A DNA stretch of 64,000 nucleotides, from contig NZ_CP157456.1 of the NCBI RefSeq assembly GCF_041549525.1, forward strand, positions 1,302,001 to 1,366,000. Direction: 5' to 3'. Position 1 is the first letter of the stretch, and each line of letters starts with the position of its first letter. Under the pieces are notes generated by a model that was given only the letters and a program-made list of their open reading frames with translations, was not told where the DNA came from and did not search any database. Of the stretch, positions 1-64,000 are shown one piece after another. The DNA is from Paenarthrobacter aurescens (GTDB taxonomy: Bacteria > Actinomycetota > Actinomycetes > Actinomycetales > Micrococcaceae). The translations under genes were made by a program, and so were the position numbers.

Positions 1-42
1 CGCGGAGACGGCGCCACGCCAGGGCTGGAGTCAGGTAAGTAG
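1..42 (+). CDS. C-terminal tail of an unidentified gene (partial)
   Basis: Reading frame 1 from the window edge is open for 13 codons and ends at a TAG at 40-42. The peptide is Gly/Ser-rich and low complexity, as protein tails often are. In related actinobacteria exonuclease VII subunit genes (xseA/xseB) often lie beside the DUF4245 gene, so xseB is a possible identity, but nothing in these residues proves it. The other plus frames are also open or nearly so here, so this could be non-coding. The stretch 43-197 holds no gene; it has an 18-bp direct repeat (90-107 and 183-200, one mismatch), the second copy covering the stop codon of the DUF4245 gene. Confidence 0.2.
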   Translation, partial: RGDGATPGLESGK

Positions 43-197
43 GCACGAGCCTTACTTTACGTCGCGGACACCGGAGACCGTGAAACTGTTGCGCGTTGTG
101 GGGCCTACTTTGCGGGGTTCTGCGGGGTTTTAGGGCGAAGAGTGGGCCCTGCAACGTCATCCCCAACCCTTCGGCGAACCCCTGCGCGTTGCGGGGC

Positions 198-892
198 CTA
201 AGGCTGCGCGGAAGAAGTCGCGGTGGCCGGCGCACTTGCAGGCGGGGCCTGCTCCGCGGACTTCACGACGGCGGCTGCGAGGGTTGCGAACTCATCGAGC
301 TTTGCCGTGCCGCTCAGGACGATAGTGGTGCCGCGGTACTCCAGGACCATGCTGCGCTTTTCCTTGCCGGAGTCCCTCAGCTCCCATTCCTGCCCACCGG
401 CATTTCGGGTGCCGGTCACGGGAAGGTTCTCCGTCTGCTGCAAAACCCACGTGGGGTTGGCCTGGCTGGTCTGGGTGAGTCCGATGAAGTTTTCCTTGGG
501 AGTCAGGAAGCCGATCTCCCAAGTAGGCACCCCGCTGCCGGTCCCGGACTCCCAGCGGGCGTAATTGGGCTTGAATGTGTCGCCGGTATCCGGGGTGACA
601 GGTGTGAATCCCGCCACACCTGTGGCGTTGCGGGCGATGGCCGCCACGTCAACATCAGGCCGGAAACCCTCACCCTTGGGCGCCGGGTTCATCAAAACGA
701 TGGGGAGGAAAGCCAGGACGCACAACAGCAGCGCAATGACCATGCCAATGACCGAAGCGTTGGCCCGCTTGGCAGCTTTCGCCGCAATGACGGGTTTAAG
801 GGGGCGTCCGGGGTTGCCGGAACATGGTTGGCGTTGGCCGTTACAGACTCGGAGGGGTTCTCTGCTGCGGGCTTGTCCTGCGTTTCACTCAC
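198..892 (-). pseudogene. DUF4245 domain membrane protein, frameshifted
   Basis: The protein is a DUF4245-family protein of unknown function, with one transmembrane helix near the N-terminus (MVIALLLCVLAFLPIVL) and an extracytoplasmic domain containing the family-like YARWESG, LTQTSQANPTW and YRGTTIVL segments. The N-terminal 30 codons (GTG at 892-890, reading VSETQDKPAAENPSES) are in one frame and the rest is in another. The switch falls at a five-G run at 800-804 on the plus strand; one more G would join the frames into a continuous APLKPVIAAKAAKRANAS. If the frameshift is real, an in-frame ATG at 743 could still give a 181-residue membrane protein without its N-terminal tail. The gene is divergent from glpX. 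Confidence 0.75.
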
Positions 893-1077
893 CCCTTCAT
901 GATCCCTTATCCCGGCGGGGAACACACATCCGCCAACCTCACCACAGAGAATAGGGGCCGTGGTCATCCAACGACTCCTGGACCACGTGGCGACTATGAT
1001 CGTTGATAGAGGAACCCCGGGTTGCCCCGCGCAACCATGTCCGGTCCCGTGAATCGTCACTCGAAGAAGAGGTTCAA

Positions 1078-2115
1078 GTGTCTCCTGCACCAATGACCCA
1101 GCAGTATTCCACGATTTCGCCGTCGCTCGCCGTCGGCATCGACGAACCCGACCGCAACCTTGCGCTTGAACTCGTCCGTGTCACCGAGGCCGCGGCAATT
1201 GCCGGTGGCCACTGGGTAGGTTTCGGTGACAAAAACAAGGCAGACGGCGCCGCCGTGGATGCCATGCGTTCGTTCCTTCACACCGTCCACTTCAACGGCG
1301 TTGTGGTCATCGGTGAAGGCGAAAAAGATGAAGCCCCCATGCTGTTCAACGGTGAGCAGGTAGGTGACGGCACCGGTCCCGAGTGCGACGTCGCCGTCGA
1401 CCCCATCGACGGAACCCGCCTGACCGCCCTGGGCATCAACAACGCCCTGGCAGTTCTGGCCGTTGCCGAGCGCGGATCAATGTTTGATCCCTCCGCCGTG
1501 TTCTACATGGAGAAGCTCGTTACCGGCCCCGAAGCCGCCGACATGGTGGACCTTCGCCTGCCCGTCAAGCAGAACCTGCACCTTATTGCCAAGGCCAAGG
1601 GCGTCAAGGTCAACCAGCTCAACGTCATGATCCTGGACCGCGACCGCCACCGCCCCCTGGTGGAAGAGATCCGCGAAGCCGGCGCGCGCACCAAGTTCAT
1701 CATGGACGGAGACGTCGCCGGCGCCATCGCAGCAGCCCGCACCGGCACCGGCGTCGACGCCCTCATGGGCATCGGCGGCACACCGGAAGGCATCGTTGCA
1801 GCCTGCGCCATCAAGTCGCTCGGCGGTGTCATCCAGGGCCGTCTGTGGCCCACCTCGGACGACGAGAAGCAGAAGGCGATCGACGCCGGACACGACCTCG
1901 ACCGCGTCCTGTCCACCAATGACCTCGTCACTTCGGACAACTGCTACTTTGCAGCAACCGGCATCACCGACGGCGACCTCCTCCACGGTGTGCGCTACCA
2001 GAAGGACCGCGTCATGACGCAGTCGATCGTGATGCGTTCCAAGTCCGGAACCGTGCGCTTCGTAGAGGCTGAGCACCACGCGTCCAAGTGGGAGACCTAC
2101 GCGCGCAAGCCGTAA
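1078..2115 (+). CDS. glpX: Class II fructose-1,6-bisphosphatase
   Basis: Hydrolyses fructose-1,6-bisphosphate to fructose-6-phosphate in gluconeogenesis; cytoplasmic. The 345-residue product has the GlpX-family metal and phosphate motifs [10 protein letters not shown] (about residues 79-88) and DPIDGT (about 108-113), plus MGIGGTPEG further on. Its length is normal for the family. I chose the GTG at 1078 because AAGAGG lies about five bases upstream; an ATG at 1093 is the alternative, and an in-frame ATG at 1003 would add a non-conserved extension. GlpX is the usual FBPase of actinobacteria. The gene is monocistronic in appearance, with a long inverted repeat just after the stop codon. Confidence 0.96.
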
Positions 2116-2131
2116 CCCCTAGGCAGCTAAC

Positions 2132-2215
2132 AGAAGGACGGCGAGCATCGCTCGGCGGCTATCTCCTCGTACCTCGTCGATTTGATGCCGCTTTCGCGAT
2201 ACTCGCCGTCCTTCT
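2132..2215. repeat. Long imperfect hairpin between convergent glpX and femAB genes
   Basis: AGAAGGACGGCGAG (2132-2145) is perfectly repeated in inverse orientation at 2202-2215. After one mismatch the complementarity continues for five more pairs (2147-2151 with 2196-2200), giving 19 of 20 pairs. A further GCGGC/GCCGC pair lies inside the loop (2155-2159, 2187-2191). There is no T-run on either side, so a standard intrinsic terminator is not obvious. It could be a bidirectional transcription end or a dispersed palindromic element. Confidence 0.7.
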
Positions 2216-2264
2216 CTGCGTCCTGCCGAGTTCCGGCTTCGCGCTGATAGGGGCTGGAAGGGGC

Positions 2265-3200
2265 TTAGCGGAGTTTGTCGCGGAGTTTTCTGGCCAATTG
2301 GTAGGCGCCGTAGCGGACCTTGTTGACTGGGAGGTCCCACGTGCCGGGGTAGGAGACTTCACGTCCGCCGAATGACTTCTTGAACGCCGTGAAGCCTGCC
2401 CATTTGTGGTCAGGTTGGTCCTCGGGGGCTACGCCCCAAAGGTCCACGTGGTTGAGTCCCTTCTCCTTGGCATCGGCCATCAGCGTTACCAGCAAGGGGA
2501 TTCCCGCGCTGAGCTTGCGGTGGGTGTCATCCAAAGCAGCGTGGGCATAAACACGGGTGTCAGAGGAGTCGTACGCGAAAGCGGCGGCGATTGGTTCGCC
2601 CTCGAGTTCAGCAATGAACAGGGTGCCGGCGCCTTGGGGGAGCAGGGAAGCGGCAACTTGGCTGAGGTATTCGTCGCTTTGGGGCTTGAAGCCGTTCCGT
2701 GCGGCTGTCAGGTGGAGGAAGTGCAGGAGAATTTTGATGTCTGCAGGATCCTGGGAAGCGCGGAAGGTTACGCCCTTCTTGTGGATGTTCCGGTAGAGGT
2801 TCCTGTTGGTCGGCTTCATCCCGGCCAGGACGTCCTTGAAGTCTCCCTCAAGATCCACAATCCAGCTAAGCTCAGGCTGCTGGTTGACCGGCGCCGGCCG
2901 CAAGCCGCGGGCACGAAGGAGGGCACCGGCGTCGGACGCTCCAAAGCCTGCCGCGGCGGGCTCCAAGCGCACGAACACAGCGTGTTCCTTCTTCGCCAGA
3001 GCCACCAAAGCTGCTGTGGCGGCGTCGAAAGCTTCAACAGACTCGGCCACAGGGCCGTAGGGAGCGTAGATGACTTTACCGGCGGGGTTCTTCTCCTCAA
3101 TGGCGAGGAAACTCCAACCAGGTCCGGACTGTTCGTGAACACGCCGTCCCAAGGAACGCTGGACATCCGCCCAGGCGGGCGTTTGCAGGAAAAACTCCAT
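2265..3200 (-). CDS. FemAB-family peptidyltransferase (peptidoglycan interpeptide bridge)
   Basis: A 311-residue protein of the FemA/B/X family, which uses aminoacyl-tRNA to add amino acids to the side chain of lipid-linked peptidoglycan precursors. Visible family features are the central MKPTNRNLYRNIHKKGV stretch (the second GNAT-like domain) and the C-terminal GLNHVDLWGVAPE...WAGFTAFKKSFGG block typical of the family. The ATG at 3198-3200 starts three bases after the manA stop, so it is probably translated from the same mRNA. Arthrobacter-type cells have interpeptide bridges, so a bridge-forming role fits, but the amino acid added cannot be read from the sequence. Last gene of the purK-purE-LCP-manA-femAB run. 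Confidence 0.88.
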   Translation of the reverse strand: MEFFLQTPAWADVQRSLGRRVHEQSGPGWSFLAIEEKNPAGKVIYAPYGPVAESVEAFDAATAALVALAKKEHAVFVRLEPAAAGFGASDAGALLRARGLRPAPVNQQPELSWIVDLEGDFKDVLAGMKPTNRNLYRNIHKKGVTFRASQDPADIKILLHFLHLTAARNGFKPQSDEYLSQVAASLLPQGAGTLFIAELEGEPIAAAFAYDSSDTRVYAHAALDDTHRKLSAGIPLLVTLMADAKEKGLNHVDLWGVAPEDQPDHKWAGFTAFKKSFGGREVSYPGTWDLPVNKVRYGAYQLARKLRDKLR

Positions 3201-3203
3201 GGA

Positions 3204-4454
3204 TCAGTTCCCCAGGCCGGTGGTCACTGCGAACGCGACACTGACGTCCGTTGCGCCCTGCACGGGGTGGACGTTGACGGGTGCTTCGATGTCCGGGATG
3301 AACGCCGAGGTGCCCCGGTCAAGCCGGAGGTCGCTCTTGGGGGAGTCGAGCAACACCGAGCCGGACACCACCACCACTACGGCCGGCCCTGTCTGTGCCA
3401 ACGGCACCGGCTCGGCACCTGGGCCAAGTTCAATGCGCTGGAGCTGGAATTCCTTGAAGGGCGGCCGGTACAGCTCCTGCCCGAATTCCGTCCCGCTGAC
3501 CTGGACGCGGGGAACGCCAAGAGCCTCGAATCGCACCGTGCGCAGCAGCTCAGGAACGTCCAGGTGTTTGGTGGTGAGGCCGCCGCGGAGCACGTTGTCC
3601 GAGGATGCCATGACTTCCACGCCCAGGCCGTGGAGGTAGGCGTGGATGTTCCCGGCAGGCAGGTAGACGGCCTCTCCGGGCTCCAGGGAAAGGTGGTTCA
3701 GGAGGAGGGAGATCAGGACGCCGGGGTCGCCGGGGAACGCCTCATTGATGTCCAACATTGCAGCCAGCACTTCACGGTGCGGTTCCAGGGGAGCGCCCGC
3801 GGAGAAGACAGCCACAACTTCGTTGATGGCATCCGATACCTGACTGCCGCCCTCAATGAGCCGGCTGAAGGCTGCTTTCAGGGCATCGGATTCATCCGGG
3901 GCGGCAAGGTCTGAAATAACGCTGGTGATCACCGGCGGGACAGCGACGGCAGCGGAATCAAGGATGCGCGCCAAATGCTCAAAAACAGCCTTTGACGCGG
4001 CAGGAGCCCGGAAGCCACACAGAGCCTTGAACGGAGTCAGGGCAAAGATCATTTCCGGCTTGTGGTTATCGTCGCGGTAGTTGCGTTCCGCAGCATCCGC
4101 CGGAATGCCTGCGGCGTTCTCGCGGGCGAACCCTTCCTTGGCCTGCTCCAGGCTCGGATGTACCTGCAGGGACAGCGGCTGAGCGGCAGCCAGGAGTTTG
4201 GTGAGGAAGGGCAGCCGGGGTCCGAATTCGGCGATGCTGTCCGCGCCCAGGCAGCGCAGCGGATCAGAGGCGATCAATGCGTCAAGCGGTTGAGTGACCC
4301 CGTTGGGGTGGACGGCTGTGGAGGGGGAGTCCGGGTGGGCCCCGATCCACATTTCCGCCTCAGGACCACCCGAGGCCGGCCGGCCCAGCAACCCGGCAAT
4401 CGCCGTCGTCGAACCCCACGCATAGGGTCGCAAAACATTCTCAATCTGGTACAC
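3204..4454 (-). CDS. manA: Mannose-6-phosphate isomerase, class I
   Basis: Interconverts fructose-6-phosphate and mannose-6-phosphate, feeding GDP-mannose and mannosylated envelope products. It is 416 residues, normal for type I PMI. Zinc-site motifs of the cupin core are visible: SLQVHPS (about residues 96-102), HKPEM, and the later LEPGEAVYLPAGNIHAYL. The start is GTG at 4454 with AAGGA about ten bases upstream. It lies 47 bases after the LCP gene and three bases before the femAB gene, in the same orientation. In many actinobacteria manA sits near ahcY with phosphomannomutase; here it is about 12 kb from ahcY. Confidence 0.95.
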   Translation of the reverse strand: MYQIENVLRPYAWGSTTAIAGLLGRPASGGPEAEMWIGAHPDSPSTAVHPNGVTQPLDALIASDPLRCLGADSIAEFGPRLPFLTKLLAAAQPLSLQVHPSLEQAKEGFARENAAGIPADAAERNYRDDNHKPEMIFALTPFKALCGFRAPAASKAVFEHLARILDSAAVAVPPVITSVISDLAAPDESDALKAAFSRLIEGGSQVSDAINEVVAVFSAGAPLEPHREVLAAMLDINEAFPGDPGVLISLLLNHLSLEPGEAVYLPAGNIHAYLHGLGVEVMASSDNVLRGGLTTKHLDVPELLRTVRFEALGVPRVQVSGTEFGQELYRPPFKEFQLQRIELGPGAEPVPLAQTGPAVVVVVSGSVLLDSPKSDLRLDRGTSAFIPDIEAPVNVHPVQGATDVSVAFAVTTGLGN

Positions 4455-4501
4455 GAAAGAAGGTCCTTATCGTCGCGCTGAACGTGGGGGAGGAAGGCAG
4501 C

Positions 4502-6127
4502 TTACAGGGGTGCGCACTGTCCGTTGGTGGCCACCAGGTTTCGGATGCCTTGCTCATCGCCTTGGGCTTTGAGGCCGTTCAGCAACTCAATGGTGATGGG
4601 AGTGCCGTCAGGGGTGGTGGTCACCGGTGTGAAGTCGGCCGACGGCGACGGCAGCTGTCCCGCAGGTACGGACCCGGCCAACGGGCCGGCAGCCATGATG
4701 GCACCGGCAGCGGGTCCGTCATGGGATACGACGGCGTCACTTGCCTTGGGCGTGTTGGACGGGGCGAGGACTTCCTGGACCTTGGAGTGGATCAGGTCAA
4801 AGTCCGGCACAGTGGAGAAGGAAGCATCGAAATCAGGCGGGCCGATGGTGAGGCGCTTGACCGGCTGGTTCTTGGACTTCAAGGCGAGGTCCACAAAACT
4901 GCCCAGCTGGTTGGAAGAAATGTTGGAGTCAACCACCTTGGTCCCCGCGTTGGCGATGTCCTCGAACTTGGTAAGGAGAGTCGCCGGGTCCAACTGCTTG
5001 AGCATGGCCTGCTGTACGCACTGCTGGCGGGCAATGCGGGCGTAATCATCCACGAATTCGCGCGAACGTCCGTACCACAGCGCTTGGAAGCCATTGAGTT
5101 TCTGGTCTCCGGCGGGGATCCAGCCGTCGGGCATGCCGTGAATTCCGTTGGCCTCGTCCGTGACGGGACCACTGATGGGTACCCAGCCGCCGGCCTTGAT
5201 GCGGATTCCGCCCATGGCATCGATGAGTTTGGCGAAGCCGTCCATATCAACCAGGACATACGCCTGGACCGTGATGCCCAACGTTCCGGACACAGCTTCC
5301 AGGGTGGCTTGGGCGCCGGGATCGGCAACTCCCGGATAGAGGTCCTGGTGGTTGTTGGTGACCTCGGTGTTCACAGCGTTGATGAGGCATTCATCACCGC
5401 AGTTGTAGCCATCCGGGTAGATCTGGCGCATGGGCGAGCCTTCACTGAACTGCGCATTCTGAAGGTTGCGGGGCACGGAGATGATGGCACTCTCGCCCGT
5501 CTTTGCATCAACGCTGATGACGGAGAGGCTGTCCGGACGGCGGCCGGTCCTGTCGTCGCCAGCGTCGCCGCCCATCATGAGGAAGTTATAGCGCCCGTCC
5601 ACCGGGTCAATGGCCGGACCTGCGTTGAAGATGCTGCCGATCGCATTTCGGCTCACATTCAAAACGTAGGCAAGGTAACCCAGGGATCCACTGGCGATGA
5701 CTGTTGTCACTGCCAGCACCACGGCGATGATGGGGCGCATTCCCGGGGCCAGGAGTGCCGGCCTGATGATCCGCAGGGTATTGAGGAAAAGGAATGCCCA
5801 GCCCAAGGCCAACGCCACCAGGATCACAATGATGAACAACGAGCCCACGGGGTGTGTGGCAAGGCTGAGCAGCATGGTCCGGTTCACCAAGGCAATGAAC
5901 AGCGTAATCAAGGCCAGGGCCCACACCGTGATGGTGACGCGCAAAGCAATGCGGCCAAGTTTCCGGTCTCCGGCAACAATCTGTGCGCTGCCGGGAACAA
6001 AGAGCGTGAGGAGGACCAGCACAAAAGCGCGTTTGGTCCGCACCGGAGCGCTTGCGCCGGAGGGATAGCGGACGGGATCAGTCAGGGCGGAACCGGGCTG
6101 AGGCGGGGTCTTGTGCATGGTCATCAA
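4502..6127 (-). CDS. LytR-CpsA-Psr (LCP) family cell-envelope protein
   Basis: LCP proteins transfer lipid-linked glycopolymers onto peptidoglycan (or arabinogalactan) outside the membrane. This 541-residue protein has three to four N-terminal hydrophobic segments (about residues 33-160) instead of the single anchor of classical LCP proteins, then the LCP domain: FLMMGGDAG, DRTGRRPDSLSVISV, IISVPRNLQ, LVDMDGFAKLIDAMGGI and WYGRSRE.DDYARIARQQ. These carry the conserved Asp and Arg residues that bind the pyrophosphate lipid. The C-terminal 90 residues are Pro/Ala-rich. The start ATG lies 11 bases after the purE stop. Its M. tuberculosis counterpart by position is probably Rv3267. Confidence 0.92.
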   Translation of the reverse strand: MMTMHKTPPQPGSALTDPVRYPSGASAPVRTKRAFVLVLLTLFVPGSAQIVAGDRKLGRIALRVTITVWALALITLFIALVNRTMLLSLATHPVGSLFIIVILVALALGWAFLFLNTLRIIRPALLAPGMRPIIAVVLAVTTVIASGSLGYLAYVLNVSRNAIGSIFNAGPAIDPVDGRYNFLMMGGDAGDDRTGRRPDSLSVISVDAKTGESAIISVPRNLQNAQFSEGSPMRQIYPDGYNCGDECLINAVNTEVTNNHQDLYPGVADPGAQATLEAVSGTLGITVQAYVLVDMDGFAKLIDAMGGIRIKAGGWVPISGPVTDEANGIHGMPDGWIPAGDQKLNGFQALWYGRSREFVDDYARIARQQCVQQAMLKQLDPATLLTKFEDIANAGTKVVDSNISSNQLGSFVDLALKSKNQPVKRLTIGPPDFDASFSTVPDFDLIHSKVQEVLAPSNTPKASDAVVSHDGPAAGAIMAAGPLAGSVPAGQLPSPSADFTPVTTTPDGTPITIELLNGLKAQGDEQGIRNLVATNGQCAPL

Positions 6128-6138
6128 CCGCTGCCTTC

Positions 6139-6702
6139 CTAGCGGGGGCTCCGGGAGGAAGCGTTGGCGGGGGAGAAGACTTCTTCCACTTTGTGGCGCA
6201 GGTTCTCGCCCTTCTTGGTGGCCACGTCATTGAGCTCCTGCGCGAAGCTGAGGAGGTCTGCGCGAAGCTTCGAAGCGAGTTCGTCGGTTCCCGAAGCGAG
6301 CATGCGAACGGCAAGGAGTCCTGCGTTGCGGGCACCGGCGATGGACACGGTGGCTACCGGGACTCCGGCGGGCATCTGCACGATGGACAGCAGGGAGTCC
6401 ATACCGTCAAGGGTCTTGAGGGGAACCGGGACGCCGATGACCGGAAGGGGAGTTACGGAAGCCAGCATGCCTGGCAGGTGTGCCGCACCTCCGGCGCCGG
6501 CGATGATGACCCGAAGGCCGCGTTCGTGGGCCGTTTGTCCATAACGGATCATCTCGGTAGGCATACGGTGCGCTGAGACCACGTCCGCTTCGAAGGGGAT
6601 GCCGAACTCAGCAAGGGCGTCCGCGGCTGCCTCCATGACGGGCCAATCGGAGTCCGATCCCATCACGAGTCCAACAAGCGGGGCTGTTGTTTCCGAAGTC
6701 AT
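6139..6702 (-). CDS. purE: N5-carboxyaminoimidazole ribonucleotide mutase
   Basis: Converts N5-CAIR to CAIR in purine biosynthesis, the step after PurK. The 187-residue product has the class I PurE signatures [12 protein letters not shown] near the N-terminus and SAHRMP (carboxylate-shuttling histidine loop), then [10 protein letters not shown]. It is slightly longer than the usual ~165 residues because of a C-terminal tail rich in Lys and Ser. ATG at 6702 overlaps the purK stop codon (ATGA), so the two are translationally coupled. Confidence 0.96.
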
Positions 6703-7886
6703 GCAGTCTCCTCAGGGGTGGTCTGTTCCGGTTTGCGGCCGTCACGGATGATGTTGGCCACCGCTGTTGCGCGCTGGCGGACGGAGTCGACGTCCGAAGC
6801 CGAGGTGCCAACGAGGTTTACGTGGCCGATCTTCCTCCCCGGACGGACGGATTTGCCGTAGGAGTGCACCTTGGCTGCAGGCTCGAAGGCCAACGCCATG
6901 GGGAAGGCCTGGAAGAGGTCCTGGTTCTCGCCGCCGAGGAAGTTCTTCATGACAACTACCGGCGCCAAAGCATCGGTAGCGCCCAGCGGAAGGTCCAACA
7001 CGGCCCGCAGGTGTTGCTCGAACTGGCTGGTGATGGAGCCGTCCTGGGTCCAGTGACCGGTGTTGTGGGGCCGCATGGCAAGCTCATTGATGAGGAAGCC
7101 CACGCCGACTCCAGGCGTTTCGAAGAGTTCTGCAGCCATCACTCCGGTGACGCCGAGTTCGTTGGCAATCCGGAGGGCAGCTTCTTCAGCAGCAGCAGCC
7201 ACTTCAACGGAAATGTTCTGTGCGGGTGCAATCACTTCGTCGCAGACACCATCCACCTGGATGGTGTGGACAACGGGCCATGCACGGGATTCACCGCTGG
7301 GACGCCGTGCCACCAAGGCGGAGAGCTCGCGGCTGAAGTCCACTTTGGCTTCTGCCAGCAGGGGGCTCATGGTGTTAAACCAGTCGGCGGTTTCCATGGC
7401 CTCCGCAGGTGAGTCAACCATGCGGACACCCTTGCCGTCGTAGCCGCCGCGGGGGGTCTTCAAAACCACGGGCCAGCCAATCCTGTCGCCGAAGGCAACA
7501 AGCTCTTCAACGGTGTTTACCGCTGACCACTCCGGGTTGGGCAGTCCCAGGCGATCGATCGCTGCACGCATCACCAGTTTGTCCTGGGCGTTGACCAGGG
7601 CATCGGGGCCGGGCTGGACATTGACGCCGGCATCCAGAAGAGCCTGCAGGTGTTGGGTGGGGACGTGTTCGTGATCGAACGTCATGACGTCCAGGCCCTT
7701 GGAGAACTCAAGAAGAGCGTCCAGGTCCTTGTAGTCGCCAATGGGCGCCGTGGCCACTGCTGCCACGGCGGATACGTCCTCACCCTCGGCCAAAACACGG
7801 AGTTCGAAGCCCAGGGCGGTAGCGGGCGGAGCCATCATTCGTGCGAGTTGGCCGCCGCCAACAACGCCAATTACTGGAAAAGTCAC
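6699..7886 (-). CDS. purK: N5-carboxyaminoimidazole ribonucleotide synthase
   Basis: ATP-dependent carboxylation of AIR to N5-CAIR. ATP-grasp enzyme of 395 residues. The N-terminal fold is [12 protein letters not shown], followed by the ATP-grasp motifs [26 protein letters not shown] and [27 protein letters not shown]. The GTG at 7886 is the start. It is the first gene of the minus-strand run and is divergent from the GtrA gene, an arrangement also seen with purK and Rv3277 in mycobacteria. Confidence 0.96.
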
Positions 7887-8065
7887 AAGGTTCAGCCTAC
7901 CGAACCGGTGGCAGGATCACTGATTCTGCCGCTCTCGGGCACGGTTTTCTGCCGTGGGGTGGGCCAGTATCGGGCTTCTCACAGCCCTCTCAAAGGCGGC
8001 TCAAGGAAATCGGCGCTAAAATGGGTACGGCCCATCGGCCCACTTTTCAACGGCCATGGAGGGTC

Positions 8066-8632
8066 ATGATCACCACACTTGCAGATCGCATCCGCGGACT
8101 TGCCTCACTTTTTTGGCGTGAGGTAGCAAAGTTCGGCGCCGTCGGCGGTGTTGCTTTTGTCATCGACTCGGCGGTTTTCATCTGGCTGTTTTCCGGTCCG
8201 ATGCACGGCAGCGAAGTGTGGGCCAAGGCAATTGCAACGATCGTTGCCAGCATTTTCTCCTGGGTGGCCAACCGGTTCTGGACGTTCCGGCACCGCAAGC
8301 AGGCAAACGTTGTTCGTGAGGCCGTGCTCTTTGCCATCATGAACCTTGTAGGTTTGCTGATCGCGTCCGGTTGCGTGTGGTTTGCCAAGTACATCCTGGA
8401 TCTCAATGACAAGCCTTCGCTGTTCATTGCAGGTAGCGTTGTGGGCCTCATCCTGGGCACCATCTTCCGCTTCTTCGCCTACCGCTTCTGGGTTTTCAAC
8501 GAAGAGCTGGATGCCGAGCCCGAGTTCTCGCACGACCACGAGATCATCGATCTTCACCACAAGTCCAAGAGCGGTTCCGAAACAGGCGCGAATCCTGCAA
8601 CCGGCGAATTGCCCTCGGTCAAGAATCTTTAG
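8066..8632 (+). CDS. GtrA-family membrane protein
   Basis: A 188-residue protein with four predicted membrane helices and the GtrA-family pattern: FGAVGGVAFVIDSAVFIWLF, then WVANRFWTF, and FFAYRFWVF closing the last helix. GtrA-like proteins are thought to move polyprenyl-linked sugars across the membrane or act with glycosyltransferases; the substrate here is unknown. The start is ATG 8066 with GGAGGG seven bases upstream; the open frame further upstream overlaps the purK promoter region and is not conserved in character. The stop overlaps the 3' end of the convergent TIGR03089 gene by four bases. The 179 bases back to purK should hold two divergent promoters. Confidence 0.88.
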   Translation: MITTLADRIRGLASLFWREVAKFGAVGGVAFVIDSAVFIWLFSGPMHGSEVWAKAIATIVASIFSWVANRFWTFRHRKQANVVREAVLFAIMNLVGLLIASGCVWFAKYILDLNDKPSLFIAGSVVGLILGTIFRFFAYRFWVFNEELDAEPEFSHDHEIIDLHHKSKSGSETGANPATGELPSVKNL

Positions 8633-9330
8633 CGCTGGGAACGGCTGACGCGCTCGTTCTCCAGCAGGTGTTCGGTCACCTCAAGATCCGGATGTACCAG
8701 GACTACGGAGCCGTCTTCTTTCCACGCCCCCAAAGACGCTGCAAGGCTCGACTCCAGGCCCTCAGCTGCGCGTACCAAAAGCCGGACGCCCGGTTCCTGG
8801 GCGGCAGCAAAGCCATCCATGAGTTTTTCATGGGACAGCCCTGTGGTTCCGCGTACGGCGGGCAGGCTTGCCTCGGGTTCGTTATGGGCCATGAACACGT
8901 CACCGTGGGATCGGACTTCAGCCGCATAATCCACGACGCCGGATGGCAGCTCACCCGGCCACCGCATCGCAAGTGCCGCCAGCGGAACGGCGACGATCGC
9001 CTCGAAGCCGGCCCCGGCGCCGTCGTCGGGCTTGTCCGTTGCCAGCAGGTCCGCCGAGCTATGGTCGAAGACCACCTCCATGCCCAGTTGCCAGGCGGCC
9101 AAGGCCCACACGAACGACTTCCAGTGCGCCGGGAGATCCAGCCGGATTGACATTCCTGGTTCGGCGTCAAGTTCGTCCTGGAGCAGGTTGCTGGTTTTGG
9201 CCACCCAGTTGTCCAGGACCCGGCCTGAAAGCTCAACCCGCTCGGAGTCGGGGCCGTACCACGTGAGGCGTGGTGAGGTTGAATGCCCGGATCTCAGGGC
9301 GGTCATCAGGTTCGCTGCCGGGATGCTCAT
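8629..9330 (-). CDS. TIGR03089 family protein
   Basis: A 233-residue cytoplasmic protein of the actinobacterial TIGR03089 family, which looks like a shortened N-terminal piece of an AMP-binding acyl-CoA ligase fold. Visible features are the PRLTWYGPDSERVELSGRVL start and the WKSFVWALAAWQLGMEVVF segment typical of the first subdomain of adenylating enzymes. It has no ATP-binding TSGTTGKPKG-type loop, so it probably does not adenylate anything. Function unknown. In M. tuberculosis the comparable gene lies next to the LCP gene Rv3267. Convergent with and overlapping the GtrA gene end. Confidence 0.8.
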   Translation of the reverse strand: MSIPAANLMTALRSGHSTSPRLTWYGPDSERVELSGRVLDNWVAKTSNLLQDELDAEPGMSIRLDLPAHWKSFVWALAAWQLGMEVVFDHSSADLLATDKPDDGAGAGFEAIVAVPLAALAMRWPGELPSGVVDYAAEVRSHGDVFMAHNEPEASLPAVRGTTGLSHEKLMDGFAAAQEPGVRLLVRAAEGLESSLAASLGAWKEDGSVVLVHPDLEVTEHLLENERVSRSQR

Positions 9331-9586
9331 GCGTCAATCTTGCCACGCTGATTCCGCGGCGTGCCGGGGCAAGGTGGCGCGATTGTGAAATGCGACACAC
9401 AAGCGTTTGTCCAGTCGATGGCCTCTTGGATCCAGGGACTCGGATTTCCGCGGAAATTCAATGAAAGTTCACGTAAGCCGAGGGAGGGCTTCCATTTGGC
9501 GCTGCGACACGCGGCGGCGCGGTCAGAATGTTGGGCGTGGCGCATCCCACGTTTTTACAGATTCTTGATTATTATCCCGGCGCGGC

Positions 9587-9616
9587 TTGACTGACGGGTA
9601 GTTACACGCGTGTAAT
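9587..9616 (+). promoter_or_regulatory. Probable whiB promoter with overlapping palindrome
   Basis: TTGACT (9587-9592) is followed after 18 bases by TGTAAT (9611-9616), a plausible -35/-10 pair. The perfect 14-bp palindrome TTACACGCGTGTAA (9602-9615) covers the spacer and the -10, where a repressor or regulator would block or reposition RNA polymerase. The remaining 376-bp gap (9331-9706) has no gene that I can support. The start codon of whiB is about 90 bases downstream, so there is a leader of moderate length. Confidence 0.5.
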
Positions 9617-9706
9617 TAGTAATCAACGCCGCTGCACAGATACCCGGAACGTCACCGGGAATCGGAAACACATCCAAGCAGCAGCTGCAAAATCAGGAGG
9701 GACGCC

Positions 9707-10249
9707 ATGGGGCAAGCGTTGCGTATCCAGGAAGATGCAGTCGTCGCAGAACATGCGTCGGTGAAATACCGTTCGCGGGAAGTACCGGGGGATTGGTACG
9801 TTGACCCGGCGGACCCGGAGGCGGCAGACCGGTACAACCAGAACGTGCAGCAGTCGCTGGAGGATCAGGCTACGGCCCTCCTCGCCGCACATGAGGCCTT
9901 GATTGGTGACCTGCCGGCCGGGCCGGACGAAGATTTGGACGACCCTCCCATGGAGTTGCGCCGTCCCCTTGAAACGCCGGGGCAACCTGTGTGGATTGGC
10001 CTTCCCCAGGGGGACTTCGATGACGAAGGCGAACTGGGCTGGCAGACTGACGCTTTGTGCGCGCAGACCGATCCTGAAGCCTTCTTCCCGGAGAAGGGCG
10101 GGTCAACCAGGGATGCCAAGAAGGTCTGCGGAGCGTGCAACGTCCGCTCGCAGTGCCTGGAATATGCTCTCGCCAATGATGAGCGGTTCGGAATTTGGGG
10201 TGGACTCTCCGAGCGGGAGCGTCGCCGGCTAAGGAAGCGAGCGGTCTAA
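9707..10249 (+). CDS. whiB: WhiB-family iron-sulfur transcription factor (WhiB2 type)
   Basis: A 180-residue protein whose C-terminal 70 residues are a complete Wbl domain: four cluster-ligating cysteines at about 118, 141, 144 and 150 (C-x22-C-x2-C-x5-C), the turn GIWGG (about 162-166) and a basic tail RRRLRKRAV. Wbl proteins carry a [4Fe-4S] cluster and act with the main sigma factor. The FFPEKGGSTRDAKKVC pattern matches Streptomyces WhiB and mycobacterial WhiB2, which control septation. The start is well supported by AGGAGGG (9696-9702) at close spacing. The N-terminal ~100 residues are acidic, with no recognised domain, and longer than in many WhiB2 proteins. Confidence 0.92.
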   Translation: MGQALRIQEDAVVAEHASVKYRSREVPGDWYVDPADPEAADRYNQNVQQSLEDQATALLAAHEALIGDLPAGPDEDLDDPPMELRRPLETPGQPVWIGLPQGDFDDEGELGWQTDALCAQTDPEAFFPEKGGSTRDAKKVCGACNVRSQCLEYALANDERFGIWGGLSERERRRLRKRAV

Positions 10250-10260
10250 TTCTCAAGGAA

Positions 10261-13200
10261 GTGCATGTTACCGCCGTCGTGGTTTCCCACGACGGCGGCA
10301 ACTATCTGCCCAGAACATTGGCGGCATTGTCGGACCAGACGCGTCCGGCAGATGCCGCCATTGGCGTTGATACAGGTTCGGCGGATAACTCGCTGGAGCT
10401 GCTCAGCGAGGCTCTTGGCCGGGACCATGTGACCTCGTTCCATCATGCGAAGTCAGGTTTCGGTGCAGCCATCCGTGCCGGTCTTCAGGTGCTCGCCCCC
10501 TCTGCTGGTGCGGCCGATGGGGGCAAGGACAGCGCTGCCGGGGAAAGTTCCGGCGCGCAGTCCGTCGAATGGATCTGGCTCCTGCACGACGACGCCGCAC
10601 CAGCGCCGGATGCCTTGGCGGAGCTTCTTCACGCTGTTGAACGCGCACCCTCCGTAACCGTGGCAGGCTGCAAGCAGCTTGGCTGGGACAACAAACGGCA
10701 CCTGGTGGATGTGGGACTCTCAACCAGCCGCTGGGCTGAACGCCTGACGCTGATTGACGCTGACGAAGTGGATCAAGGGCAATACGATGCCCGCACCGAC
10801 ACCTTCGCGGTGAACTCCGCGGGCATGCTGATCCGCCGCGATGTGTGGGAACTGTTGCAAGGATTTGACCCCGCCCTGCCCGGGAGCGGCGATGACGTGG
10901 ACTTCTGCTGGCGAAACTGGCTCGCAGGAAACCGCGTAGTTGTAGTCCCTGCTGCCCGCATGTTCCATGTGGAGCACCGCCCGCATGGACTGGGCACCTC
11001 CTCCGCTGCACGAAAAGCCCAAATCCACATGCGGCTCAAGCACACGCCGTGGTGGAATGTACCGTTCCAGGCGGTGGGCGCCTTGTTCGGTGCCGTGATC
11101 CGGCTCGTGCTGAGCATCCTGGTCAAGGAACCGGGGTATGGCCTCTCTCAGTTCAGCGCCACAGTGGCTGCGCTCATCCGCCCCGTTGCCATTGCCAAGG
11201 GCCGCCGCGTCGCAGCCGGAACACGCCGGGTCCACCGATCCGTGGTGCGCGGGCTGCAGACACCCACGCGGGAGGTGCGAGCCAACAGGCGGTCCTTGCT
11301 GGAAGCCATCCGGCCAGCCGATGAAACGCCGGCCTACTCCGATCTCCTTGCTCCCGAGCCCAGCGGAGACGCTGCAGATGATTTCGCGGCGCTGGCCACC
11401 AACGAGCGCGGCTGGGTAGGCACAGGTGCCGTGGCTGCTGTTGTGCTGGCCCTCGCCGCAGCACTGGTAGGACTGTTGGGACTCCTCCGTTCAGGCATTG
11501 TGGCCGGCGGGGGCCTCCTGCCTCTCTCAACCGCACCGGCAGATATCTGGGCCAACGCTTCCACTTGGTGGATCTCCTTGGGCGCTGGACTGCCCGGCCA
11601 CGGCGATCCTTTCGGCTATGTGCTGTGGCTGCTTGCACTTGTTGGAGGCGGTGACGGCAACGCCGCCATGGTGTGGTTTCTGATCCTTGCCATGCCGTTG
11701 TCCGCTCTGGGTGCCTGGTTCGCGGCAGGCGCACTGACCACCAAACGCCGTTTTCGGATGGCCGCAGCCCTGGCATGGGCCGGGGCTCCAGCTCTGCTGA
11801 TTGCCATCAACGAGGGCCGTGCAGGGGCTGTGGTAGCCCACGTCATGATGCCACTGCTGCTCTTGGCGCTGATTCGCGCCTCCGGCTCCTCAATCGCCCA
11901 AGGTCCGGCGTTGGCAAGGACACAGTTCAGCCGTCGACCAGCCGCCATAACCGGAAAGCCGGGCATTAACGGAACCCCGTCCTGGACTGCCGCTGCCGCA
12001 GCAGGTCTTGCCATGGCCGTGGTCACCGCCTCGGCGCCGTCGTTGTTGGGTCCGGTGATTGTTGCTGTGGTTCTGGCCGCCGTGGTCCTGGGGCAACGGG
12101 GCAAAACACTGTGGTGGTCACTCCTGCCTACCCTCGCCTTGTTCCTGCCCTATGGCATATCCGTGTTGGACAGGCCACGCTCGTTGCTGGCCGATCCCGG
12201 ACTGCCAATGACCTTTGAAGCCGCGCCGTTGTGGCAGCAGCTTCTTGGCCAACCGCTGGCGTTTGATGTGGACGGCGGATTGACCGGTTTGGCGGTTTTC
12301 GCACCGGGCGCTGTGCCGTGGGCCCTGTTGCTGGCTCTACTGGTCAGTGCACCAGTCCTGATCCTCGCGGTGGCCGCCCTGTTCCTGCCCGGTAAACGAG
12401 CTGCGTTGGCGCGGGTCTTCTGGTTGGTTGCCTTGGCTGTCCTTGCCAGCGGCTGGCTGGTGGGGCACGTAGCCACCGGGGTCAACAACAACGTCATTGT
12501 TGGCCCGTTCACAGGCCCGGCCGTTTCAGCAGCTGGTGTGCTGCTCCTTGGGGCTGCCATCCTCGGTGCTGAGAAGCTCTTCTCTGCTCCCCGCCAAGCA
12601 CCTAAGACTTCAAGTCGTTCGCTGCCGCTCCGGCGCATTGCCTCCGCTGTTGCCATGACGCTCCTGGTTGCCGGGCCCCTTGCAGGCATGGCCGCCTGGG
12701 CTGCCCAGAATGTTCTTCAGCCCACACCGATTGCCGGATCCAATGCCGCAACCGGGAACGGCGCTCCGGCATCTTCCCTGGGGACACCCCGCCAGGTTTG
12801 GCCCGTGGATACGGGAACGCTGCCGGCCACCGCCGTGGATCGTGGACAGGGACCCGAGCGCACGCGAACATTGGTGATCACCAGCGGCGAGCAGGGGGCC
12901 TTCTCCTCATCACTGATGCGTGGAGCCGGCACCACCCTGGACAGCTTGTCCACCATTGCCTCGGCCCGGACCCTCATTGGTGCGCCCGGACGTGAGGAAA
13001 TTGCGGAAGACGACGCCGCAACGACCTCCCTGCGCCGGGCCGTGGCTACCATAGTGGCTGGCACGGGCGTGGACCCACGGCCTGACCTTGAACAGCTTGG
13101 CGCCGGATTCATCGTCCTTAAAGCAGAGGACAACGCCGCCCAGCTCACCGCCAGCAGGATTGACGCAGTCCCGGGACTGGTGGCCGTTGGTCAAACCGAC

Positions 13201-13650
13201 GCCGGGTGGTTGTGGCGTGTGACCCCCCGGAACCAGGAAGCCGCAACAGCGGCTGACACTGCACACCGGGTGCGGATAGTGGACTCCCAAGGCGCTCTGG
13301 TCAGTACTTTGCCGTCTGAGGAAGTCAACGTGGATGCCACGGTGCCGTCAGGGGGCGAGGGCCGTAAGATCATCCTCGCCGAACGTGCCGATCCCGGCTG
13401 GACCGCGTGGGTGGATGGTCGCCAACTGCAGGCCACAACCTCCGGATGGTCACAGGCGTTTGAGTTGCCTGCCAGCGGCGGGGACCTTGAAATCCGTTTC
13501 ACCAACCCCTGGGCCCTGTGGTTCGGATTATTGCAGGCGGTGGTGATCGGATTGACGGTTCTGTTGGCTGTACCGATGCCCGCGCGCCGTAGCCGTACCG
13601 GCATGTCGAGGGACGAAGTATCCCTCCGTAAGGAGTACAGCAGTGTCTGA
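10261..13650 (+). CDS. Large membrane glycosyltransferase (GT2 domain plus multi-pass region)
   Basis: About 1,129 residues. The N-terminal ~280 residues are a GT-A fold family 2 glycosyltransferase: VTAVVVSHDGGNYLPRTLAAL, WIWLLHDDAAPAPDAL (DxD-type site), and GSGDDVDFCWR with downstream histidines. After a linker come about a dozen hydrophobic segments (about residues 380-860), then an extracytoplasmic domain and a final membrane helix near 1095-1115. The start is uncertain: GTG 10261 gives a natural MHVTAVVVS N-terminus but AAGGA is very close, and a TTG at 10195 would overlap whiB. The gene is 11 bases after whiB and overlaps the DUF5719 gene by 8 bases. It probably glycosylates an envelope component; acceptor unknown. 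Confidence 0.85.
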   Translation: MHVTAVVVSHDGGNYLPRTLAALSDQTRPADAAIGVDTGSADNSLELLSEALGRDHVTSFHHAKSGFGAAIRAGLQVLAPSAGAADGGKDSAAGESSGAQSVEWIWLLHDDAAPAPDALAELLHAVERAPSVTVAGCKQLGWDNKRHLVDVGLSTSRWAERLTLIDADEVDQGQYDARTDTFAVNSAGMLIRRDVWELLQGFDPALPGSGDDVDFCWRNWLAGNRVVVVPAARMFHVEHRPHGLGTSSAARKAQIHMRLKHTPWWNVPFQAVGALFGAVIRLVLSILVKEPGYGLSQFSATVAALIRPVAIAKGRRVAAGTRRVHRSVVRGLQTPTREVRANRRSLLEAIRPADETPAYSDLLAPEPSGDAADDFAALATNERGWVGTGAVAAVVLALAAALVGLLGLLRSGIVAGGGLLPLSTAPADIWANASTWWISLGAGLPGHGDPFGYVLWLLALVGGGDGNAAMVWFLILAMPLSALGAWFAAGALTTKRRFRMAAALAWAGAPALLIAINEGRAGAVVAHVMMPLLLLALIRASGSSIAQGPALARTQFSRRPAAITGKPGINGTPSWTAAAAAGLAMAVVTASAPSLLGPVIVAVVLAAVVLGQRGKTLWWSLLPTLALFLPYGISVLDRPRSLLADPGLPMTFEAAPLWQQLLGQPLAFDVDGGLTGLAVFAPGAVPWALLLALLVSAPVLILAVAALFLPGKRAALARVFWLVALAVLASGWLVGHVATGVNNNVIVGPFTGPAVSAAGVLLLGAAILGAEKLFSAPRQAPKTSSRSLPLRRIASAVAMTLLVAGPLAGMAAWAAQNVLQPTPIAGSNAATGNGAPASSLGTPRQVWPVDTGTLPATAVDRGQGPERTRTLVITSGEQGAFSSSLMRGAGTTLDSLSTIASARTLIGAPGREEIAEDDAATTSLRRAVATIVAGTGVDPRPDLEQLGAGFIVLKAEDNAAQLTASRIDAVPGLVAVGQTDAGWLWRVTPRNQEAATAADTAHRVRIVDSQGALVSTLPSEEVNVDATVPSGGEGRKIILAERADPGWTAWVDGRQLQATTSGWSQAFELPASGGDLEIRFTNPWALWFGLLQAVVIGLTVLLAVPMPARRSRTGMSRDEVSLRKEYSSV

Positions 13651-15352
13651 GGACCAAAAGAACCCGTCCGCCGGCAGCCATGGGGCCCCGGCGCCTGCCA
13701 AGTCCCGCAGCACCAAGGCCCCCAGCACCAAGTCCCACAGCGCCAAGTCCCGCTCCAGCAACGGGGGTTCCGGCAGCCGCAGCTCCAACAAGGGTGTCAT
13801 CACCGGCGTTCTCTCCGCCGTGGTTATCCTGGCGGCGGGCGGAGGGGCGGTGGCCGCCACTTCCATGGTGCCCGAGCCTTCCGGCGGAACCACCATGGAT
13901 ATCCGCCAGGCAGACGTACCGGCCGGCCGGGCCCTGGGAGTTTGTCCGGAACCGGCGCGGCTGGTGAACGGAACAGTAGTGGGAACCGACGCAGAATTCA
14001 GCCCCGTCTCCACCACTGCTGCCAGCGCCCTGAACGCGGTGGTGCTGAGCAACCCAGCCGGGACGGTGCCCGGCAGCAGTGTGGCATCGCTCGGTGGTGG
14101 CATGGTGGCGAAAATCGCGGACGCGCCAACCAGCACTCCCACGCCAACTGTTGGACCGCCGGTTCTTGCAGCCGGCGTTGCGTCCATTAGCCCTGTGACC
14201 TCGCCGGCAGTAGTGGGCGCCGATGCCGTGGGAAACGAGCAGGCGTCGTTGGCTGCGAACCTCAGCTACTCAGCCACTGACGGCGATCTCCGGGGGCTGG
14301 CATCAACTCAATGCCAGCCGCCGGGAAACGACTCCTGGCTTTTGGGCGCGAACACGGCCGTGGGCCGGACCGCGGTTCTGAACGTAAGCAACGCCTCCGA
14401 GACCCCGGCCACTGTGAACCTTGAACTTTATGGAGATGCAGGGCAGATCCAGGCGCCCGGTGCGCGCGGCCTCCTGGTGGCTCCAGGAACCACCCGTTCG
14501 GTGAACCTGGCGGGCCTGGCTCCCGGCGAATCCCAACTTGCCGTGCACGTGCGAAGCACAGGCGGACCGGTTGCAGCCACCATCCAACAAAGCGTGCTGC
14601 GTGGCATCGCTCCGGGTGGCGTGGAATACCTCTCTCCTGGCGCGGGGCCGTCGAACCAACAGGTGATGTCCGGCGTCGATATTCAGGACCCGGCCGGAGT
14701 CAAAGCTCTGGGCGCTAAGTCAGGTTTCGCTGATGCCGTGCCAGCTCTTCAGCTTGCGGTACCTGGATCTACTGACGCCGTGGTCCAAGTCAGCCTTTAT
14801 GGTGCCAACGGTGAACGCAAGATTCCCAACGGGGGAGTGGTGACGGTCAAAGGCGGGACTGTGGCAACCCTGAACCTTGACGGCGTTCCGGCAGGCAGCT
14901 ACACGGTCAGGGCCAGTTCCGATGTCTCGTTCCTGGCGTCATCGAGGATAACCCGGGGCGTCAAGGCCGAGGACGCAACGGACTTTGCCTGGTCGCCTTC
15001 TTCGGCCCGCCTCGGTAGCCAGCATCTGGTGGCCATACCGCGGGAGGGCCAGAGGTTCTTGAGCCTGGGAGTTCCTGAGGGGCGGGGCACCGTCAGCTAC
15101 GCTCCGGTGACTGCCGATGGCAAGGTGGGCAAGGCTGTTGACGTTGATATGTCCGGTGGGACCACTTCCATGATTGAGCTGCCTGAGAAGTCCGGGGGCT
15201 CGGTGGTGGCCGGATACGTGGTTTCCGCCTCCGGTGACCCGGTGTACGGCGCATTGGTCCTGGGAAAGCAAGGCCGCACCGATGTCTCGGTGGTGGCAAT
15301 TCAGGATGCAGCCGCAGGACTGCAGAAGGTGCCAGTCTCTGTTGGCTACTAG
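13643..15352 (+). CDS. DUF5719 family exported protein
   Basis: A 569-residue protein with a long Ser/Lys-rich cytoplasmic tail (about residues 1-45), one transmembrane helix (GVLSAVVILAAGGGAVAAT, about 51-69) and a large secreted part with repeated beta-rich segments such as GRTAVLNVSNASETPATVNLELYG. It matches the DUF5719 type that follows the giant glycosyltransferase in many actinobacteria. The GTG start at 13643 lies inside the end of the glycosyltransferase gene, so translation is coupled and the two proteins probably work together at the cell surface. No catalytic motif is evident. Just past the stop codon a 12-bp stretch including it is repeated once (15341-15352, 15358-15369). Confidence 0.8.
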   Translation: MSEDQKNPSAGSHGAPAPAKSRSTKAPSTKSHSAKSRSSNGGSGSRSSNKGVITGVLSAVVILAAGGGAVAATSMVPEPSGGTTMDIRQADVPAGRALGVCPEPARLVNGTVVGTDAEFSPVSTTAASALNAVVLSNPAGTVPGSSVASLGGGMVAKIADAPTSTPTPTVGPPVLAAGVASISPVTSPAVVGADAVGNEQASLAANLSYSATDGDLRGLASTQCQPPGNDSWLLGANTAVGRTAVLNVSNASETPATVNLELYGDAGQIQAPGARGLLVAPGTTRSVNLAGLAPGESQLAVHVRSTGGPVAATIQQSVLRGIAPGGVEYLSPGAGPSNQQVMSGVDIQDPAGVKALGAKSGFADAVPALQLAVPGSTDAVVQVSLYGANGERKIPNGGVVTVKGGTVATLNLDGVPAGSYTVRASSDVSFLASSRITRGVKAEDATDFAWSPSSARLGSQHLVAIPREGQRFLSLGVPEGRGTVSYAPVTADGKVGKAVDVDMSGGTTSMIELPEKSGGSVVAGYVVSASGDPVYGALVLGKQGRTDVSVVAIQDAAAGLQKVPVSVGY

Positions 15353-15392
15353 TCCTGGTTGGCTACTAGGCGTGCGGGTGGTTACTCATGAA

Positions 15393-15911
15393 CTATTGGT
15401 ATCGACGCCGGTAGACAGGGTCCAGCGTCTCCGGCGGCACGCCGAGCATTTCGGCAGTGTACTCCACCACGACGTCGTGGACGAGGTCTTGGAGTTCCTC
15501 CCGGGTGGACGCGCCCTGCTCCACCACCCGGCGGTAAACCGTGATCATGGGAGCCTCGCCGCGCCCTCCGGGAGTGTACGAGCCCATTGGGGCAGTGTTT
15601 CCTGAGGCGACAAGCTGCTCAAGGTTGGGCGGAATTTCGTCCACAGCAAAGAGGACACCGTCCAGTTGTTTGCCCCACATGTCCTGAAGCCGCTCTGCGG
15701 AGTCCAGCACCATGTCATCAAAACGTTCTGCGCGGGTCCGGAACCCGGGAAGATTGGGGAGCATCAATTCTCCGCGCAGTCCCCGTCCGTGACGATTGCG
15801 CCGGCGTCGTCGGAAACCCCGTACTTCCGAACCGGCGTGTTCCTGGGCCTGATCGCCATCGGCGTCAGTCCACCGGATATTGAACCCGGGAACATGTGGC
15901 TGTGACTGCAT
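15393..15911 (-). CDS. Metallopeptidase-family (zincin-like) protein lacking HExxH
   Basis: A 172-residue protein of the small zincin-like family usually annotated metallopeptidase family protein (PF06262 type). Recognisable features are RRRRRNRHGRGLRG, RTRAERFDDMVLDSAERL and VDEIPPN. Family members with enzymatic potential have HExxHH; here the aligned segment reads LVHDVVVEYTAEMLG, so the second histidine is missing and a zinc protease activity is doubtful. The start ATG at 15911 has no clear ribosome binding site, but the conserved RHGRGLRG motif shows the frame must begin well upstream of the Met at about 50. Divergent from DUF3499, as in M. tuberculosis Rv3258c-Rv3259. Confidence 0.75.
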   Translation of the reverse strand: MQSQPHVPGFNIRWTDADGDQAQEHAGSEVRGFRRRRRNRHGRGLRGELMLPNLPGFRTRAERFDDMVLDSAERLQDMWGKQLDGVLFAVDEIPPNLEQLVASGNTAPMGSYTPGGRGEAPMITVYRRVVEQGASTREELQDLVHDVVVEYTAEMLGVPPETLDPVYRRRYQ

Positions 15912-16076
15912 ATATCGACTTTAGTACCGAGGAACCTTCAACGCGACCTCATGGCGTCCACCGCGCCGCGACGCTTGTTACCGCGGGACGCTTTACAGCT
16001 GATGCCCCCGCGAGATAGCGGGGCACGGGCCATCAATACACAAAGTAGGCGCCCAATGGCGCTAATCTGGGATGTT

Positions 16077-16454
16077 GTGGGTGCCATTCGTCAGTGTTCG
16101 AGATCAGCCTGCCGCCAATCCGCGGTGGCCACTTTGACGTACGTGTACGCAGAGTCAACAGCAGTTCTGGGGCCTCTGGCCACGTTCGCGGAACCGCATG
16201 CCTATGATCTTTGCTCACAGCATGCGGAGTCCCTCACGGTTCCTCGCGGTTGGGAAGTCCTGCGCCTGGCCATGCCCACAACACCGCAGGAACCGGGCCC
16301 GGATGATTTGCTGGCTCTGGCCAACGCTGTCCGCGAGGCGGCGTCTGCCCCTGCGGAAACTCCTGCCCGGCAGGGTCACGCCCAGATGGAGCCGCCCGTC
16401 GGTACTGAAGGCACCCGTCGCGGGCACTTGCGTATCCTCCGCGAACCGTCTTAG
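16077..16454 (+). CDS. DUF3499 family protein
   Basis: About 125 residues. The conserved N-terminus GAIRQCSRSACRQSAVATLTY with two closely spaced cysteines, and YDLCSQHAESLTVPRGWEVLRL with a further Cys and His, resemble a small zinc-ribbon-like metal site. The family is found throughout actinobacteria, next to phosphomannomutase and WhiB genes; its function is unknown. I chose GTG 16077 because conservation starts there and GGGAT lies a few bases upstream; an ATG at 16056 is the alternative. The C-terminal third is poorly conserved in character and probably disordered. Confidence 0.82.
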   Translation: MGAIRQCSRSACRQSAVATLTYVYAESTAVLGPLATFAEPHAYDLCSQHAESLTVPRGWEVLRLAMPTTPQEPGPDDLLALANAVREAASAPAETPARQGHAQMEPPVGTEGTRRGHLRILREPS

Positions 16455-16597
16455 CAGGTCGCATTCCGGAACCTGACCGGTGCCCGGAACGCAATTCGTC
16501 GCCGGTATCAAAACACGATCTCCCTGCGCGGTAGTCTGGAATCTGCAGATATATCCGCCAGCGGCGCCTTCCCGGCGCCACCCAGGGAGCATCATTC

Positions 16598-16816
16598 ATG
16601 CCAAAGGTCAGTCCTGAACTGTTGTCCATCCTGCGTTGCCCTGTAACGGGTTCACCGTTGGTCCAAGAGGGCGATGAGTTGGTTTCCACCGACGCCGCCG
16701 CGGACGGCGAGAAGCTCCGCTACACCATTGAGGATGGCATCCCGTTGCTCCTGCCGCCGGAACTGCTGGCCGCCGCCAACACAGCTACCTCCGGCCAGCA
16801 CGATTCCAAGGCCTGA
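16598..16816 (+). CDS. Trm112-family zinc-ribbon-like protein
   Basis: A 72-residue protein of the Trm112/UPF0434 family. MPKVSPELLSILRCPVTGSPL and the YTIEDGIPLLLPPE ending are typical. In eukaryotes Trm112 activates methyltransferases; in bacteria the role is mostly unknown. Only one cysteine (RCPVTG) of the usual zinc-ribbon set is present, so it probably does not bind zinc. It lies 45 bases upstream of ahcY in the same direction and may be co-transcribed. An AHCY-methyltransferase link is tempting but only inferred from the neighbourhood. Confidence 0.85.
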   Translation: MPKVSPELLSILRCPVTGSPLVQEGDELVSTDAAADGEKLRYTIEDGIPLLLPPELLAAANTATSGQHDSKA

Positions 16817-16861
16817 GTCGCCCTCTCCCACCCCACCCGCACGGTACCCCTAAGGACTTCC

Positions 16862-18340
16862 ATGACTTTTGACTTCAAAGTGGCTGACATCACTCTCGCG
16901 GAGGCCGGGCGCCACCAGATCCGCCTCGCCGAGCACGAAATGCCGGGCCTCATGTCGCTCCGCGCTGAATTCGGCGCCTCCCAGCCCCTCAAGGGTGCCA
17001 GGATCGCAGGGTCCTTGCACATGACGGTCCAAACCGCTGTGCTCATTGAAACCCTCACTGCCTTGGGCGCGGAGGTTCGCTGGGCCTCCTGCAACATTTT
17101 CTCCACCCAGGACGAAGCCGCTGCCGCCGTCGTCGTTGGCAAGGGCACCCCGGAGAACCCGCAGGGTGTCCCGGTGTTCGCTTGGAAGGGCGAAACCCTG
17201 GAGGAGTATTGGTGGACTGCGGAGCAGATCCTCACCTGGCCCGGAGCTGACGAGAACCCTGAGCTGGGCCCGAATATGATTCTCGACGACGGCGGCGACG
17301 CCACGCTGCTGCTGCACAAGGGCGTCGACTTCGAAGCCGCAGGGGCCGTGCCCACCGCCACCGAGGATGATCCGGAAGAGTACGTCCTCATCCTGGATCT
17401 CCTGCGCAGGACCCTTGCCGCTGATCCGCAGAAGTGGACCCGTCTGGCAGCCCGTATTGAGGGCGTTACTGAAGAGACCACCACCGGCGTGCACCGCCTT
17501 TACCAGCTCGCTGAGCAAGGCAAGCTGCTGTTCCCGGCCATCAACGTCAACGACTCCGTGACCAAGAGCAAGTTCGACAACAAGTACGGCATCCGCCACT
17601 CCCTCCCGGACGGCATCAACCGGGCCACAGATGTCCTCATGGGTGGCAAGGTTGCCGTTGTGTGCGGCTATGGCGACGTCGGCAAGGGTGCCGCTGAGGC
17701 GCTGCGCGGCCAGGGCTCACGCGTCATTGTCACTGAGATTGACCCCATTTGTGCGCTCCAGGCCGCGATGGACGGCTACCAGGTGGCCAAGCTGGAGACG
17801 GTGCTTGCCCAAGGTGACATCTTCATCACCACCACAGGCAACAAGGACGTCATCATGGCCGAGCACATGCTGGGCATGAAGAACAAGGCAATCGTTGGAA
17901 ACATCGGCCACTTCGACAACGAGATCGACATCGCCGGGCTCGCGAAGATTCCAGGCGTCAAGAAGGTTGAGATCAAGCCGCAGGTTCACGAGTGGGTGTT
18001 CGAGGCCGGCACGGATTCGGAGCGATCCATCATTGTGCTGTCCGAGGGCCGGTTGCTGAACCTGGGCAACGCCACAGGCCATCCGTCGTTCGTGATGAGC
18101 AACTCCTTTGCCAATCAGACCATTGCCCAGATTGAGCTCTGGACCAAGAAGGACCAGCCGGCCGGTGAGCGCGAGTACCAGAACCAGGTGTACGTGCTGC
18201 CCAAGATCCTGGATGAAAAGGTTGCGCGCCTTCACCTTGACGCCTTGGGCGTGGAGCTCACGGAACTGAGCAAGGACCAGGCAGACTACCTGGATCTGGA
18301 TGTTGCAGGCCCGTACAAGCCGGAGCACTACCGGTACTAG
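16862..18340 (+). CDS. ahcY: Adenosylhomocysteinase
   Basis: Reversibly hydrolyses S-adenosylhomocysteine to adenosine and homocysteine, removing the product inhibitor of methyltransferases. The 492-residue length is typical of the long bacterial type. Visible are [16 protein letters not shown] (substrate domain), [13 protein letters not shown], the NAD-binding [26 protein letters not shown], and the C-terminal [17 protein letters not shown] with the conserved Lys and Tyr that close the NAD site. TAAGGA lies upstream of the ATG. Only 45 bases separate it from Trm112, so there is no room for an SAH riboswitch there. A strong hairpin follows the gene. Confidence 0.97.
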
Positions 18341-18380
18341 CCGAGGCGGTTCGCCCGGCGCTGCTAACCCAAATCGATGG

Positions 18381-18419
18381 CGAAAGGCCGGACACGCGAT
18401 CTGCGTGGCCGGCCTTTCG
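18381..18419 (+). terminator. Hairpin terminator after ahcY
   Basis: CGAAAGGCCGGACACG (18381-18396) pairs with CGTGGCCGGCCTTTCG (18404-18419) with one mismatch over 16 bp and a 7-base loop. No T-run follows, as is common for actinobacterial terminators. Confidence 0.75.
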
Positions 18420-18458
18420 GCTAGAATTGGGTGTTCAGTAATGCTTGCGGGGGACAGG

Positions 18459-19691
18459 ATGACGGGAACCATGACGGAAGTCGCCAAACGGAAAAAGGGC
18501 AAGGTCCTTGCCATCATAGGAGTCTGCGCAGCCCTTGTGCTGGGCGGAATCGGCGTGGTCACGGTACCGGGACTTCTGGCTGGTTCTCCCCAGGGCGCGG
18601 CCGTCACTCCGTCGCCGGCTCCCACTGTGGAGGCCAAACCCGTGGAGTTGGGCATCACCCCGTTGGACGGCGCAATGGAGTGGAATCCTGTGGTGGGTCC
18701 GCAGATTAAAGCGGTCAACGGCAAACTCAAGGATGTCACCCTGACGCCCGTGGGTGGCGGGGTGCCCGTGCAGGGGCAGACCAGTCCCGATGGAAGCACC
18801 TGGACCACCCTCGAAGTCCTGAAGTTCAAAACGCAGTACAACTTTGCCTTTACGGTGGTGGATACAGCGGGCAAGGAGACCCGGAAGTCCCAAACCTTCT
18901 CCACGGTTTCGGCGGCCTACGAGGCAGACGCTTCCATCTACCCCCGCAACGGCACCACGGCAGGTTCGGGGCAGCCTATTGAAATCAACTTCAGTGAGCC
19001 GGTAGTGGACAAAGCGGCCATGGAGAAGCGGGTTGCCATCACTGTTTCGTCCGGCCAACCTGTGGCCTGGCACTGGTACTCGGACAAGAAGGTCAGGATC
19101 CGTCCTGAGGCGTTCTGGGCCTCCGGCACCACCGTTACGGTGGACATGAAACTTCTGGGCGTGGACTTCGGCAACAACATGATCGGCAACGGGGACGTCG
19201 TTTCCACGTTTACCACCGGTCCGCAGAGGATTGCCGTAGTGGATGACAAGACCAAAACCATGAATGTGTACTCGGACGGCCAGTTGGTACACACGGCACC
19301 CGTTTCGCTGGGTGGGGAAGATTGGCTTTCGCCCACCGGTTATGCGGTGATTATGGAGCAGGAACGCCACTCCAACTTCAACGCCGGCACCATTGGTCTG
19401 AAACCCGGGGACAAGGGCTACTACCCGCCCCTCGTGGTGGAGTATGCCAACCGGCTGACGTGGTCCGGTGTCTATGTGCACCAAGCCCTTGAAGCTGCCT
19501 GGAGCTCCATTGGAGTGGCTAATGTCTCCCACGGCTGCGTTGGCTTGCTGCCTGCCGATGCTGCATGGTTCTTCAACAACATGAAGACCGGAGACGTTGT
19601 GCAGATCCTTAACACCGGAGCGCCGGCAGTGGAGCCGTTGGAAGGCTTCGGGGACTGGAATATTCCCTGGGCGAGCTACGCCCAACGGTAG
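18459..19691 (+). CDS. L,D-transpeptidase with Ig-like domains
   Basis: Makes 3-3 cross-links in peptidoglycan or attaches proteins to it, outside the membrane. The 410-residue protein has an N-terminal membrane anchor (VLAIIGVCAALVLGGIGVV), a Pro-rich linker, two Ig-like domains as in mycobacterial Ldt proteins, and the YkuD catalytic domain starting at GPQRIAVVDDKTKTMNVYSDG. The active site is HQALEAAW...NVSHGCVGLLPAD, with the catalytic Cys in SHGC. The start ATG 18459 follows GCGGGGGAC; an ATG at 18441 has no ribosome site. Monocistronic between two hairpins. Confidence 0.93.
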   Translation: MTGTMTEVAKRKKGKVLAIIGVCAALVLGGIGVVTVPGLLAGSPQGAAVTPSPAPTVEAKPVELGITPLDGAMEWNPVVGPQIKAVNGKLKDVTLTPVGGGVPVQGQTSPDGSTWTTLEVLKFKTQYNFAFTVVDTAGKETRKSQTFSTVSAAYEADASIYPRNGTTAGSGQPIEINFSEPVVDKAAMEKRVAITVSSGQPVAWHWYSDKKVRIRPEAFWASGTTVTVDMKLLGVDFGNNMIGNGDVVSTFTTGPQRIAVVDDKTKTMNVYSDGQLVHTAPVSLGGEDWLSPTGYAVIMEQERHSNFNAGTIGLKPGDKGYYPPLVVEYANRLTWSGVYVHQALEAAWSSIGVANVSHGCVGLLPADAAWFFNNMKTGDVVQILNTGAPAVEPLEGFGDWNIPWASYAQR

Positions 19692-19813
19692 TCCTGCTGT
19701 TAAGATAGCGGCAGTGATTCTTTCCTGCGCGCTTTGACCCATTTCTTCAGCGCTGACAACACGTCAGTACTGCTCTTCGTGCTGCCCTCCAAGGTGATCA
19801 CGGGTGTCCCACA

Positions 19814-19837
19814 GGGGAACCCGTTCATGGGTTCCCC
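19814..19837. terminator. Perfect 9-bp hairpin after the L,D-transpeptidase gene
   Basis: GGGGAACCC (19814-19822) and GGGTTCCCC (19829-19837) flank a 6-base loop. It is 123 bases past the transpeptidase stop and 41 bases before the next start codon, so it could end the first transcript or sit in the leader of the second. No T-run follows. Confidence 0.5.
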
Positions 19838-19877
19838 GGCTCTTCCACCGGATACTTTCTCTTCACCTGGAGCATGC

Positions 19878-20696
19878 ATGACCTTCTCACCAAACCTCAG
19901 CCCTGACTGTGGCAACTGCTTTGCCCTTTGCTGTACCGCATTGGGATTTTCCCGATCCGCTGACTTTGCGATCGACAAACCTGCCGCTTCGCCATGCCCG
20001 AACATGGCAGACGATTTCTCCTGCACCATCCACCAACGCTTACGACCCCGGGGTTTTAGCGGTTGCACGGTTTTTGACTGTTTCGGGGCCGGCCAAGTGG
20101 TGTCCCAACATACGTTCTCCGGAACCAGCTGGACACAGGATCCGTCCTCCAAGTCCTCCATGTTCGCCGTGTTCAAAGTGGTCAGGCAACTTCACGAGAT
20201 GCTGTGGTACTTGGCAGAAGCCCGCGAAAGGACGTTCGATCCCGAGCTGGCTGCTGCGGCGGACCAGCTGTCCGGGGGCATTGCTGCCACTGCCCGAGGC
20301 GACGCATCCACGGTCCTCGCCGCCGACGTCGAAACACTTCATGGCGAGGTACGGGCGCTTCTGATGGAAGTCAGCGAAGAAACCCGCGCCTCCTACCGGG
20401 CCGAAGACCAAAACCTCGACGGCGGCTTCCAGCCGGGTGCCGACCTCATGGGAGCGAGGCTGGCGAACCGGCGTCTCTGCGGATCCGACCTCCGCGGTGC
20501 CTACCTGATCGGAGCAAACCTCAGCGGCAGCGACCTCATAGCCGTGGACCTCCTGGGAGCTGACCTACGCGGAGCACAGCTCCACGGAGCTGATCTCTCC
20601 AAGGCGCTCTACCTGACTCAACCCCAGATCAACGCCGCCGAAGGCGACCCCAAAACCCTCCTACCCCCAAGACTCACCAAACCGGATCACTGGTGA
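19878..20696 (+). CDS. Pentapeptide-repeat protein with N-terminal Cys-rich domain
   Basis: About 272 residues. The N-terminus has eight cysteines at about 11, 14, 18, 19, 40, 49, 63 and 68 in a CxxCx3CC...PCPN...CxIH...GCxxFDC arrangement that resembles the YkgJ-type zinc/iron-binding domain. A helical middle follows (about 95-180). Residues about 187-246 are pentapeptide repeats (A/S-D-L-x-G, for example GADLRGAQLHGADLS), which fold into a right-handed quadrilateral helix. The start ATG 19878 has GGAG five bases upstream; the frame is open further upstream without a convincing start. Pentapeptide proteins often bind other proteins, sometimes DNA gyrase; the function here is unknown. Confidence 0.8.
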   Translation: MTFSPNLSPDCGNCFALCCTALGFSRSADFAIDKPAASPCPNMADDFSCTIHQRLRPRGFSGCTVFDCFGAGQVVSQHTFSGTSWTQDPSSKSSMFAVFKVVRQLHEMLWYLAEARERTFDPELAAAADQLSGGIAATARGDASTVLAADVETLHGEVRALLMEVSEETRASYRAEDQNLDGGFQPGADLMGARLANRRLCGSDLRGAYLIGANLSGSDLIAVDLLGADLRGAQLHGADLSKALYLTQPQINAAEGDPKTLLPPRLTKPDHW

Positions 20697-20802
20697 GTGC
20701 AACTGGTGCGGCGGTCGCCAGCTGTCCGGCAGCCTGCGTCCAAGCGAAGAATGAGCGAGCAGGCAGAGGATGTCGGCCATCGGCCGATCGTCAGGCCAAG
20801 TT

Positions 20803-21606
20803 TCAGGCTTCAGTGAACGGCAGCTTCCTGAGTCGCTCGCCTATGACCGCGTTCCGCTGTTCTGCTTGTCGCAGGCGGACAAGTTCGCGGTTGCGCCGTT
20901 CCCCGAGGACTGCGCCTATGTAGTCTTCGGGGATGGTGCCGGCCGGTGGGGGCGGGGCCACGTAGCGCGCAAGTTCGGATGCCAGCGACGCAGCCATGTT
21001 CACGCGTGAGGCCGGTGCCATGAGGTAGGCCTGTTGGACGAAGGTGCCGGCCCTGCGCGCGGTGGCGTCCGGGACCCGTCCGATGTCCGCCATAGCCACC
21101 CAGGATTGCAGGTGGTGGGGGGCTACGGGCATGATCCGGGGCTTTGAGGGTACGCGTTGCCGGAGGGAGTATGTGCCTGCAACGATGTCGCCGAGACGCT
21201 TGGATTTGTCGTTGAAGATGGCCACGCCGATCGCCAGGCCGCCGAAGGTCAGATAGATCTCCAGGAACCCCAGGAGTCCGCGGATGAGGGCGTGCCGGAA
21301 GCGGATGGACCCGCCGTCGTCGCGGACTATGCGTAGCCCTGCTGCAAGCTTCCCCAAGGACCGCCCGCGGGTCAGTGTCTCCACGGTGACGGGGACGATC
21401 ACCACAGAAAACACGACGCTGCTGAGGATCAGTGCTTGGACAGCGGCATCGTCAAGATCCCGGGAGGCTGAGGAGATGAGGATGATCAGGAGTATTGCGA
21501 GGATCACCTGGGAGATGACGTCCAGGATGAGGCCCAACGCACGGGCGGCAAAGGACGCGGGGCGAAGCTCAAGGACTACTGCCTCGCCAGTGATGATTGA
21601 ACTCAT
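20803..21606 (-). CDS. RDD-family membrane protein
   Basis: About 267 residues, with an RDD domain of three to four membrane helices: FAARALGLILDVISQVILAIL, SLGKLAAGLRIVRDDGG and LGDIVAGTYSLRQR. The C-terminal ~100 residues are a soluble tail with Arg-rich helices. RDD proteins are small membrane proteins of mostly unknown function, some with Na+/H+ antiport activity. The start ATG 21606 follows GGGGGCGG. It is divergent from the SpoIIM-like gene, with only about 104 bases between the two start codons; RDD, SpoIIM, DUF58 and MoxR genes are commonly grouped in actinobacteria. Confidence 0.85.
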   Translation of the reverse strand: MSSIITGEAVVLELRPASFAARALGLILDVISQVILAILLIILISSASRDLDDAAVQALILSSVVFSVVIVPVTVETLTRGRSLGKLAAGLRIVRDDGGSIRFRHALIRGLLGFLEIYLTFGGLAIGVAIFNDKSKRLGDIVAGTYSLRQRVPSKPRIMPVAPHHLQSWVAMADIGRVPDATARRAGTFVQQAYLMAPASRVNMAASLASELARYVAPPPPAGTIPEDYIGAVLGERRNRELVRLRQAEQRNAVIGERLRKLPFTEA

Positions 21607-21710
21607 GCCGCCCCCAGGTTTTCCCATGCTGCGGGCGCTGTGAATGCCCGCACCAACGAGTCTAGCGGCGGGGCTGACCGTGCGGTGGATACAGGCGCTA
21701 GGGTGGTGGC

Positions 21711-22706
21711 GTGGACATTGATGCCTTCTCGGCCGTACATGGGGACAAATGGTCGCGGCTTCACTTCCTGGCGCATAAGCGCAGGCTTAACGGAGCCGAG
21801 GCGGACGAACTGCTGCGCCTGTACCAAACTGTGTCCGGGCACCTTTCCCTGATCCGTTCAGTGGCACCGGAAACGGGGTTGTCGGCATCCTTGTCCGCAG
21901 CGCTGGCCCAGGCACGGACGCGTTTTACCGGGGCCCGTTCCAATTTCATGGAGGATCTGGCACGATTCTTCGTCATTTCCCTCCCCGCCGCGTTCTACCG
22001 AATCCGGTGGTTGACCCTCTGGTGCGGACTCGCCTTTGTGTTGGTAGCGGGTGCCTACGCTCTGTGGATTGGAACCTCACCGGAGGCATTGAGGGCCGTT
22101 GCCTCCAGCGACCAAAGAGTCCAGCAGTACGTGGAGGAGGACTTCATTGACTACTACTCCGAGAATCCCGCGGCGTCCTTCGCCGGACAGGTGTGGACCA
22201 ACAACGCCTGGATTTCCGCCCAAGCCGTAGCTTTCGGGGTTACCGGCTTTTGGGTGCCCTTCATCCTGTTCATGAATGCGCAGGGGTTGGGAATTGCTGC
22301 CGGACTTTTCCTTGCCACCGGCAAAATGGATATTTTCTTCAGCTACATCCTTCCGCACGGCCTTATGGAACTCACGGCCGTCTTTATAGCCTGTGCTGCG
22401 GGACTCAAGATTTTCTGGGCCATGGTGCGGCCGGGCCCGAGGACGAGGCTGCAGGCCGTGGCTGATGAGGGCCGTTCACTGATCACCATCGCCATGGGGT
22501 TGGTCCTTGTCCTGCTGGTCTCCGGCATTGTGGAAGGCTTTGTCACGCCCAGCCCGCTCCCGGTCTGGGCCAAGATCACCATAGGCGCGTTGGTTCTGGC
22601 CGGCTACTGGGTGTACACCCTGATTCTGGGCGGGAAGGCCGTCCGCGCCGGCGTGACGGGGGATATGGACGCCAACGACGCCGGCTACCGCAGCATCGCG
22701 GCGTAG
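21711..22706 (+). CDS. SpoIIM-like (stage II sporulation protein M family) membrane protein
   Basis: A 331-residue protein of the DUF95/SpoIIM family with about five membrane helices: FYRIRWLTLWCGLAFVLVAGA, AVAFGVTGFWVPFILFMNAQGLG, FSYILPHGLMELTAVFIACAAGL and two near the C-terminus. HGLMELTA is the family hallmark. Arthrobacter does not form endospores, so the name is only by homology. The GTG at 21711 is the start. It is probably a partner of the divergent RDD protein in a membrane process not yet defined. Confidence 0.87.
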   Translation: MDIDAFSAVHGDKWSRLHFLAHKRRLNGAEADELLRLYQTVSGHLSLIRSVAPETGLSASLSAALAQARTRFTGARSNFMEDLARFFVISLPAAFYRIRWLTLWCGLAFVLVAGAYALWIGTSPEALRAVASSDQRVQQYVEEDFIDYYSENPAASFAGQVWTNNAWISAQAVAFGVTGFWVPFILFMNAQGLGIAAGLFLATGKMDIFFSYILPHGLMELTAVFIACAAGLKIFWAMVRPGPRTRLQAVADEGRSLITIAMGLVLVLLVSGIVEGFVTPSPLPVWAKITIGALVLAGYWVYTLILGGKAVRAGVTGDMDANDAGYRSIAA

Positions 22707-22846
22707 AGCTTACAGTTACGTTTCAATCTGGTCGCAGGCGGGGTGGCACCGCGTGTCTCTGACATGCCGGGCGGTAGGCTCGAATGCAGACAAGAGAGCC
22801 GGCAGCAAGCAATCGCCGGTGGATGCCTACGGAAGTGAACCCCGCT

Positions 22847-24016
22847 GTGAGCGACAAGAGCCCAACACCACACGAACCGGACACGGACGTCCACGAGGAC
22901 CCCAACGAACCGGCCTTCGACTGGATGAAGCCGAAGACGTCCGGTGGCTCTACCGAGGCCACTCCTGCAGCCAACACCGGGGCCACACCCGTGGCAGCAA
23001 AACCGGCAGCGACTTCCTCAACTGCGACGCCGGCCAACGGTCAGCCGGAGAGCCGAGCGGACCGCAAAGCTGCTGAGGCCGCTGATGCCGGTACTGAAAC
23101 TCCCTTGTTCGCCGACACCCTTGCGGAGGCGTCCACCCCCAAGGCGTCGTCGCACTATTCGGAACCTTTGCCGACGTCGGCCCTTCAGATCCGTCCACCG
23201 GACGATGAAGTTGCGCGGCGAAATGCCGAGCGCGAGCAAGCAGCAAAGGTCAAACCCATTGGGCCACGAATTTTCCAGGTGCTGCTGGCTGTTTTCTACC
23301 CCGTCATTCTCCTGGTGCTCGCCGTTCGGGCAGTTACCAGTCCGCTGTTCCTGTGGGTGGAATACAACCGTCCGGGATTCCCCGGCGACGGATATGGCTT
23401 CAGCACTGATGACCGCATGACCTATGGTTCCTATGCCGTGGACTACCTCAGCAACTGGGCCGGCCCGCGCTACCTGGGAGGCTTGGTCAACCAGGACGGT
23501 GAGAAGCTCTTCACGGACAGCGAAGTCTCCCATATGGCCGACGTGAAGCTGGTCATCCTGTCCTCCTTTGGGGCAGGTCTCCTGCTCATCATCCTCAGCA
23601 TCATCGCCATCCTGTATCTGCGCAAGCGAAGCAACGGCGGAATCCGGCGAGGTCTGTTTGCAGGCTCAATCGTCACGTTGGTCATCATCATTGGTCTCAC
23701 AGTCCTGGCTGCCCTGAGCTGGCAGCAGTTCTTCACAGAGTTCCACCGGATCTTCTTCGCCAATGGAACGTGGACCTTCTCGCTGGAAGACACGCTCATC
23801 CGCCTCTTCCCGGGCCAGTTCTGGATTGATGCGGGCATCGTGATCGGCGCTCTGGTGTTCCTTGCAGCGACGCTGACGTTCATCTTCACGTGGCCCACCA
23901 AGCGGCGTCGTGGCCTTGCGGACAAGCAGGAGGCCGCGGACGAGAATGCAGAGCTTTCGGACGAAACGCCTGAGGATGCCAGCCTGTCCAAGGACACAAC
24001 GGACGCCACACGCTAG
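22847..24016 (+). CDS. TIGR01906/DUF1461 family integral membrane protein
   Basis: About 389 residues. A long, disordered Pro/Thr/Ala-rich cytoplasmic N-terminus (about 140 residues) precedes four membrane helices (FYPVILLVLAVRAVTS; LVILSSFGAGLLLIILS; FAGSIVTLVIIIGLTVL; IDAGIVIGALVFLAATL). The loop after the first helix carries MTYGSYAVDYLSN, and the loop after the third carries FFTEFHRIFFANGTWTF, both typical of the family. Function unknown. Start uncertain: GTG 22847 has GGAAG upstream; in-frame ATGs at 22784 and 22823 would lengthen the tail. The acidic C-terminus is rich in Glu and Asp. Confidence 0.78.
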   Translation: MSDKSPTPHEPDTDVHEDPNEPAFDWMKPKTSGGSTEATPAANTGATPVAAKPAATSSTATPANGQPESRADRKAAEAADAGTETPLFADTLAEASTPKASSHYSEPLPTSALQIRPPDDEVARRNAEREQAAKVKPIGPRIFQVLLAVFYPVILLVLAVRAVTSPLFLWVEYNRPGFPGDGYGFSTDDRMTYGSYAVDYLSNWAGPRYLGGLVNQDGEKLFTDSEVSHMADVKLVILSSFGAGLLLIILSIIAILYLRKRSNGGIRRGLFAGSIVTLVIIIGLTVLAALSWQQFFTEFHRIFFANGTWTFSLEDTLIRLFPGQFWIDAGIVIGALVFLAATLTFIFTWPTKRRRGLADKQEAADENAELSDETPEDASLSKDTTDATR

Positions 24017-24101
24017 TCGAGGTACCGTACTGCTGGATGGGCCGCAGTTGCGAATTACAGGAGCAGCAGGGGCGGTTTGTGGGACAACGTGTTCTGCTCT
24101 T

Positions 24102-24572
24102 CTAGCTGGTTGACCCGGTAAGAATGCTGATGAGGGTTTCGGGTTTGTTAGTGCTGGCGAGGACGGTCTTGCGGTTTTTCATTTCGATATTGATCTCGGG
24201 ACCGCCGACGAGGTAAGCGACCATGCCGGGCCCCATATATCGAAATCCGTAGCCGCTGGGACCGGCCGCGTTGTCGGTGGTCACCGTTGCGATGTCATCC
24301 CTGGGCAATGTCCGTTTGAAGATGTCGCAGAAGGCGATCATGACGTTGTGCTGGTCGACCTTGACGGTGACTGTCATTAGCGCGACGAATGAACCAGCTG
24401 TGGTGGTGACCAGCGGTACGAAGAGCACCTCTGGCGTGTTCTTCAGGATGGCCAGAACGAACAGCACAGGGCCGAGCGCAACCATCGCATAACCCACAAT
24501 CCGCGGTACCAAGGTAGCCCGGACACGTGAGTAGTAAAGCGCCGGTGTTGGTAGGCCTGATGGTGTTGCCAT
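24102..24572 (-). CDS. Hypothetical membrane protein, PH-like C-terminus
   Basis: A 156-residue protein I do not recognise. Two hydrophobic stretches form a hairpin near the N-terminus (IVGYAMVALGPVLFVLAIL and VLFVPLVTTTAGSFVALMTV). The rest looks like a small beta-rich domain (TVKVDQHNVMIAFCDIFKRTLPRDDIATV, read as two overlapping strands) that resembles bacterial PH-type domains found after two helices. The start ATG 24572 follows AAAGGGGGAA, a good ribosome site. Four evenly spaced TAGGTG(G/C) boxes lie just upstream. Confidence 0.65.
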   Translation of the reverse strand: MATPSGLPTPALYYSRVRATLVPRIVGYAMVALGPVLFVLAILKNTPEVLFVPLVTTTAGSFVALMTVTVKVDQHNVMIAFCDIFKRTLPRDDIATVTTDNAAGPSGYGFRYMGPGMVAYLVGGPEINIEMKNRKTVLASTNKPETLISILTGSTS

Positions 24573-24651
24573 GAGTTCCCCCTTTAACGTGTGGTTCGTG
24601 AGGGCAACGCTACGGGCCGCACACGGACCCCTAGATAAGGGAACAGCGAAT

Positions 24652-24723
24652 TAGGTGGCGATTTGGACCGAATTAGGTGCTGAATTGATAGGGCTAGGTG
24701 GTGCTTTAGGGCGGCCTAGGTGG
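24652..24723. repeat. Four TAGGTG(G/C) boxes at 21-22 bp spacing
   Basis: TAGGTGG at 24652, TAGGTGC at 24674, TAGGTGG at 24695 and TAGGTGG at 24717: steps of 22, 21 and 22 bp, close to two helical turns, so all boxes face the same side of the DNA. They lie between the end of the fadD-type gene and the start of the small membrane-protein gene, both on the minus strand, so they are in that gene's likely promoter region. Confidence 0.55.
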
Positions 24724-24728
24724 AGCCG

Positions 24729-26561
24729 CTACTTCTGGTACAGCTTTTCCACTGCCGCTGAGAAGTCGCTGAGCACCGCGGCCCGCTTCAGTTTCAGTGA
24801 CGGCGTCAGGTGCCCGGACTCGACGCTGAGCTCCGCCGTGATGAATGCGAACTTCTTGATGGACTCAGCAGCTGAGACGAGCTTGTTGGCCTCGTCCACT
24901 GCAGACTGAACGGCTGCCTTCACCCGGTCATCGGACGCGGCTTCCTCGGGGGAGAGGACCCCCAGCTTGTTCTCCGCGCACCAGTCGGCAAGGCCCTCAG
25001 GGTCCAAACCGATCAGGGCCGCCACGAACGGCCGGCCATCGCCAACCACCACTGCCTGTCCCACCAAAGGGTGTTCACGCAGCTTCTCCTCCAGGGGAGC
25101 CGGGGCCACGTTCTTGCCTCCAGCGGTGACCAGGAGGTCCTTCTTCCGGCCGGTGATGGTGAGGAAACCATCGGCGTCGAGCTCGCCCAGATCGCCGGTG
25201 CGGAAGAAGCCGTCAACAAAAGCAGCCCGGGTGGCCTCGTCATTGTTGTGATAGCCCTTGAAGACGCCAATGCCCTTGACCAGCACCTCCCCGTCCTGGG
25301 CCACCCTGATGGTGGTTCCCGGCAGGGGAATCCCCACCGTACCGATCCTGGACATGCTGGGCGTATTGACGGTGCAGGGCGCGGTGGTCTCCGTCAGCCC
25401 ATAGCCCTCAAGAACAGGAACACCGGCGCCATGGAAAAAGTGGTTGTCCCGGAGGCTAAGGGGGCTGGCACCGGAAACGGTATAGCCGACGTCGCCGCCG
25501 AACAGTTCCCTCACCTTGGGGTAGAGGAGCTTGTTGAAGGTGGAATGCTTCAGGCCCAGGAGCCAGCCCGGACCCGGCCCCTCGCCACGGGCGGCGAGGT
25601 CCACCGCCGTCGAGTATTGCACCGCGGCAGCGGAGGCTGCCGTGAACAGGGCAGACTTGCCGCCCATGGCCGCCTTGTGGCTGGCACCGGCGTAGACCTT
25701 CTCGAAGATGCGGGGGACAGCCAGCAGGAAAGTGGGCTTGAAGGATCCAAGGTCAGCCATGAGGCCACTGGCCCCGGCACTGTGCCCCAAAGTGATACCG
25801 GCGGTGAGGCAGACAACCTGGACTGCCCGGGCGAGGACGTGCGCCAAGGGCAGGAACATCAGCGTCCGGGCGCCCTCCTGCATGAGGAGCTCGGGCAGGA
25901 ACGGGATGACATTCCGCGCCACAAGGACAAAATTGCCGTGGGTAATTTCGCAGCCTTTGGGCTTGCCCGTGGTTCCGGAGGTGTACACGATTGAGGCTAC
26001 GCTGGCCAGATTTGCTGCGCTGCGCTGACGCTCGAGTTCGCTGTCCATAATGCCCACCCCCACCGCGGAGACGCTGGTCAGGTTGGGTGCATCGCCGTCG
26101 TGCTCCATCCGGATGATGGTCACGGGATCCTCGCCAAGAACGGCGGATTGCTCCACCAAGGCGTGGACGAGTTCTGCTTTGGCGGTGTCCTCCACGAAGA
26201 TGCGCCGGGCTCCGGAATCGGCGAGGATCCACTCGATCTGGCTCGCAGAGGACGTCTCATAAATGGGAACCGTGACGCCGCCGGCCATCCAGATGGCGAA
26301 GTCCACCAGCGTCCATTCAAAGCTTGAGCGGGACAAAACAGCCACAGGATCCCCGGGGTTGAGCCCGCCCGCAATCAAGCCCTTGGCCAAGGCAGTGACA
26401 TCGGCGAGGAACCTCGCCGCGGACACGTTCAGCCAGCCGTTCGCCGTCTTGTGTGCGTACAGGTTACCGAAAGGATCCTTGTGGCAGCGTTCCAGGAGGA
26501 GGTCCGTCACGTTGCTGTCCGGGTCCGCTTCGACCAGAAGTTCCGTGCTTGCTTCCCTCAC
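24729..26561 (-). CDS. Long-chain fatty-acid--CoA ligase (AMP-binding, FadD15-like)
   Basis: Activates fatty acids to acyl-CoA through an acyl-adenylate. The 610-residue protein has the AMP-binding motif IVYTSGTTGKPKGCEITHG, the EGYGLTETTAP loop, and the C-terminal FFRTGDLGELDADGFLTITGRKKDLLVTAGGKNVAP with the conserved Asp and Lys residues. The long insert and overall order match the FadD15/long-chain type. GTG 26561 is the start. It is 13 bases downstream of the O-mannosyltransferase gene and probably shares its transcript; the actual chain length cannot be read. Confidence 0.93.
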   Translation of the reverse strand: MREASTELLVEADPDSNVTDLLLERCHKDPFGNLYAHKTANGWLNVSAARFLADVTALAKGLIAGGLNPGDPVAVLSRSSFEWTLVDFAIWMAGGVTVPIYETSSASQIEWILADSGARRIFVEDTAKAELVHALVEQSAVLGEDPVTIIRMEHDGDAPNLTSVSAVGVGIMDSELERQRSAANLASVASIVYTSGTTGKPKGCEITHGNFVLVARNVIPFLPELLMQEGARTLMFLPLAHVLARAVQVVCLTAGITLGHSAGASGLMADLGSFKPTFLLAVPRIFEKVYAGASHKAAMGGKSALFTAASAAAVQYSTAVDLAARGEGPGPGWLLGLKHSTFNKLLYPKVRELFGGDVGYTVSGASPLSLRDNHFFHGAGVPVLEGYGLTETTAPCTVNTPSMSRIGTVGIPLPGTTIRVAQDGEVLVKGIGVFKGYHNNDEATRAAFVDGFFRTGDLGELDADGFLTITGRKKDLLVTAGGKNVAPAPLEEKLREHPLVGQAVVVGDGRPFVAALIGLDPEGLADWCAENKLGVLSPEEAASDDRVKAAVQSAVDEANKLVSAAESIKKFAFITAELSVESGHLTPSLKLKRAAVLSDFSAAVEKLYQK

Positions 26562-26574
26562 TGTTTGCCTCCTC

Positions 26575-28401
26575 CTAAATCCACGATGGCATCCACATTC
26601 TCATCCGCCATTCCTGGTAGCTGATGACTTCCGCTGTGAGCACAGGATAGAAGAACGCGGTGGCCAGCACGGCCAACACCAGGACCAAAGCCACAATGTA
26701 CAGCCCGGACCTTCGACGCCAGACGGGGTCGCCGCTGCGTCCCAAAACCAGCCCCAGCACATACGTCAGGGCCAGAACCAGGAACGGTTCAAAGGACACA
26801 GCGTAGAAGATGAACATGGTCCGTTCCGGGTACATGAACCACGGAAGGTAGCCGGCGGCCACGCCGGCGAGGATGGCACCGGCACGCCAGTCGCGGCGGC
26901 CGGCCCACCAGAACAGCACAATGACCAGTGCGATGGTCCCGCCCCACCACACCACCGGATTTCCTACAGGCAGGATGGCCGAAGAACACGTCTCAACAAC
27001 ACAGCCGGGAGTGCCTTGCTTGGGCGTCTGGTAGAAGAATGAGGTGGGTCGGCCCATGATGAGCCAGGTCCACGGACTGGACTCATAAGGGTGGTCTGAG
27101 CTGAGACCCTGATGGAATTTGTACGCTTCAAGGTGGTAGTGGGCCAAGGATCGCACGGAGTTGGGCAGCCAATCCCAGCCCGGGGCAGGGTTGGTGGCGG
27201 CCCATTGCCGGTAATACGCGTCCTTGGAAAGGAACCAACCCGTCCACGTTGCCACATAAGTCACTGCGGCGACCGGAATAATGGTGACGAACGCGGGCAG
27301 GCCGTCCTTAATGACGCCGGCGCTGAACCAGCTCCGGATTCCGGCAATGCGCCGGGCGTTCATATCCCAGAGCACGGTCATGATGCCGAAGACAGCTACG
27401 AAGAACAGTGCCGACCATTTGGTCCCCACGGCAAGGCCGAGGCAGAGACCAGCAACCAGGCGCCACCACCGCATACCGAGCCAAGGACCTGCCACCAGTT
27501 GCGTGGGTGCCGGGCGGCCCCCGGGCGAAGCAGCCGCTTGCGCGGCGAGCCGGGATGCCAGACGACGGCGGCCGTCGTCGCGATCCATCAACAGGGCACC
27601 GAAAGCGGCAAGAATCCAAAGGGCCAGGAAAATATCCAGCAGCGACGTCCGGGAGAGCACCAGATGATGGCCGTCGATTGCCAACAATAGCCCGGCAACA
27701 GCACCGAGGGTGTGGGAGCGGAACAGCTTCAGCGCGATGAGTGAAACCAGGAACACCGTCAGTGTGCCCGCCAAAGCTGCACTGAACCGCCACCCAAAGG
27801 GGTTGTCTCCACCGAAGAGCCACATGCCGAAGGCAATCATCCACTTGCCCACGGGCGGGTGGACAACGTACTCAGGAGTGTTGAGGAGGACATTGGGGTT
27901 TCCGGCAATGAAGGAGTCATTGGCATTTGCCGGCCAACTGCGTTCGTAACCGCTCACCACATAGGAGTAGGCATCCTTGACGTAGTAGGTTTCATCAAAA
28001 ACCAGGCTGCGCGGTGCATCCAGCCGGAAGAATCGCAGGATGCCGCCCAGAATGGCTGTGAGAGTGGGGATCAGCCAGAACCACAAGCGCAACGACGCCG
28101 GGTAGTCCCTCCAACTCCGGACTTCGCCCATCAAACGTTCCTTCAGGGCCTGGGCGGTGTAGGCCTCGGATGGCCGCGCAATCCAACGGTGCCCCTCCAG
28201 TCCTCGACCCGTCCGGAAGCGGCGGGACAAAGCGGTGCCGGCCCAAGCGCCACCTGCACGTTCAGCGCCGGAGGGCTGCTGGGATTCCGGTAGTCCGTGG
28301 CTCTCCTTCACCGTTGAGTCGCCTGGTTCCGGGGTGGCCGGGGTTGCAGGGGACCCTGCCGGGGATCCGGAAGCGGTGGCAGGAACGGGCGACTGGTTCA
28401 C
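26575..28401 (-). CDS. Dolichyl-phosphate-mannose--protein mannosyltransferase (PMT)
   Basis: Transfers mannose from polyprenyl-phosphate-mannose to Ser/Thr of exported proteins at the outer face of the membrane. The 608-residue protein has a disordered N-terminus (about 90 residues), then about eleven membrane helices. The catalytic Asp-Glu pair of the first loop is seen in SLVFDETYYVKDAYSY. HPPVGKWMIAFGM and the C-terminal PMT-type region (WTWLIMGRPTSFFYQTP) support the call. GTG 28401 starts the gene. It is divergent from rsmI, 85 bases apart, the same arrangement as M. tuberculosis Rv1002c-Rv1003. Confidence 0.94.
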   Translation of the reverse strand: MNQSPVPATASGSPAGSPATPATPEPGDSTVKESHGLPESQQPSGAERAGGAWAGTALSRRFRTGRGLEGHRWIARPSEAYTAQALKERLMGEVRSWRDYPASLRLWFWLIPTLTAILGGILRFFRLDAPRSLVFDETYYVKDAYSYVVSGYERSWPANANDSFIAGNPNVLLNTPEYVVHPPVGKWMIAFGMWLFGGDNPFGWRFSAALAGTLTVFLVSLIALKLFRSHTLGAVAGLLLAIDGHHLVLSRTSLLDIFLALWILAAFGALLMDRDDGRRRLASRLAAQAAASPGGRPAPTQLVAGPWLGMRWWRLVAGLCLGLAVGTKWSALFFVAVFGIMTVLWDMNARRIAGIRSWFSAGVIKDGLPAFVTIIPVAAVTYVATWTGWFLSKDAYYRQWAATNPAPGWDWLPNSVRSLAHYHLEAYKFHQGLSSDHPYESSPWTWLIMGRPTSFFYQTPKQGTPGCVVETCSSAILPVGNPVVWWGGTIALVIVLFWWAGRRDWRAGAILAGVAAGYLPWFMYPERTMFIFYAVSFEPFLVLALTYVLGLVLGRSGDPVWRRRSGLYIVALVLVLAVLATAFFYPVLTAEVISYQEWRMRMWMPSWI

Positions 28402-28486
28402 CCGCCCATGCTACCTTTCCATCCTTGCTGTATCCCTGAACCCGGCTGCTGCATCTTTGAACCCCGCTCGGCATTAGGCTTGGCAG

Positions 28487-29404
28487 GTGGACGAACAACG
28501 CGGCACCCCTGACGATGCTCCTTTTGACGACTCCCTGGAAGCAGCACCTTCTGCTTCAGGGGCAACCCCCGGCGTCGGCAGGATTGTCCTGGCGGCAACG
28601 CCTATTGGCAACGTTGGGGACGCTTCTGCGCGTCTGATTGAGCTCCTTGGAACCTCGGACATTGTGGCCGCGGAAGACACGCGGCGTTTGCACCGGCTGG
28701 TCACTTCCCTCGGCGTTGAAGTCACCGGACGCGTCATCAGCTATCACGAGCACAATGAAGTGGCCAAGACCGGTGAATTGCTGGACCACGTCCGCGCGGG
28801 CAAGACCATCCTGATGGTCAGCGACGCCGGCATGCCGGCAGTCTCGGACCCCGGATTCCGTCTGGTGGAGGGTGCGGTTGCTGCCGGGCTGACAGTCACT
28901 GCGGTTCCTGGTCCCTCCGCAGTACTGACGGCTCTGGCACTGTCCGGTTTGCCCACCGACCGTTTCTGCTTCGAAGGATTCCTGCCCCGGAAGTCAGGGG
29001 ACCGGAACTCGCGTCTTGCAGACCTGGCAGACGAACGCCGCACCATGGTTTTCTTTGAGGCCCCGCACAGGCTCGAAGTAATGTTGCGGGCACTCCATGA
29101 GCGCTTCGGATCGGATCGCCGCGCAGCGGTTTGCCGTGAGCTGACCAAGACCTATGAGGAAGTCATCCGCGGCAGCCTGCGTGAACTGCTGGAGTGGGCG
29201 GAGAACAACGAGGTCCGCGGTGAGATCGCAGTGGTAGTGGGCGGTGCGCCCGAACAGGAGCCGGGCAAACCGGAGGACCACGTGGCAGCCGTTAACGAGC
29301 TCATTTCCCAGGGCATCCGGTTGAAGGAAGCCGTAGCAGCAGTGGCCGAGGACGCCCGTGTCAGCAAGCGCGAGCTCTACTCGGCGGTTCTCGCGGCACG
29401 CTGA
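28487..29404 (+). CDS. rsmI: 16S rRNA (cytidine(1402)-2'-O)-methyltransferase
   Basis: Methylates the ribose of C1402 in 16S rRNA. 305 residues; SAM-binding tetrapyrrole-methylase fold with VLAATPIGNVGDASARL, VAAEDTRRLHRL, MVSDAGMPAVSDPGFRLV, and AVPGPSAVLTALALSGLPTDRFCFEGFLPRK, all diagnostic. A GTG at 28487 with AGG upstream is used; about 25 disordered residues precede the domain. Downstream there is a 160-bp gap to the aldehyde dehydrogenase gene. Confidence 0.95.
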   Translation: MDEQRGTPDDAPFDDSLEAAPSASGATPGVGRIVLAATPIGNVGDASARLIELLGTSDIVAAEDTRRLHRLVTSLGVEVTGRVISYHEHNEVAKTGELLDHVRAGKTILMVSDAGMPAVSDPGFRLVEGAVAAGLTVTAVPGPSAVLTALALSGLPTDRFCFEGFLPRKSGDRNSRLADLADERRTMVFFEAPHRLEVMLRALHERFGSDRRAAVCRELTKTYEEVIRGSLRELLEWAENNEVRGEIAVVVGGAPEQEPGKPEDHVAAVNELISQGIRLKEAVAAVAEDARVSKRELYSAVLAAR

Positions 29405-29564
29405 CTCAAGCTGTGCACCTGCACAAATCAGCGACCATGTGGCAGTGCGTGAAGGCGTAGACACTGCTTCTCGCGGGGCAGTACCGTGGCAGTAATTCAA
29501 GCCACTTCCGGCAACGAACCCCAGTGGTGCAATTCTCCAAAGCACCCTAGACGAAGGAGTCGCC

Positions 29565-31046
29565 ATGACTGTCACGGTTGAACGCGAAAGCGAACTGCTG
29601 GCTTCCGTCCCTACCGGCCTGCTGATCAACGGTCAGTGGCGCCCGGCCGGTTCCGGAAAGACCTTTGATGTTGAGGACCCGGCAACGGGCAAAGTACTCC
29701 TCAGCATTTCCGACGCCGGTGCTGAAGACGGCGCTGCCGCCCTCGACGCCGCTGCTGCCGCCCAGGCCGATTGGGCCCGCACCGCACCGCGCGAACGCGG
29801 CGAGATCCTGCGCCGCGCCTTCGAGCTGGTCACCGAGCGTGCCGAAGACTTCGCACTGCTGATGACCCTCGAAATGGGCAAGCCCCTGGCCGAAGCCCGT
29901 GGTGAAGTCACCTACGGTGCGGAGTTCCTGCGCTGGTTCTCCGAGGAAGCCGTCCGCGTGTCCGGCCGTTACTCCGCAGCTCCGGATGGCAAGAACCGCC
30001 TCCTGGTGCAGAAGAAGCCGGTGGGTCCCTGCCTGCTGATCACCCCGTGGAACTTCCCGCTGGCCATGGCTACCCGTAAGATCGCCCCCGCTGTAGCTGC
30101 CGGCTGCACCATGGTGCTCAAGCCCGCCAACCTGACCCCGCTGACCAGCCTGCTGTTCGCACAGGTCATGCAGGAAGCCGGCCTGCCCGCTGGTGTCCTG
30201 AACGTCATCCAGACCTCCACCGCCGGCGCCGTCACGGGCCCGCTGATCAAGGATGACCGTCTCCGCAAGATCTCCTTCACCGGCTCCACCCCGGTGGGCC
30301 AGGCCTTGATCCGCGAAGCCGCGGACAAGGTCCTGCGCACCTCCATGGAGCTCGGTGGTAACGCCCCGTTCGTCGTCTTCGAGGACGCCGACCTGGACAA
30401 GGCCGTTGAAGGCGCCATCGCGGCCAAGATGCGCAACATGGGCGAGGCCTGCACCGCAGCGAACCGCTTCATTGTGCACGAGTCCATCGCCGATTCCTTC
30501 GCGGAGAAGTTCGCCGCCAAGATCGGTGCCCTGACCACCGCCCGCGGTACCGAGGCCGAATCCAAGGTGGGCCCGCTGATCGACGGCAAGGCCCGCGACG
30601 GCGTTCACGCCCTGGTGTCCGAAGCCGTAGCAGGAGGTGCCACTGCCGTCACCGGTGGTGCCGCCGTCGAGGGCCCCGGCTACTTCTACCAGCCCACCGT
30701 GCTGAAGAACGTTGCCGCCGATGCTCGCATCCTGCGCGAAGAAATCTTTGGACCGGTAGCGCCCATCATCACCTTCTCCACCGAAGACGACGCCGTCCGT
30801 CTGGCCAACAACACCGAATACGGCCTGGTTGCCTACGTCTTCACCAAGGACCTCAACCGCGGACTGCGCATCAGCGAGCGGATCGAGACCGGCATGCTCG
30901 GCCTCAACGCCGGCGTGATCTCCAACGCCGCAGCACCCTTCGGTGGCGTCAAGCAGTCCGGTCTGGGCCGCGAAGGCGGTTCCGAAGGCATCGAAGAGTA
31001 CCTCTACACCCAGTACGTAGGTATCGCGGACCCGTACGCCGACTAG
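29565..31046 (+). CDS. gabD: NAD(P)-dependent succinate-semialdehyde dehydrogenase-type aldehyde dehydrogenase
   Basis: Oxidises succinate semialdehyde (or a related aldehyde) to the acid. 493 residues with the ALDH core: ITPWNFPLAMATRKIAPA, FTGSTPVGQ, MELGGNAPFVVFEDADLD with the general base Glu (about 262), and the catalytic Cys in NMGEACTAANR (about 296). The C-terminal FGGVKQSGLGREGG is typical of the GabD group. Start ATG 29565 with ACGAAGGAG upstream. No gabT or transporter lies next to it, so the substrate is inferred from subfamily resemblance only. Codon use is very biased (highly expressed). It ends at a strong shared terminator. Confidence 0.9.
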   Translation: MTVTVERESELLASVPTGLLINGQWRPAGSGKTFDVEDPATGKVLLSISDAGAEDGAAALDAAAAAQADWARTAPRERGEILRRAFELVTERAEDFALLMTLEMGKPLAEARGEVTYGAEFLRWFSEEAVRVSGRYSAAPDGKNRLLVQKKPVGPCLLITPWNFPLAMATRKIAPAVAAGCTMVLKPANLTPLTSLLFAQVMQEAGLPAGVLNVIQTSTAGAVTGPLIKDDRLRKISFTGSTPVGQALIREAADKVLRTSMELGGNAPFVVFEDADLDKAVEGAIAAKMRNMGEACTAANRFIVHESIADSFAEKFAAKIGALTTARGTEAESKVGPLIDGKARDGVHALVSEAVAGGATAVTGGAAVEGPGYFYQPTVLKNVAADARILREEIFGPVAPIITFSTEDDAVRLANNTEYGLVAYVFTKDLNRGLRISERIETGMLGLNAGVISNAAAPFGGVKQSGLGREGGSEGIEEYLYTQYVGIADPYAD

Positions 31047-31100
31047 GCAGGACTGGATCCGGTTCGCCGCTCTCGCAACAAGAACGGCTGACAAACACAG

Positions 31101-31139
31101 GGGCCCGGCCCCGGAACCACAAGTTCCGGCGTCGGGCCC
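31101..31139. terminator. Bidirectional terminator between gabD and the transglutaminase gene
   Basis: GGGCCCGGCCCCGGAAC (31101-31117) pairs with GTTCCGGCGTCGGGCCC (31123-31139) with two mismatched positions and a 5-base loop. TTTGCTGT follows on the plus strand. The two flanking genes converge, so it can end both. Confidence 0.85.
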
Positions 31140-31173
31140 TTTGCTGTCTGTACCCCAATCAGCGGTCCGGAAC

Positions 31174-33666
31174 CTAGCGACGCTGGGGGAGCAGCCCCTT
31201 GAGCCTGCGCCAAGCCAGTGTTGCGGTCCTTCCCGCAGCCCTCCCAAACCTTCCCATCGCACGGAACGGCGCACCAAGGGCGCCCACCCAGCGGCGCATC
31301 ATGGATGGCGGCAGCCAGTCTGCGCGCAAGCGCACCAACCAGCGGGCATTGCTGCGCAGTGATTCGCGGACCACCCCAATACGGGTGGCTGCTGCCGGTG
31401 CGGAGGTAGCCGTACGGCCATAACGTTGGCGTTCGAAGTCCGCGGTGAGGGACGCGACTGCCTGGTGGGCGGCGTCGTCGAGGCCTCCCCGGACACCAAG
31501 AGCGGAACTGGAGCGCAGGCGGGCGGAGAAATTCCTCGGTGTCTCGCTGGGCGTTGAGGGCACACCGTAGTCGGTGGCGAGATCCTGCAACTCCGCCCAC
31601 GCCAGTTCAGGGGCCGGATCAATAGGGTCCGGGAGGTCCGAATCCTCCGGTGGCCGTTGGTTGAGCCGGCGTCGCCGGAGAACGGTCCTGCTCAGCCTGG
31701 GCGAGCACAGGAACCCGGCAAGCACCAGGATCCCGGCTGCGGCCGCGCCGATTGCCGGCCACGGGTTCACGCCCGAGGAACCTGCCGTGGGCGTATCCAG
31801 GCCCGGGAGCGGAGCGGCCGGTGTTGGAGCGGGAGCCGGTGTGGTGAGGACCTCTTTCTCGTCCGCATTGGTGCTGAGGTTGCTGGGCACCGACGTTTCC
31901 GTGGCGTATTCGGGGACCACACCGCGTGATGGCGTCGGTTCAAAGGGGACCCACCCCAGGCCCTCGAAGTACAGCTCAGGCCACGCGTGGGCGTCCCGGG
32001 CGTCGACCTCGTATTCGGGGAAGGAACCCTGTCCCACCAAGGCCACCGACTCACCCGTGAGACGGCCGGGGGCGTAACCCACCGCAATCCTGCTGGGGAT
32101 ACCTTCTGCCCGGGCCATCACCGCCATGGCGGAAGAGAAATGGACGCAATAGCCGCTCTTCACAGCGAGGAAGTCAGCCAGGACCGAGAGACCATTGCCG
32201 TCATAACCGTTCTGAACGGGAGCCTGAAGGGAATAGGTGAACTCGCCTGAACGCAGGTACTTCTGGATGGCCAGAGCCTTCCCGTAATTGCTGCCTGCGG
32301 AGGCCGTGACAGAATCGGCCGTCTGCCGCACGATGTCCGGAAGGTTCCCCGGGATCCTCAGAAAGTCTTCAGAAATACCCTGCGGAACGGCCGTGGCTTG
32401 GGACAAGGACTGTGCCGTGATCTTGGGGGCTGCAGAGAAAACCACATACCGTTGCGCGCGCGTAGTGGTCTCCGTGCTCATGATGCTCAGGGTGGCTGGA
32501 TCCCACGTCCACCGGCCGTTGAGGCCATTCACGGACGCCGGAGCAAAAGGAGCGGGAAGGTAGGGGCTGGTGAACAGGCCTGCGTTGACCGAGGTCACAG
32601 CATTGACCACCTCGCCCTGCACTGCGTACCCGGTCTCGATCCTGTCCGCACCTGGCCTGCGCTCTGCTGCACGGTCATTCGGGGCCCAGGTTTCGCCGTC
32701 GAAGTTATCTATGGTGACGGACCTGAGGTACAGGGGAGTGCTGGCACTGGTGGCGTAGGTGATGCGCCCTGAACCGGTGGGACTGCGGAGGCTGTTGCCC
32801 AGGGTGATCATGGGGTTGAGCCCGTTGGAGGTTCCCCACGGGCTAAGCCGTGAGCCCTGCGGAAAAGTACCTGTCTCAAAACCTGGAATCGCCAAAGGGA
32901 CGGTCATGGTCAAAGCCAACGCCAGCCCTCCCGTAACCACCGAACGCCTCAACTGTCCGGTTCCCCGCCCCGAACCGGACTGCAGTCTGGCGTCCGGGGC
33001 GAACCAGTGGCTGCATCCCAGGATCAGCAAATACCCCACCGCCGCGCCGATGAATCCGGCCACTCCCACGCTCTGGGGTTTGATGGTGGCCGGGACCACC
33101 ATGACAGCCAAAAGACCTATACCGCTGGCGGCCGGCATGGACAGTGGAACGGCCAGGGCGTCGATCAGGATGACCAACAGGCCCAGGCAGGCGCACATGA
33201 CAAAGACGATCCCGGCGTTGGGTGCAACAGGCGCGCTCTCGGACACCACAGTCTCTGCTGCCCGCCTGATATGGCGCCCGACGGCGGTGAAGGTTTCGGT
33301 GGTGGGGATGAAGCCCGCGAGGCTTTCCTGGCGGCAGAAGATGAAGCTGAGAATGCCGGCCAGCGAAACGAACGAGGCCAACGTCACCAAGAGCGGCTGG
33401 GCACGGAGCGCCCGGAGCACAGCAAGCGTCAGCGAAACCACCACCACCGTGGTGATCAACGGCATGAACCACGCCCACCCCCTCAGGACACCGTTCAGGG
33501 ACAGTGCAGCGCCAAGAACCGCCACGGCGATGGAACCTGCCATGGCCCAGGGATAAGGTCCCGCGCCCGGGGCCTGCGGCCGTGGCTTCCCGGTTGACGG
33601 TGTGCCGGCAGCGGCGTCCGCTTGGGACGGGGCAGCGGGGGAGCCCCGGTGCGATGTAGCGGTCAT
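31174..33666 (-). CDS. TgpA-like membrane transglutaminase-domain protein
   Basis: About 830 residues. Five to six N-terminal membrane helices (about residues 40-240) precede a large outer region with a transglutaminase-like (cysteine protease fold) domain: the catalytic Cys in VKSGYCVHFSSAMAVMARAEGIPSR, the His in ARDAHAWPELYFEGLGWVPFEPTP. A final helix (AIGAAAAGILVLAGFL) and a DUF4129-like cytoplasmic tail follow. The start ATG 33666 overlaps the DUF58 stop (ATGA). The MoxR-DUF58-TgpA trio is a common bacterial operon thought to assemble or process a membrane-bound complex; the substrate is unknown. Confidence 0.9.
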   Translation of the reverse strand: MTATSHRGSPAAPSQADAAAGTPSTGKPRPQAPGAGPYPWAMAGSIAVAVLGAALSLNGVLRGWAWFMPLITTVVVVSLTLAVLRALRAQPLLVTLASFVSLAGILSFIFCRQESLAGFIPTTETFTAVGRHIRRAAETVVSESAPVAPNAGIVFVMCACLGLLVILIDALAVPLSMPAASGIGLLAVMVVPATIKPQSVGVAGFIGAAVGYLLILGCSHWFAPDARLQSGSGRGTGQLRRSVVTGGLALALTMTVPLAIPGFETGTFPQGSRLSPWGTSNGLNPMITLGNSLRSPTGSGRITYATSASTPLYLRSVTIDNFDGETWAPNDRAAERRPGADRIETGYAVQGEVVNAVTSVNAGLFTSPYLPAPFAPASVNGLNGRWTWDPATLSIMSTETTTRAQRYVVFSAAPKITAQSLSQATAVPQGISEDFLRIPGNLPDIVRQTADSVTASAGSNYGKALAIQKYLRSGEFTYSLQAPVQNGYDGNGLSVLADFLAVKSGYCVHFSSAMAVMARAEGIPSRIAVGYAPGRLTGESVALVGQGSFPEYEVDARDAHAWPELYFEGLGWVPFEPTPSRGVVPEYATETSVPSNLSTNADEKEVLTTPAPAPTPAAPLPGLDTPTAGSSGVNPWPAIGAAAAGILVLAGFLCSPRLSRTVLRRRRLNQRPPEDSDLPDPIDPAPELAWAELQDLATDYGVPSTPSETPRNFSARLRSSSALGVRGGLDDAAHQAVASLTADFERQRYGRTATSAPAAATRIGVVRESLRSNARWLVRLRADWLPPSMMRRWVGALGAPFRAMGRFGRAAGRTATLAWRRLKGLLPQRR

Positions 33667-35162
33667 CGGGGCACCGCCGCTCCACGACGTACGTCCATGG
33701 CTGCGTCTGCGGCCGCAACGATTTCGCCGGCATCGAAGGCTGACCAGGCCGCAGTCAACTGGGTCTTTGACGTCACAGCAGCCGCCCTCCAACCGGCCAG
33801 GCGCAAAATCTCCAGAACTTCCTCGTTGTTCCGCGAAGCATCAGTGATCACCAAGGCGAAAGCATTGGCTCCGTACCCGGCCGCGGGAGCAAGAGCCCGG
33901 GCCTCAGTGGTCGTTAGATTGCCCACCAGAGCCAGCAAGGGGCCGCGCAGTCTGTGTGCTGAAAGTTTGTCCATCAGGCGGTCATTGAAAGGTGAATCCG
34001 GACTCTCCGTACCTGCCGTGGACGGGGAGTTCTCCCTGTTACCTGAAGCATTCCTTGAAGCGTTCCCTGAACCGTTCCCTGAACCGAAGGTTGATTCCGC
34101 GTGTTCGTTCCGGTGGTGCTCGGCCCTGGCGTGCCTGGGGCCGCTTAGCTCCACCGCCGCCAAGGCCTCAGCGATTGCCTGAAGACCGCCCGCCCCTGAG
34201 AACTCCTCCGCATCCGGGTCCGCAGCAGAGCGCGAACGGCGGAACGCCGGACCGCCGAACGAGTCAAGGAGCCGCAGTGCATAGCTCCGTTCCGCCAAGT
34301 GGGCGCAGATGGACATAGCTGCCGTAACAGCCCACTCAAAGTTGATGCTGGTCACCAGGTCCGAGTCTTCATCGCGGCCTCCAAAGATGGAGCTGTTGGC
34401 GGGGGCAAACGCTGAGAGCCTCTGGTCGATGATGAGGGTGGCTTCCGGCGTGGTCACCGATTCCTCCTGGCGCACCATCAGTTGACCGTGCCGGGCGGTA
34501 GCGGCCCAGTGGACGCGGCGCATGGGATCACCGTGCCTGTACTCGCGGGTCATGATGTCATCATCGCTGGGATTGGCCCTGATGCGGGTGGCCGTCACAC
34601 CGTCGTTGCCGCGGGCGCCGGCGAGCCCGGTTACGGGAAGTTCGACGGCGGCAGGGGTCACGGTGAGGATGTCGCCGTCGTCAATTGCATGCCGCCGCAG
34701 AGATAAGCCGAACGGGTCACTGAACTCTGCCGTCACCGGTCCAATCCGGAACTGTCCCCGTTTGCCTGAGCGAAGGTGATACTCATAGCGGCTGGTCCCT
34801 CCCGACGCTGACCGGGCCGGAAAGCGGAAGGCAGGTGGCTCGCCGAAGCGAGGAGGCAGCTGCTCCTCCATGATGACCTGCCCCGTGCCGGATGAAGTAC
34901 GGGCCACGGCCAGCCGGACCGTGGTGGTGCTGGATGTCTCTACCGTGGACGGATTGAACTCCCGGTACACCTGGAATTTGGGTTTGAGCACCCGGACGCC
35001 GGCAAGCGCCACGAGAGGGAGGAGGAACAGAAAAACAGCCAGCGAAAGCAGGTCCCGCCTACCCATGACGTAGGCGCACCCCAGTGCGAGGGCCCCGGCT
35101 GCCAGGAGCCCCCAGCCGCGGTTGGTAAACAAGTGCTTGGGCAGCCGATCCATGAGCGCCAT
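33663..35162 (-). CDS. DUF58 domain protein (von Willebrand-like)
   Basis: About 499 residues. Two membrane helices at the N-terminus (GLLAAGALALGCAYVMG; LLSLAVFLFLLPLVALAG) are followed by a beta-domain and the DUF58 signature REYRHGDPMRRVHWAATARHGQLMVRQ (about residue 215), then a von Willebrand A-like domain beginning with LIIDQRLSAF. A Ser/Asn-rich insertion interrupts the latter (about 355-395), with several repeats of an N-(A/G)-S-G-N type. I placed the start at ATG 35162 (AGGAG upstream); the open frame further upstream overlaps moxR. It sits 13 bases after moxR and overlaps the next gene. Confidence 0.88.
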   Translation of the reverse strand: MALMDRLPKHLFTNRGWGLLAAGALALGCAYVMGRRDLLSLAVFLFLLPLVALAGVRVLKPKFQVYREFNPSTVETSSTTTVRLAVARTSSGTGQVIMEEQLPPRFGEPPAFRFPARSASGGTSRYEYHLRSGKRGQFRIGPVTAEFSDPFGLSLRRHAIDDGDILTVTPAAVELPVTGLAGARGNDGVTATRIRANPSDDDIMTREYRHGDPMRRVHWAATARHGQLMVRQEESVTTPEATLIIDQRLSAFAPANSSIFGGRDEDSDLVTSINFEWAVTAAMSICAHLAERSYALRLLDSFGGPAFRRSRSAADPDAEEFSGAGGLQAIAEALAAVELSGPRHARAEHHRNEHAESTFGSGNGSGNASRNASGNRENSPSTAGTESPDSPFNDRLMDKLSAHRLRGPLLALVGNLTTTEARALAPAAGYGANAFALVITDASRNNEEVLEILRLAGWRAAAVTSKTQLTAAWSAFDAGEIVAAADAAMDVRRGAAVPR

Positions 35163-35175
35163 TGGGCCACGTCTC

Positions 35176-36264
35176 CTAAACGCTGTGCCTGTCCCTGCGC
35201 CACGCGCCGGGCGGTTCCTGCGCGACGGGCAGGGAAGCAAAGATGCCCCTGAGGATGCTCTGCGGCGTATCACCGGAGCTTGCGGCCTTGCGGTCCAGGA
35301 TAATCCGGTGGGCCAGCACGGACTCCGCCACATCCACAACGTCATCCGGGAGCACAAAATCGCGTCCATCCAAAGCCGCCGTAGCTTTGGCTGCCCGCAA
35401 CAACTGCAGCAAGGAACGCGGACTCGCGCCGAGGCGAAGACGGGCACTTTCACGTGTTGCCCGTCCAATGGCCACTGTGTACTCCTTGATGGCCGTGGAT
35501 ACAAAGACCTGCTGGACGGTGGCGATCATCGCAGCGACATCGGCGGCCGTAACCACCGGGGTCACCTTGACCAAGGGCGAGGACGCCTGATGGGTTTCCA
35601 ACATCTCAATCTCGGCATCCTTGTCCGGATACCCCATGGAAATTCGTGCCATGAAACGGTCGCGCTGGGCTTCGGGCAGCGGATACGTGCCCTCCATTTC
35701 GATGGGATTCTGCGTGGCCACCACCATGAAGGGCAAGCCCAGCTGGTACGAATGGCCGTCCACGGTGACCTGATGCTCTTCCATGCATTCCAGGAGCGCG
35801 GACTGGGTTTTTGCCGATGCGCGGTTGATTTCGTCGCCGATGACGATGTTCGCGAATACAGCGCCCGGGCGGAACTCGAACTGCCGGGAAGACTGGTTGT
35901 AGATGGACACACCGGTGACATCCGAAGGCAGCAAGTCAGGGGTGAACTGGATCCGGGACACCGTGCAGTCAACGCTGCGCGCCAGCGTCTTCGCCAGCAG
36001 GGTCTTACCCACGCCCGGAACGTCCTCCAAAAGAAGGTGTCCTTGGGCAAGAAGGACCGTCAAGGCAAGCTTTGCAGCATCGGCCTTTCCGTCAATGACC
36101 TTGTTGATGGAGCCGAGGATGCGCTGGCTGGCATCGTGAAACCGCTCCGCATCCATGACGTGCGGCCTATGACCGTTCAGTCCCGCGCCATCCCGCGGCA
36201 GGGGGCTGTACGCCTCGGCCTGGACAGGCGAAGGCTCAACGGTGACTTGTCGCTTGGACTCCAT
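35176..36264 (-). CDS. MoxR-family AAA+ ATPase
   Basis: A 362-residue AAA_3 ATPase. Walker A lies in EDVPGVGKTLLAKTLAR, Walker B in VIGDEINRA, sensor 1 in VATQNPIEMEGTYPLPEAQRDRF, and the lid domain contains GASPRSLLQLLRAAKA. MoxR proteins act as chaperones that mature partner proteins, commonly the DUF58 (VWA) protein encoded beside them. First gene of the three-gene minus-strand operon; its promoter should lie in the 197-bp divergent gap shared with tatD. Confidence 0.94.
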   Translation of the reverse strand: MESKRQVTVEPSPVQAEAYSPLPRDGAGLNGHRPHVMDAERFHDASQRILGSINKVIDGKADAAKLALTVLLAQGHLLLEDVPGVGKTLLAKTLARSVDCTVSRIQFTPDLLPSDVTGVSIYNQSSRQFEFRPGAVFANIVIGDEINRASAKTQSALLECMEEHQVTVDGHSYQLGLPFMVVATQNPIEMEGTYPLPEAQRDRFMARISMGYPDKDAEIEMLETHQASSPLVKVTPVVTAADVAAMIATVQQVFVSTAIKEYTVAIGRATRESARLRLGASPRSLLQLLRAAKATAALDGRDFVLPDDVVDVAESVLAHRIILDRKAASSGDTPQSILRGIFASLPVAQEPPGAWRRDRHSV

Positions 36265-36461
36265 GGATCGCCCTTCAGCCGTGGCCGCTCCACCAGTGAT
36301 TCTCTACTGAACCCTGGTGGTGTTGGCCGCTTGTCCGTTCCAGACTACCCAGTCATTGGCCGCCGCTGACATAGTGCTACCGAATTTATGTGCCAACCGA
36401 ATTCATCGAGCACCGAATCGTCAGGGCCCAAGGAGGACCACAGTCCGATTAAGGTGGAACC

Positions 36462-37358
36462 ATGTGCAATTCCCTCGCCCCCGCACCCTACAGGGCATCA
36501 GCTGACGCAGCAGAAGAAAAAGACTCCCGCCGCCAATACCCGCCCGCGCCTGAGCCCCTCCCCGTGGCGGTCATGGATAACCACACCCACCTGGACTTCC
36601 GTCACGGCCTGATTGAGGTCTCGGTCAAGGATGCGATGGACTCGGCCGAGGCTGTTGGAGTGCAAGGCGCCGTTCAGGTTGGTTGCGACCTCGAATCGTC
36701 GCGATTCACAGTACAGGCCGTGGACGCTGACTCACGGCTCCTCGGCGCCGTGGCCATCCACCCCAACGACGCGCCCGAATACGCCGCGCGTGGGGAGTTG
36801 GAATCGGCGCTCGCAGAGATCGAGGAATTGGCCCGCCACCCCCGGATCCGCGCGATCGGTGAAACAGGTTTGGATTTCTTCCGGACCCACGGGGACGGAC
36901 TGGCTCATCAGCGCTATTCCTTCCGACGACACATTGACATTGCCAAACGGCTTGGCCTGACGCTGCAGATTCACGACCGCGACGCCCACGACGACGTCGT
37001 CCAGGTGCTGCGTGAGGAGGGTGCCCCGGAGCGGGTGGTGTTCCATTGCTTCTCCGGAGACGAAGAACTGGCAAGGATATGTAACCGGAACGGCTGGTAC
37101 ATGTCCTTCGCCGGGACCATGACGTTCAAGAACGCCGGGAATCTCCGCGCCGCTCTGGCCATAGCCGAGCCAAGCAGGATTCTGGTGGAAACGGATTCGC
37201 CGTTCCTTACCCCGCATCCGCACCGCGGGAAGCCAAATGCAAGCTATATGGTCCCCTACACGGTCCGGTCCATGGCGGACGTGACAGGAGATGACTTGTC
37301 TGAACTTTGTTCGCGGTTGGCCGAAAATACCCTGACTGCCTACGGATCCTGGGCCTGA
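36462..37358 (+). CDS. TatD-family metal-dependent hydrolase
   Basis: A 298-residue TIM-barrel deoxyribonuclease-type protein. Metal ligands are visible in DNHTHLD, GETGLDFF, the HDRDAHDD region (LQIHDRDAH), VFHCFSGD and the final LVETDSPFLTPHPHRGKPNAS. An extra N-terminal tail of about 37 residues precedes the domain; ATG 36462 has AAGGTGG upstream, but an in-frame ATG (codon 38) right before DNHTHLD could be the true start. The gene precedes rpfB as in M. tuberculosis Rv1008-Rv1009. The methionyl-tRNA synthetase gene often found before tatD is not here. Confidence 0.9.
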   Translation: MCNSLAPAPYRASADAAEEKDSRRQYPPAPEPLPVAVMDNHTHLDFRHGLIEVSVKDAMDSAEAVGVQGAVQVGCDLESSRFTVQAVDADSRLLGAVAIHPNDAPEYAARGELESALAEIEELARHPRIRAIGETGLDFFRTHGDGLAHQRYSFRRHIDIAKRLGLTLQIHDRDAHDDVVQVLREEGAPERVVFHCFSGDEELARICNRNGWYMSFAGTMTFKNAGNLRAALAIAEPSRILVETDSPFLTPHPHRGKPNASYMVPYTVRSMADVTGDDLSELCSRLAENTLTAYGSWA

Positions 37359-37417
37359 AACGGATCTTTCCCGTCCTGATTGAGGTCACGGGCTGGATAC
37401 CCGGTATGCACGTTTCT

Positions 37418-37446
37418 TGGTTCGTTTATAACGGATCGGTTACTGT
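37418..37446 (+). promoter_or_regulatory. Candidate promoter of the rpfB operon
   Basis: TTGGTT (37418-37423), a 17-bp spacer and TACTGT (37441-37446) form a plausible sigma-A-type promoter; TATAAC at 37427-37432 is another -10-like element. A start near 37453 would leave a leader of about 195 bases before rpfB. Confidence 0.4.
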
Positions 37447-37553
37447 GTTAAACAAGTAGCCGGGGTCGGGGAAGGCCATCGGATCACTGCTCCGCTTCAC
37501 ACCGGGGCAATAAGTTCAGTGTTTTTGGCGGCGCAGATGCCGGCAGCAAGAGT

Positions 37554-37587
37554 AGGACCAGGCGTAATGCCTGGCCCTTGCGTTTTT
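37554..37587 (+). terminator. Intrinsic terminator inside the rpfB leader (attenuator)
   Basis: AGGACCAGGC (37554-37563) pairs with GCCTGGCCCT (37569-37578) in nine of ten positions around a GTAAT loop, followed by TGCGTTTTT. It lies 63 bases before the rpfB start codon, so it would stop transcription before the operon unless bypassed. An alternative helix between 37537-37548 and 37587-37598 (10 of 12 pairs) would take up the end of the T-tract. Confidence 0.7.
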
Positions 37588-37649
37588 GCGGTCGGCATTA
37601 TTTTTGCGCTTTTCCCCGTGCCCGGATGGTCTGAGAGTAATGGGCAATC

Positions 37650-38819
37650 GTGATCAAGTTCTTCACAACGGATGGCAAGTTCAGCTTCCTCAAAGTAGGC
37701 ACCCAGTTGCTGGTAGTTGCAGCCCTGGTGGTTGGTGTTGTGGCCTTTGTGGGCAACAACAAGACCGTCACGCTCAACGTGGACGGCAAAGTGAGCTCCA
37801 TCCAGACCTTCGGCGGCACTGTGGACCAAGTGGTCAAGGCAGCCAAGGTCGAGTTGAAGGACGCAGACCGCGTTTCCCCGGCTCTGGACGCAAAGATCGA
37901 CAACGGCTCTGTGGTGAACGTCAATCTGGCCAAGGCAGTGTCCATCGAACTGGACGGGGCCCGGAAGACCGTAAACACCACATCCCCTGACGTCGCTGGC
38001 CTGGTCAGTGAGCTCGGGGTGGCGAGCTCCTCCGAAATCTCACAGCCCAAGGACGCGTCCCTGGAAGTGACCGGTTCATTCGTTTCCATTTCCACACCCA
38101 AGACCATCAGCGTGGTAGCTGACGGCAAGGACACCAGCACCACCACGACGGCGGCCGACGTCGCCACCGTGCTCAAGGACACCGGCATTGTTGTTGGTGC
38201 CAATGACCACATCTCCCAGCCCGGCAATGCCCCCATCGTCCAGGACATGGTGATCAAGGTCTCCCGCGTGGATACCAGCAAGACTGCCGAAGCTACCGAA
38301 GAGGTTCCCTTCGAAAGCGTCAAGAGCGACAGCGCAGAGCTCTTCAAGGGCGAAGAGAAAGTAACCCAGGAAGGCGTAGCAGGATCCTTGGTCAAAACCT
38401 TCAAGCTGGTCCTCGTGGACGGCCGTGAAGCCTCCCGCACCCTGGTATCCAGCAACGTGGCCACCCAGCCGGTAGCCGAGAAGATCAGCGTGGGCACCAA
38501 GCCACGCCCAGTAGCTACTCCCGCTCCGGCTACACAGGCAGCAGCGGCTGCACCCGCAGCCAGCGGTCCCACCGGTGCCCCGAACGAAGCCATGTGGGAC
38601 AGGATTGCGCAGTGTGAATCAGGCGGAAACTGGTCCATCAACACCGGTAACGGGTACTACGGCGGCCTTCAGTTCTCCAGCCCCACCTGGTTGGCAAACG
38701 GTGGCGGAGCCTATGCTCCCAACGCCAGCTTGGCCACCAAGGCCCAGCAGATTGAGATCGCCAACCGCCTCTACGCAAAGAACGGCCTCAGCGACTGGGG
38801 CTGCGCCCACGCGGCCTGA
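37650..38819 (+). CDS. rpfB: Resuscitation-promoting factor B
   Basis: A secreted or membrane-anchored lytic transglycosylase-like enzyme that remodels peptidoglycan and wakes dormant cells. 389 residues: an N-terminal signal/anchor (VGTQLLVVAALVVGVVAFVG), three DUF348 domains (about residues 38-210), a G5 domain (about 215-290, EEVPFESV...VDGREASRTLVSS), a Pro/Ala linker, and the Rpf domain (about 310-389) with MWDRIAQCESGGNW (catalytic Glu in CESGG), YYGGLQFSSPTW and the closing Cys in DWGCA. GTG 37650 starts it. First gene of rpfB-rsmA-ispE. Confidence 0.95.
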   Translation: MIKFFTTDGKFSFLKVGTQLLVVAALVVGVVAFVGNNKTVTLNVDGKVSSIQTFGGTVDQVVKAAKVELKDADRVSPALDAKIDNGSVVNVNLAKAVSIELDGARKTVNTTSPDVAGLVSELGVASSSEISQPKDASLEVTGSFVSISTPKTISVVADGKDTSTTTTAADVATVLKDTGIVVGANDHISQPGNAPIVQDMVIKVSRVDTSKTAEATEEVPFESVKSDSAELFKGEEKVTQEGVAGSLVKTFKLVLVDGREASRTLVSSNVATQPVAEKISVGTKPRPVATPAPATQAAAAAPAASGPTGAPNEAMWDRIAQCESGGNWSINTGNGYYGGLQFSSPTWLANGGGAYAPNASLATKAQQIEIANRLYAKNGLSDWGCAHAA

Positions 38820-38845
38820 CCCCGTACAGGCGATACGATACCTAG

Positions 38846-39727
38846 GTGACTGAACCGAATTCCCAACCCGCCGCCGTCGCGCCTTTGATGGGTGCCACAG
38901 ATATCCGACGGCTCGCCGAGGAAATCGGTGTACGCCCTACCAAAACCCTGGGGCAAAACTTTGTGATCGACGGCAACACCATCCGCAGGATCGTGTCCGC
39001 CGCCAACATCGCCGATGGCGAGACCGTGCTGGAAGTAGGCCCCGGCCTGGGCTCGCTCACGCTCGGCTTGCTGGACGCGGCCAAGGCGGTGGTCGCCGTC
39101 GAAATCGACCCCGTGCTGGCGGAAAAGCTGCCGGAGACCGTGCGCGCATGGCGTCCAGGGGCGGAAGAGAACTTCCATCTGGTGCTCTCCGACGCCATGA
39201 AGGTCACTGAACTGCCGTTGCCGCCCACCGCGTTGGTGGCCAACCTGCCCTACAACGTGGCCGTCCCGGTGGTGCTGCACCTGCTGCAGCATTTCCCCAG
39301 CCTTCAACATGGCCTGGTGATGGTCCAGGACGAGGTTGCGGACCGCCTGGCTGCTACGCCCGGTTCCAAGATCTACGGTGTCCCGTCGGTCAAGGCGGCC
39401 TGGTATGGGCACATGCGCAAAGCCGGCGTGATCGGGATGAACGTGTTCTGGCCTGCACCTAAAATCCACTCCGGCCTTGTGGCCTTCACCCGGCATGACC
39501 CCCCGGTAACGCATGCAACCCGGGAACAGGTGTTCGCCGTCATTGATGCTGCCTTTGCGCAACGGCGCAAAACCCTGCGTGCCGCACTGGCCGGATGGGC
39601 GGGGAGCGCAGCCGAAGCTGAGCGCTGCCTCGTAGCTGCCGGCGTGGACCCCACGGCCCGCGGCGAGGTCCTGGACATCAATGCCTACGTCAAGATCGCC
39701 GAAGCCCGCCACCCCGTGGACGCATGA
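38846..39727 (+). CDS. rsmA: 16S rRNA (adenine(1518)-N6/adenine(1519)-N6)-dimethyltransferase
   Basis: Dimethylates A1518 and A1519 in 16S rRNA during small-subunit maturation (KsgA); loss gives kasugamycin resistance. 293 residues: [15 protein letters not shown]-binding [15 protein letters not shown], and catalytic [18 protein letters not shown] 38846, 26 bases after rpfB. Ends overlapping the ispE start (ATGA at 39724), so the order rpfB-rsmA-ispE is one transcription unit, as in mycobacteria. Confidence 0.97.
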
Positions 39728-40716
39728 CCCCGGGCAACCGCAAACCAGGCAGCCTCCCTTATGTGGGGGAGCGTTTTCATGCCCGAACAGTCCGGGTTAA
39801 AGCACCGGGCAAGGTCAATGTCTCCCTGAGCGTAGGTCCGTTGCGCCCGGACGGCTACCACTCGGTTGCCAGCGTGTACCTGGCCGTTTCCTTGTACGAG
39901 GAAGTGGCCGCCACGAGTACAGAAGCTGAGGGGATCACCGTCAGCATCAGCCCGGACAGCACGCTGGACCTGGACGGTGTGGACATCCCGCTGGACGAGC
40001 GGAATCTCGCCTACAAGGCTGCGGCCATCATGGCTGAAATGTCCGAGAAACCAACCGGCGTGCATCTGGAGATCACCAAACGCGTTCCAGTGGCCGGCGG
40101 AATGGGTGGCGGTTCGGCAGACGCGGCGGCAACGCTGCTGGCATGCGACGCCCTCTGGAACAGCGGCCTGTCCCGCGAGGAACTGGCACACTTGGCCGCC
40201 GAGCTGGGCGCGGACGTTCCGTTCTCCCTTCTGGGTGGCACCGCCGTGGGGCTTGGTGTGGGAGATAAGCTCTCGCCGGCCCTGGCCAAGGCGCAAATGG
40301 ACTGGGTGCTGGTTTTTGCGGACTACGGTCTCTCCACCCCGGATGTTTTCCGCACTCTTGACGGACTTCGGGACTCGGAAGGGGCTGAGATTCCTGAGCC
40401 CGTGGACGTTGACCCCACCATCCTCCAAGCCCTTCGCAACGGAGACCCGGAGACCCTCAGCCGGGTGCTCATCAACGATCTCCAGCGGGCCTCCATCACC
40501 CTGGCGCCGCAACTGAAGGACACCATAGGACTGGGCGAAGCACGCGGTGCACTTGCCGGCATGGTCTCAGGCTCCGGTCCCACCATCGCCCTGCTCGCCC
40601 GCGATTCTGTCTCTGCCGCGGTCCTTGCCGAAGAACTGGTTCACCGTGGACACAATGCACTGGCCGTTCATGGGCCAGTTCCCGGCGCTCGGATCATCTC
40701 CGATACCCTCCTTTAG
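39724..40716 (+). CDS. ispE: 4-diphosphocytidyl-2-C-methyl-D-erythritol kinase
   Basis: GHMP-family kinase of the MEP (non-mevalonate) isoprenoid pathway. 330 residues: [22 protein letters not shown] at the start, the phosphate loop [17 protein letters not shown], and [14 protein letters not shown] near the end. ATG 39724 overlaps the rsmA stop; about 25 residues precede the kinase fold, so a start further in is possible. Supplies precursors for undecaprenyl and menaquinone chains. Confidence 0.96.
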
Positions 40717-40752
40717 TACCCCCCGCATTCCAGCAGTAGAAAGTAGTACCCA

Positions 40753-42585
40753 TTGGCCCACCTGCTCGGCGGCGAAAACCTCACCGTTTCGTTCGCGACC
40801 CGCACTGTCCTCGACGGCGTCACCCTCGGCTTGGAGGACGGCGACCGCATAGGCATGGTGGGGCGCAACGGCGACGGAAAATCGACGCTCATGCGCCTCC
40901 TGGCCCTCCGTTCGACGCCTGACTCCGGCCGCGTCACCAAGCGCGGAGATGTCAACGTGGGCTACCTGGACCAGGGCGACGTCCTCGACGGCGACCTCAC
41001 CGTGGGCGCAGCGATCGTCGGCGACCGCGCGGACCACGAATGGGCGGCCAACGCCAAGATCCGCGAAGTCATGGGTGGACTGGTGGGAGACGTCGACTGG
41101 CACGCCAACGTCCACGCCCTCTCCGGCGGGCAGAAACGCCGTGTTGCCTTGGCGAAGCTCCTCATAGAAGACCACGACGTCATCATGCTGGACGAACCCA
41201 CCAACCACCTCGACGTCGAAGGCGTCGCCTGGCTGGCACGGCACCTGAAGACCCGCTGGCGCGCCAACCAGGGAGCCTTCCTGGTGGTCACCCACGATCG
41301 CTGGTTCCTGGACGAAGTATGCAACTACACCTGGGAAGTTCACGACGCCATGGTGGACATGTTCGACGGCGGGTACGCCGCCTACGTCCTGGCGCGCGCC
41401 GAGCGCGACCGCATGGCCGCCGTCGTCGAAGGTAAACGGCAGCAATTGGTCAAGAAGGAACTGGCCTGGCTCAGGCGCGGCGCTCCTGCCCGTACCGCCA
41501 AGCCCAAATTCCGGATTGAAGCTGCCAACGACCTCATTGCCGACGTTCCGGACCCCCGCGACTCCGTGGCCCTGAGCAAAATGGCAACCGCACGCCTGGG
41601 CAAAGACGTGCTGGACCTTGAGAACGTAACGCTGGACTTCCTTGACGGAGCCGAGGGACAGAAGCTGTTCGACAACATCACCCTGCGCCTCGCGCCCGGT
41701 GAAAGGCTCGGCCTGGTGGGCGTCAACGGAGCCGGGAAGTCCACGCTCCTGAAACTGCTGAACGGCGAAATCCAGCCGAGCTCGGGCAAAGTAAAACGCG
41801 GCAAAACCGTGGTCACCGCCGTGCTTACCCAGGACGTCAAAGAGCTCGACGAAGTCTCGGACCTGCGTGTTATTGAGGTGATCGAACGTGAAAAGCGGTC
41901 CTTCAGTGTGGGCGGCAAGGAATTCACCGCCGGTCAGCTCGTGGAACAGCTCGGGTTCACCAAGGAAAAACAGTGGACGCCTGTTTCGGACCTGTCCGGT
42001 GGTGAGCGGCGGCGACTCCAGCTCCTGCGCTTGCTGGTAGGTGAGCCCAACGTCCTCATGCTCGACGAACCCACCAACGACCTCGACACCGACACCCTTG
42101 CCGCCGTCGAAGACGTCCTGGACGGCTGGCCCGGCACCCTCGTAGTGGTCAGCCACGACCGTTACCTCTTGGAACGCGTCACAGACAACCAGATGGCCCT
42201 GCTCGGCGACGGCAAGCTCCGCGGCCTTCCCGGCGGCGTGGATCAGTACCTCCAACTGCGCGAAGCTGCACTGGCCTCAGGCGCCGTTGGTGGCGGTTCC
42301 GGTGCTCCCACTGCTGCCAGCGGGGGCTCTGCAGGATCCGCTGCCCCGTCCGGTGCCAGCGAAGCCGAGAAACGAGAAGCCCGAAAAGACCTCAACAGGA
42401 TCGACCGCCAACTCGGCAAGATCTCCCAGCAGGAGGAAAAGCTCCACACCCAGATGGCTGCAAAGTCCGAGTCCGGCGATTTCGACGCCCTTGGGGAACT
42501 CAACACCAAACTGCGTGAACTGCTTGAGGAAAAAGAGGGTTTGGAAATGGAGTGGTTGGAGGCCGCCGAAATCCTCGGCGAATAG
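40753..42585 (+). CDS. ABC-F family ATPase
   Basis: A soluble protein of 610 residues with two ABC domains and no membrane segments. Walker A GRNGDGKST (about residues 37-45) and GVNGAGKST (about 320); signatures LSGGQKRRVALAKLL and LSGGERRRLQLLRLL; Walker B VIMLDEPTNHLDVEG and VLMLDEPTNDLDTDT. The linker between domains and a C-terminal coiled coil (EAEKREARKDLNRIDRQLG...) match Uup-like ABC-F proteins, which act on ribosomes or DNA branch structures; antibiotic protection is possible but not implied. TTG 40753 is the start. A 32-bp repeat array begins 36 bases after the stop. Confidence 0.92.
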   Translation: MAHLLGGENLTVSFATRTVLDGVTLGLEDGDRIGMVGRNGDGKSTLMRLLALRSTPDSGRVTKRGDVNVGYLDQGDVLDGDLTVGAAIVGDRADHEWAANAKIREVMGGLVGDVDWHANVHALSGGQKRRVALAKLLIEDHDVIMLDEPTNHLDVEGVAWLARHLKTRWRANQGAFLVVTHDRWFLDEVCNYTWEVHDAMVDMFDGGYAAYVLARAERDRMAAVVEGKRQQLVKKELAWLRRGAPARTAKPKFRIEAANDLIADVPDPRDSVALSKMATARLGKDVLDLENVTLDFLDGAEGQKLFDNITLRLAPGERLGLVGVNGAGKSTLLKLLNGEIQPSSGKVKRGKTVVTAVLTQDVKELDEVSDLRVIEVIEREKRSFSVGGKEFTAGQLVEQLGFTKEKQWTPVSDLSGGERRRLQLLRLLVGEPNVLMLDEPTNDLDTDTLAAVEDVLDGWPGTLVVVSHDRYLLERVTDNQMALLGDGKLRGLPGGVDQYLQLREAALASGAVGGGSGAPTAASGGSAGSAAPSGASEAEKREARKDLNRIDRQLGKISQQEEKLHTQMAAKSESGDFDALGELNTKLRELLEEKEGLEMEWLEAAEILGE

Positions 42586-42620
42586 TACGCCGCCGGCCGT
42601 CCCGCCGCCGACTACCAACC

Positions 42621-42811
42621 GTCTCTCACATCCCGCGGGGTTTTTGGCGACGGTCTCTCACATCCCGTGGGGTTTTTGGCGACGGTCTCTCACATCCCGT
42701 GGGGTTTTTGGCGACGGTCTCTCACGTCGCGTGGGGTTTTTGGCGACGGTCTCTCACGTCGCGTGGGGTTTTTGGCGACGGTCTCTCACGTCCCGTGGTT
42801 TTTTGGACTGG
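42621..42811. repeat. Array 1: six tandem 32-bp repeats
   Basis: Copies start at 42621, 42653, 42685, 42717, 42749 and 42781, exactly 32 bp apart. Each reads GTCTCTCAC(A/G)TC(C/G)CG then GGGGTTTTTGGCGACG; the first three have CACATCCC, the next two CACGTCGC, and the last diverges at its end. The gap 42586-42721 after the ABC-F gene consists essentially of this array; its other half overlaps the C-terminal end of the VOC reading frame on the minus strand. Confidence 0.97.
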
Positions 42812-43200
42812 TTCGTAGCCTATGAGCCAGCGCAGGCCGTGGCGGTCTACCACCTGGCCCTCCGATGCGCCCCAGCGTTTTGGCGCGAGCGGGGCCACGA
42901 TCCTGTCCCCGTCGGCGAGCTTGTCGAACCACTCGTGGAGAACACCTGGTTCGGCCGCTCCCAGCAAAGACAGCATGACGCCTTCCACGGCCACCGATTT
43001 TTCGCCGTCCGCAGCGTCAGATCCCCCAGTGATACCCACCCACTCAGGACCCCGTGGGCGACCGCATCAAGCGGCCCGTCAGATCGGCTGAACTCAGCGT
43101 AGGTGTACAAGGAAAGTTCCCCGCCGAAAATCTCCGCGTAGAAGCCGAGCGCCTCACGCGCCGTCCCGGGGAAGCTGACATAGAGCTGCGGTGCAGTCAT
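42722..43200 (-). pseudogene. VOC-family (PhnB-like) protein gene, frameshifted
   Basis: The first part (43200 down to about 43030) encodes TAPQLYVSFPGTAREALGFY and AEIFGGELSLYTYAEF, typical of PhnB-like glyoxalase/VOC proteins. The second part (about 43025 down to 42722) is in another frame: VEGVMLSLLGAAEPGVLHEW, DKLADGDRIVAPLAPKRWG and GLRWLIGYEP. One extra base in the five-C run at 43023-43027 would restore SLGGSDAADGEK across the junction. The reading frame continues about 20 codons past the usual VOC end, through two copies of array 1, before it stops. Function of an intact protein would be unknown. Confidence 0.8.
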
Positions 43201-43233
43201 GACTACAGCCTACAAATCATCAAGCACGTGGAG

Positions 43234-43342
43234 GTGAGAGATGGTGGGGCCCAGAGGGGTGGGAGGTGAGAGATGGTGGGGCCGAAGGGCTTGGGATGTG
43301 AGAGATGGTGGGGCCCAGAGGGGTGGGATGTGAGAGATGGTT
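43234..43342. repeat. Array 2: four 32-bp repeats with inverted core
   Basis: GTGAGAG begins at 43234, 43266, 43298 and 43330, again exactly 32 bp apart. Units read GGGATGTGAGAGATGGT plus a G-rich 15-bp filler (GGGGCCCAGAGGGGT or GGGGCCGAAGGGCTT). The reverse complement of array 1 contains GGGATGTGAGAGACGGT, so the two arrays share a 17-nt core but have different fillers and lie in opposite orientation. Array 2 fills the gap between the VOC gene and the TetR stop codon. Confidence 0.95.
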
Positions 43343-43344
43343 GC

Positions 43345-44031
43345 TTAGGAGTCGCTGCGGAGCTCGGGCTCTTTTTGCAACCCAGTCAGACCGTTCCAGG
43401 CCAGGTTCACCAGGTGTGCGGCCACGGCGCGCTTGTCCGGCGTACGGCTGTCCAGCCACCATTGGCCGGTCATGGCCACCATTCCCACGAGCATCTGGGC
43501 GTACATGGCACCGTCCGCCGCGCTGAATCCCCGGCGCGCGAATTCGTCGGAGAGCAGGTGCTCCACACGGGCGGTGACATGAGAGAGCAGCGTGGAGAAG
43601 GCGCCCTCGGGCTGCGAGGGCGGAGCGTCACGCATAAGGATCCGGAAGCCGTCGGTGCGGTCTTCGATGTAGCCGAGAAGGGCCAATGCAGCCCTTTCCA
43701 CCAGCACCCGGGGCTTGGCTTCGGTGCTGAGCGCCTCGGTGATGGAGTCCAGCAGAATGCGGAATTCGGTGTCCACCACCTGCCGGTACAAGCCTTCCTT
43801 GGACCCGAAGTGCTCGTAGATCACGGGTTTGGAAACGCCGGCGGAGGCCGCTATTTCCTCAATGGTGGTGCCGTCCAGCCCGCGGGCGGCAAAGAGGGCG
43901 CGTCCAATGCCGATGAGCTGTGATTTGCGCTGCTGCCCGGTCATCCGTACGCGCGCTGCCGGAGCGTTGGTAACGTGCTCTGCGGGCTCGGATGCGGCCG
44001 ACGGCCGGGGGAGTTCAGTGCGGTTGCTCAC
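43345..44031 (-). CDS. TetR/AcrR-family transcriptional regulator
   Basis: A 228-residue regulator. The N-terminal helix-turn-helix is TTIEEIAASAGVSKPVIYEHF, followed by GSKEGLYRQVVDTEF; about 25 disordered residues come before it. The C-terminal ligand domain is not diagnostic. GTG 44031 is the start. By position (next to glmU and upstream of mfd) it corresponds to M. tuberculosis Rv1019. Its own target sites may lie in the 190 bases before it; array 2 lies directly after its stop codon. Confidence 0.9.
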   Translation of the reverse strand: MSNRTELPRPSAASEPAEHVTNAPAARVRMTGQQRKSQLIGIGRALFAARGLDGTTIEEIAASAGVSKPVIYEHFGSKEGLYRQVVDTEFRILLDSITEALSTEAKPRVLVERAALALLGYIEDRTDGFRILMRDAPPSQPEGAFSTLLSHVTARVEHLLSDEFARRGFSAADGAMYAQMLVGMVAMTGQWWLDSRTPDKRAVAAHLVNLAWNGLTGLQKEPELRSDS

Positions 44032-44222
44032 GTGACCATCATGCCCTAATCAGCCTCCGGAACGGCTGAGGAGCGGGTCCTCCGCAGGCGCGGGGGTGGG
44101 TCTCGGAGCGGTCAAGTCGCGAAGGACGCGGTGGTCATGGCAAACTAGATTCTTGTGTGTGCATCCCGGTGATCCGGGAAACCCTCCGGGCCGCAAGATT
44201 CGGGGGACGAAAGCATGCGCGG

Positions 44223-44294
44223 TCCGCTCTGGTGTAATGGCAGCACCCCGGCCTTTGGAGCCGTGGAGTATAGGTTCGAATCCTATGGGCGGAA
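44223..44294 (+). tRNA. tRNA-Gln (anticodon TTG)
   Basis: The acceptor arm TCCGCTC (44223-44229) pairs with GGGCGGA (44287-44293), discriminator A at 44294. The anticodon arm CCGGC-CTTTGGA-GCCGT has anticodon TTG, read as Gln. The T-arm is ATAGG-TTCGAAT-CCTAT. CCA is not encoded. The gene lies between TetR and glmU. Confidence 0.95.
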
Positions 44295-44417
44295 CGGTCG
44301 GAAAATGCGCTCCTTCTCTGTACCTGTAGCGGCTCTCATGGTGCCTGGGTCCATTGTTGGATGGCGGCATTCCGAAGCCGGGATACCCGGGACATACCGA
44401 GCAAGGAGAGCCAGTAC

Positions 44418-45911
44418 GTGAGCCCCGAAACCATCGGTCCCGCAGCGGTGATCGTTTTGGCCGCAGGTGCCGGAACGCGCATGAAGTCGCGGACTCCCAA
44501 GATCCTCCACGAAATCGGCGGCCGCTCCATGGTTGGCCACGCTCTTCTTGCCGCACGTGCCATCAATCCGTTGAAGCTGGCCCTGGTTGTACGCCACGAG
44601 CGTGACCGCGTGGCCGAGCACGTCGCAGGGCTGGACCCCGAAGCGCTGATTGTTGACCAGGACGAGGTGCCCGGCACTGGCCGCGCAGTGGAAGTAGCGC
44701 TCAACGCCTTGGACGCTGACGCCGAGCTGTCCGGCACCGTGGTGGTCACCTACGGCGATGTCCCGCTGCTGACAGCTCAGCTTCTTGGTGAGCTGGTGGC
44801 TACGCACGAGGCTGAGCGCAACGCCGTCACGGTCTTGACTGCGGTTCTGGATGACGCAACCGGTTACGGCCGGATCCTGCGCGCTGAGGATGGCACGGTC
44901 ACCGGGATCCGCGAGCACAAGGATGCCAGCGAAGCCGAACGCAGCATCCGCGAGGTCAACTCCGGTATTTACGCTTTCGACGCCGCCGTGTTGCGCACTG
45001 CGCTGGCCAAGGTCACCACGGATAACGCGCAGGGCGAGATGTACTTGACCGACGTCCTCGGCTTGGCCCGGGACGCAGGCGGCCGGGTGGCCGCCGTCGT
45101 TACCGAAGACCGCTGGCAGGTTGAAGGCGCCAACGATCGCATCCAGCTCTCTGCTCTGGGTGCCGAGCACAACCGCCGCATCATCGAGTCATGGATGCGT
45201 GCAGGGGTAACCGTGGTGGACCCCGCCACCACCTGGATTGACTCCACTGTGACCCTTGAAGAAGACGTCCGTCTGCTGCCCAACACCCAACTGCACGGCG
45301 CCACCACTGTGGCGCGCGACGCCGTCGTGGGCCCGGACACCACCCTGACCGACGTCAAGGTGGGCGAGGGCGCCAAGGTGATCCGCACGCACGGATCCGG
45401 CTCCACCATTGGGGCCAAGGCGAGCGTGGGGCCGTTCACGTACCTCCGCCCTGGCACGGTCCTGGGCGAAACCGGCAAGATCGGCGCGTTCTACGAAACC
45501 AAGAACGTCACTATCGGCCGTGGCTCCAAACTGTCCCACCTGGGTTATGCAGGCGACGCCGAGATCGGTGAGGACACCAACATCGGCTGCGGCAACATCA
45601 CAGCCAATTACGACGGCGAGAAGAAGCACCGCACGGTGATCGGCTCGGGCGTCCGCACAGGTTCGAACACAGTCTTCGTAGCTCCTGTGACGGTTGGCGA
45701 CGGTGCCTACAGCGGCGCCGGGGCCGTCATCCGCAAGGATGTTCCCGCGGGAGCCCTGGCCCTGAGCCTTGCGGCGCAGCGGAACGCTGAAGGTTGGGTC
45801 ATCGCCAACCGTCCGGGCACCGACTCCGCAAAGCTGGCCGAGGCCGCGCAGGAGCTGGCACCCGCCTCCATATCCTCACAATCCCCGGCAACCACAGAAG
45901 AGGGCAAATAG
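44418..45911 (+). CDS. glmU: Bifunctional N-acetylglucosamine-1-phosphate uridyltransferase / glucosamine-1-phosphate acetyltransferase
   Basis: Makes UDP-GlcNAc for peptidoglycan. About 497 residues: the N-terminal uridyltransferase domain starts with VIVLAAGAGTRMKSRTPKIL, and TYGDVPLL is the metal site; a C-terminal left-handed beta-helix acetyltransferase contains GPFTYLRPGTVLGETGKIGAF, NIGCGNITANYDGEKKH and SGAGAVIRKDVP. The start is GTG 44418 with AAGGAG nine bases upstream; the longer open frame is ignored. Two bases before the prs gene begins, so they are probably co-transcribed. Confidence 0.97.
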   Translation: MSPETIGPAAVIVLAAGAGTRMKSRTPKILHEIGGRSMVGHALLAARAINPLKLALVVRHERDRVAEHVAGLDPEALIVDQDEVPGTGRAVEVALNALDADAELSGTVVVTYGDVPLLTAQLLGELVATHEAERNAVTVLTAVLDDATGYGRILRAEDGTVTGIREHKDASEAERSIREVNSGIYAFDAAVLRTALAKVTTDNAQGEMYLTDVLGLARDAGGRVAAVVTEDRWQVEGANDRIQLSALGAEHNRRIIESWMRAGVTVVDPATTWIDSTVTLEEDVRLLPNTQLHGATTVARDAVVGPDTTLTDVKVGEGAKVIRTHGSGSTIGAKASVGPFTYLRPGTVLGETGKIGAFYETKNVTIGRGSKLSHLGYAGDAEIGEDTNIGCGNITANYDGEKKHRTVIGSGVRTGSNTVFVAPVTVGDGAYSGAGAVIRKDVPAGALALSLAAQRNAEGWVIANRPGTDSAKLAEAAQELAPASISSQSPATTEEGK

Positions 45912-45913
45912 GC

Positions 45914-46894
45914 ATGAGCGAAATTACCGCACACGGCGAGAAGAAACTGATTCTCGCCGCCGGAAGGGCGCATCCGGAGCTGGCGCAGGAAATCGCGAAG
46001 GAGCTGGAGACCGAACTCCTGCCGATCGACGCCTACGACTTCGCCAACGGGGAAATCTACGTCCGTTCGGCTGAGAGCGTGCGAGGCACCGACGCCTTCG
46101 TCATCCAGGCCCACCCGGCTCCGTTGAACAACTGGCTCATGGAGCAGTTGATCATGATCGATTCCCTCAAGCGCGCCTCGGCCAAGAGGATCACGGTTGT
46201 TTCCCCGTTCTACCCTTACTCCCGTCAGGACAAGAAGGGCCGCGGCCGCGAGCCCATCTCCGCCCGCCTGGTTGCCGATCTTTACAAGACCGCCGGCGCG
46301 GACCGCATCATGTCCGTTGATCTGCACACCTCCCAGATCCAGGGCTTCTTTGACGGCCCTGTTGACCATCTGATGGCCATCCCGCTGCTGGCTGACTACA
46401 TCCGCACCAAGGTTGAAGCGGACAACATCACCGTTGTTTCCCCTGATACCGGACGTGTCCGTGTTGCCGAGCAGTGGGCCGAGCGTTTGGGCGGTGCCCC
46501 GCTGGCGTTTGTTCACAAGAGCCGCGATCTCACCGTTCCCAACCAGGCTGTTTCCAAGACCGTTGTTGGCCAGGTTGAGGGCCGCACCTGTGTTCTGATC
46601 GATGACATGATCGACACCGGTGGAACCATTTCCGGTGCTGTCCAGGTTCTGAAGAACGCCGGCGCCAAGGACGTCATCATTGCCTGCACCCACGCTGTGT
46701 TCTCCGATCCTGCCGCCCAGCGTCTGGCCGATTCCGGTGCCCGTGAAGTTGTGGTCACCAACACTTTGCCCATCCCGGCAGAAAAGCGCTTCCCGTCGCT
46801 GACAGTGTTGTCGATCGCACCGTTGATCGCACGCGCTATTCGTGAAGTGTTCGACGACGGTTCGGTCACCAGCCTGTTCGACGGCAAAGCATAA
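45914..46894 (+). CDS. prs: Ribose-phosphate pyrophosphokinase
   Basis: Makes PRPP from ribose-5-phosphate and ATP, feeding purine (purEK in this window), pyrimidine, His and Trp synthesis. 326 residues: FANGEIYVR, YPYSRQDKKGRGREPISARLVADL, MSVDLHTSQIQGFF and the PRPP-binding VLIDDMIDTGGTISGA. The start is ATG 45914, two bases after the glmU stop; the open frame upstream overlaps glmU. A hairpin with T-run follows. Confidence 0.97.
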   Translation: MSEITAHGEKKLILAAGRAHPELAQEIAKELETELLPIDAYDFANGEIYVRSAESVRGTDAFVIQAHPAPLNNWLMEQLIMIDSLKRASAKRITVVSPFYPYSRQDKKGRGREPISARLVADLYKTAGADRIMSVDLHTSQIQGFFDGPVDHLMAIPLLADYIRTKVEADNITVVSPDTGRVRVAEQWAERLGGAPLAFVHKSRDLTVPNQAVSKTVVGQVEGRTCVLIDDMIDTGGTISGAVQVLKNAGAKDVIIACTHAVFSDPAAQRLADSGAREVVVTNTLPIPAEKRFPSLTVLSIAPLIARAIREVFDDGSVTSLFDGKA

Positions 46895-46915
46895 CGCCGG
46901 ACTGCTGTTTGTGAG

Positions 46916-46956
46916 CGGGCCATCCGCCGCCTTGGGGCGTGCGGGTGGCCCGTTTT
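46916..46956 (+). terminator. Intrinsic terminator after prs
   Basis: CGGGCCATCCGC (46916-46927) pairs with GCGGGTGGCCCG (46941-46952), 12 bp including one G-T pair, then TTTT. It ends the glmU-prs transcript. Confidence 0.9.
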
Positions 46957-46989
46957 CCTTTGGCCGTTTTCAGAAAGAGCCCACACCGC

Positions 46990-47215
46990 TGCTAAACTCT
47001 TGGGGATACCTTGGCGAGGGAGAGCACATCCGGTCCACATTTCGTGGATCAGGGTTGCGGGTCTCCGTTATCGACTGGGTCTGCATCTCCTTCAACACAG
47101 GCGGAACGGCTGCTCGGCGGCCAATCTCAGCCGGGCGTAGAAGGTCTCCAGACCTCCGCCCTTGCTGATAGACCAGCCCGGATCTTCCGGGTGCCACAGT
47201 AATCAAGGAGTACAC
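46990..47215 (+). promoter_or_regulatory. Structured leader of rplY
   Basis: The 321-bp gap after prs has the terminator and, past it, no gene I can support. TAAACT at 46993-46998 could be a -10, giving a leader of over 200 bases. It holds small hairpins: TCCAC-ATTTC-GTGGA (47035-47049), AGGTCT-CC-AGACCT (47142-47155) and CCCGG-ATCTT-CCGGG (47177-47191). The last is 14 bases before the AAGGAG ribosome site. Confidence 0.4.
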
Positions 47216-47791
47216 ATGTCTGAGCAGAAGCTCACCGCAGAACTGCGCACCGAATTCGGCAAGGGTTTCGCCCGCCGTGCACGCATGGCCGGCCAGATCC
47301 CGGCTGTCATCTACGGTCACGGCGCAGAGCCGATCCACATCAACCTTCCGGGCCGCGCCACCACGCTGGCAGTGCGCGTTTCCAACGCCCTCCTGGCAAT
47401 CGACGTCGACGGCGAGCAGCACCTCACGCTCGTCAAGGACATCCAGCGCGATCCCGTAAAGCAGATCATCGAGCACGTTGACCTCCAGACCGTGAAGGCC
47501 GGCGAGAAGGTTACCGTCGACATCGCCATCCACGTTTCCGGTGAAGTTGCTCCGGGTGCTGTTGCCAGCCTCGAAGCCACCACGGTTTCCCTCGAAGCTG
47601 AAGCAACCCACGTTCCCACCGCCGTCGAGGTTAACATCGATGGCCTCAAGGCCGGCGAGAGCATCCACGCTTCGGACCTCGTGCTGCCGAAGGGTTCTAC
47701 CCTCCTCACCGAAGGTGACACCCTGGTGGTCCGCATCGCCGAGGCCGCTGGCTCTGAAGAAGAAGAGACCACGGACGCCGCTGCCGAGTAG
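47216..47791 (+). CDS. rplY: 50S ribosomal protein L25 (Ctc form)
   Basis: Binds 5S rRNA in the large subunit. 191 residues: the N-terminal 5S-binding domain (KLTAELRTEFGKGFARRARMAGQIPAVIYGHG; LVKDIQRDPVKQIIEHVDL, read as two segments) and the additional beta-rich TL5/Ctc domain to about residue 175, then an acidic tail. The start is ATG 47216, with AAGGAG about six bases upstream. Followed by its own terminator, then pth, as in many actinobacteria. Confidence 0.96.
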   Translation: MSEQKLTAELRTEFGKGFARRARMAGQIPAVIYGHGAEPIHINLPGRATTLAVRVSNALLAIDVDGEQHLTLVKDIQRDPVKQIIEHVDLQTVKAGEKVTVDIAIHVSGEVAPGAVASLEATTVSLEAEATHVPTAVEVNIDGLKAGESIHASDLVLPKGSTLLTEGDTLVVRIAEAAGSEEEETTDAAAE

Positions 47792-47821
47792 TCTTTTGAC
47801 TGCTTGAGGCTAACGCCGTTG

Positions 47822-47858
47822 AGTGGCCGGGCACCCTTGGGGTCCCGGCCACTTTCTT
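47822..47858 (+). terminator. Intrinsic terminator after rplY
   Basis: AGTGGCCGGG (47822-47831) and CCCGGCCACT (47844-47853) form a perfect 10-bp stem with a 12-base loop, followed by TTCTT. Confidence 0.85.
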
Positions 47859-47910
47859 CTTTGCCGCCGCAATTTCTCCCGAACCTACGCACGCTCCCTA
47901 GGATGAGACC

Positions 47911-48495
47911 ATGACTGACACCTGGCTGATTGTTGGCCTCGGCAACCCCGGCAGTGAGTACAGCAACAACCGGCACAACGTTGGTCAGATGGTGCTCGAT
48001 GAACTGGCCTCCCGCATGGGTGGGAAGTTCAAGGTGCACAAGGCCCGTGCGCAGGTTGTTGAGGGGCGGCTGGGTATTGGTGGTCCCCGCGTGGTGCTCG
48101 CCAAGCCCATGACCTACATGAACGTTTCAGGGGGACCCGTTGCGGGGCTCTGCAACTTTTTCGACATCGCACCGGACCACGTGATTGCGGTCCACGATGA
48201 AATCGACATCCCTTTTAACACAGTCAAGCTAAAACTCGGCGGCGGCGAGGGCGGCCATAACGGATTGCGTGACATCTCCAAAGCGCTGGCCACCAAGGAT
48301 TACCTGCGGGTCAGGGTAGGGGTTGGCCGCCCACCCGGGCGGATGGAAACAGCGGACTACGTTCTCCGTGATTTCGGCACTGCGGAGAAGAAGGAGCTGC
48401 CATTTCTTCTGGACGAGGCAGCCGACGCCGTGGAATTGCTCATGGACCAGGGCCTGCTCGCTGCCCAGCAGAAACACCACCCCGCCAAATCTTGA
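47911..48495 (+). CDS. pth: Peptidyl-tRNA hydrolase
   Basis: Frees tRNA from peptidyl-tRNA dropped by ribosomes; cytoplasmic. 194 residues: [21 protein letters not shown] with the catalytic His, [22 protein letters not shown] and [18 protein letters not shown] 47911 is the start. The distance of 120 bases from rplY and the terminator between them suggest its own promoter. Confidence 0.96.
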
Positions 48496-48630
48496 GCAGA
48501 TCTTGAGTAAAGCCTGATGAAAGCCTGACGGTCCCAAGGAGCTTTAGGCCTACAAACTACGGGCGCCCGACGGTAGTGTGCATGGTACGCAGGTAAGCGG
48601 TGGGGGTCTACCGCGAATGTGTAGCTAAGG

Positions 48631-51369
48631 ATGCGGATGTCGGCGGAGTTGCTAAACAGGAGCGGTGGAGGCGCAGCAAGGGCTGCGGCTCCCGATCTTT
48701 TGGGCGGACCAACGGATCGTCAAACATGGTCGCTGTTGGCCCGGAGCCACGATTTGTCCAAGGCGGGCAAATACCTGGAAGCACCTGAATCCTATGGGGT
48801 AGTGCTCACCGGGGAACGGGGCATAGGCAAGTCAGGCCTTGCAAGGGCCGTGGTCTCTTCCTTGGGTCCCAAAGTTCATAGCCTCCAACTGCGCAACACA
48901 GTGGCCAGCGGCCAAACCCCGTACGGATGCCTTGGTTTCCTGCTGGCCCGCCTGCCCTCAGGGGCTGTAGGGTCACCAACGGGCATCCTGCATGCTGTCA
49001 CCAACTTGATCAGGACAGAGGCTGCGGGCCGGGACACCGTGTTCATTGTGGACAACGCCGGCGGCATGGACCCCATGAGCACCGGTGTGCTCCTGAACCT
49101 CATGGCCACCGGCACGGCAAAAGTCATTGCCACTGTCCAACGCGCCAGCGACCTCCCCGCCGATTTCCATCGGTTGGTCCTTGAAGGAGGGCTGGGTGAG
49201 GTTCATCTGAACACGCTCAGCGAGGAGCAGACCAAGCAAGTCCTCGGCTCGGTCCTTGGACATTATGTTTCCTCAACTTTGGTGGGTTCCCTGCATTCTG
49301 CCGTGGGTGGGAACCCCATGCTCCTGCATGCGCTTCTTGAGGAGCAGCGGCACACCGGAAACCTGGTCCTCAACGACTCCGTCTGGACACTCCGTGACCG
49401 GATCAGTCTGGAGGGCGCCACAGTAGTGGAGGACTTTGTCCGTTCCAGACTGGCGCGCGAACCGCAAGCCAGCAAGACGGTGGTGGAAATCCTGGCCTGT
49501 GCGCAGCGCGCAACATTGTTGGATCTGGCCGGGATCTTCGGCACGGAAGTCCTGGTGGACATGGAAGAGTCAGCGCTGCTGACGATTGAAAAGACCGGCG
49601 AGCATTGGGTCTCGCTCCGGGACCCGTATGTGGGAGAGGTTGTCCGAGGCTGGTTGAGTACCCGCCGCATGCGTGAGCTGCGCTTGATGCTGCACGGTCC
49701 CAAGGAGCCCGAACTGCAGATCCTGGCACCCCAGGATCTCCTGAGTTACGCGGCATGGATGCACGCTTCCGAGGATGAGCCCGCGCCGCCGCCCGAGCAT
49801 GCACTCGCGGCTGGTCGGGCGGCGTTGGATAACTACGATCCCAACTTCGCCATCCAATGCACGCTGTCCTTGGACCCGAAGGACAGCGAATGGGTCCCCG
49901 GGCAGCGACTGAAGGCGGCGGCTTACCTCATGCTGGACCTGCCGTTGCATGCGGCTCAGGCTTTGGATGAGGTATCCGAGCCACAGCTGGCTGCATTGGA
50001 GCCGCTGGAGTTTGCTGAGGTAACCGCAGCAAAGTGCCAGGCCATGACGTGGATCGACGGACGGTCAGGGATGGTTCCCGGCGTGATCGCGGCGGGTCGG
50101 GAGACCCTGGAGGCCAAGGCCGGGCACTATCCCGCACAGGCCATGAACAAGGCCCGCAACCGACTGCAGCTATGCACCTATGAGTACAAGACCTTCACGG
50201 GTGAGTACGCCGCCATGATTGAGGATTTGGAAGCCGAATGGGCCAAGGATCCCCAGGAGGACCGCGAGCACTGGCTTAGGTCCTCCTTCTTCCTCATCGA
50301 AGCCCGCTGCATGCTGGGCAGGGAGTTGGAGGCCCAGCAGCTGGCCCGTACCGTTTCCCGGCACCTGGGGGACGTGGACCGGCCGGCGCAGTTGGAGGAA
50401 TCCTTCGCCAGGCATGCGTTCCTGGTGCTGTTGTTGTCCGGGCAATGGCGGAAGTGCATCGAGCTGATGCGCCGCACGCCCTCGGGCTCCTCACGGCTCC
50501 AATACAGGGGTTCCCTCACCGAACTGGGCGTCGGGCTTGCGTTCGCCTATGCCGGCAAGCCGGCCAGTGCCATTGAACCCCTGCGCTCAGCCGTGGCCCA
50601 ACTTGAGCTCCGGCCCAGCATGAACATGAACAAGGTTGCCTATGCGGCCACCGCCTTTGCCTATGCTCAATTGGGCAATTCCGTGGAAGCCGGCCGCTAC
50701 CTTGACCTGTACAGGACATGCAGGGGCGTGGGGACGTTCTTTTCCGAGTCCGTGGCGGAGTTCTGCGCGGAAATGGCTGGGCGCTGGATGGGGGACCCGG
50801 ATGTGAAGCAGCGGCTGCTGGCCCGGGTGCGCAACGATCTGGAACAGCAGCGGCTCACAACGGCCGGTATCAACCTCTTCGGCGCCACCGTTGAAGGCAC
50901 GGATGAGGAATACCGGCTCCTTGAAGACATCGCAGGCCGCAGGCAGGGACCCTTGGCGAAGATCTCCGGTGACCTGGCCCGGGGTGCCCTGACCAAGAGT
51001 TCGGCTTCGCTGCTGTCAGCCGCAGACGCCGCAGCGGCCTTGGACCTGTTGGTGGTTGAAGCCCGGTGTGTGGCCATGGCACTTGACTACGCCCGGGATG
51101 CGGGTGAAACAACGGCGGCCAGAACGGCGCAGCTGCGGCTTGAACGGTTGGAGCACTCGGTCCCGGCCTTGCCGATTCAGCCACGCAGCGACGCGCCGGT
51201 ACTGACCGAACGGGAACGTCAAATTGCTAAACTCGCGGGAAAGGGTGTCAGCAACCGCGAAATCGCGATGGATATTGGGGTGTCTGTGCGAACTGTAGAA
51301 GGTCATCTGTACCAGGTATTCACCAAGCTCGGCGTTTCGTCTCGGGGCGAGCTCAATGGGCTGCTCTGA
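48631..51369 (+). CDS. Large ATPase LuxR-family regulator, first of three tandem paralogues
   Basis: A 912-residue LAL-type (MalT-like) regulator. Walker A GERGIGKS at about residues 61-68, a Walker B-like VFIVDNAGGMD where the second acid is Asn, then NPMLLHALLEEQRHTGNLVL (shared with the next gene as NPLLLHCLLEDAKADGNLV), a long helical repeat region resembling TPRs (about 350-840), and a C-terminal LuxR HTH (LTERERQIAKLAGKGVSNRE, about 858-912; TVEGHLYQVFTKLGV). Start ATG 48631 or the ATG two codons later. The signal sensed and the targets are unknown. Separated from the next paralogue by about 41 bases. Confidence 0.9.
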   Translation: MRMSAELLNRSGGGAARAAAPDLLGGPTDRQTWSLLARSHDLSKAGKYLEAPESYGVVLTGERGIGKSGLARAVVSSLGPKVHSLQLRNTVASGQTPYGCLGFLLARLPSGAVGSPTGILHAVTNLIRTEAAGRDTVFIVDNAGGMDPMSTGVLLNLMATGTAKVIATVQRASDLPADFHRLVLEGGLGEVHLNTLSEEQTKQVLGSVLGHYVSSTLVGSLHSAVGGNPMLLHALLEEQRHTGNLVLNDSVWTLRDRISLEGATVVEDFVRSRLAREPQASKTVVEILACAQRATLLDLAGIFGTEVLVDMEESALLTIEKTGEHWVSLRDPYVGEVVRGWLSTRRMRELRLMLHGPKEPELQILAPQDLLSYAAWMHASEDEPAPPPEHALAAGRAALDNYDPNFAIQCTLSLDPKDSEWVPGQRLKAAAYLMLDLPLHAAQALDEVSEPQLAALEPLEFAEVTAAKCQAMTWIDGRSGMVPGVIAAGRETLEAKAGHYPAQAMNKARNRLQLCTYEYKTFTGEYAAMIEDLEAEWAKDPQEDREHWLRSSFFLIEARCMLGRELEAQQLARTVSRHLGDVDRPAQLEESFARHAFLVLLLSGQWRKCIELMRRTPSGSSRLQYRGSLTELGVGLAFAYAGKPASAIEPLRSAVAQLELRPSMNMNKVAYAATAFAYAQLGNSVEAGRYLDLYRTCRGVGTFFSESVAEFCAEMAGRWMGDPDVKQRLLARVRNDLEQQRLTTAGINLFGATVEGTDEEYRLLEDIAGRRQGPLAKISGDLARGALTKSSASLLSAADAAAALDLLVVEARCVAMALDYARDAGETTAARTAQLRLERLEHSVPALPIQPRSDAPVLTERERQIAKLAGKGVSNREIAMDIGVSVRTVEGHLYQVFTKLGVSSRGELNGLL

Positions 51370-51410
51370 ATCCAGACGTGAAGCGTCCGTAGCCCTGACG
51401 TGGGTTGCCC

Positions 51411-54071
51411 ATGCAGGCTGAGCACCTTGTAGGCCGGGACGCTGAACTGGAACTGGCCATGGAGATCCTGAGGCAGGAAGGCACCGGGGCCGTGCTTCTG
51501 GTTGCCGATCCAGGGATTGGCAAGACGGCCCTGGCAGCCGAAATTGCCTCCCGCCTGTCCGGCGAGATGGTGGTGTTGCGGGTTCACGGGAGCCCTGCCT
51601 TGTCCGCCGTTCCCTATGGTGTCCTTGCCCCCTATCTGCTGGATCTTCCCGTGGAGCAGGCAACCTCGCCGCTGGCAATTCTGCGCGAGTTCTGGTCACA
51701 GTTTGAGAAGCGGCGTGGTGGCGAAGGCGCCCGGCTGCTGCTGATTGTGGACGACGCCCATGAGCTCGATGAGGGCAGCACCCAGATCCTGGCCGAGCTG
51801 GTCACGGCCGGATGGGCACGGTTGGTGGCCACCAGCAGGCCCAGGCCCGGCTTGCCCGCGGCGTTGCTTCAGCTCTGGTACGACGGCTTGGCCGAGCGCC
51901 TGGAGCTTCACCCCCTGGACAAGGAAACTGTCACGGAGTTGGCGGAAAAGACCCTGGGAGGCGCGGTCATGTCCAGCGCGGCCGAGGTCCTGCACTCCAT
52001 GTCCCAAGGCAACCCTTTGCTGCTCCACTGCCTCCTTGAGGATGCCAAGGCGGACGGAAACCTGGTCCGCAGGAACGGCATCTGGTTCCTCACACGTGCT
52101 ATTTCCGGAAGCGGCGAAAGCCTTGCCGACGTTGTCCGCAACAGGGTCCTCAGGACCAGCGAAACCGAACGGGAAGCGATGTACGTCATTGCCCTGGCCG
52201 AGCCCGTTCCGGCCGCCGTGTTGGATGCGCAGGTAGGCAGGGACACTGTACGTGCGCTGATTGACAACCGGCTTGTGGTCTCCTCGAACGGACCCGGCGG
52301 ACCGCTGAAGATGTGGCACCCGTTGTACAGCGAGGCGCTCCGGCAGATCGTTTCGCCCGCCCGCAGCCTCCAGATCCGCCAGCGCATGGTCCAGCAGTTG
52401 CCCGCAGAACCGTCCACGCCCGAGGCCCTGTTGCGGATGGTGGGCTGGGCGCTTGACTGTGGTGCCGACGTCGATGATGAACGGTTGCTGCAGGCAGCCT
52501 TCCTGGCCGCCAGGACGCTTCAGTACCCCCTGGCGCTGGCGGCGGCCGCGCGGGTCCGCTCTGAAGCACTGCTGCCCCGGGCGCGCGCCGTCATGGCCCT
52601 TATCAGCTACTACGACGGCGACTACCGCGGTGCCGTCCGGCTGCTGGAGGAAGGCTCCGGGTTCCTGGATGTTGACGGATCCGGCCCCGTGGGTGCCTCG
52701 CTGTTGTGGGCTGCTGCCCGCACCGCTGCGGGGGACGCGCCAGCTGAGATTGTCACTGATGCCTGGGCCGCTGCAAAAACCCTGATGCGCGAGCGGGAGT
52801 CCTCCGATCCTGTGCTCCGGGAGGTGGAAGGGCACGCCCGGGCCTTGGAACTGGCGGCACTGGCCAGTGAGGGCCACTACGAGGAACTCCGCGAGGGCTT
52901 GGACCGCTTTGCCGAAGAGCTCGCCACGGATGGTCCCGATGCTGCCATGAACCGGATTTTCCTGCGCGCCATGCAGTGTGAACTGCTGACGGTGGAAGGG
53001 CAGGCCGTGGAGGCCTTGGAAGCGGGCCGGGAAGCGCTGCTTTTGTTGGACGAGTACCCGCATGAGCTTTTGTACCTTGGCGACTTCGTCCTGCTCAGAT
53101 ACGCACTTGCGGCCTTGGAATCCGGGGACTGGGAGGCAGCCGAGGCTGCCCTTGACCGCTACGCCGCGGCGTCGGCCAGGGGACTGATCTACTTTGGCGG
53201 CGACGTTGAGACGCTCAAGGGCTTGTCCCTTCTGCGTCAGGGCCGCTTGGAGAAAGCAACGGAACTGCTGACCCCTGCCGTGGAGGCACTCCACGCAAGG
53301 GACCCGCTGCAGTTGCGAAGCCTGGGAGTCGCATTGGCATTCTATGCCGCAGCCAAAGCCGGCAATGCCCCGCTTGCCCGGCGGCTGGAAAACGAGCAGG
53401 CGGCGGTCGCCACCGGCGGTGCGTACGTGGAGGCCCTTGCCGAGCTTTTCAGGCTTGCCGGCAGGGAGCTTCTTGCCAAGGGCACGGGTCTGCAGAAACT
53501 CGCCGGGCTACCCACGTCAGATCCCCTGCACCAGTTGCCGGGGATTCAGCTGCAAAACCTGGTACTCCGGGCAGAGCTGGGGGACGTGCGGGCTCTGGAA
53601 TCGATGGGCGGCACGGCGGGGTTGATGGCAGGAAACTGGGCTACCGGCTGGCAGTCGCTGGCGGAGGCACAGCTGCGCGGTGAAGGCCAAGGGCTGGTCA
53701 ATGCCGGCAATCTTCTGGCTGCCTCCGGGATGCCCGGGCCGGCCGCGCTGGCGTTCGACAAAGCGGCTGTGACATTTGACGCCGAAGGCAAGCGCCCTGA
53801 AGCCCGGCAAGCGGCGGTACTGCGGGATGTCAGCGAGGCAAGTCTCGGCGACGCCGTAGTCCACGACGCCCAAACGGAGGCGGACCGGGCGGTGCCACTG
53901 ACCCGACGTGAGCAGGACATTGTGGCGTTGGCCGTCTCGGGACTGACCGACCGTCAGATTGCCGAGAAACTCATGGTGTCCGTCCGGACCGTGGAAGGCC
54001 ACTTGTACCGGAGCTACGCCAAACTGGGGATCCGTCGCCGCGAAGATTTGGGCGCTGCAGTCCGTCACTGA
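51411..54071 (+). CDS. Large ATPase LuxR-family regulator, second paralogue
   Basis: About 886 residues with the same plan: N-terminal AAA/STAND ATPase (Walker A ADPGIGKT, about residues 32-39; Walker B LLLIVDDAHELDEGS, about 109-123, intact), NPLLLHCLLEDAKADGNLV, long TPR-like helical array, and C-terminal LuxR HTH (LTRREQDIVALAVSGLTDRQ; VRTVEGHLYRSYAKLGI). Start unclear: ATG 51411 has no strong ribosome site, and a TTG at 51405 adds two codons. The pair may act as a unit, with the intact second ATPase perhaps compensating for the altered Walker B of the first; that is inference. Confidence 0.9.
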   Translation: MQAEHLVGRDAELELAMEILRQEGTGAVLLVADPGIGKTALAAEIASRLSGEMVVLRVHGSPALSAVPYGVLAPYLLDLPVEQATSPLAILREFWSQFEKRRGGEGARLLLIVDDAHELDEGSTQILAELVTAGWARLVATSRPRPGLPAALLQLWYDGLAERLELHPLDKETVTELAEKTLGGAVMSSAAEVLHSMSQGNPLLLHCLLEDAKADGNLVRRNGIWFLTRAISGSGESLADVVRNRVLRTSETEREAMYVIALAEPVPAAVLDAQVGRDTVRALIDNRLVVSSNGPGGPLKMWHPLYSEALRQIVSPARSLQIRQRMVQQLPAEPSTPEALLRMVGWALDCGADVDDERLLQAAFLAARTLQYPLALAAAARVRSEALLPRARAVMALISYYDGDYRGAVRLLEEGSGFLDVDGSGPVGASLLWAAARTAAGDAPAEIVTDAWAAAKTLMRERESSDPVLREVEGHARALELAALASEGHYEELREGLDRFAEELATDGPDAAMNRIFLRAMQCELLTVEGQAVEALEAGREALLLLDEYPHELLYLGDFVLLRYALAALESGDWEAAEAALDRYAAASARGLIYFGGDVETLKGLSLLRQGRLEKATELLTPAVEALHARDPLQLRSLGVALAFYAAAKAGNAPLARRLENEQAAVATGGAYVEALAELFRLAGRELLAKGTGLQKLAGLPTSDPLHQLPGIQLQNLVLRAELGDVRALESMGGTAGLMAGNWATGWQSLAEAQLRGEGQGLVNAGNLLAASGMPGPAALAFDKAAVTFDAEGKRPEARQAAVLRDVSEASLGDAVVHDAQTEADRAVPLTRREQDIVALAVSGLTDRQIAEKLMVSVRTVEGHLYRSYAKLGIRRREDLGAAVRH

Positions 54072-54433
54072 CGCCCGGTTCCGGGTAGTCGCGCAAGATG
54101 CCTACTGAGTACCTGCAAAACTGCCCCCGAGTGCATGGGCCCCTGATATCCTACGGAATTTAACCAGTCAATGGAGTAATACGCGTGTATTTCGTGTCGC
54201 ATCCAAGTAGTGCCCTGTCCGGGGACTGAGTACAACAGAGTACCGGGGCAGTGAAAGCGGCCCGTTTTTCGAGTACCAACTACTGATGTACGCGATGTTG
54301 AGCCCCGGCAGTATTGATCTTGGAAGAACGGTTCAGCCCCAAGCATCACCGGGATTCCGCACACCGCATCACCCGCATCGGTTGGTCTCTATTGCCGATG
54401 CTCCGGCCACCGACAGGTGGTCCGGCCCTGTAC

Positions 54434-54494
54434 GAAGCCGGCGGCGACAGAGTCTTCTGAGACCGAGACTCTCCCCCCAGCCGCCGCCGGCTTC
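54434..54494. repeat. Long stem-loop in the gap before the third paralogue
   Basis: GAAGCCGGCGGCG (54434-54446) is perfectly complementary to CGCCGCCGGCTTC (54482-54494). Inside, AGAGTC (54449-54454) pairs with GACTCT (54467-54472). No T-run follows. The 495-bp gap 54072-54566 holds no gene that I can support; it also has four GAGTAC boxes (54107, 54228, 54238, 54271). Confidence 0.75.
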
Positions 54495-54566
54495 TAGGCC
54501 AGGGACCCCGCGCATCGCGGAACCAAACCCCCTCCCGCACCATGGGACGTTGCTGACGGAGTGTGC

Positions 54567-57022
54567 ATGTTGCCGGACCCTTGGCTGGACGAAGATACCG
54601 TCGCAGCCGGTCTGAGGTCATCAAAACTCCCGGATAGAGCGCAACTTCTGGACCTGATCCTTTCGCTGGTACCGTCCCCGTCCACCAGCGGCATTGTGGT
54701 GGTGGGAGAGCGGGGCTCCGGAAAGAGCCACCTTTTGCTCTCCCTCAAAGAGGGACTCCCCAAAAGCCTGGATGTCCGTACCTTCAGCGGAAAAGCGGAA
54801 CGCAGGGCACTGAACTTTGGAGCCTTGGGTGCCGTCCCGGCAGCTGAACCGGAAGAGGCCGTAGCCCCCGGTCTCCACATTCTCCGGGCCCTGAGCAGCA
54901 CTTTGGGCCCGGCGGAGTATTTGTACACGCCGCCACGCGGACGACGCCGGAACAAACGGCATGCTCAGCCGCCACGGCCGCAGCTGGTGACATCCACTAC
55001 ATCGATCCGGCCTCCTTGGCGGTTCTGCTGCAACTCATTCCCGGCTTCGGAGCAACCCTGGTTGCCACTGCGGAGAGCCGGCACCCCCTTCCTCCGGATC
55101 TTTATCAGCTCTGGGAGGACGGCTTCCTGGAGCAGTTTTTCCTTCCACCCTTTAGCTTCATTGAGGCGCACGCCCTGTGCGAGACGATCCTTGGCGGGCA
55201 CGTCCAACGGCGCGCCAGCAGCCTCCTCGCGGCCATGAGCGGCTTCAACGTAGGGTTGCTCTGCCTGGCCGTCAATGACGCCCGGGCCTCCGGTTTCCTG
55301 GTTCGGATTGACGGTTACTGGACCATCGACGTCCGGGCACATTGTGACTGGCCCGGTGTTGTTGAGCACGTGCGGGGGGAGAACATTTCACGGCCGCCCG
55401 AGGAGCGTCAAGCGCTCGAACTCATCGCTCTTTCGGAGCCCGTGGCCCTTGAGGTAGTGGAGCGCCACTTCGGCCAGAAAGCCCTGGAACATCTCCTGGC
55501 ACAGCATGAGATCCGGCTGCTGCCCGGCCGGCCCCTGCTGCTCCGTACAAGTTCCTGGCTCAGGGGAGAAGGAACCCGGCTGTCCGTACCGCGGTCCAGG
55601 AGCATGGCGCTCCGGCTGGGCGTGGAGGAGCCTGTGCTGACTGCGGAGACCGCGCCCACCATGCTGCGTTGGATCACATGGACCCTGGACTGCGGACTGA
55701 CGCTTTCAGACGAACTTCTCCTCGCTGCTGCCCCTGCGGCGGACAGGCCATCCACCGCCGAGCTTGCACTCAGGGCCGCCTCGGCCGTCTCCGGTGCCGG
55801 GCATCTGGACGAGGCCAAGCTGGTCAGGGCGCGGGCGCTGATCGCCGAGGGTCACCTCCGGGAAGCAGCTCCGGAGCTTCGGCAGCTGGCAACTGTGGGC
55901 GGGCCCCCTGAAGTGAAGGCGGACGCCGCCCATCGCCTTCTGGCATTGGGGCTGCTGGGCGTTGCACCGCTGGATGCCGCACCCCTGGGGGCTGCGCCGC
56001 TGGATGCCGCACCGCTGGGGGCACCAGACGCGAGCGATCCTGCCGGGCTGATAGTGGAGAGCGTGCGCGAGGCCGAGCGTCTGCTGCTGTCCGGGGCGGC
56101 GCCGGAAGCCGTGACCAGTACCTCGGCCGCCATGGACGCCATCACCTCCGATCCAACCCTGGACATGTTCCTCCCGGGTGTCCTGCTCCGGCACGTCGTT
56201 GGCCTGAGATACAACCTGGCGTGGGACCTGGTGGATCCGCTGCTGCTCCCGCCCGCCGACTACACCATGCCCGTGCACCTTTCAGCGTGCCTGGATGTGG
56301 CCCGGGGCTACGTCCACATCAGCCAGGGACTCCCACGGGCGGCCGGCGCTGCTTTGGAGCCCGTCCTGGCAGAACTGCACGACGCCGGCCTGCCGCCGGT
56401 CAGCGCCTTGGCTGCGGCACTGCTGGCCTACTCCGAGGCGCTGTGCGGAAACTCCCGGCAGGCCATGGTCAGGGCCCGGCAATCCATGGTGGCGCAGGAA
56501 TCCGCCGCTGGGAGTTCGCAAAGGCAGCACGATCTCCTCAGGGATCTCAGCGCCGTATTTGTGGCCGCCGCCCAAGATCTGGCTGCCGGCACTTCGGGGC
56601 ATCTGATGAATCTTGCAGAAGAGTTCCACTCCCAGGGCAGCACCTTGATGGAAGCCGAGGCTTTCTCGCTCCTGATACTGAACGCGGCCTCCTCCGGCGT
56701 TCACGATTCCGGGAGCCAGCGCCGCCTTGGCGAGCTGGCAGCGGCCGTCCATGGACCCGGGGGTGCGGCGATGGTGACCTTCGCAGCCGCCTTGGTGGAC
56801 AACGACCCCAAAATGCTCGAGTCCGCTGGCCGGAGCCTGTCCGCCGACCGGCAGTTTGCCCACGCCGCGCTGTGCTACTCGCGGGCCGCTGAGGGCTATG
56901 CGGCCAGGACGCGCACCGCTGCCAGCCGCCGGGCCTCGGTGCTGCTGGAGAGACTCCGGGGCGCCTTCGACAGCGGAATCGTTCCACCGCTGGGTTGGGT
57001 GCCGGGCCGGGCCGGCGGCTGA
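54567..57022 (+). pseudogene. Third large ATPase paralogue, frameshifted and lacking HTH
   Basis: The 5' part (ATG 54567, GGAG upstream) encodes a P-loop domain with GERGSGKS (about residues 47-54) and stays in frame to about 54985. The 3' part is in another frame from about 54990 to the stop at 57022, starting with DIHYIDPASLAVLLQLIPG, which resembles the region just after Walker B in the paralogues. The junction CAGCTGGTGACATCCAC lacks one base (or four) relative to an in-frame VD(D)IHY. The helical region follows, but the frame ends without a LuxR HTH. A 30-bp tandem duplication (55961-56020) gives APLDAAPLGA twice. Confidence 0.8.
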
Positions 57023-57101
57023 CGTGTTGCAGGGCACACCGCCGGCCGGGTGCCACCGTGGGATAATGAGGAGTCCCTGAAGGATTTCCAAGGAGCGTCC
57101 C

Positions 57102-58427
57102 TTGACTGCCGTATCAACTCCCGTCTCATTGCAGCAATCCATGCATGCCATGGACAACGCGGAGGTGTTGCGGATCCGGAATGACTTCCCTGTGCTGGAC
57201 CAACTGGTCAACGGCAAACCGTTGATCTACCTCGATTCCGGTGCCACCTCCCAAAACCCGCTCAGCGTGATCGAAGCCGAGCAGGAGTACTACGAGCAAC
57301 GCAACGCCGCCGTTCACCGCGGTGCCCACCACCTTGCCGTGGAAGCCACGGAGGTTTTTGAAGACGCGCGGCAAACCGTGGCGGACTTCATTGGCGCACA
57401 GTACGAGGAAACCGTGTGGACCTCCAACGCCACGGAGGGCCTGAACCTCATCAGCTATGCGCTGTCCAACGCGGCGTTGTGGGCTGCCCAGGGGCGCGGC
57501 GGTTCGGCCTTGAAAGAGCTCGCAATCGGTGCTGGTGACGAGATCGTGGTCACTGAGATGGAGCACCACGCCAACCTCATTCCGTGGCAGGAACTTGCGT
57601 TCCGGACCGGCGCCACCCTGAAGTACATCCCGGTCACGGACGAAGGAACCCTCCGGCTTGATGCTGCCGCCGGGATCGTGGGAGAGCGGACGAAACTCCT
57701 GGCCTTCACCCAGGCCTCCAACGTGCTGGGCACCATCAACCCTGTAGCTGAACTGGTTGCCATGGCCCGCCGCGCAGGTGCACTGGTTGTCCTGGACGCC
57801 TGCCAGTCGGTGCCGCACATGGCTGTGGACGTCAAAAACCTGGACGTCGATTTCGCGGTGTTTTCCGGCCACAAAATGTTGGCCCCCACCGGTGTGGGCG
57901 TTCTCTACGGGAAGCAGGAGCTGCTGGACGTCCTGCCGCCGTTCCTGACGGGCGGTTCCATGATCACCACGGTCACCATGGAACGCGCCGAGTACTTGCC
58001 GGCGCCGCAGCGGTTCGAGGCCGGAACCCAGCGCATCTCCCAGGCTGTTGCGCTCGCAGCCGCTGTAAATTACCTCACCGAGACAGGAATTGACCGCATC
58101 CATGCGTGGGAATCCCACCTCGGCCAGCGGCTGGTTAAGGGACTTGAATCCATTGATGGCATCCGGGTGGTTGGTCCTGCCTCCGGCAGCGAACGGATCG
58201 GGTTGGCGGCGTTCGACGTCGCCGGGGTTCATGCGCACGACGTCGGACAGTTCCTTGACGACCGCGGAATCGCCGTTCGCGTCGGTCACCACTGCGCCCA
58301 GCCGCTGCACCGCCGCCTGGGTTTGACGGCAACCACCCGCGCCAGCACCTACCTTTACAACACCACGGACGACGTCGACGCTTTCCTTGAGGCCGTGTCC
58401 GGCGTCCGGGCCTACTTCCAGGCCTGA
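57102..58427 (+). CDS. sufS: SufS-type cysteine desulfurase
   Basis: Removes sulfur from cysteine for Fe-S cluster assembly (WhiB is a client in this window). 441 residues, PLP fold type I: TEMEHHANLIPW, VVLDACQSVPHM, PLP-Lys in FSGHKMLAPTGVGVLYG, and active-site Cys in VRVGHHCAQPLHRR. Start TTG 57102 with AAGGAG; the ATG at 57144 could be used instead. Followed 70 bases later by sufU. The SufBCD scaffold genes are not in the window. Confidence 0.95.
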   Translation: MTAVSTPVSLQQSMHAMDNAEVLRIRNDFPVLDQLVNGKPLIYLDSGATSQNPLSVIEAEQEYYEQRNAAVHRGAHHLAVEATEVFEDARQTVADFIGAQYEETVWTSNATEGLNLISYALSNAALWAAQGRGGSALKELAIGAGDEIVVTEMEHHANLIPWQELAFRTGATLKYIPVTDEGTLRLDAAAGIVGERTKLLAFTQASNVLGTINPVAELVAMARRAGALVVLDACQSVPHMAVDVKNLDVDFAVFSGHKMLAPTGVGVLYGKQELLDVLPPFLTGGSMITTVTMERAEYLPAPQRFEAGTQRISQAVALAAAVNYLTETGIDRIHAWESHLGQRLVKGLESIDGIRVVGPASGSERIGLAAFDVAGVHAHDVGQFLDDRGIAVRVGHHCAQPLHRRLGLTATTRASTYLYNTTDDVDAFLEAVSGVRAYFQA

Positions 58428-58497
58428 AACAACACGGTACGGCCCCTGGCCGCTCAGCCGTCATCCCACGATTTCCCCAGAAAAGGCACCAAGCAAC

Positions 58498-58950
58498 ATG
58501 AGTCTTGACCAGTTGTACCAGCAGATCATCCTGGACCACTCCAAACAGCGGCACGGCAGCGGCCTTGCCCAAACGGACGCTCCGGAGGGCGCGTCCACCG
58601 GTCAATCGCACCAGCTGAACCCGGTGTGTGGAGACGAGGTGACGTTGCGGCTGGCGGTATCCGACGGAACGGTCCAGCAGATCAGCTGGGACGGTGCCGG
58701 TTGCTCCATCTCCATGGCCTCTGCCTCGGTGCTCAGCGAACTTGGCGAGGGCATGTCCGTGGAGGAGCTGCACTCAGTGATAGATAACTTCCGCGAAGTT
58801 CTCCGTTCCCGCGGGAAAGTACAGGCAGACCCTGAGATCCTGGGCGATGCCGCCGCATTCGAGGGAGTGGCCCGCTACGCGGCCCGGGTCAAGTGCGCCA
58901 TGATCTCCTGGGTTGCTGCCGAGGACGCCCTCAACCAGGCCACCGCCTAG
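58498..58950 (+). CDS. sufU: SufU-type sulfur-transfer / Fe-S scaffold protein
   Basis: Accepts sulfur from SufS through a zinc-bound site. 150 residues with the three conserved cysteines NPVCGDEV, GAGCSISMASAS and VKCAMISW, and an Asp ligand in CGDE. Start ATG 58498; the upstream open frame overlaps sufS. Same direction as sufS and probably the same transcript. Ends 22 bases before the convergent nhaA stop. Confidence 0.95.
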   Translation: MSLDQLYQQIILDHSKQRHGSGLAQTDAPEGASTGQSHQLNPVCGDEVTLRLAVSDGTVQQISWDGAGCSISMASASVLSELGEGMSVEELHSVIDNFREVLRSRGKVQADPEILGDAAAFEGVARYAARVKCAMISWVAAEDALNQATA

Positions 58951-58972
58951 CCACTGCCCAAGCAGCTCCGCC

Positions 58973-60292
58973 TCAGGCGCGGGCAAAGACGTCCGGCACG
59001 CCGTCGCCGTCGTCGTCCCGTTCCTCATCTGCCTGCACTGCGCGGTAGCGCCGGTTGCGGGCCCTCAGCACGACGGCGGCCAGCAGCGCCGAGATCAGGG
59101 AACCTGCCAGGATAGCTACCTTGGCGTGGTCGTTATGGGCGGAGCCGGCGCCGAAGCTCAACTCGCCGATCAGCAGCGAGACGGTAAACCCGATGCCGGC
59201 CAGCAGCGCCAGCCCGAAGAGGTCAATCCACGCGATGCTCGAATCCAGGCTGGCGCGGGTTGTCTTGGTGACCAGGAAAGTGGTGCCGAAGACGCCCACG
59301 GCCTTGCCCACCACCAGCGCTGCCACAATGCCCAAAGCCACGGGGTCGCGCAGGGCAGCTCCCATGCCCTCCACACCGCCCAGGGCCACGCCGGCGGAGA
59401 AGAACGCAAAGACCGGTACGGCAAAGCCTGCCGAGAACGGGCGCAGCTTGTGCTCAAGGTGTTCGGCGAGGCCTTCGGCCGGTTCACCCTTTTTACCGCT
59501 GGCCAGGACGGGAACCGCGAAGCCCAACAGAACTCCGGCCACCGTGGCGTGGATCCCGGAGGCGTGAACAAAGCCCCAAGTGGCCACCGCGAGCGGCACC
59601 AGGAGATACCAACTGCGGATCCGTTTCTGGACCAGGAACGTGAAGAGCGCCAGGGGGACCAAAGCAGCCAGCAACATGAGGGGCTGAAGTCCTGTGGAGT
59701 AGAAGAACGCAATGATGCCGATTGCAATGAGGTCATCCACCACTGCAAGCGTCAGCAGGAACGTGCGGAGCGCAGCGGGCAAGTGTGTGTTGATCACGGC
59801 CAGCACGGCAAGGGCGAAAGCGATGTCCGTGGCCGTGGGGATGGCCCAGCCTTTGAGCGTTTCGCCGGCTGTCCCCAGGTTGAAAAGGACGTAGATCAGG
59901 GCCGGAACCACCACGCCGCCAACAGCGGCGGCTACGGGGACAACGGCTTTGGCGGGTTTACGGAGTTCCCCGGCCACGAATTCGCGTTTGAGTTCAAGCC
60001 CGGCAAGGAAGAAGAACACGGCAAGCAGGCCATCCGAAGCCCAGTGGCCAAGGCTCAGCTCAAGATGCCAGGGTTCATAACCGATCTTGAGGTCGCGGAG
60101 TGCAAAGTAACCGTCCGCGGCAGGGGAGTTGGCCCAGATAAGCGCAACCACGGTAGCGGCAAGAAGGAGGGCTCCGCCCACTGTTTCCGTGCGGAGGATT
60201 GCCAGGATCCTGCGATATTCCGGGTAGCTGGAGCGGGAGAAGACTTTGCTTGTCTGGGAAGAGTTGTTTGGAAGTCTGGGTTGGTCAGCCAC
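58973..60292 (-). CDS. nhaA: Na+/H+ antiporter NhaA
   Basis: Expels Na+ for H+ across the cell membrane. 439 residues, about 12 membrane helices. NhaA hallmarks: [38 protein letters not shown] with the Asp, [20 protein letters not shown] with the paired aspartates of the transport site, and [18 protein letters not shown] or ATG at 60292. A short cytoplasmic tail rich in Asp and Arg follows. Monocistronic; a hairpin separates it from the SCO4848 gene upstream. Confidence 0.96.
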
Positions 60293-60369
60293 GAAGGCTC
60301 CTTCAAGGGTGTGCGGACACGGAAAATCACTCCGCCGACCAGACTTCCCGGCACACCATTACCCATCTT

Positions 60370-60406
60370 ACCCAACCGGGCAGCCGTTCAGGCTACCCGG
60401 TTGGGT
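60370..60406. terminator. Hairpin after the SCO4848-like gene
   Basis: ACCCAACCGGG (60370-60380) and CCCGGTTGGGT (60396-60406) are perfect inverse repeats, with AGCC/GGCT inside. Just past the stop codon of the minus-strand gene and upstream of nhaA. No T-run on the minus strand. Confidence 0.7.
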
Positions 60407-60411
60407 GAAAC

Positions 60412-60633
60412 TCAGGCGATCAGGCCCGCGATCCCTATGCCCGCCGTCGCGAGTCCGAGCACCATGGAGATGGTGACCAGCACAACGTGAACCGTGAGGA
60501 ACCTGGTGGCCTTGCCTGCGGCGTCGCGGGCGCGGGGGTCCTTCATGACGCGCTTGAGGAACTGCGGCCACACCACCAAGGACCAGACGCCGGCAACGAT
60601 CAGGACAACCGCAAGGATTGCGGGGATCTCCAC
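60412..60633 (-). CDS. SCO4848-family small membrane protein
   Basis: A 73-residue protein with two membrane helices (AILAVVLIVAGVWSLVVW and VHVVLVTISMVLGLATAGIGIAGL) joined by PQFLKRVMKDPRARD. Its spacing and WPxFLKxVxKD loop match the SCO4848 family found across actinobacteria; function unknown. The start is GTG 60633, one base after the DUF2505 stop, so it is translated after that gene. The longer open frame overlaps DUF2505 and is rejected. Confidence 0.75.
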   Translation of the reverse strand: MEIPAILAVVLIVAGVWSLVVWPQFLKRVMKDPRARDAAGKATRFLTVHVVLVTISMVLGLATAGIGIAGLIA

Positions 60634-60634
60634 G

Positions 60635-61132
60635 CTAGTGGCTTTCGAGCCAGGCCTGGGCCTGCTGGGACTGGATGCCCAGTGCCTTGCCCACCATGGG
60701 CTCTGCGGCGTCGGCAATCTTGCCACCGAGGAACGGAACCGAGGAGGTCACGTTGCCTTCGAGTTCAATCCGGGTGCTGGCGCCTTCGGCCACCAGGCGC
60801 TGGACAGCGGTAACATCCAGCGGAGCGCCGGAGATCTTCAGGGCAATGGTGCTGGACCGTGAACCGTCGGCAGCCGGGGCTTCCCACTTCTCGGTCTGGG
60901 TAACCTTCAGCGTTTCACCAACGAACTTCCGGGCGATGTCCGGCAGGCGCGTTGTGGGCAGCGTGCGGACCGTGGTGGTGGTGAAAGCGCCCGCGGTGTC
61001 GCCGTCAATGGTGAACGATTCCAAGGAGCCGCCCACGTATTCGCTGGTGTGACGCAGGAAATCTTCGTTGACGAAGACTGCGGCTACGCGGTCAACGCTG
61101 TGGGGCAGGGTGGTGGATGCACTCAGGGCCAT
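60635..61132 (-). CDS. DUF2505 domain-containing protein
   Basis: A 165-residue protein of the DUF2505 family, which has a START/SRPBCC-like (helix-grip) fold. Visible pieces are LPHSVDRVAAVFVNEDFLRHT, TVRTLPTTRLPDIARKFVGE and RIELEGNVTSSVPFLGGKIAD, where the last helix begins. Such folds bind hydrophobic ligands in a cavity; the ligand is unknown. ATG 61132. It forms a two-gene unit with the small SCO4848-like gene. Confidence 0.86.
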   Translation of the reverse strand: MALSASTTLPHSVDRVAAVFVNEDFLRHTSEYVGGSLESFTIDGDTAGAFTTTTVRTLPTTRLPDIARKFVGETLKVTQTEKWEAPAADGSRSSTIALKISGAPLDVTAVQRLVAEGASTRIELEGNVTSSVPFLGGKIADAAEPMVGKALGIQSQQAQAWLESH

Positions 61133-61179
61133 GGGTCCTCCGTGGATGGTTGTGGTGAAGCTTTTTAGCTCCCAACATC

Positions 61180-62754
61180 CTACGGGGTTTGGGTGGACAC
61201 CCCTGAACCGGACTCTTGGAGCGTCATGGCCGCAGCCGAGATGTTCCGGGCCATGGAGGGAAAAATGAACCCGTGGAAGGGGTACACACCAAGCCAGTAC
61301 AGCCTTCCAGCCAAGCCACGCGGGAAGAAGATGGCCCTTTGCTTGTAGAGGCTGCCCTCACCATCAGGTTCCACCGCCAATTCAAGCCAGGCACCGCCCG
61401 GGGCTCGCATCTCGGCGCGGAGGCGGAGCAGGTGTCCGCGATCGATCGCCTCCACCCTCCACCAGTCCACAACCTCGCCTGTGTTCAGGGTTTTAGGGTG
61501 CCTGCGCCCCCTCAGAAGCCCCGCGCCGCCCTGCAGCTTGTCCAACCAGCCCCGGACCCGCCATGCCAAAGGTAGGGAGTACCAGCCGTTCTTGCCCCCG
61601 ATGCCCTCAATGATGGTCCATACATGTTCAGGCTTTGCTTCGCTGTGGAAAGTCCGTTCGTCCAGGAACACTTTGTACCCGGCCCAGTCGGGGTCGCTCG
61701 GCAGGGGATCGGCATCAATGCCCGCATTCGCCCACGTTGTTTCAACCTGTCCGTCCCGTTCCTTACCCAACGCCAAGGCGACGGCGCGCCGGTAGGGTGT
61801 CAGGCCGCCGTCGGGCTGCGGAATGTAATGGTCGACGTCGTGCTCCCGCGACACCGCATCGTGCTGCAGCGACTGCACCAAAGGCAGGGACATGGACAAC
61901 GGAATGGGCGTCACCAGTGCAACCCACAAACCGGCGAGCTTGGGCGCCGGTACCGGCAGGGCTATCACCAGCCGCCGGGGGAGTCCGCGCTCCACGGCGT
62001 AATCGTTCATCATGTCCTTGTACTTCAGGACATCCCGGGATCCGATGTCGAAGGAGCGGTTGAGCTTCTCCGGGATCGCGGCGGCAGCCACCAGGTAATG
62101 CAGAACGTCACGTACAGCGATGGCCTCCACCCTGTTGTTGACCCAGCTGGGCGCCGGCATGACAGGCAGGGTCTCGGCAAGGTGCCGGATCATCTCAAAG
62201 GACGCTGAACCGGAACCGATCACCACTCCGGCCTGGAACACGATGGAATCCACCGCAGACTCAAGGAACACCCGGCCCACGGTTTCCCGGGACCGCATAT
62301 GGATGGAAAGTTCCTGGTTCTCCGGGTGCAGGCCACCGAGGTAAACGATCCTGTCCACACCTGCTTCCTCGGCCGCGACTGCAACGAGCCGGGCCATTGC
62401 TTCTTCCTTGGCCTCAAAGCCGCTCCCGGAGGCCATCGAGTGGACCAGGTAATAGAGCACGTCCACACCGTCCAGGGCGGTGGCCAGGCTTCCGGAATCG
62501 GACAGGCTGTCCTGGATGATCTCCACCTGGTCGTGCCAGGGAACGTCCGCGATTTTCTGCGGCGTGCGGACCAGAACCTTGACCCTGTGCCCGGCTTCCA
62601 GGAGCCGGGGGACCAGACGCCCGCCGATGTAACCGGTGGCGCCGGTGACCAGCACTGTCTTGGTTTCCTGCGGGGTGTTGGAATGTGTGGCTTCCGAAGG
62701 CTGCAAAGGAACTCCTGTGGCTGGGGGTAGAGGTAGGCTGGAATGACCCGGCAT
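61180..62754 (-). CDS. NAD(P)-binding SDR-type protein with DUF2867 domain
   Basis: A 524-residue protein. The N-terminal NmrA/SDR Rossmann domain shows VTGATGYIGGRLVPRLLEAGH (dinucleotide-binding Gly motif, about residues 36-56), LYYLVHSM and VYLGGLHPE. The C-terminal ~170 residues are the DUF2867 part: VWTIIEGIGGKNGWYSLPLAW, and WLELAVEPDGEG with ARNI near the end. Such fusions are common in actinobacteria, annotated as SDR oxidoreductase; the substrate is unknown. ATG 62754 is in frame, without a strong ribosome site. Divergent from mfd, with 61 bases between their starts. Confidence 0.86.
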   Translation of the reverse strand: MPGHSSLPLPPATGVPLQPSEATHSNTPQETKTVLVTGATGYIGGRLVPRLLEAGHRVKVLVRTPQKIADVPWHDQVEIIQDSLSDSGSLATALDGVDVLYYLVHSMASGSGFEAKEEAMARLVAVAAEEAGVDRIVYLGGLHPENQELSIHMRSRETVGRVFLESAVDSIVFQAGVVIGSGSASFEMIRHLAETLPVMPAPSWVNNRVEAIAVRDVLHYLVAAAAIPEKLNRSFDIGSRDVLKYKDMMNDYAVERGLPRRLVIALPVPAPKLAGLWVALVTPIPLSMSLPLVQSLQHDAVSREHDVDHYIPQPDGGLTPYRRAVALALGKERDGQVETTWANAGIDADPLPSDPDWAGYKVFLDERTFHSEAKPEHVWTIIEGIGGKNGWYSLPLAWRVRGWLDKLQGGAGLLRGRRHPKTLNTGEVVDWWRVEAIDRGHLLRLRAEMRAPGGAWLELAVEPDGEGSLYKQRAIFFPRGLAGRLYWLGVYPFHGFIFPSMARNISAAAMTLQESGSGVSTQTP

Positions 62755-62815
62755 TCATCTGAATTTCCGGGCATTTGTGTTGCCTGCCCTTGGACCCACC
62801 CTAGGAGTTTCTGCC

Positions 62816-64000
62816 ATGAGCCTCAACGGTCTGCGCCGCGCACTGGCGGAGGACAAGACTTTTGCGCGCGTCCGCACGGAGGCGCAGCGGTCCTTCAGCG
62901 ATCGGAACGCCGACTACCAGATCAGCGCCCCGCAAGGGATGCGCGCGGTGTTGCTCGCCGAAATGGCCGACGCCCTGGCTTCCGGCAGTGGGGAAGATCA
63001 CAGCAGCCCCGTGGTCCTTGCAGTCACCGCAACCGGACGTGAAGCCGAGGACCTCACCGCCGCGCTCGCCTCCTACCTTCCCGCGGATTCGGTGGCCACG
63101 TTCCCCAGCTGGGAGACCCTCCCGCACGAGCGGCTGTCGCCGCGCTCGGACACCGTTGGCCGCCGGCTCTCGGTCCTGCGCCGCCTGACCCACCCGGAAA
63201 GCTCGACGGCGGCCCCGTTGCGTGTGGTGGTAGCCCCGGTTCGCGCTGTTGTCCAGCCGATTGTGGCCGGCTTGGGTGACCTGGTTCCCGTCACCTTGCA
63301 GGTGGGGCAGGAACGTTCCTTCACAGAAGTTGTCCGCGCCCTGTCCGACGCCGCGTATGCCCGCGTTGACATGGTCACGCACCGTGGCGAGTTCGCAGTC
63401 CGCGGCGGCATCCTTGATGTCTTCCCGCCCACCGAGGACCATCCCATCCGCGTGGAATTCTTCGGTGACGAAGTGGACCAGATGCGCTGGTTCGCCGTGG
63501 CTGACCAGCGCTCGCTGTCAGCGCCCGGAATCCACCATCCCACGGAATTGCATGCCCCGCCGTGCCGGGAAATCCTGATCACGGCGTCGGTGATGTCCCG
63601 TGCGGCCAAGCTCAAGGCGGACATGCCAGCAGCGGCGGACATGCTGGAGAAGATTGCCGGCGGGATCGCCGTTGAAGGCATGGAATCCCTGGCCCCCGTG
63701 CTGGTGGATGCCATGGTCCCGTTCGTGGATCAGCTTCCGGCCGGCTCGCTTGCCGTGGTGATCGAGCCGGAAAAGGTGCGTACCCGCGCGCACGATCTCG
63801 CTGCCACCAACGAGGAATTCCTGGAAGCTGCCTGGTCAACTGCGTCCGACGGCGGTGCGGCGCCCCTTGACCTGTCTTCCCAGGCCTCCGCCGATCTTCA
63901 TGCTGCCAGTTTCCGTTCGCTCACCGACACCCGCTCGGCAGCCTTGGAACACGGTGTGTCCTGGTGGTCCATCACGTCCCTTGCTTCCGATGAGGACCTC
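62816..64000 (+). CDS. mfd: Transcription-repair coupling factor, N-terminal part (runs off window)
   Basis: Mfd removes stalled RNA polymerase and recruits the Uvr excision machinery. The first 395 codons are open to the window edge, with no stop. The UvrB-homology region is visible: VVLAVTATGREAEDLTAAL, SYLPADSVATFPSWETLPHERLSP, VTHRGEFAVRGGILDVFPPTEDHPIRVEFFGDEVD (read as successive segments). The start ATG 62816 has TAGGAG eight bases upstream. The helicase domains lie beyond 64000. Confidence 0.95.
   Translation, partial: MSLNGLRRALAEDKTFARVRTEAQRSFSDRNADYQISAPQGMRAVLLAEMADALASGSGEDHSSPVVLAVTATGREAEDLTAALASYLPADSVATFPSWETLPHERLSPRSDTVGRRLSVLRRLTHPESSTAAPLRVVVAPVRAVVQPIVAGLGDLVPVTLQVGQERSFTEVVRALSDAAYARVDMVTHRGEFAVRGGILDVFPPTEDHPIRVEFFGDEVDQMRWFAVADQRSLSAPGIHHPTELHAPPCREILITASVMSRAAKLKADMPAAADMLEKIAGGIAVEGMESLAPVLVDAMVPFVDQLPAGSLAVVIEPEKVRTRAHDLAATNEEFLEAAWSTASDGGAAPLDLSSQASADLHAASFRSLTDTRSAALEHGVSWWSITSLASDEDL

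What the first reader, a model, noticed from the sequence alone, without database searches (positions are those of the whole stretch)
42621..43342. Twin 32-bp repeat arrays in opposite orientation with a shared 17-nt core
Seen directly: six copies at 42621-42811 and four at 43234-43342, each exactly 32 bp apart. Array 1, reverse complemented, and array 2 share GGGATGTGAGAGAYGGT, but the other 15 bp differ (array 1 CGCCAAAAACCCCAC-like; array 2 GGGGCCCAGAGGGGT-like). So period and core are kept while the filler is not. A 32-bp step is about three helical turns, so cores sit on one face of the DNA. The arrays point in opposite directions and bracket a broken VOC gene beside a TetR gene. This pattern suggests a binding platform for a repeated protein (nucleoid-type or regulator) or an expanding intergenic element; no known class that I recognise fits.
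Basis: partly seen in the sequence, partly recalled or inferred. Interest (0 to 1): 0.8.

Follow-up and report, generated by a model that had tools for sequence, protein, structure and literature searches.

The report
Phased repeat arrays at gene ends
Soil bacteria of the genus Arthrobacter carry many short DNA repeats, mostly spaced 32 letters apart just after the ends of genes, whose shared core differs between lineages like a dialect, which hints at an unknown partner molecule that reads gene ends.

Summary
The two arrays are real, and they are two of at least 50 arrays (2+ units) found in 29 stretches of this 4.36-Mb Arthrobacter genome. The step is 32 bp in 90 of 98 cases. None lies inside a predicted gene. 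36 of 50 point their outer edge at a gene's 3' end, 8 overlapping the stop codon. A generic form (GTGANNRNSSG every 31-33 bp) clearly exceeds its control in 48 of 61 genomes of the genus; in 122 genomes of other genera it clearly does so in one. Within a genome the core is shared by unlinked sites while filler is mostly local; between genomes the core changes as a dialect. At two orthologous 3' ends, 7 of 7 units read follow their genome's dialect. Left and right arrays of a site are not specially complementary, Rfam has nothing in six loci, and the REP transposase family is in 1 of 61 genomes, not this one. Best reading: a genus-specific 3'-end element read by an unidentified sequence-specific factor, probably a DNA-binding protein sitting every three helical turns. 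Factor and function are inferred. The VOC gene between the arrays looks incidental and TetR an unlikely binder.

The parts
42617..42794 (-). Array 1: six 32-bp-phased cores (42617, 42649, 42681, 42713, 42745, 42777), core on the minus strand, so CTCTCAC on the strand of the upstream ABC gene; outer edge 32 bp after that gene's stop codon
43229..43342 (+). Array 2: four 32-bp-phased cores (43229, 43261, 43293, 43325), core on the plus strand; outer edge 2 bases from the stop codon end of the TetR gene
40753..42585 (+). ABC-F-type protein (two ABC_tran stretches), whose 3' end faces array 1
43345..44031 (-). TetR-family regulator, whose 3' end faces array 2; start uncertain (my gene caller prefers 43944)
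42822..43200 (-). Broken VOC/glyoxalase-like gene between the arrays; longer in frame in relatives; judged incidental to the arrays

Best explanation
The arrays belong to a family of 3'-end elements largely confined to one genus. A unit is a conserved core (generic form GTGANNRNSSG; here GGGANGTGAGAGAGSGTC) plus mostly local filler, repeated every 32 bp, typically just downstream of a stop codon and reading CTCTCAC on the strand of the gene that ends there; convergent genes can each have one, which gives inverted pairs. Inferred mechanism: an unidentified sequence-specific factor, most likely a DNA-binding protein that binds side by side every three helical turns, occupies the arrays and insulates or helps to end transcription units, in both directions where arrays are paired. 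Core and factor drift together, giving lineages dialects; unit number changes by slippage, which carries the local filler. Shown: family, location, orientation bias, step, dialects, persistence at orthologous sites. Inferred: the existence of the factor, DNA rather than RNA as its target, and the 3'-end role.
For: Genome-wide: 163 matches vs 22 for the reversed pattern; 50 arrays, 0 inside predicted genes, outer edge 36 3' vs 14 5' while the inner edge is even (25 vs 22); within -5..10 bp of the outer edge 18 3' ends vs 1 5' end, and in 80 loci of named strains 44 vs 0. Step 32 in 90 of 98 and 235 of 252. Core 0.80 vs filler 0.45 identical between sites. Dialects: four middle core positions 0.82 identical within and 0.56 between genomes, 0 of 2000 label shuffles; at bcp and MetRS 7 of 7 units follow their genome's dialect. 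No excess left-right complementarity and weak folding of one-sided arrays, so a shared binder explains the core better than self-pairing. Persistence at orthologous sites.
Against: No binder identified. 14 of 50 arrays face a 5' end, many as inverted partners between tandem genes. A hard roadblock starting at the stop codon would stop polymerase inside the gene (inference). Filler too shows a small same-genome effect (0.47 vs 0.40, 1 of 2000), so part of the dialect signal may be shared history. Dialects are leaky: in 3 sites of G012 2 of 5 units were off the main form, and G001 and G051 use two forms. 13 of 61 genus genomes have few or no matches above control. Some centres of inverted pairs are near-perfect hairpins, and innermost units show a weak complementarity excess (168 of 5000). 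Sense cores are C-rich, which would also suit an RNA-level factor.
Confidence: 0.4

Rival explanations
1. RNA-level element: the transcript of each array is a C-rich, G-poor 3' UTR bound by Rho (a rut site) or another RNA-binding factor, exposed just after the stop codon; it promotes termination or protects the 3' end.
For: Sense core 55% C and 7% G, sense unit 41% C and 21% G; arrays begin at or near the stop codon; orientation follows the gene; hairpin-plus-T sites lie beyond or between arrays in several loci.
Against: A near-constant 32-nt step and word-like dialects are not expected of Rho's loose preference for YC-rich RNA (recalled). Filler is G-rich in sense (35% G, 28% C). Inverted arrays also stand between tandem genes, where no annotated gene transcribes one of them in the C-rich sense.
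Confidence: 0.2
2. A REP-like population of short selfish or formerly mobile sequences that persists in the genome, kept similar by rare copying rather than by a host function.
For: Extragenic, repeated, inverted pairs, genome-specific word, copy number from 1 to 307 pattern matches between genomes; REPIN populations are described as persisting for millions of years (passages of PMC8049555).
Against: PF01797 (Y1_Tnp, the RAYT family) found in 1 of 61 genomes and not in this one; filler is not copied along between sites; arrays sit at orthologous places in many species; no exact pattern match in viral contigs. Another, unknown mobiliser is not excluded.
Confidence: 0.2
3. Arrays are duplicated arms of bidirectional hairpin terminators: left and right units pair in RNA to make a long stem.
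For: Some centres are near-perfect hairpins in register with the arrays; in G002 (L287) both sides carry the same altered, mutually complementary core; hairpin plus T-run after 17 of 36 array-bearing 3' ends vs 20 of 101 others.
Against: Left and right arrays of a site are no more complementary than those of different sites: own 18 pairs 13.89 vs 14.02, all 49 pairs 14.08 vs 13.96 of 18. At bcp in G001, G002 and G012 the terminator stem does not carry the dialect (read). At the window locus the arrays are 435 bp apart with a gene between. The comparison is confounded by longer gaps at array sites.
Confidence: 0.1
4. Neutral local slippage at tolerant intergenic sites without a function.
For: Homogenisation within sites and variable unit number.
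Against: Core kept far above filler between unlinked sites, near-constant step, 3'-end bias and dialects.
Confidence: 0.1

Closest known systems
REP / REPIN elements with RAYT transposases
   Same: Short extragenic sequence population with a genome-specific word, inverted pairs, long persistence; REPs near stop codons and ordered tandem REP arrays are reported (passages of PMC12306157, PMC3116915, PMC8049555)
   Different: Unit here is not a palindrome, forms direct arrays at a 32-bp step with local filler, and the RAYT family is missing from 60 of 61 genomes
MIRU elements of Mycobacterium tuberculosis (recalled, no call)
   Same: Tandem interspersed repeats of an actinomycete that lie between genes and can overlap stop codons
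   Different: MIRU units are longer and more uniform over their length; no dialects or 32-bp step known to me
BIME-2 arrays bound by DNA gyrase in E. coli (recalled, no call)
   Same: Repeat arrays after genes that act as a protein platform
   Different: Palindromic REP units in alternating orientation; no species word of this kind
DNA uptake sequence dialects of Neisseriaceae (title and start of abstract of PMC3630211)
   Same: A short word that differs between related species and has a receptor; inverted pairs in terminators (recalled)
   Different: Our words stand in phased arrays and none of 166 arrays was inside a predicted gene; no uptake role tested
Rho utilisation (rut) sites (recalled, no call)
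   Same: C-rich, G-poor RNA after a stop codon
   Different: Near-constant step and sequence dialects

Membership tests
REP/REPIN | Extragenic, high-copy, shared word within a genome | tested here: met
   163 vs 22 control; 0 of 50 and 0 of 116 arrays inside predicted genes
REP/REPIN | Unit is itself a palindrome that folds as a hairpin | tested here: not met
   Unit profile has no dyad; one-sided arrays of 3+ units fold at mean z -0.84 sense and -0.26 antisense, with single arrays down to -4.4
REP/REPIN | Associated RAYT transposase (PF01797) | tested here: not met
   1 of 61 genus genomes, not the own one; the family rings in 5 of 14 control genomes
Bidirectional hairpin terminator arms | Compensatory change between left and right arms of a site | tested here: not met
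   weak excess for innermost units only (168 of 5000); arms were preselected by a profile, which lowers power
Described RNA families (Rfam 15) | Match at the gathering score | tested here: not met
   0 matches in 6 array loci, 56,506 bases; the window itself was not scanned
rut site | C-rich, G-poor sense RNA | tested here: inconclusive
   Core yes, filler no
rut site | Rho-dependent transcript end | not testable with these tools
   needs RNA data
Phased protein platform | Step near a whole number of helical turns kept across diverged filler | tested here: met
   32 in 90 of 98 and 235 of 252 steps; common descent of the unit contributes to this
Phased protein platform | A protein that binds it | not testable with these tools
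   no candidate identified

The most novel reading that the evidence does not exclude
Arthrobacter has a dedicated, fast-evolving recognition factor that reads a lineage-specific word repeated every three helical turns at gene 3' ends and assembles an oriented filament that marks and insulates the ends of transcription units: a bacterial gene-end mark with dialects, which none of the papers listed in my searches appeared to describe.
Probability: 0.25. Interest if true: 0.9.

Novelty: new variant of a known kind. Interest (0 to 1): 0.7.

Why it matters
A repeat whose core is held similar at unlinked sites while its filler is largely free, and which changes as a block from lineage to lineage, suggests coevolution with a trans-acting partner. 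That makes a concrete question testable: which protein or RNA recognises the core, and does it define bacterial transcript ends? With dialects available from dozens of sequenced soil strains, specificity swaps can be tried directly. It also suggests that 3'-end repeats in Actinobacteria are richer than palindromic REP-type families.

Tried and rejected
Local TetR operator: rejected, arrays occur genome-wide and in much of the genus beside unrelated genes.

Mobile element carrying the VOC gene between terminal arrays: attractive at first because arrays bracket VOC. Rejected because 16 of the 18 own inverted pairs are less than 180 bp apart (the other two are the window pair, 435 bp, and L070, 519 bp) and because arrays also stand singly at gene ends.

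RNA stem between left and right arrays: permutation test negative, with a weak signal for innermost units.

Hairpin inside each unit: in the window's array 1 the hairpin scan finds a stem followed by T's, but the genome profile does not keep such pairs.

REP/RAYT: PF01797 absent from 60 of 61 genomes. Rfam: nothing in 6 loci. Viral contigs: 0 exact matches to one strict own-dialect pattern.

Arrays as replacements for terminators: not supported. Hairpin plus T-run was found after 17 of 36 array-bearing 3' ends and 20 of 101 others, but the gaps differ in length (medians 318 and 272 vs 107 and 119 bp), so the comparison is confounded.

Paper searches that showed no paper recognised as describing these arrays. 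PMC4029610 (Renibacterium VNTR; passages only) gives no unit sequences in the passages seen; its supplement could not be read. PMC12306157 (a passage and part 1 of one section) lists 5,512 REP and 705 RIT sequences for Arthrobacter livingstonensis; whether some overlap with these arrays I could not tell.

Slips: the ABC query was translated out of frame; it served only to place the gene end, which came out off in at least 6 of the 20 loci (L142, L145, L147, L150, L154, L155), so one search prints extra gene sequence there. The gene caller is home-made; starts and small genes are uncertain. My note gives '1-8' units at the window locus; the recount gives 2 to 8 where an array is readable, plus one L138 array with a single core beside masked bases.

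Full report
OBSERVATION. Ten matches to the quoted core with up to 3 mismatches fall in the window, all in the arrays, against 0.29 expected. The 17-mer is a consensus: 3 of 10 copies match it exactly.

WHOLE GENOME. The window is part of one 4,355,454-bp contig. GRGANGTGAGAGAYSGTT with up to 3 mismatches has 163 matches, the reversed pattern 22. The listing was cut at about 100 places; I fetched 28 stretches around the listed clusters, so the census is a lower bound, and further places at about 1.84, 2.11 and 2.95 Mb were not fetched. A profile from 170 cores gives the unit AARCNCGC-GGGANGTGAGAGAGSGTC-SGGNNN.

ANATOMY. With a home-made codon-usage gene caller, 50 arrays of two or more units were found in the 28 stretches plus the window, in 25 of these 29. 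None lies inside a predicted gene. The outer edge (GSGT end of the core) faces a gene's 3' end in 36 and a 5' end in 14; the inner edge is even (25 3', 22 5', 3 undetermined). Steps: 32 in 90, 33 in 6, 31 in 1, 64 in 1. In these 80 loci: 116 arrays, none inside predicted genes, outer edge 88 3', 21 5', 7 undetermined; steps 32 in 235 of 252. Several of the 80 loci are orthologues of each other or of ours, so they are not all independent. A gene end within -5..10 bp of the outer edge is a 3' end in 18 and a 5' end in 1 of the own arrays, and 44 and 0 in the named loci; an overlap of two bases with the stop codon (-1) is the commonest single value, 8 of 50 and 22 of 116. So the text of the gene's strand often reads: stop codon, then C(C/G)CTCTCTCAC. 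Where genes converge each can carry an array, hence inverted pairs; L053 and part of L050 have the reverse order. Pfam on 20 of the 39 genes listed shows unrelated functions: PEP carboxylase, methionyl-tRNA synthetase, a 2-oxoacid dehydrogenase acyltransferase, a peroxiredoxin, aminotransferases, regulators.

ORTHOLOGUES. At the window locus, arrays between the ABC gene and TetR are found in L138-L141 and in L094, L162, L182, L193, L222, with 2 to 8 units where readable, the 32-bp step, and differing filler; L139 and L193 show only the left array, L140's left array has a strongly altered core that my profile does not detect, and L138's right array is masked by Ns but for one core. Of the 20 relatives, 16 have neither a VOC match nor an array by my own-dialect profile; in several of them another hairpin repeat stands there. 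Other loci behave alike.

GENUS AND DIALECTS. A strict own-dialect pattern occurs in 12 of 61 genus genomes, and in a family draw in 7 of 295: 7 of 24 of the own genus and 0 of 271 others. A generic pattern, GTGANNRNSSG repeated at 31-33 bp, matches at least once in 61 of 61 genus genomes; 48 of 61 have at least 10 matches and at least three times the reversed control, 13 do not (counted; own 71 vs 1, highest 307 vs 1). In a family draw of 129, of 122 genomes of other genera one stands out clearly (G209, 50 vs 1) and two weakly (G112, 8 vs 2; G145, 6 vs 1); of 7 drawn from the own genus one has no match. The listed matches (lists are cut) show dialects: own GTGAGAGAG, G032 GTGAGGGAG, G051 GTGACCGGG and GTGAGCGGG, G012 GTGAGCG(A/G)G, G002 GTGAGGA(A/C)G, G001 GTGATGGGG and GTGAGCGGG, G021 GTGAGAGAG often preceded by AT(T/C)AA. 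Over 31 sites (12 own sites drawn at random, 19 from six other genomes, one of which gave a single site) the four middle core positions are 0.82 identical within and 0.56 between genomes; 0 of 2000 label shuffles reach this. Filler shows a smaller effect, 0.47 vs 0.40, 1 of 2000. At two orthologous 3' ends (bcp and MetRS) I read by eye the four relatives of known dialect (G001, G002, G012, G021): 7 of 8 places have a unit, and 7 of 7 follow the genome's dialect (loci).

WHAT KEEPS THE CORE. Between sites of this genome core identity is 0.80 and filler 0.45 (0.275 expected from composition); within sites 0.88 and 0.81. Filler is homogenised locally while the core is held near a genome-wide word. 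Copying of whole units between sites would carry filler along, and conversion tracts confined to a dozen bases are unlikely (inference). The simplest reading is selection by a shared trans-acting factor. Arm-arm pairing does not appear to be the reason: left and right arrays of a site are no more complementary than arrays of different sites (own 18 pairs 13.89 vs 14.02 permuted; all 49 pairs 14.08 vs 13.96, 1074 of 5000), though the innermost units of all 49 pairs show a weak excess (168 of 5000) and pairs less than 60 bp apart lean the same way (478 of 5000). The arms were found with a consensus profile, which lowers the power of this test.

DNA OR RNA. For DNA: near-constant 32-bp step, dialects, inverted pairs also between tandem genes. 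For RNA: orientation with the gene, start at the stop codon, C-rich sense core, and hairpins beyond or between arrays in several loci. One-sided arrays fold weakly on average (mean z -0.84 sense, -0.26 antisense, though single arrays reach -4.4). I lean to a DNA-binding protein, at about 0.4, against 0.2 for an RNA-level element of Rho type.

COMPARISON. REP/REPIN elements resemble it most (passages read), but the unit is not a palindrome and PF01797 is present in 1 of 61 genomes, not this one. MIRU, BIME and rut properties are recalled. Dialects of the Neisseria uptake sequence (title and start of abstract) are the best parallel for a word that changes together with its receptor. Searches listed no paper that I recognised as describing these arrays; most subscription papers and all supplements were out of reach, so absence from print is not established.

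VERDICT. A real and orderly sequence system of one genus, far larger than the finding suggested; its mechanism is open.

Noticed in passing
L142, L143, L146, L148, L149, L155, and L138 beside its array, between the ABC and TetR genes: A second repeat family with CGTCGCTTAGACAC and GGTCGCTGNGCGACC, partly in inverted pairs, stands in the same intergenic position in relatives that mostly lack the arrays.
   Followed up: no
L076 3037-3491, L150, L151: A third hairpin repeat (GGTTATCCGGCAGC...GCGTC and relatives); in L076 it is interleaved with the 32-bp units in a composite repeat.
   Followed up: no
L073 3179-3827: A whole inverted pair of arrays with flanking DNA is repeated three times in tandem with 2 to 4 right-hand units.
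   Followed up: no
L141 about 770-2090: Extra DNA of about 1.3 kb, looking like an insertion sequence, lies beside array 1 in relative G023 (read from the sequence).
   Followed up: no
G209 (genus g45): One genome of another genus has 50 generic matches against 1 in the control; possibly a transfer or a misplaced genus border.
   Followed up: no
own genome, about 1.85-2.95 Mb: Few arrays were seen in this quarter of the chromosome (places); possibly because arrays sit in conserved genes outside it. GC skew of the fetched stretches was too noisy to place origin and terminus.
   Followed up: partly
L138 and L201: Runs of N lie inside arrays of relatives, so unit numbers from draft assemblies may be understated.
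   Followed up: no
window 13698-13751, 34038-34083, 55955-56022: Other short tandem repeats with periods 15, 12 and 15/30.
   Followed up: no
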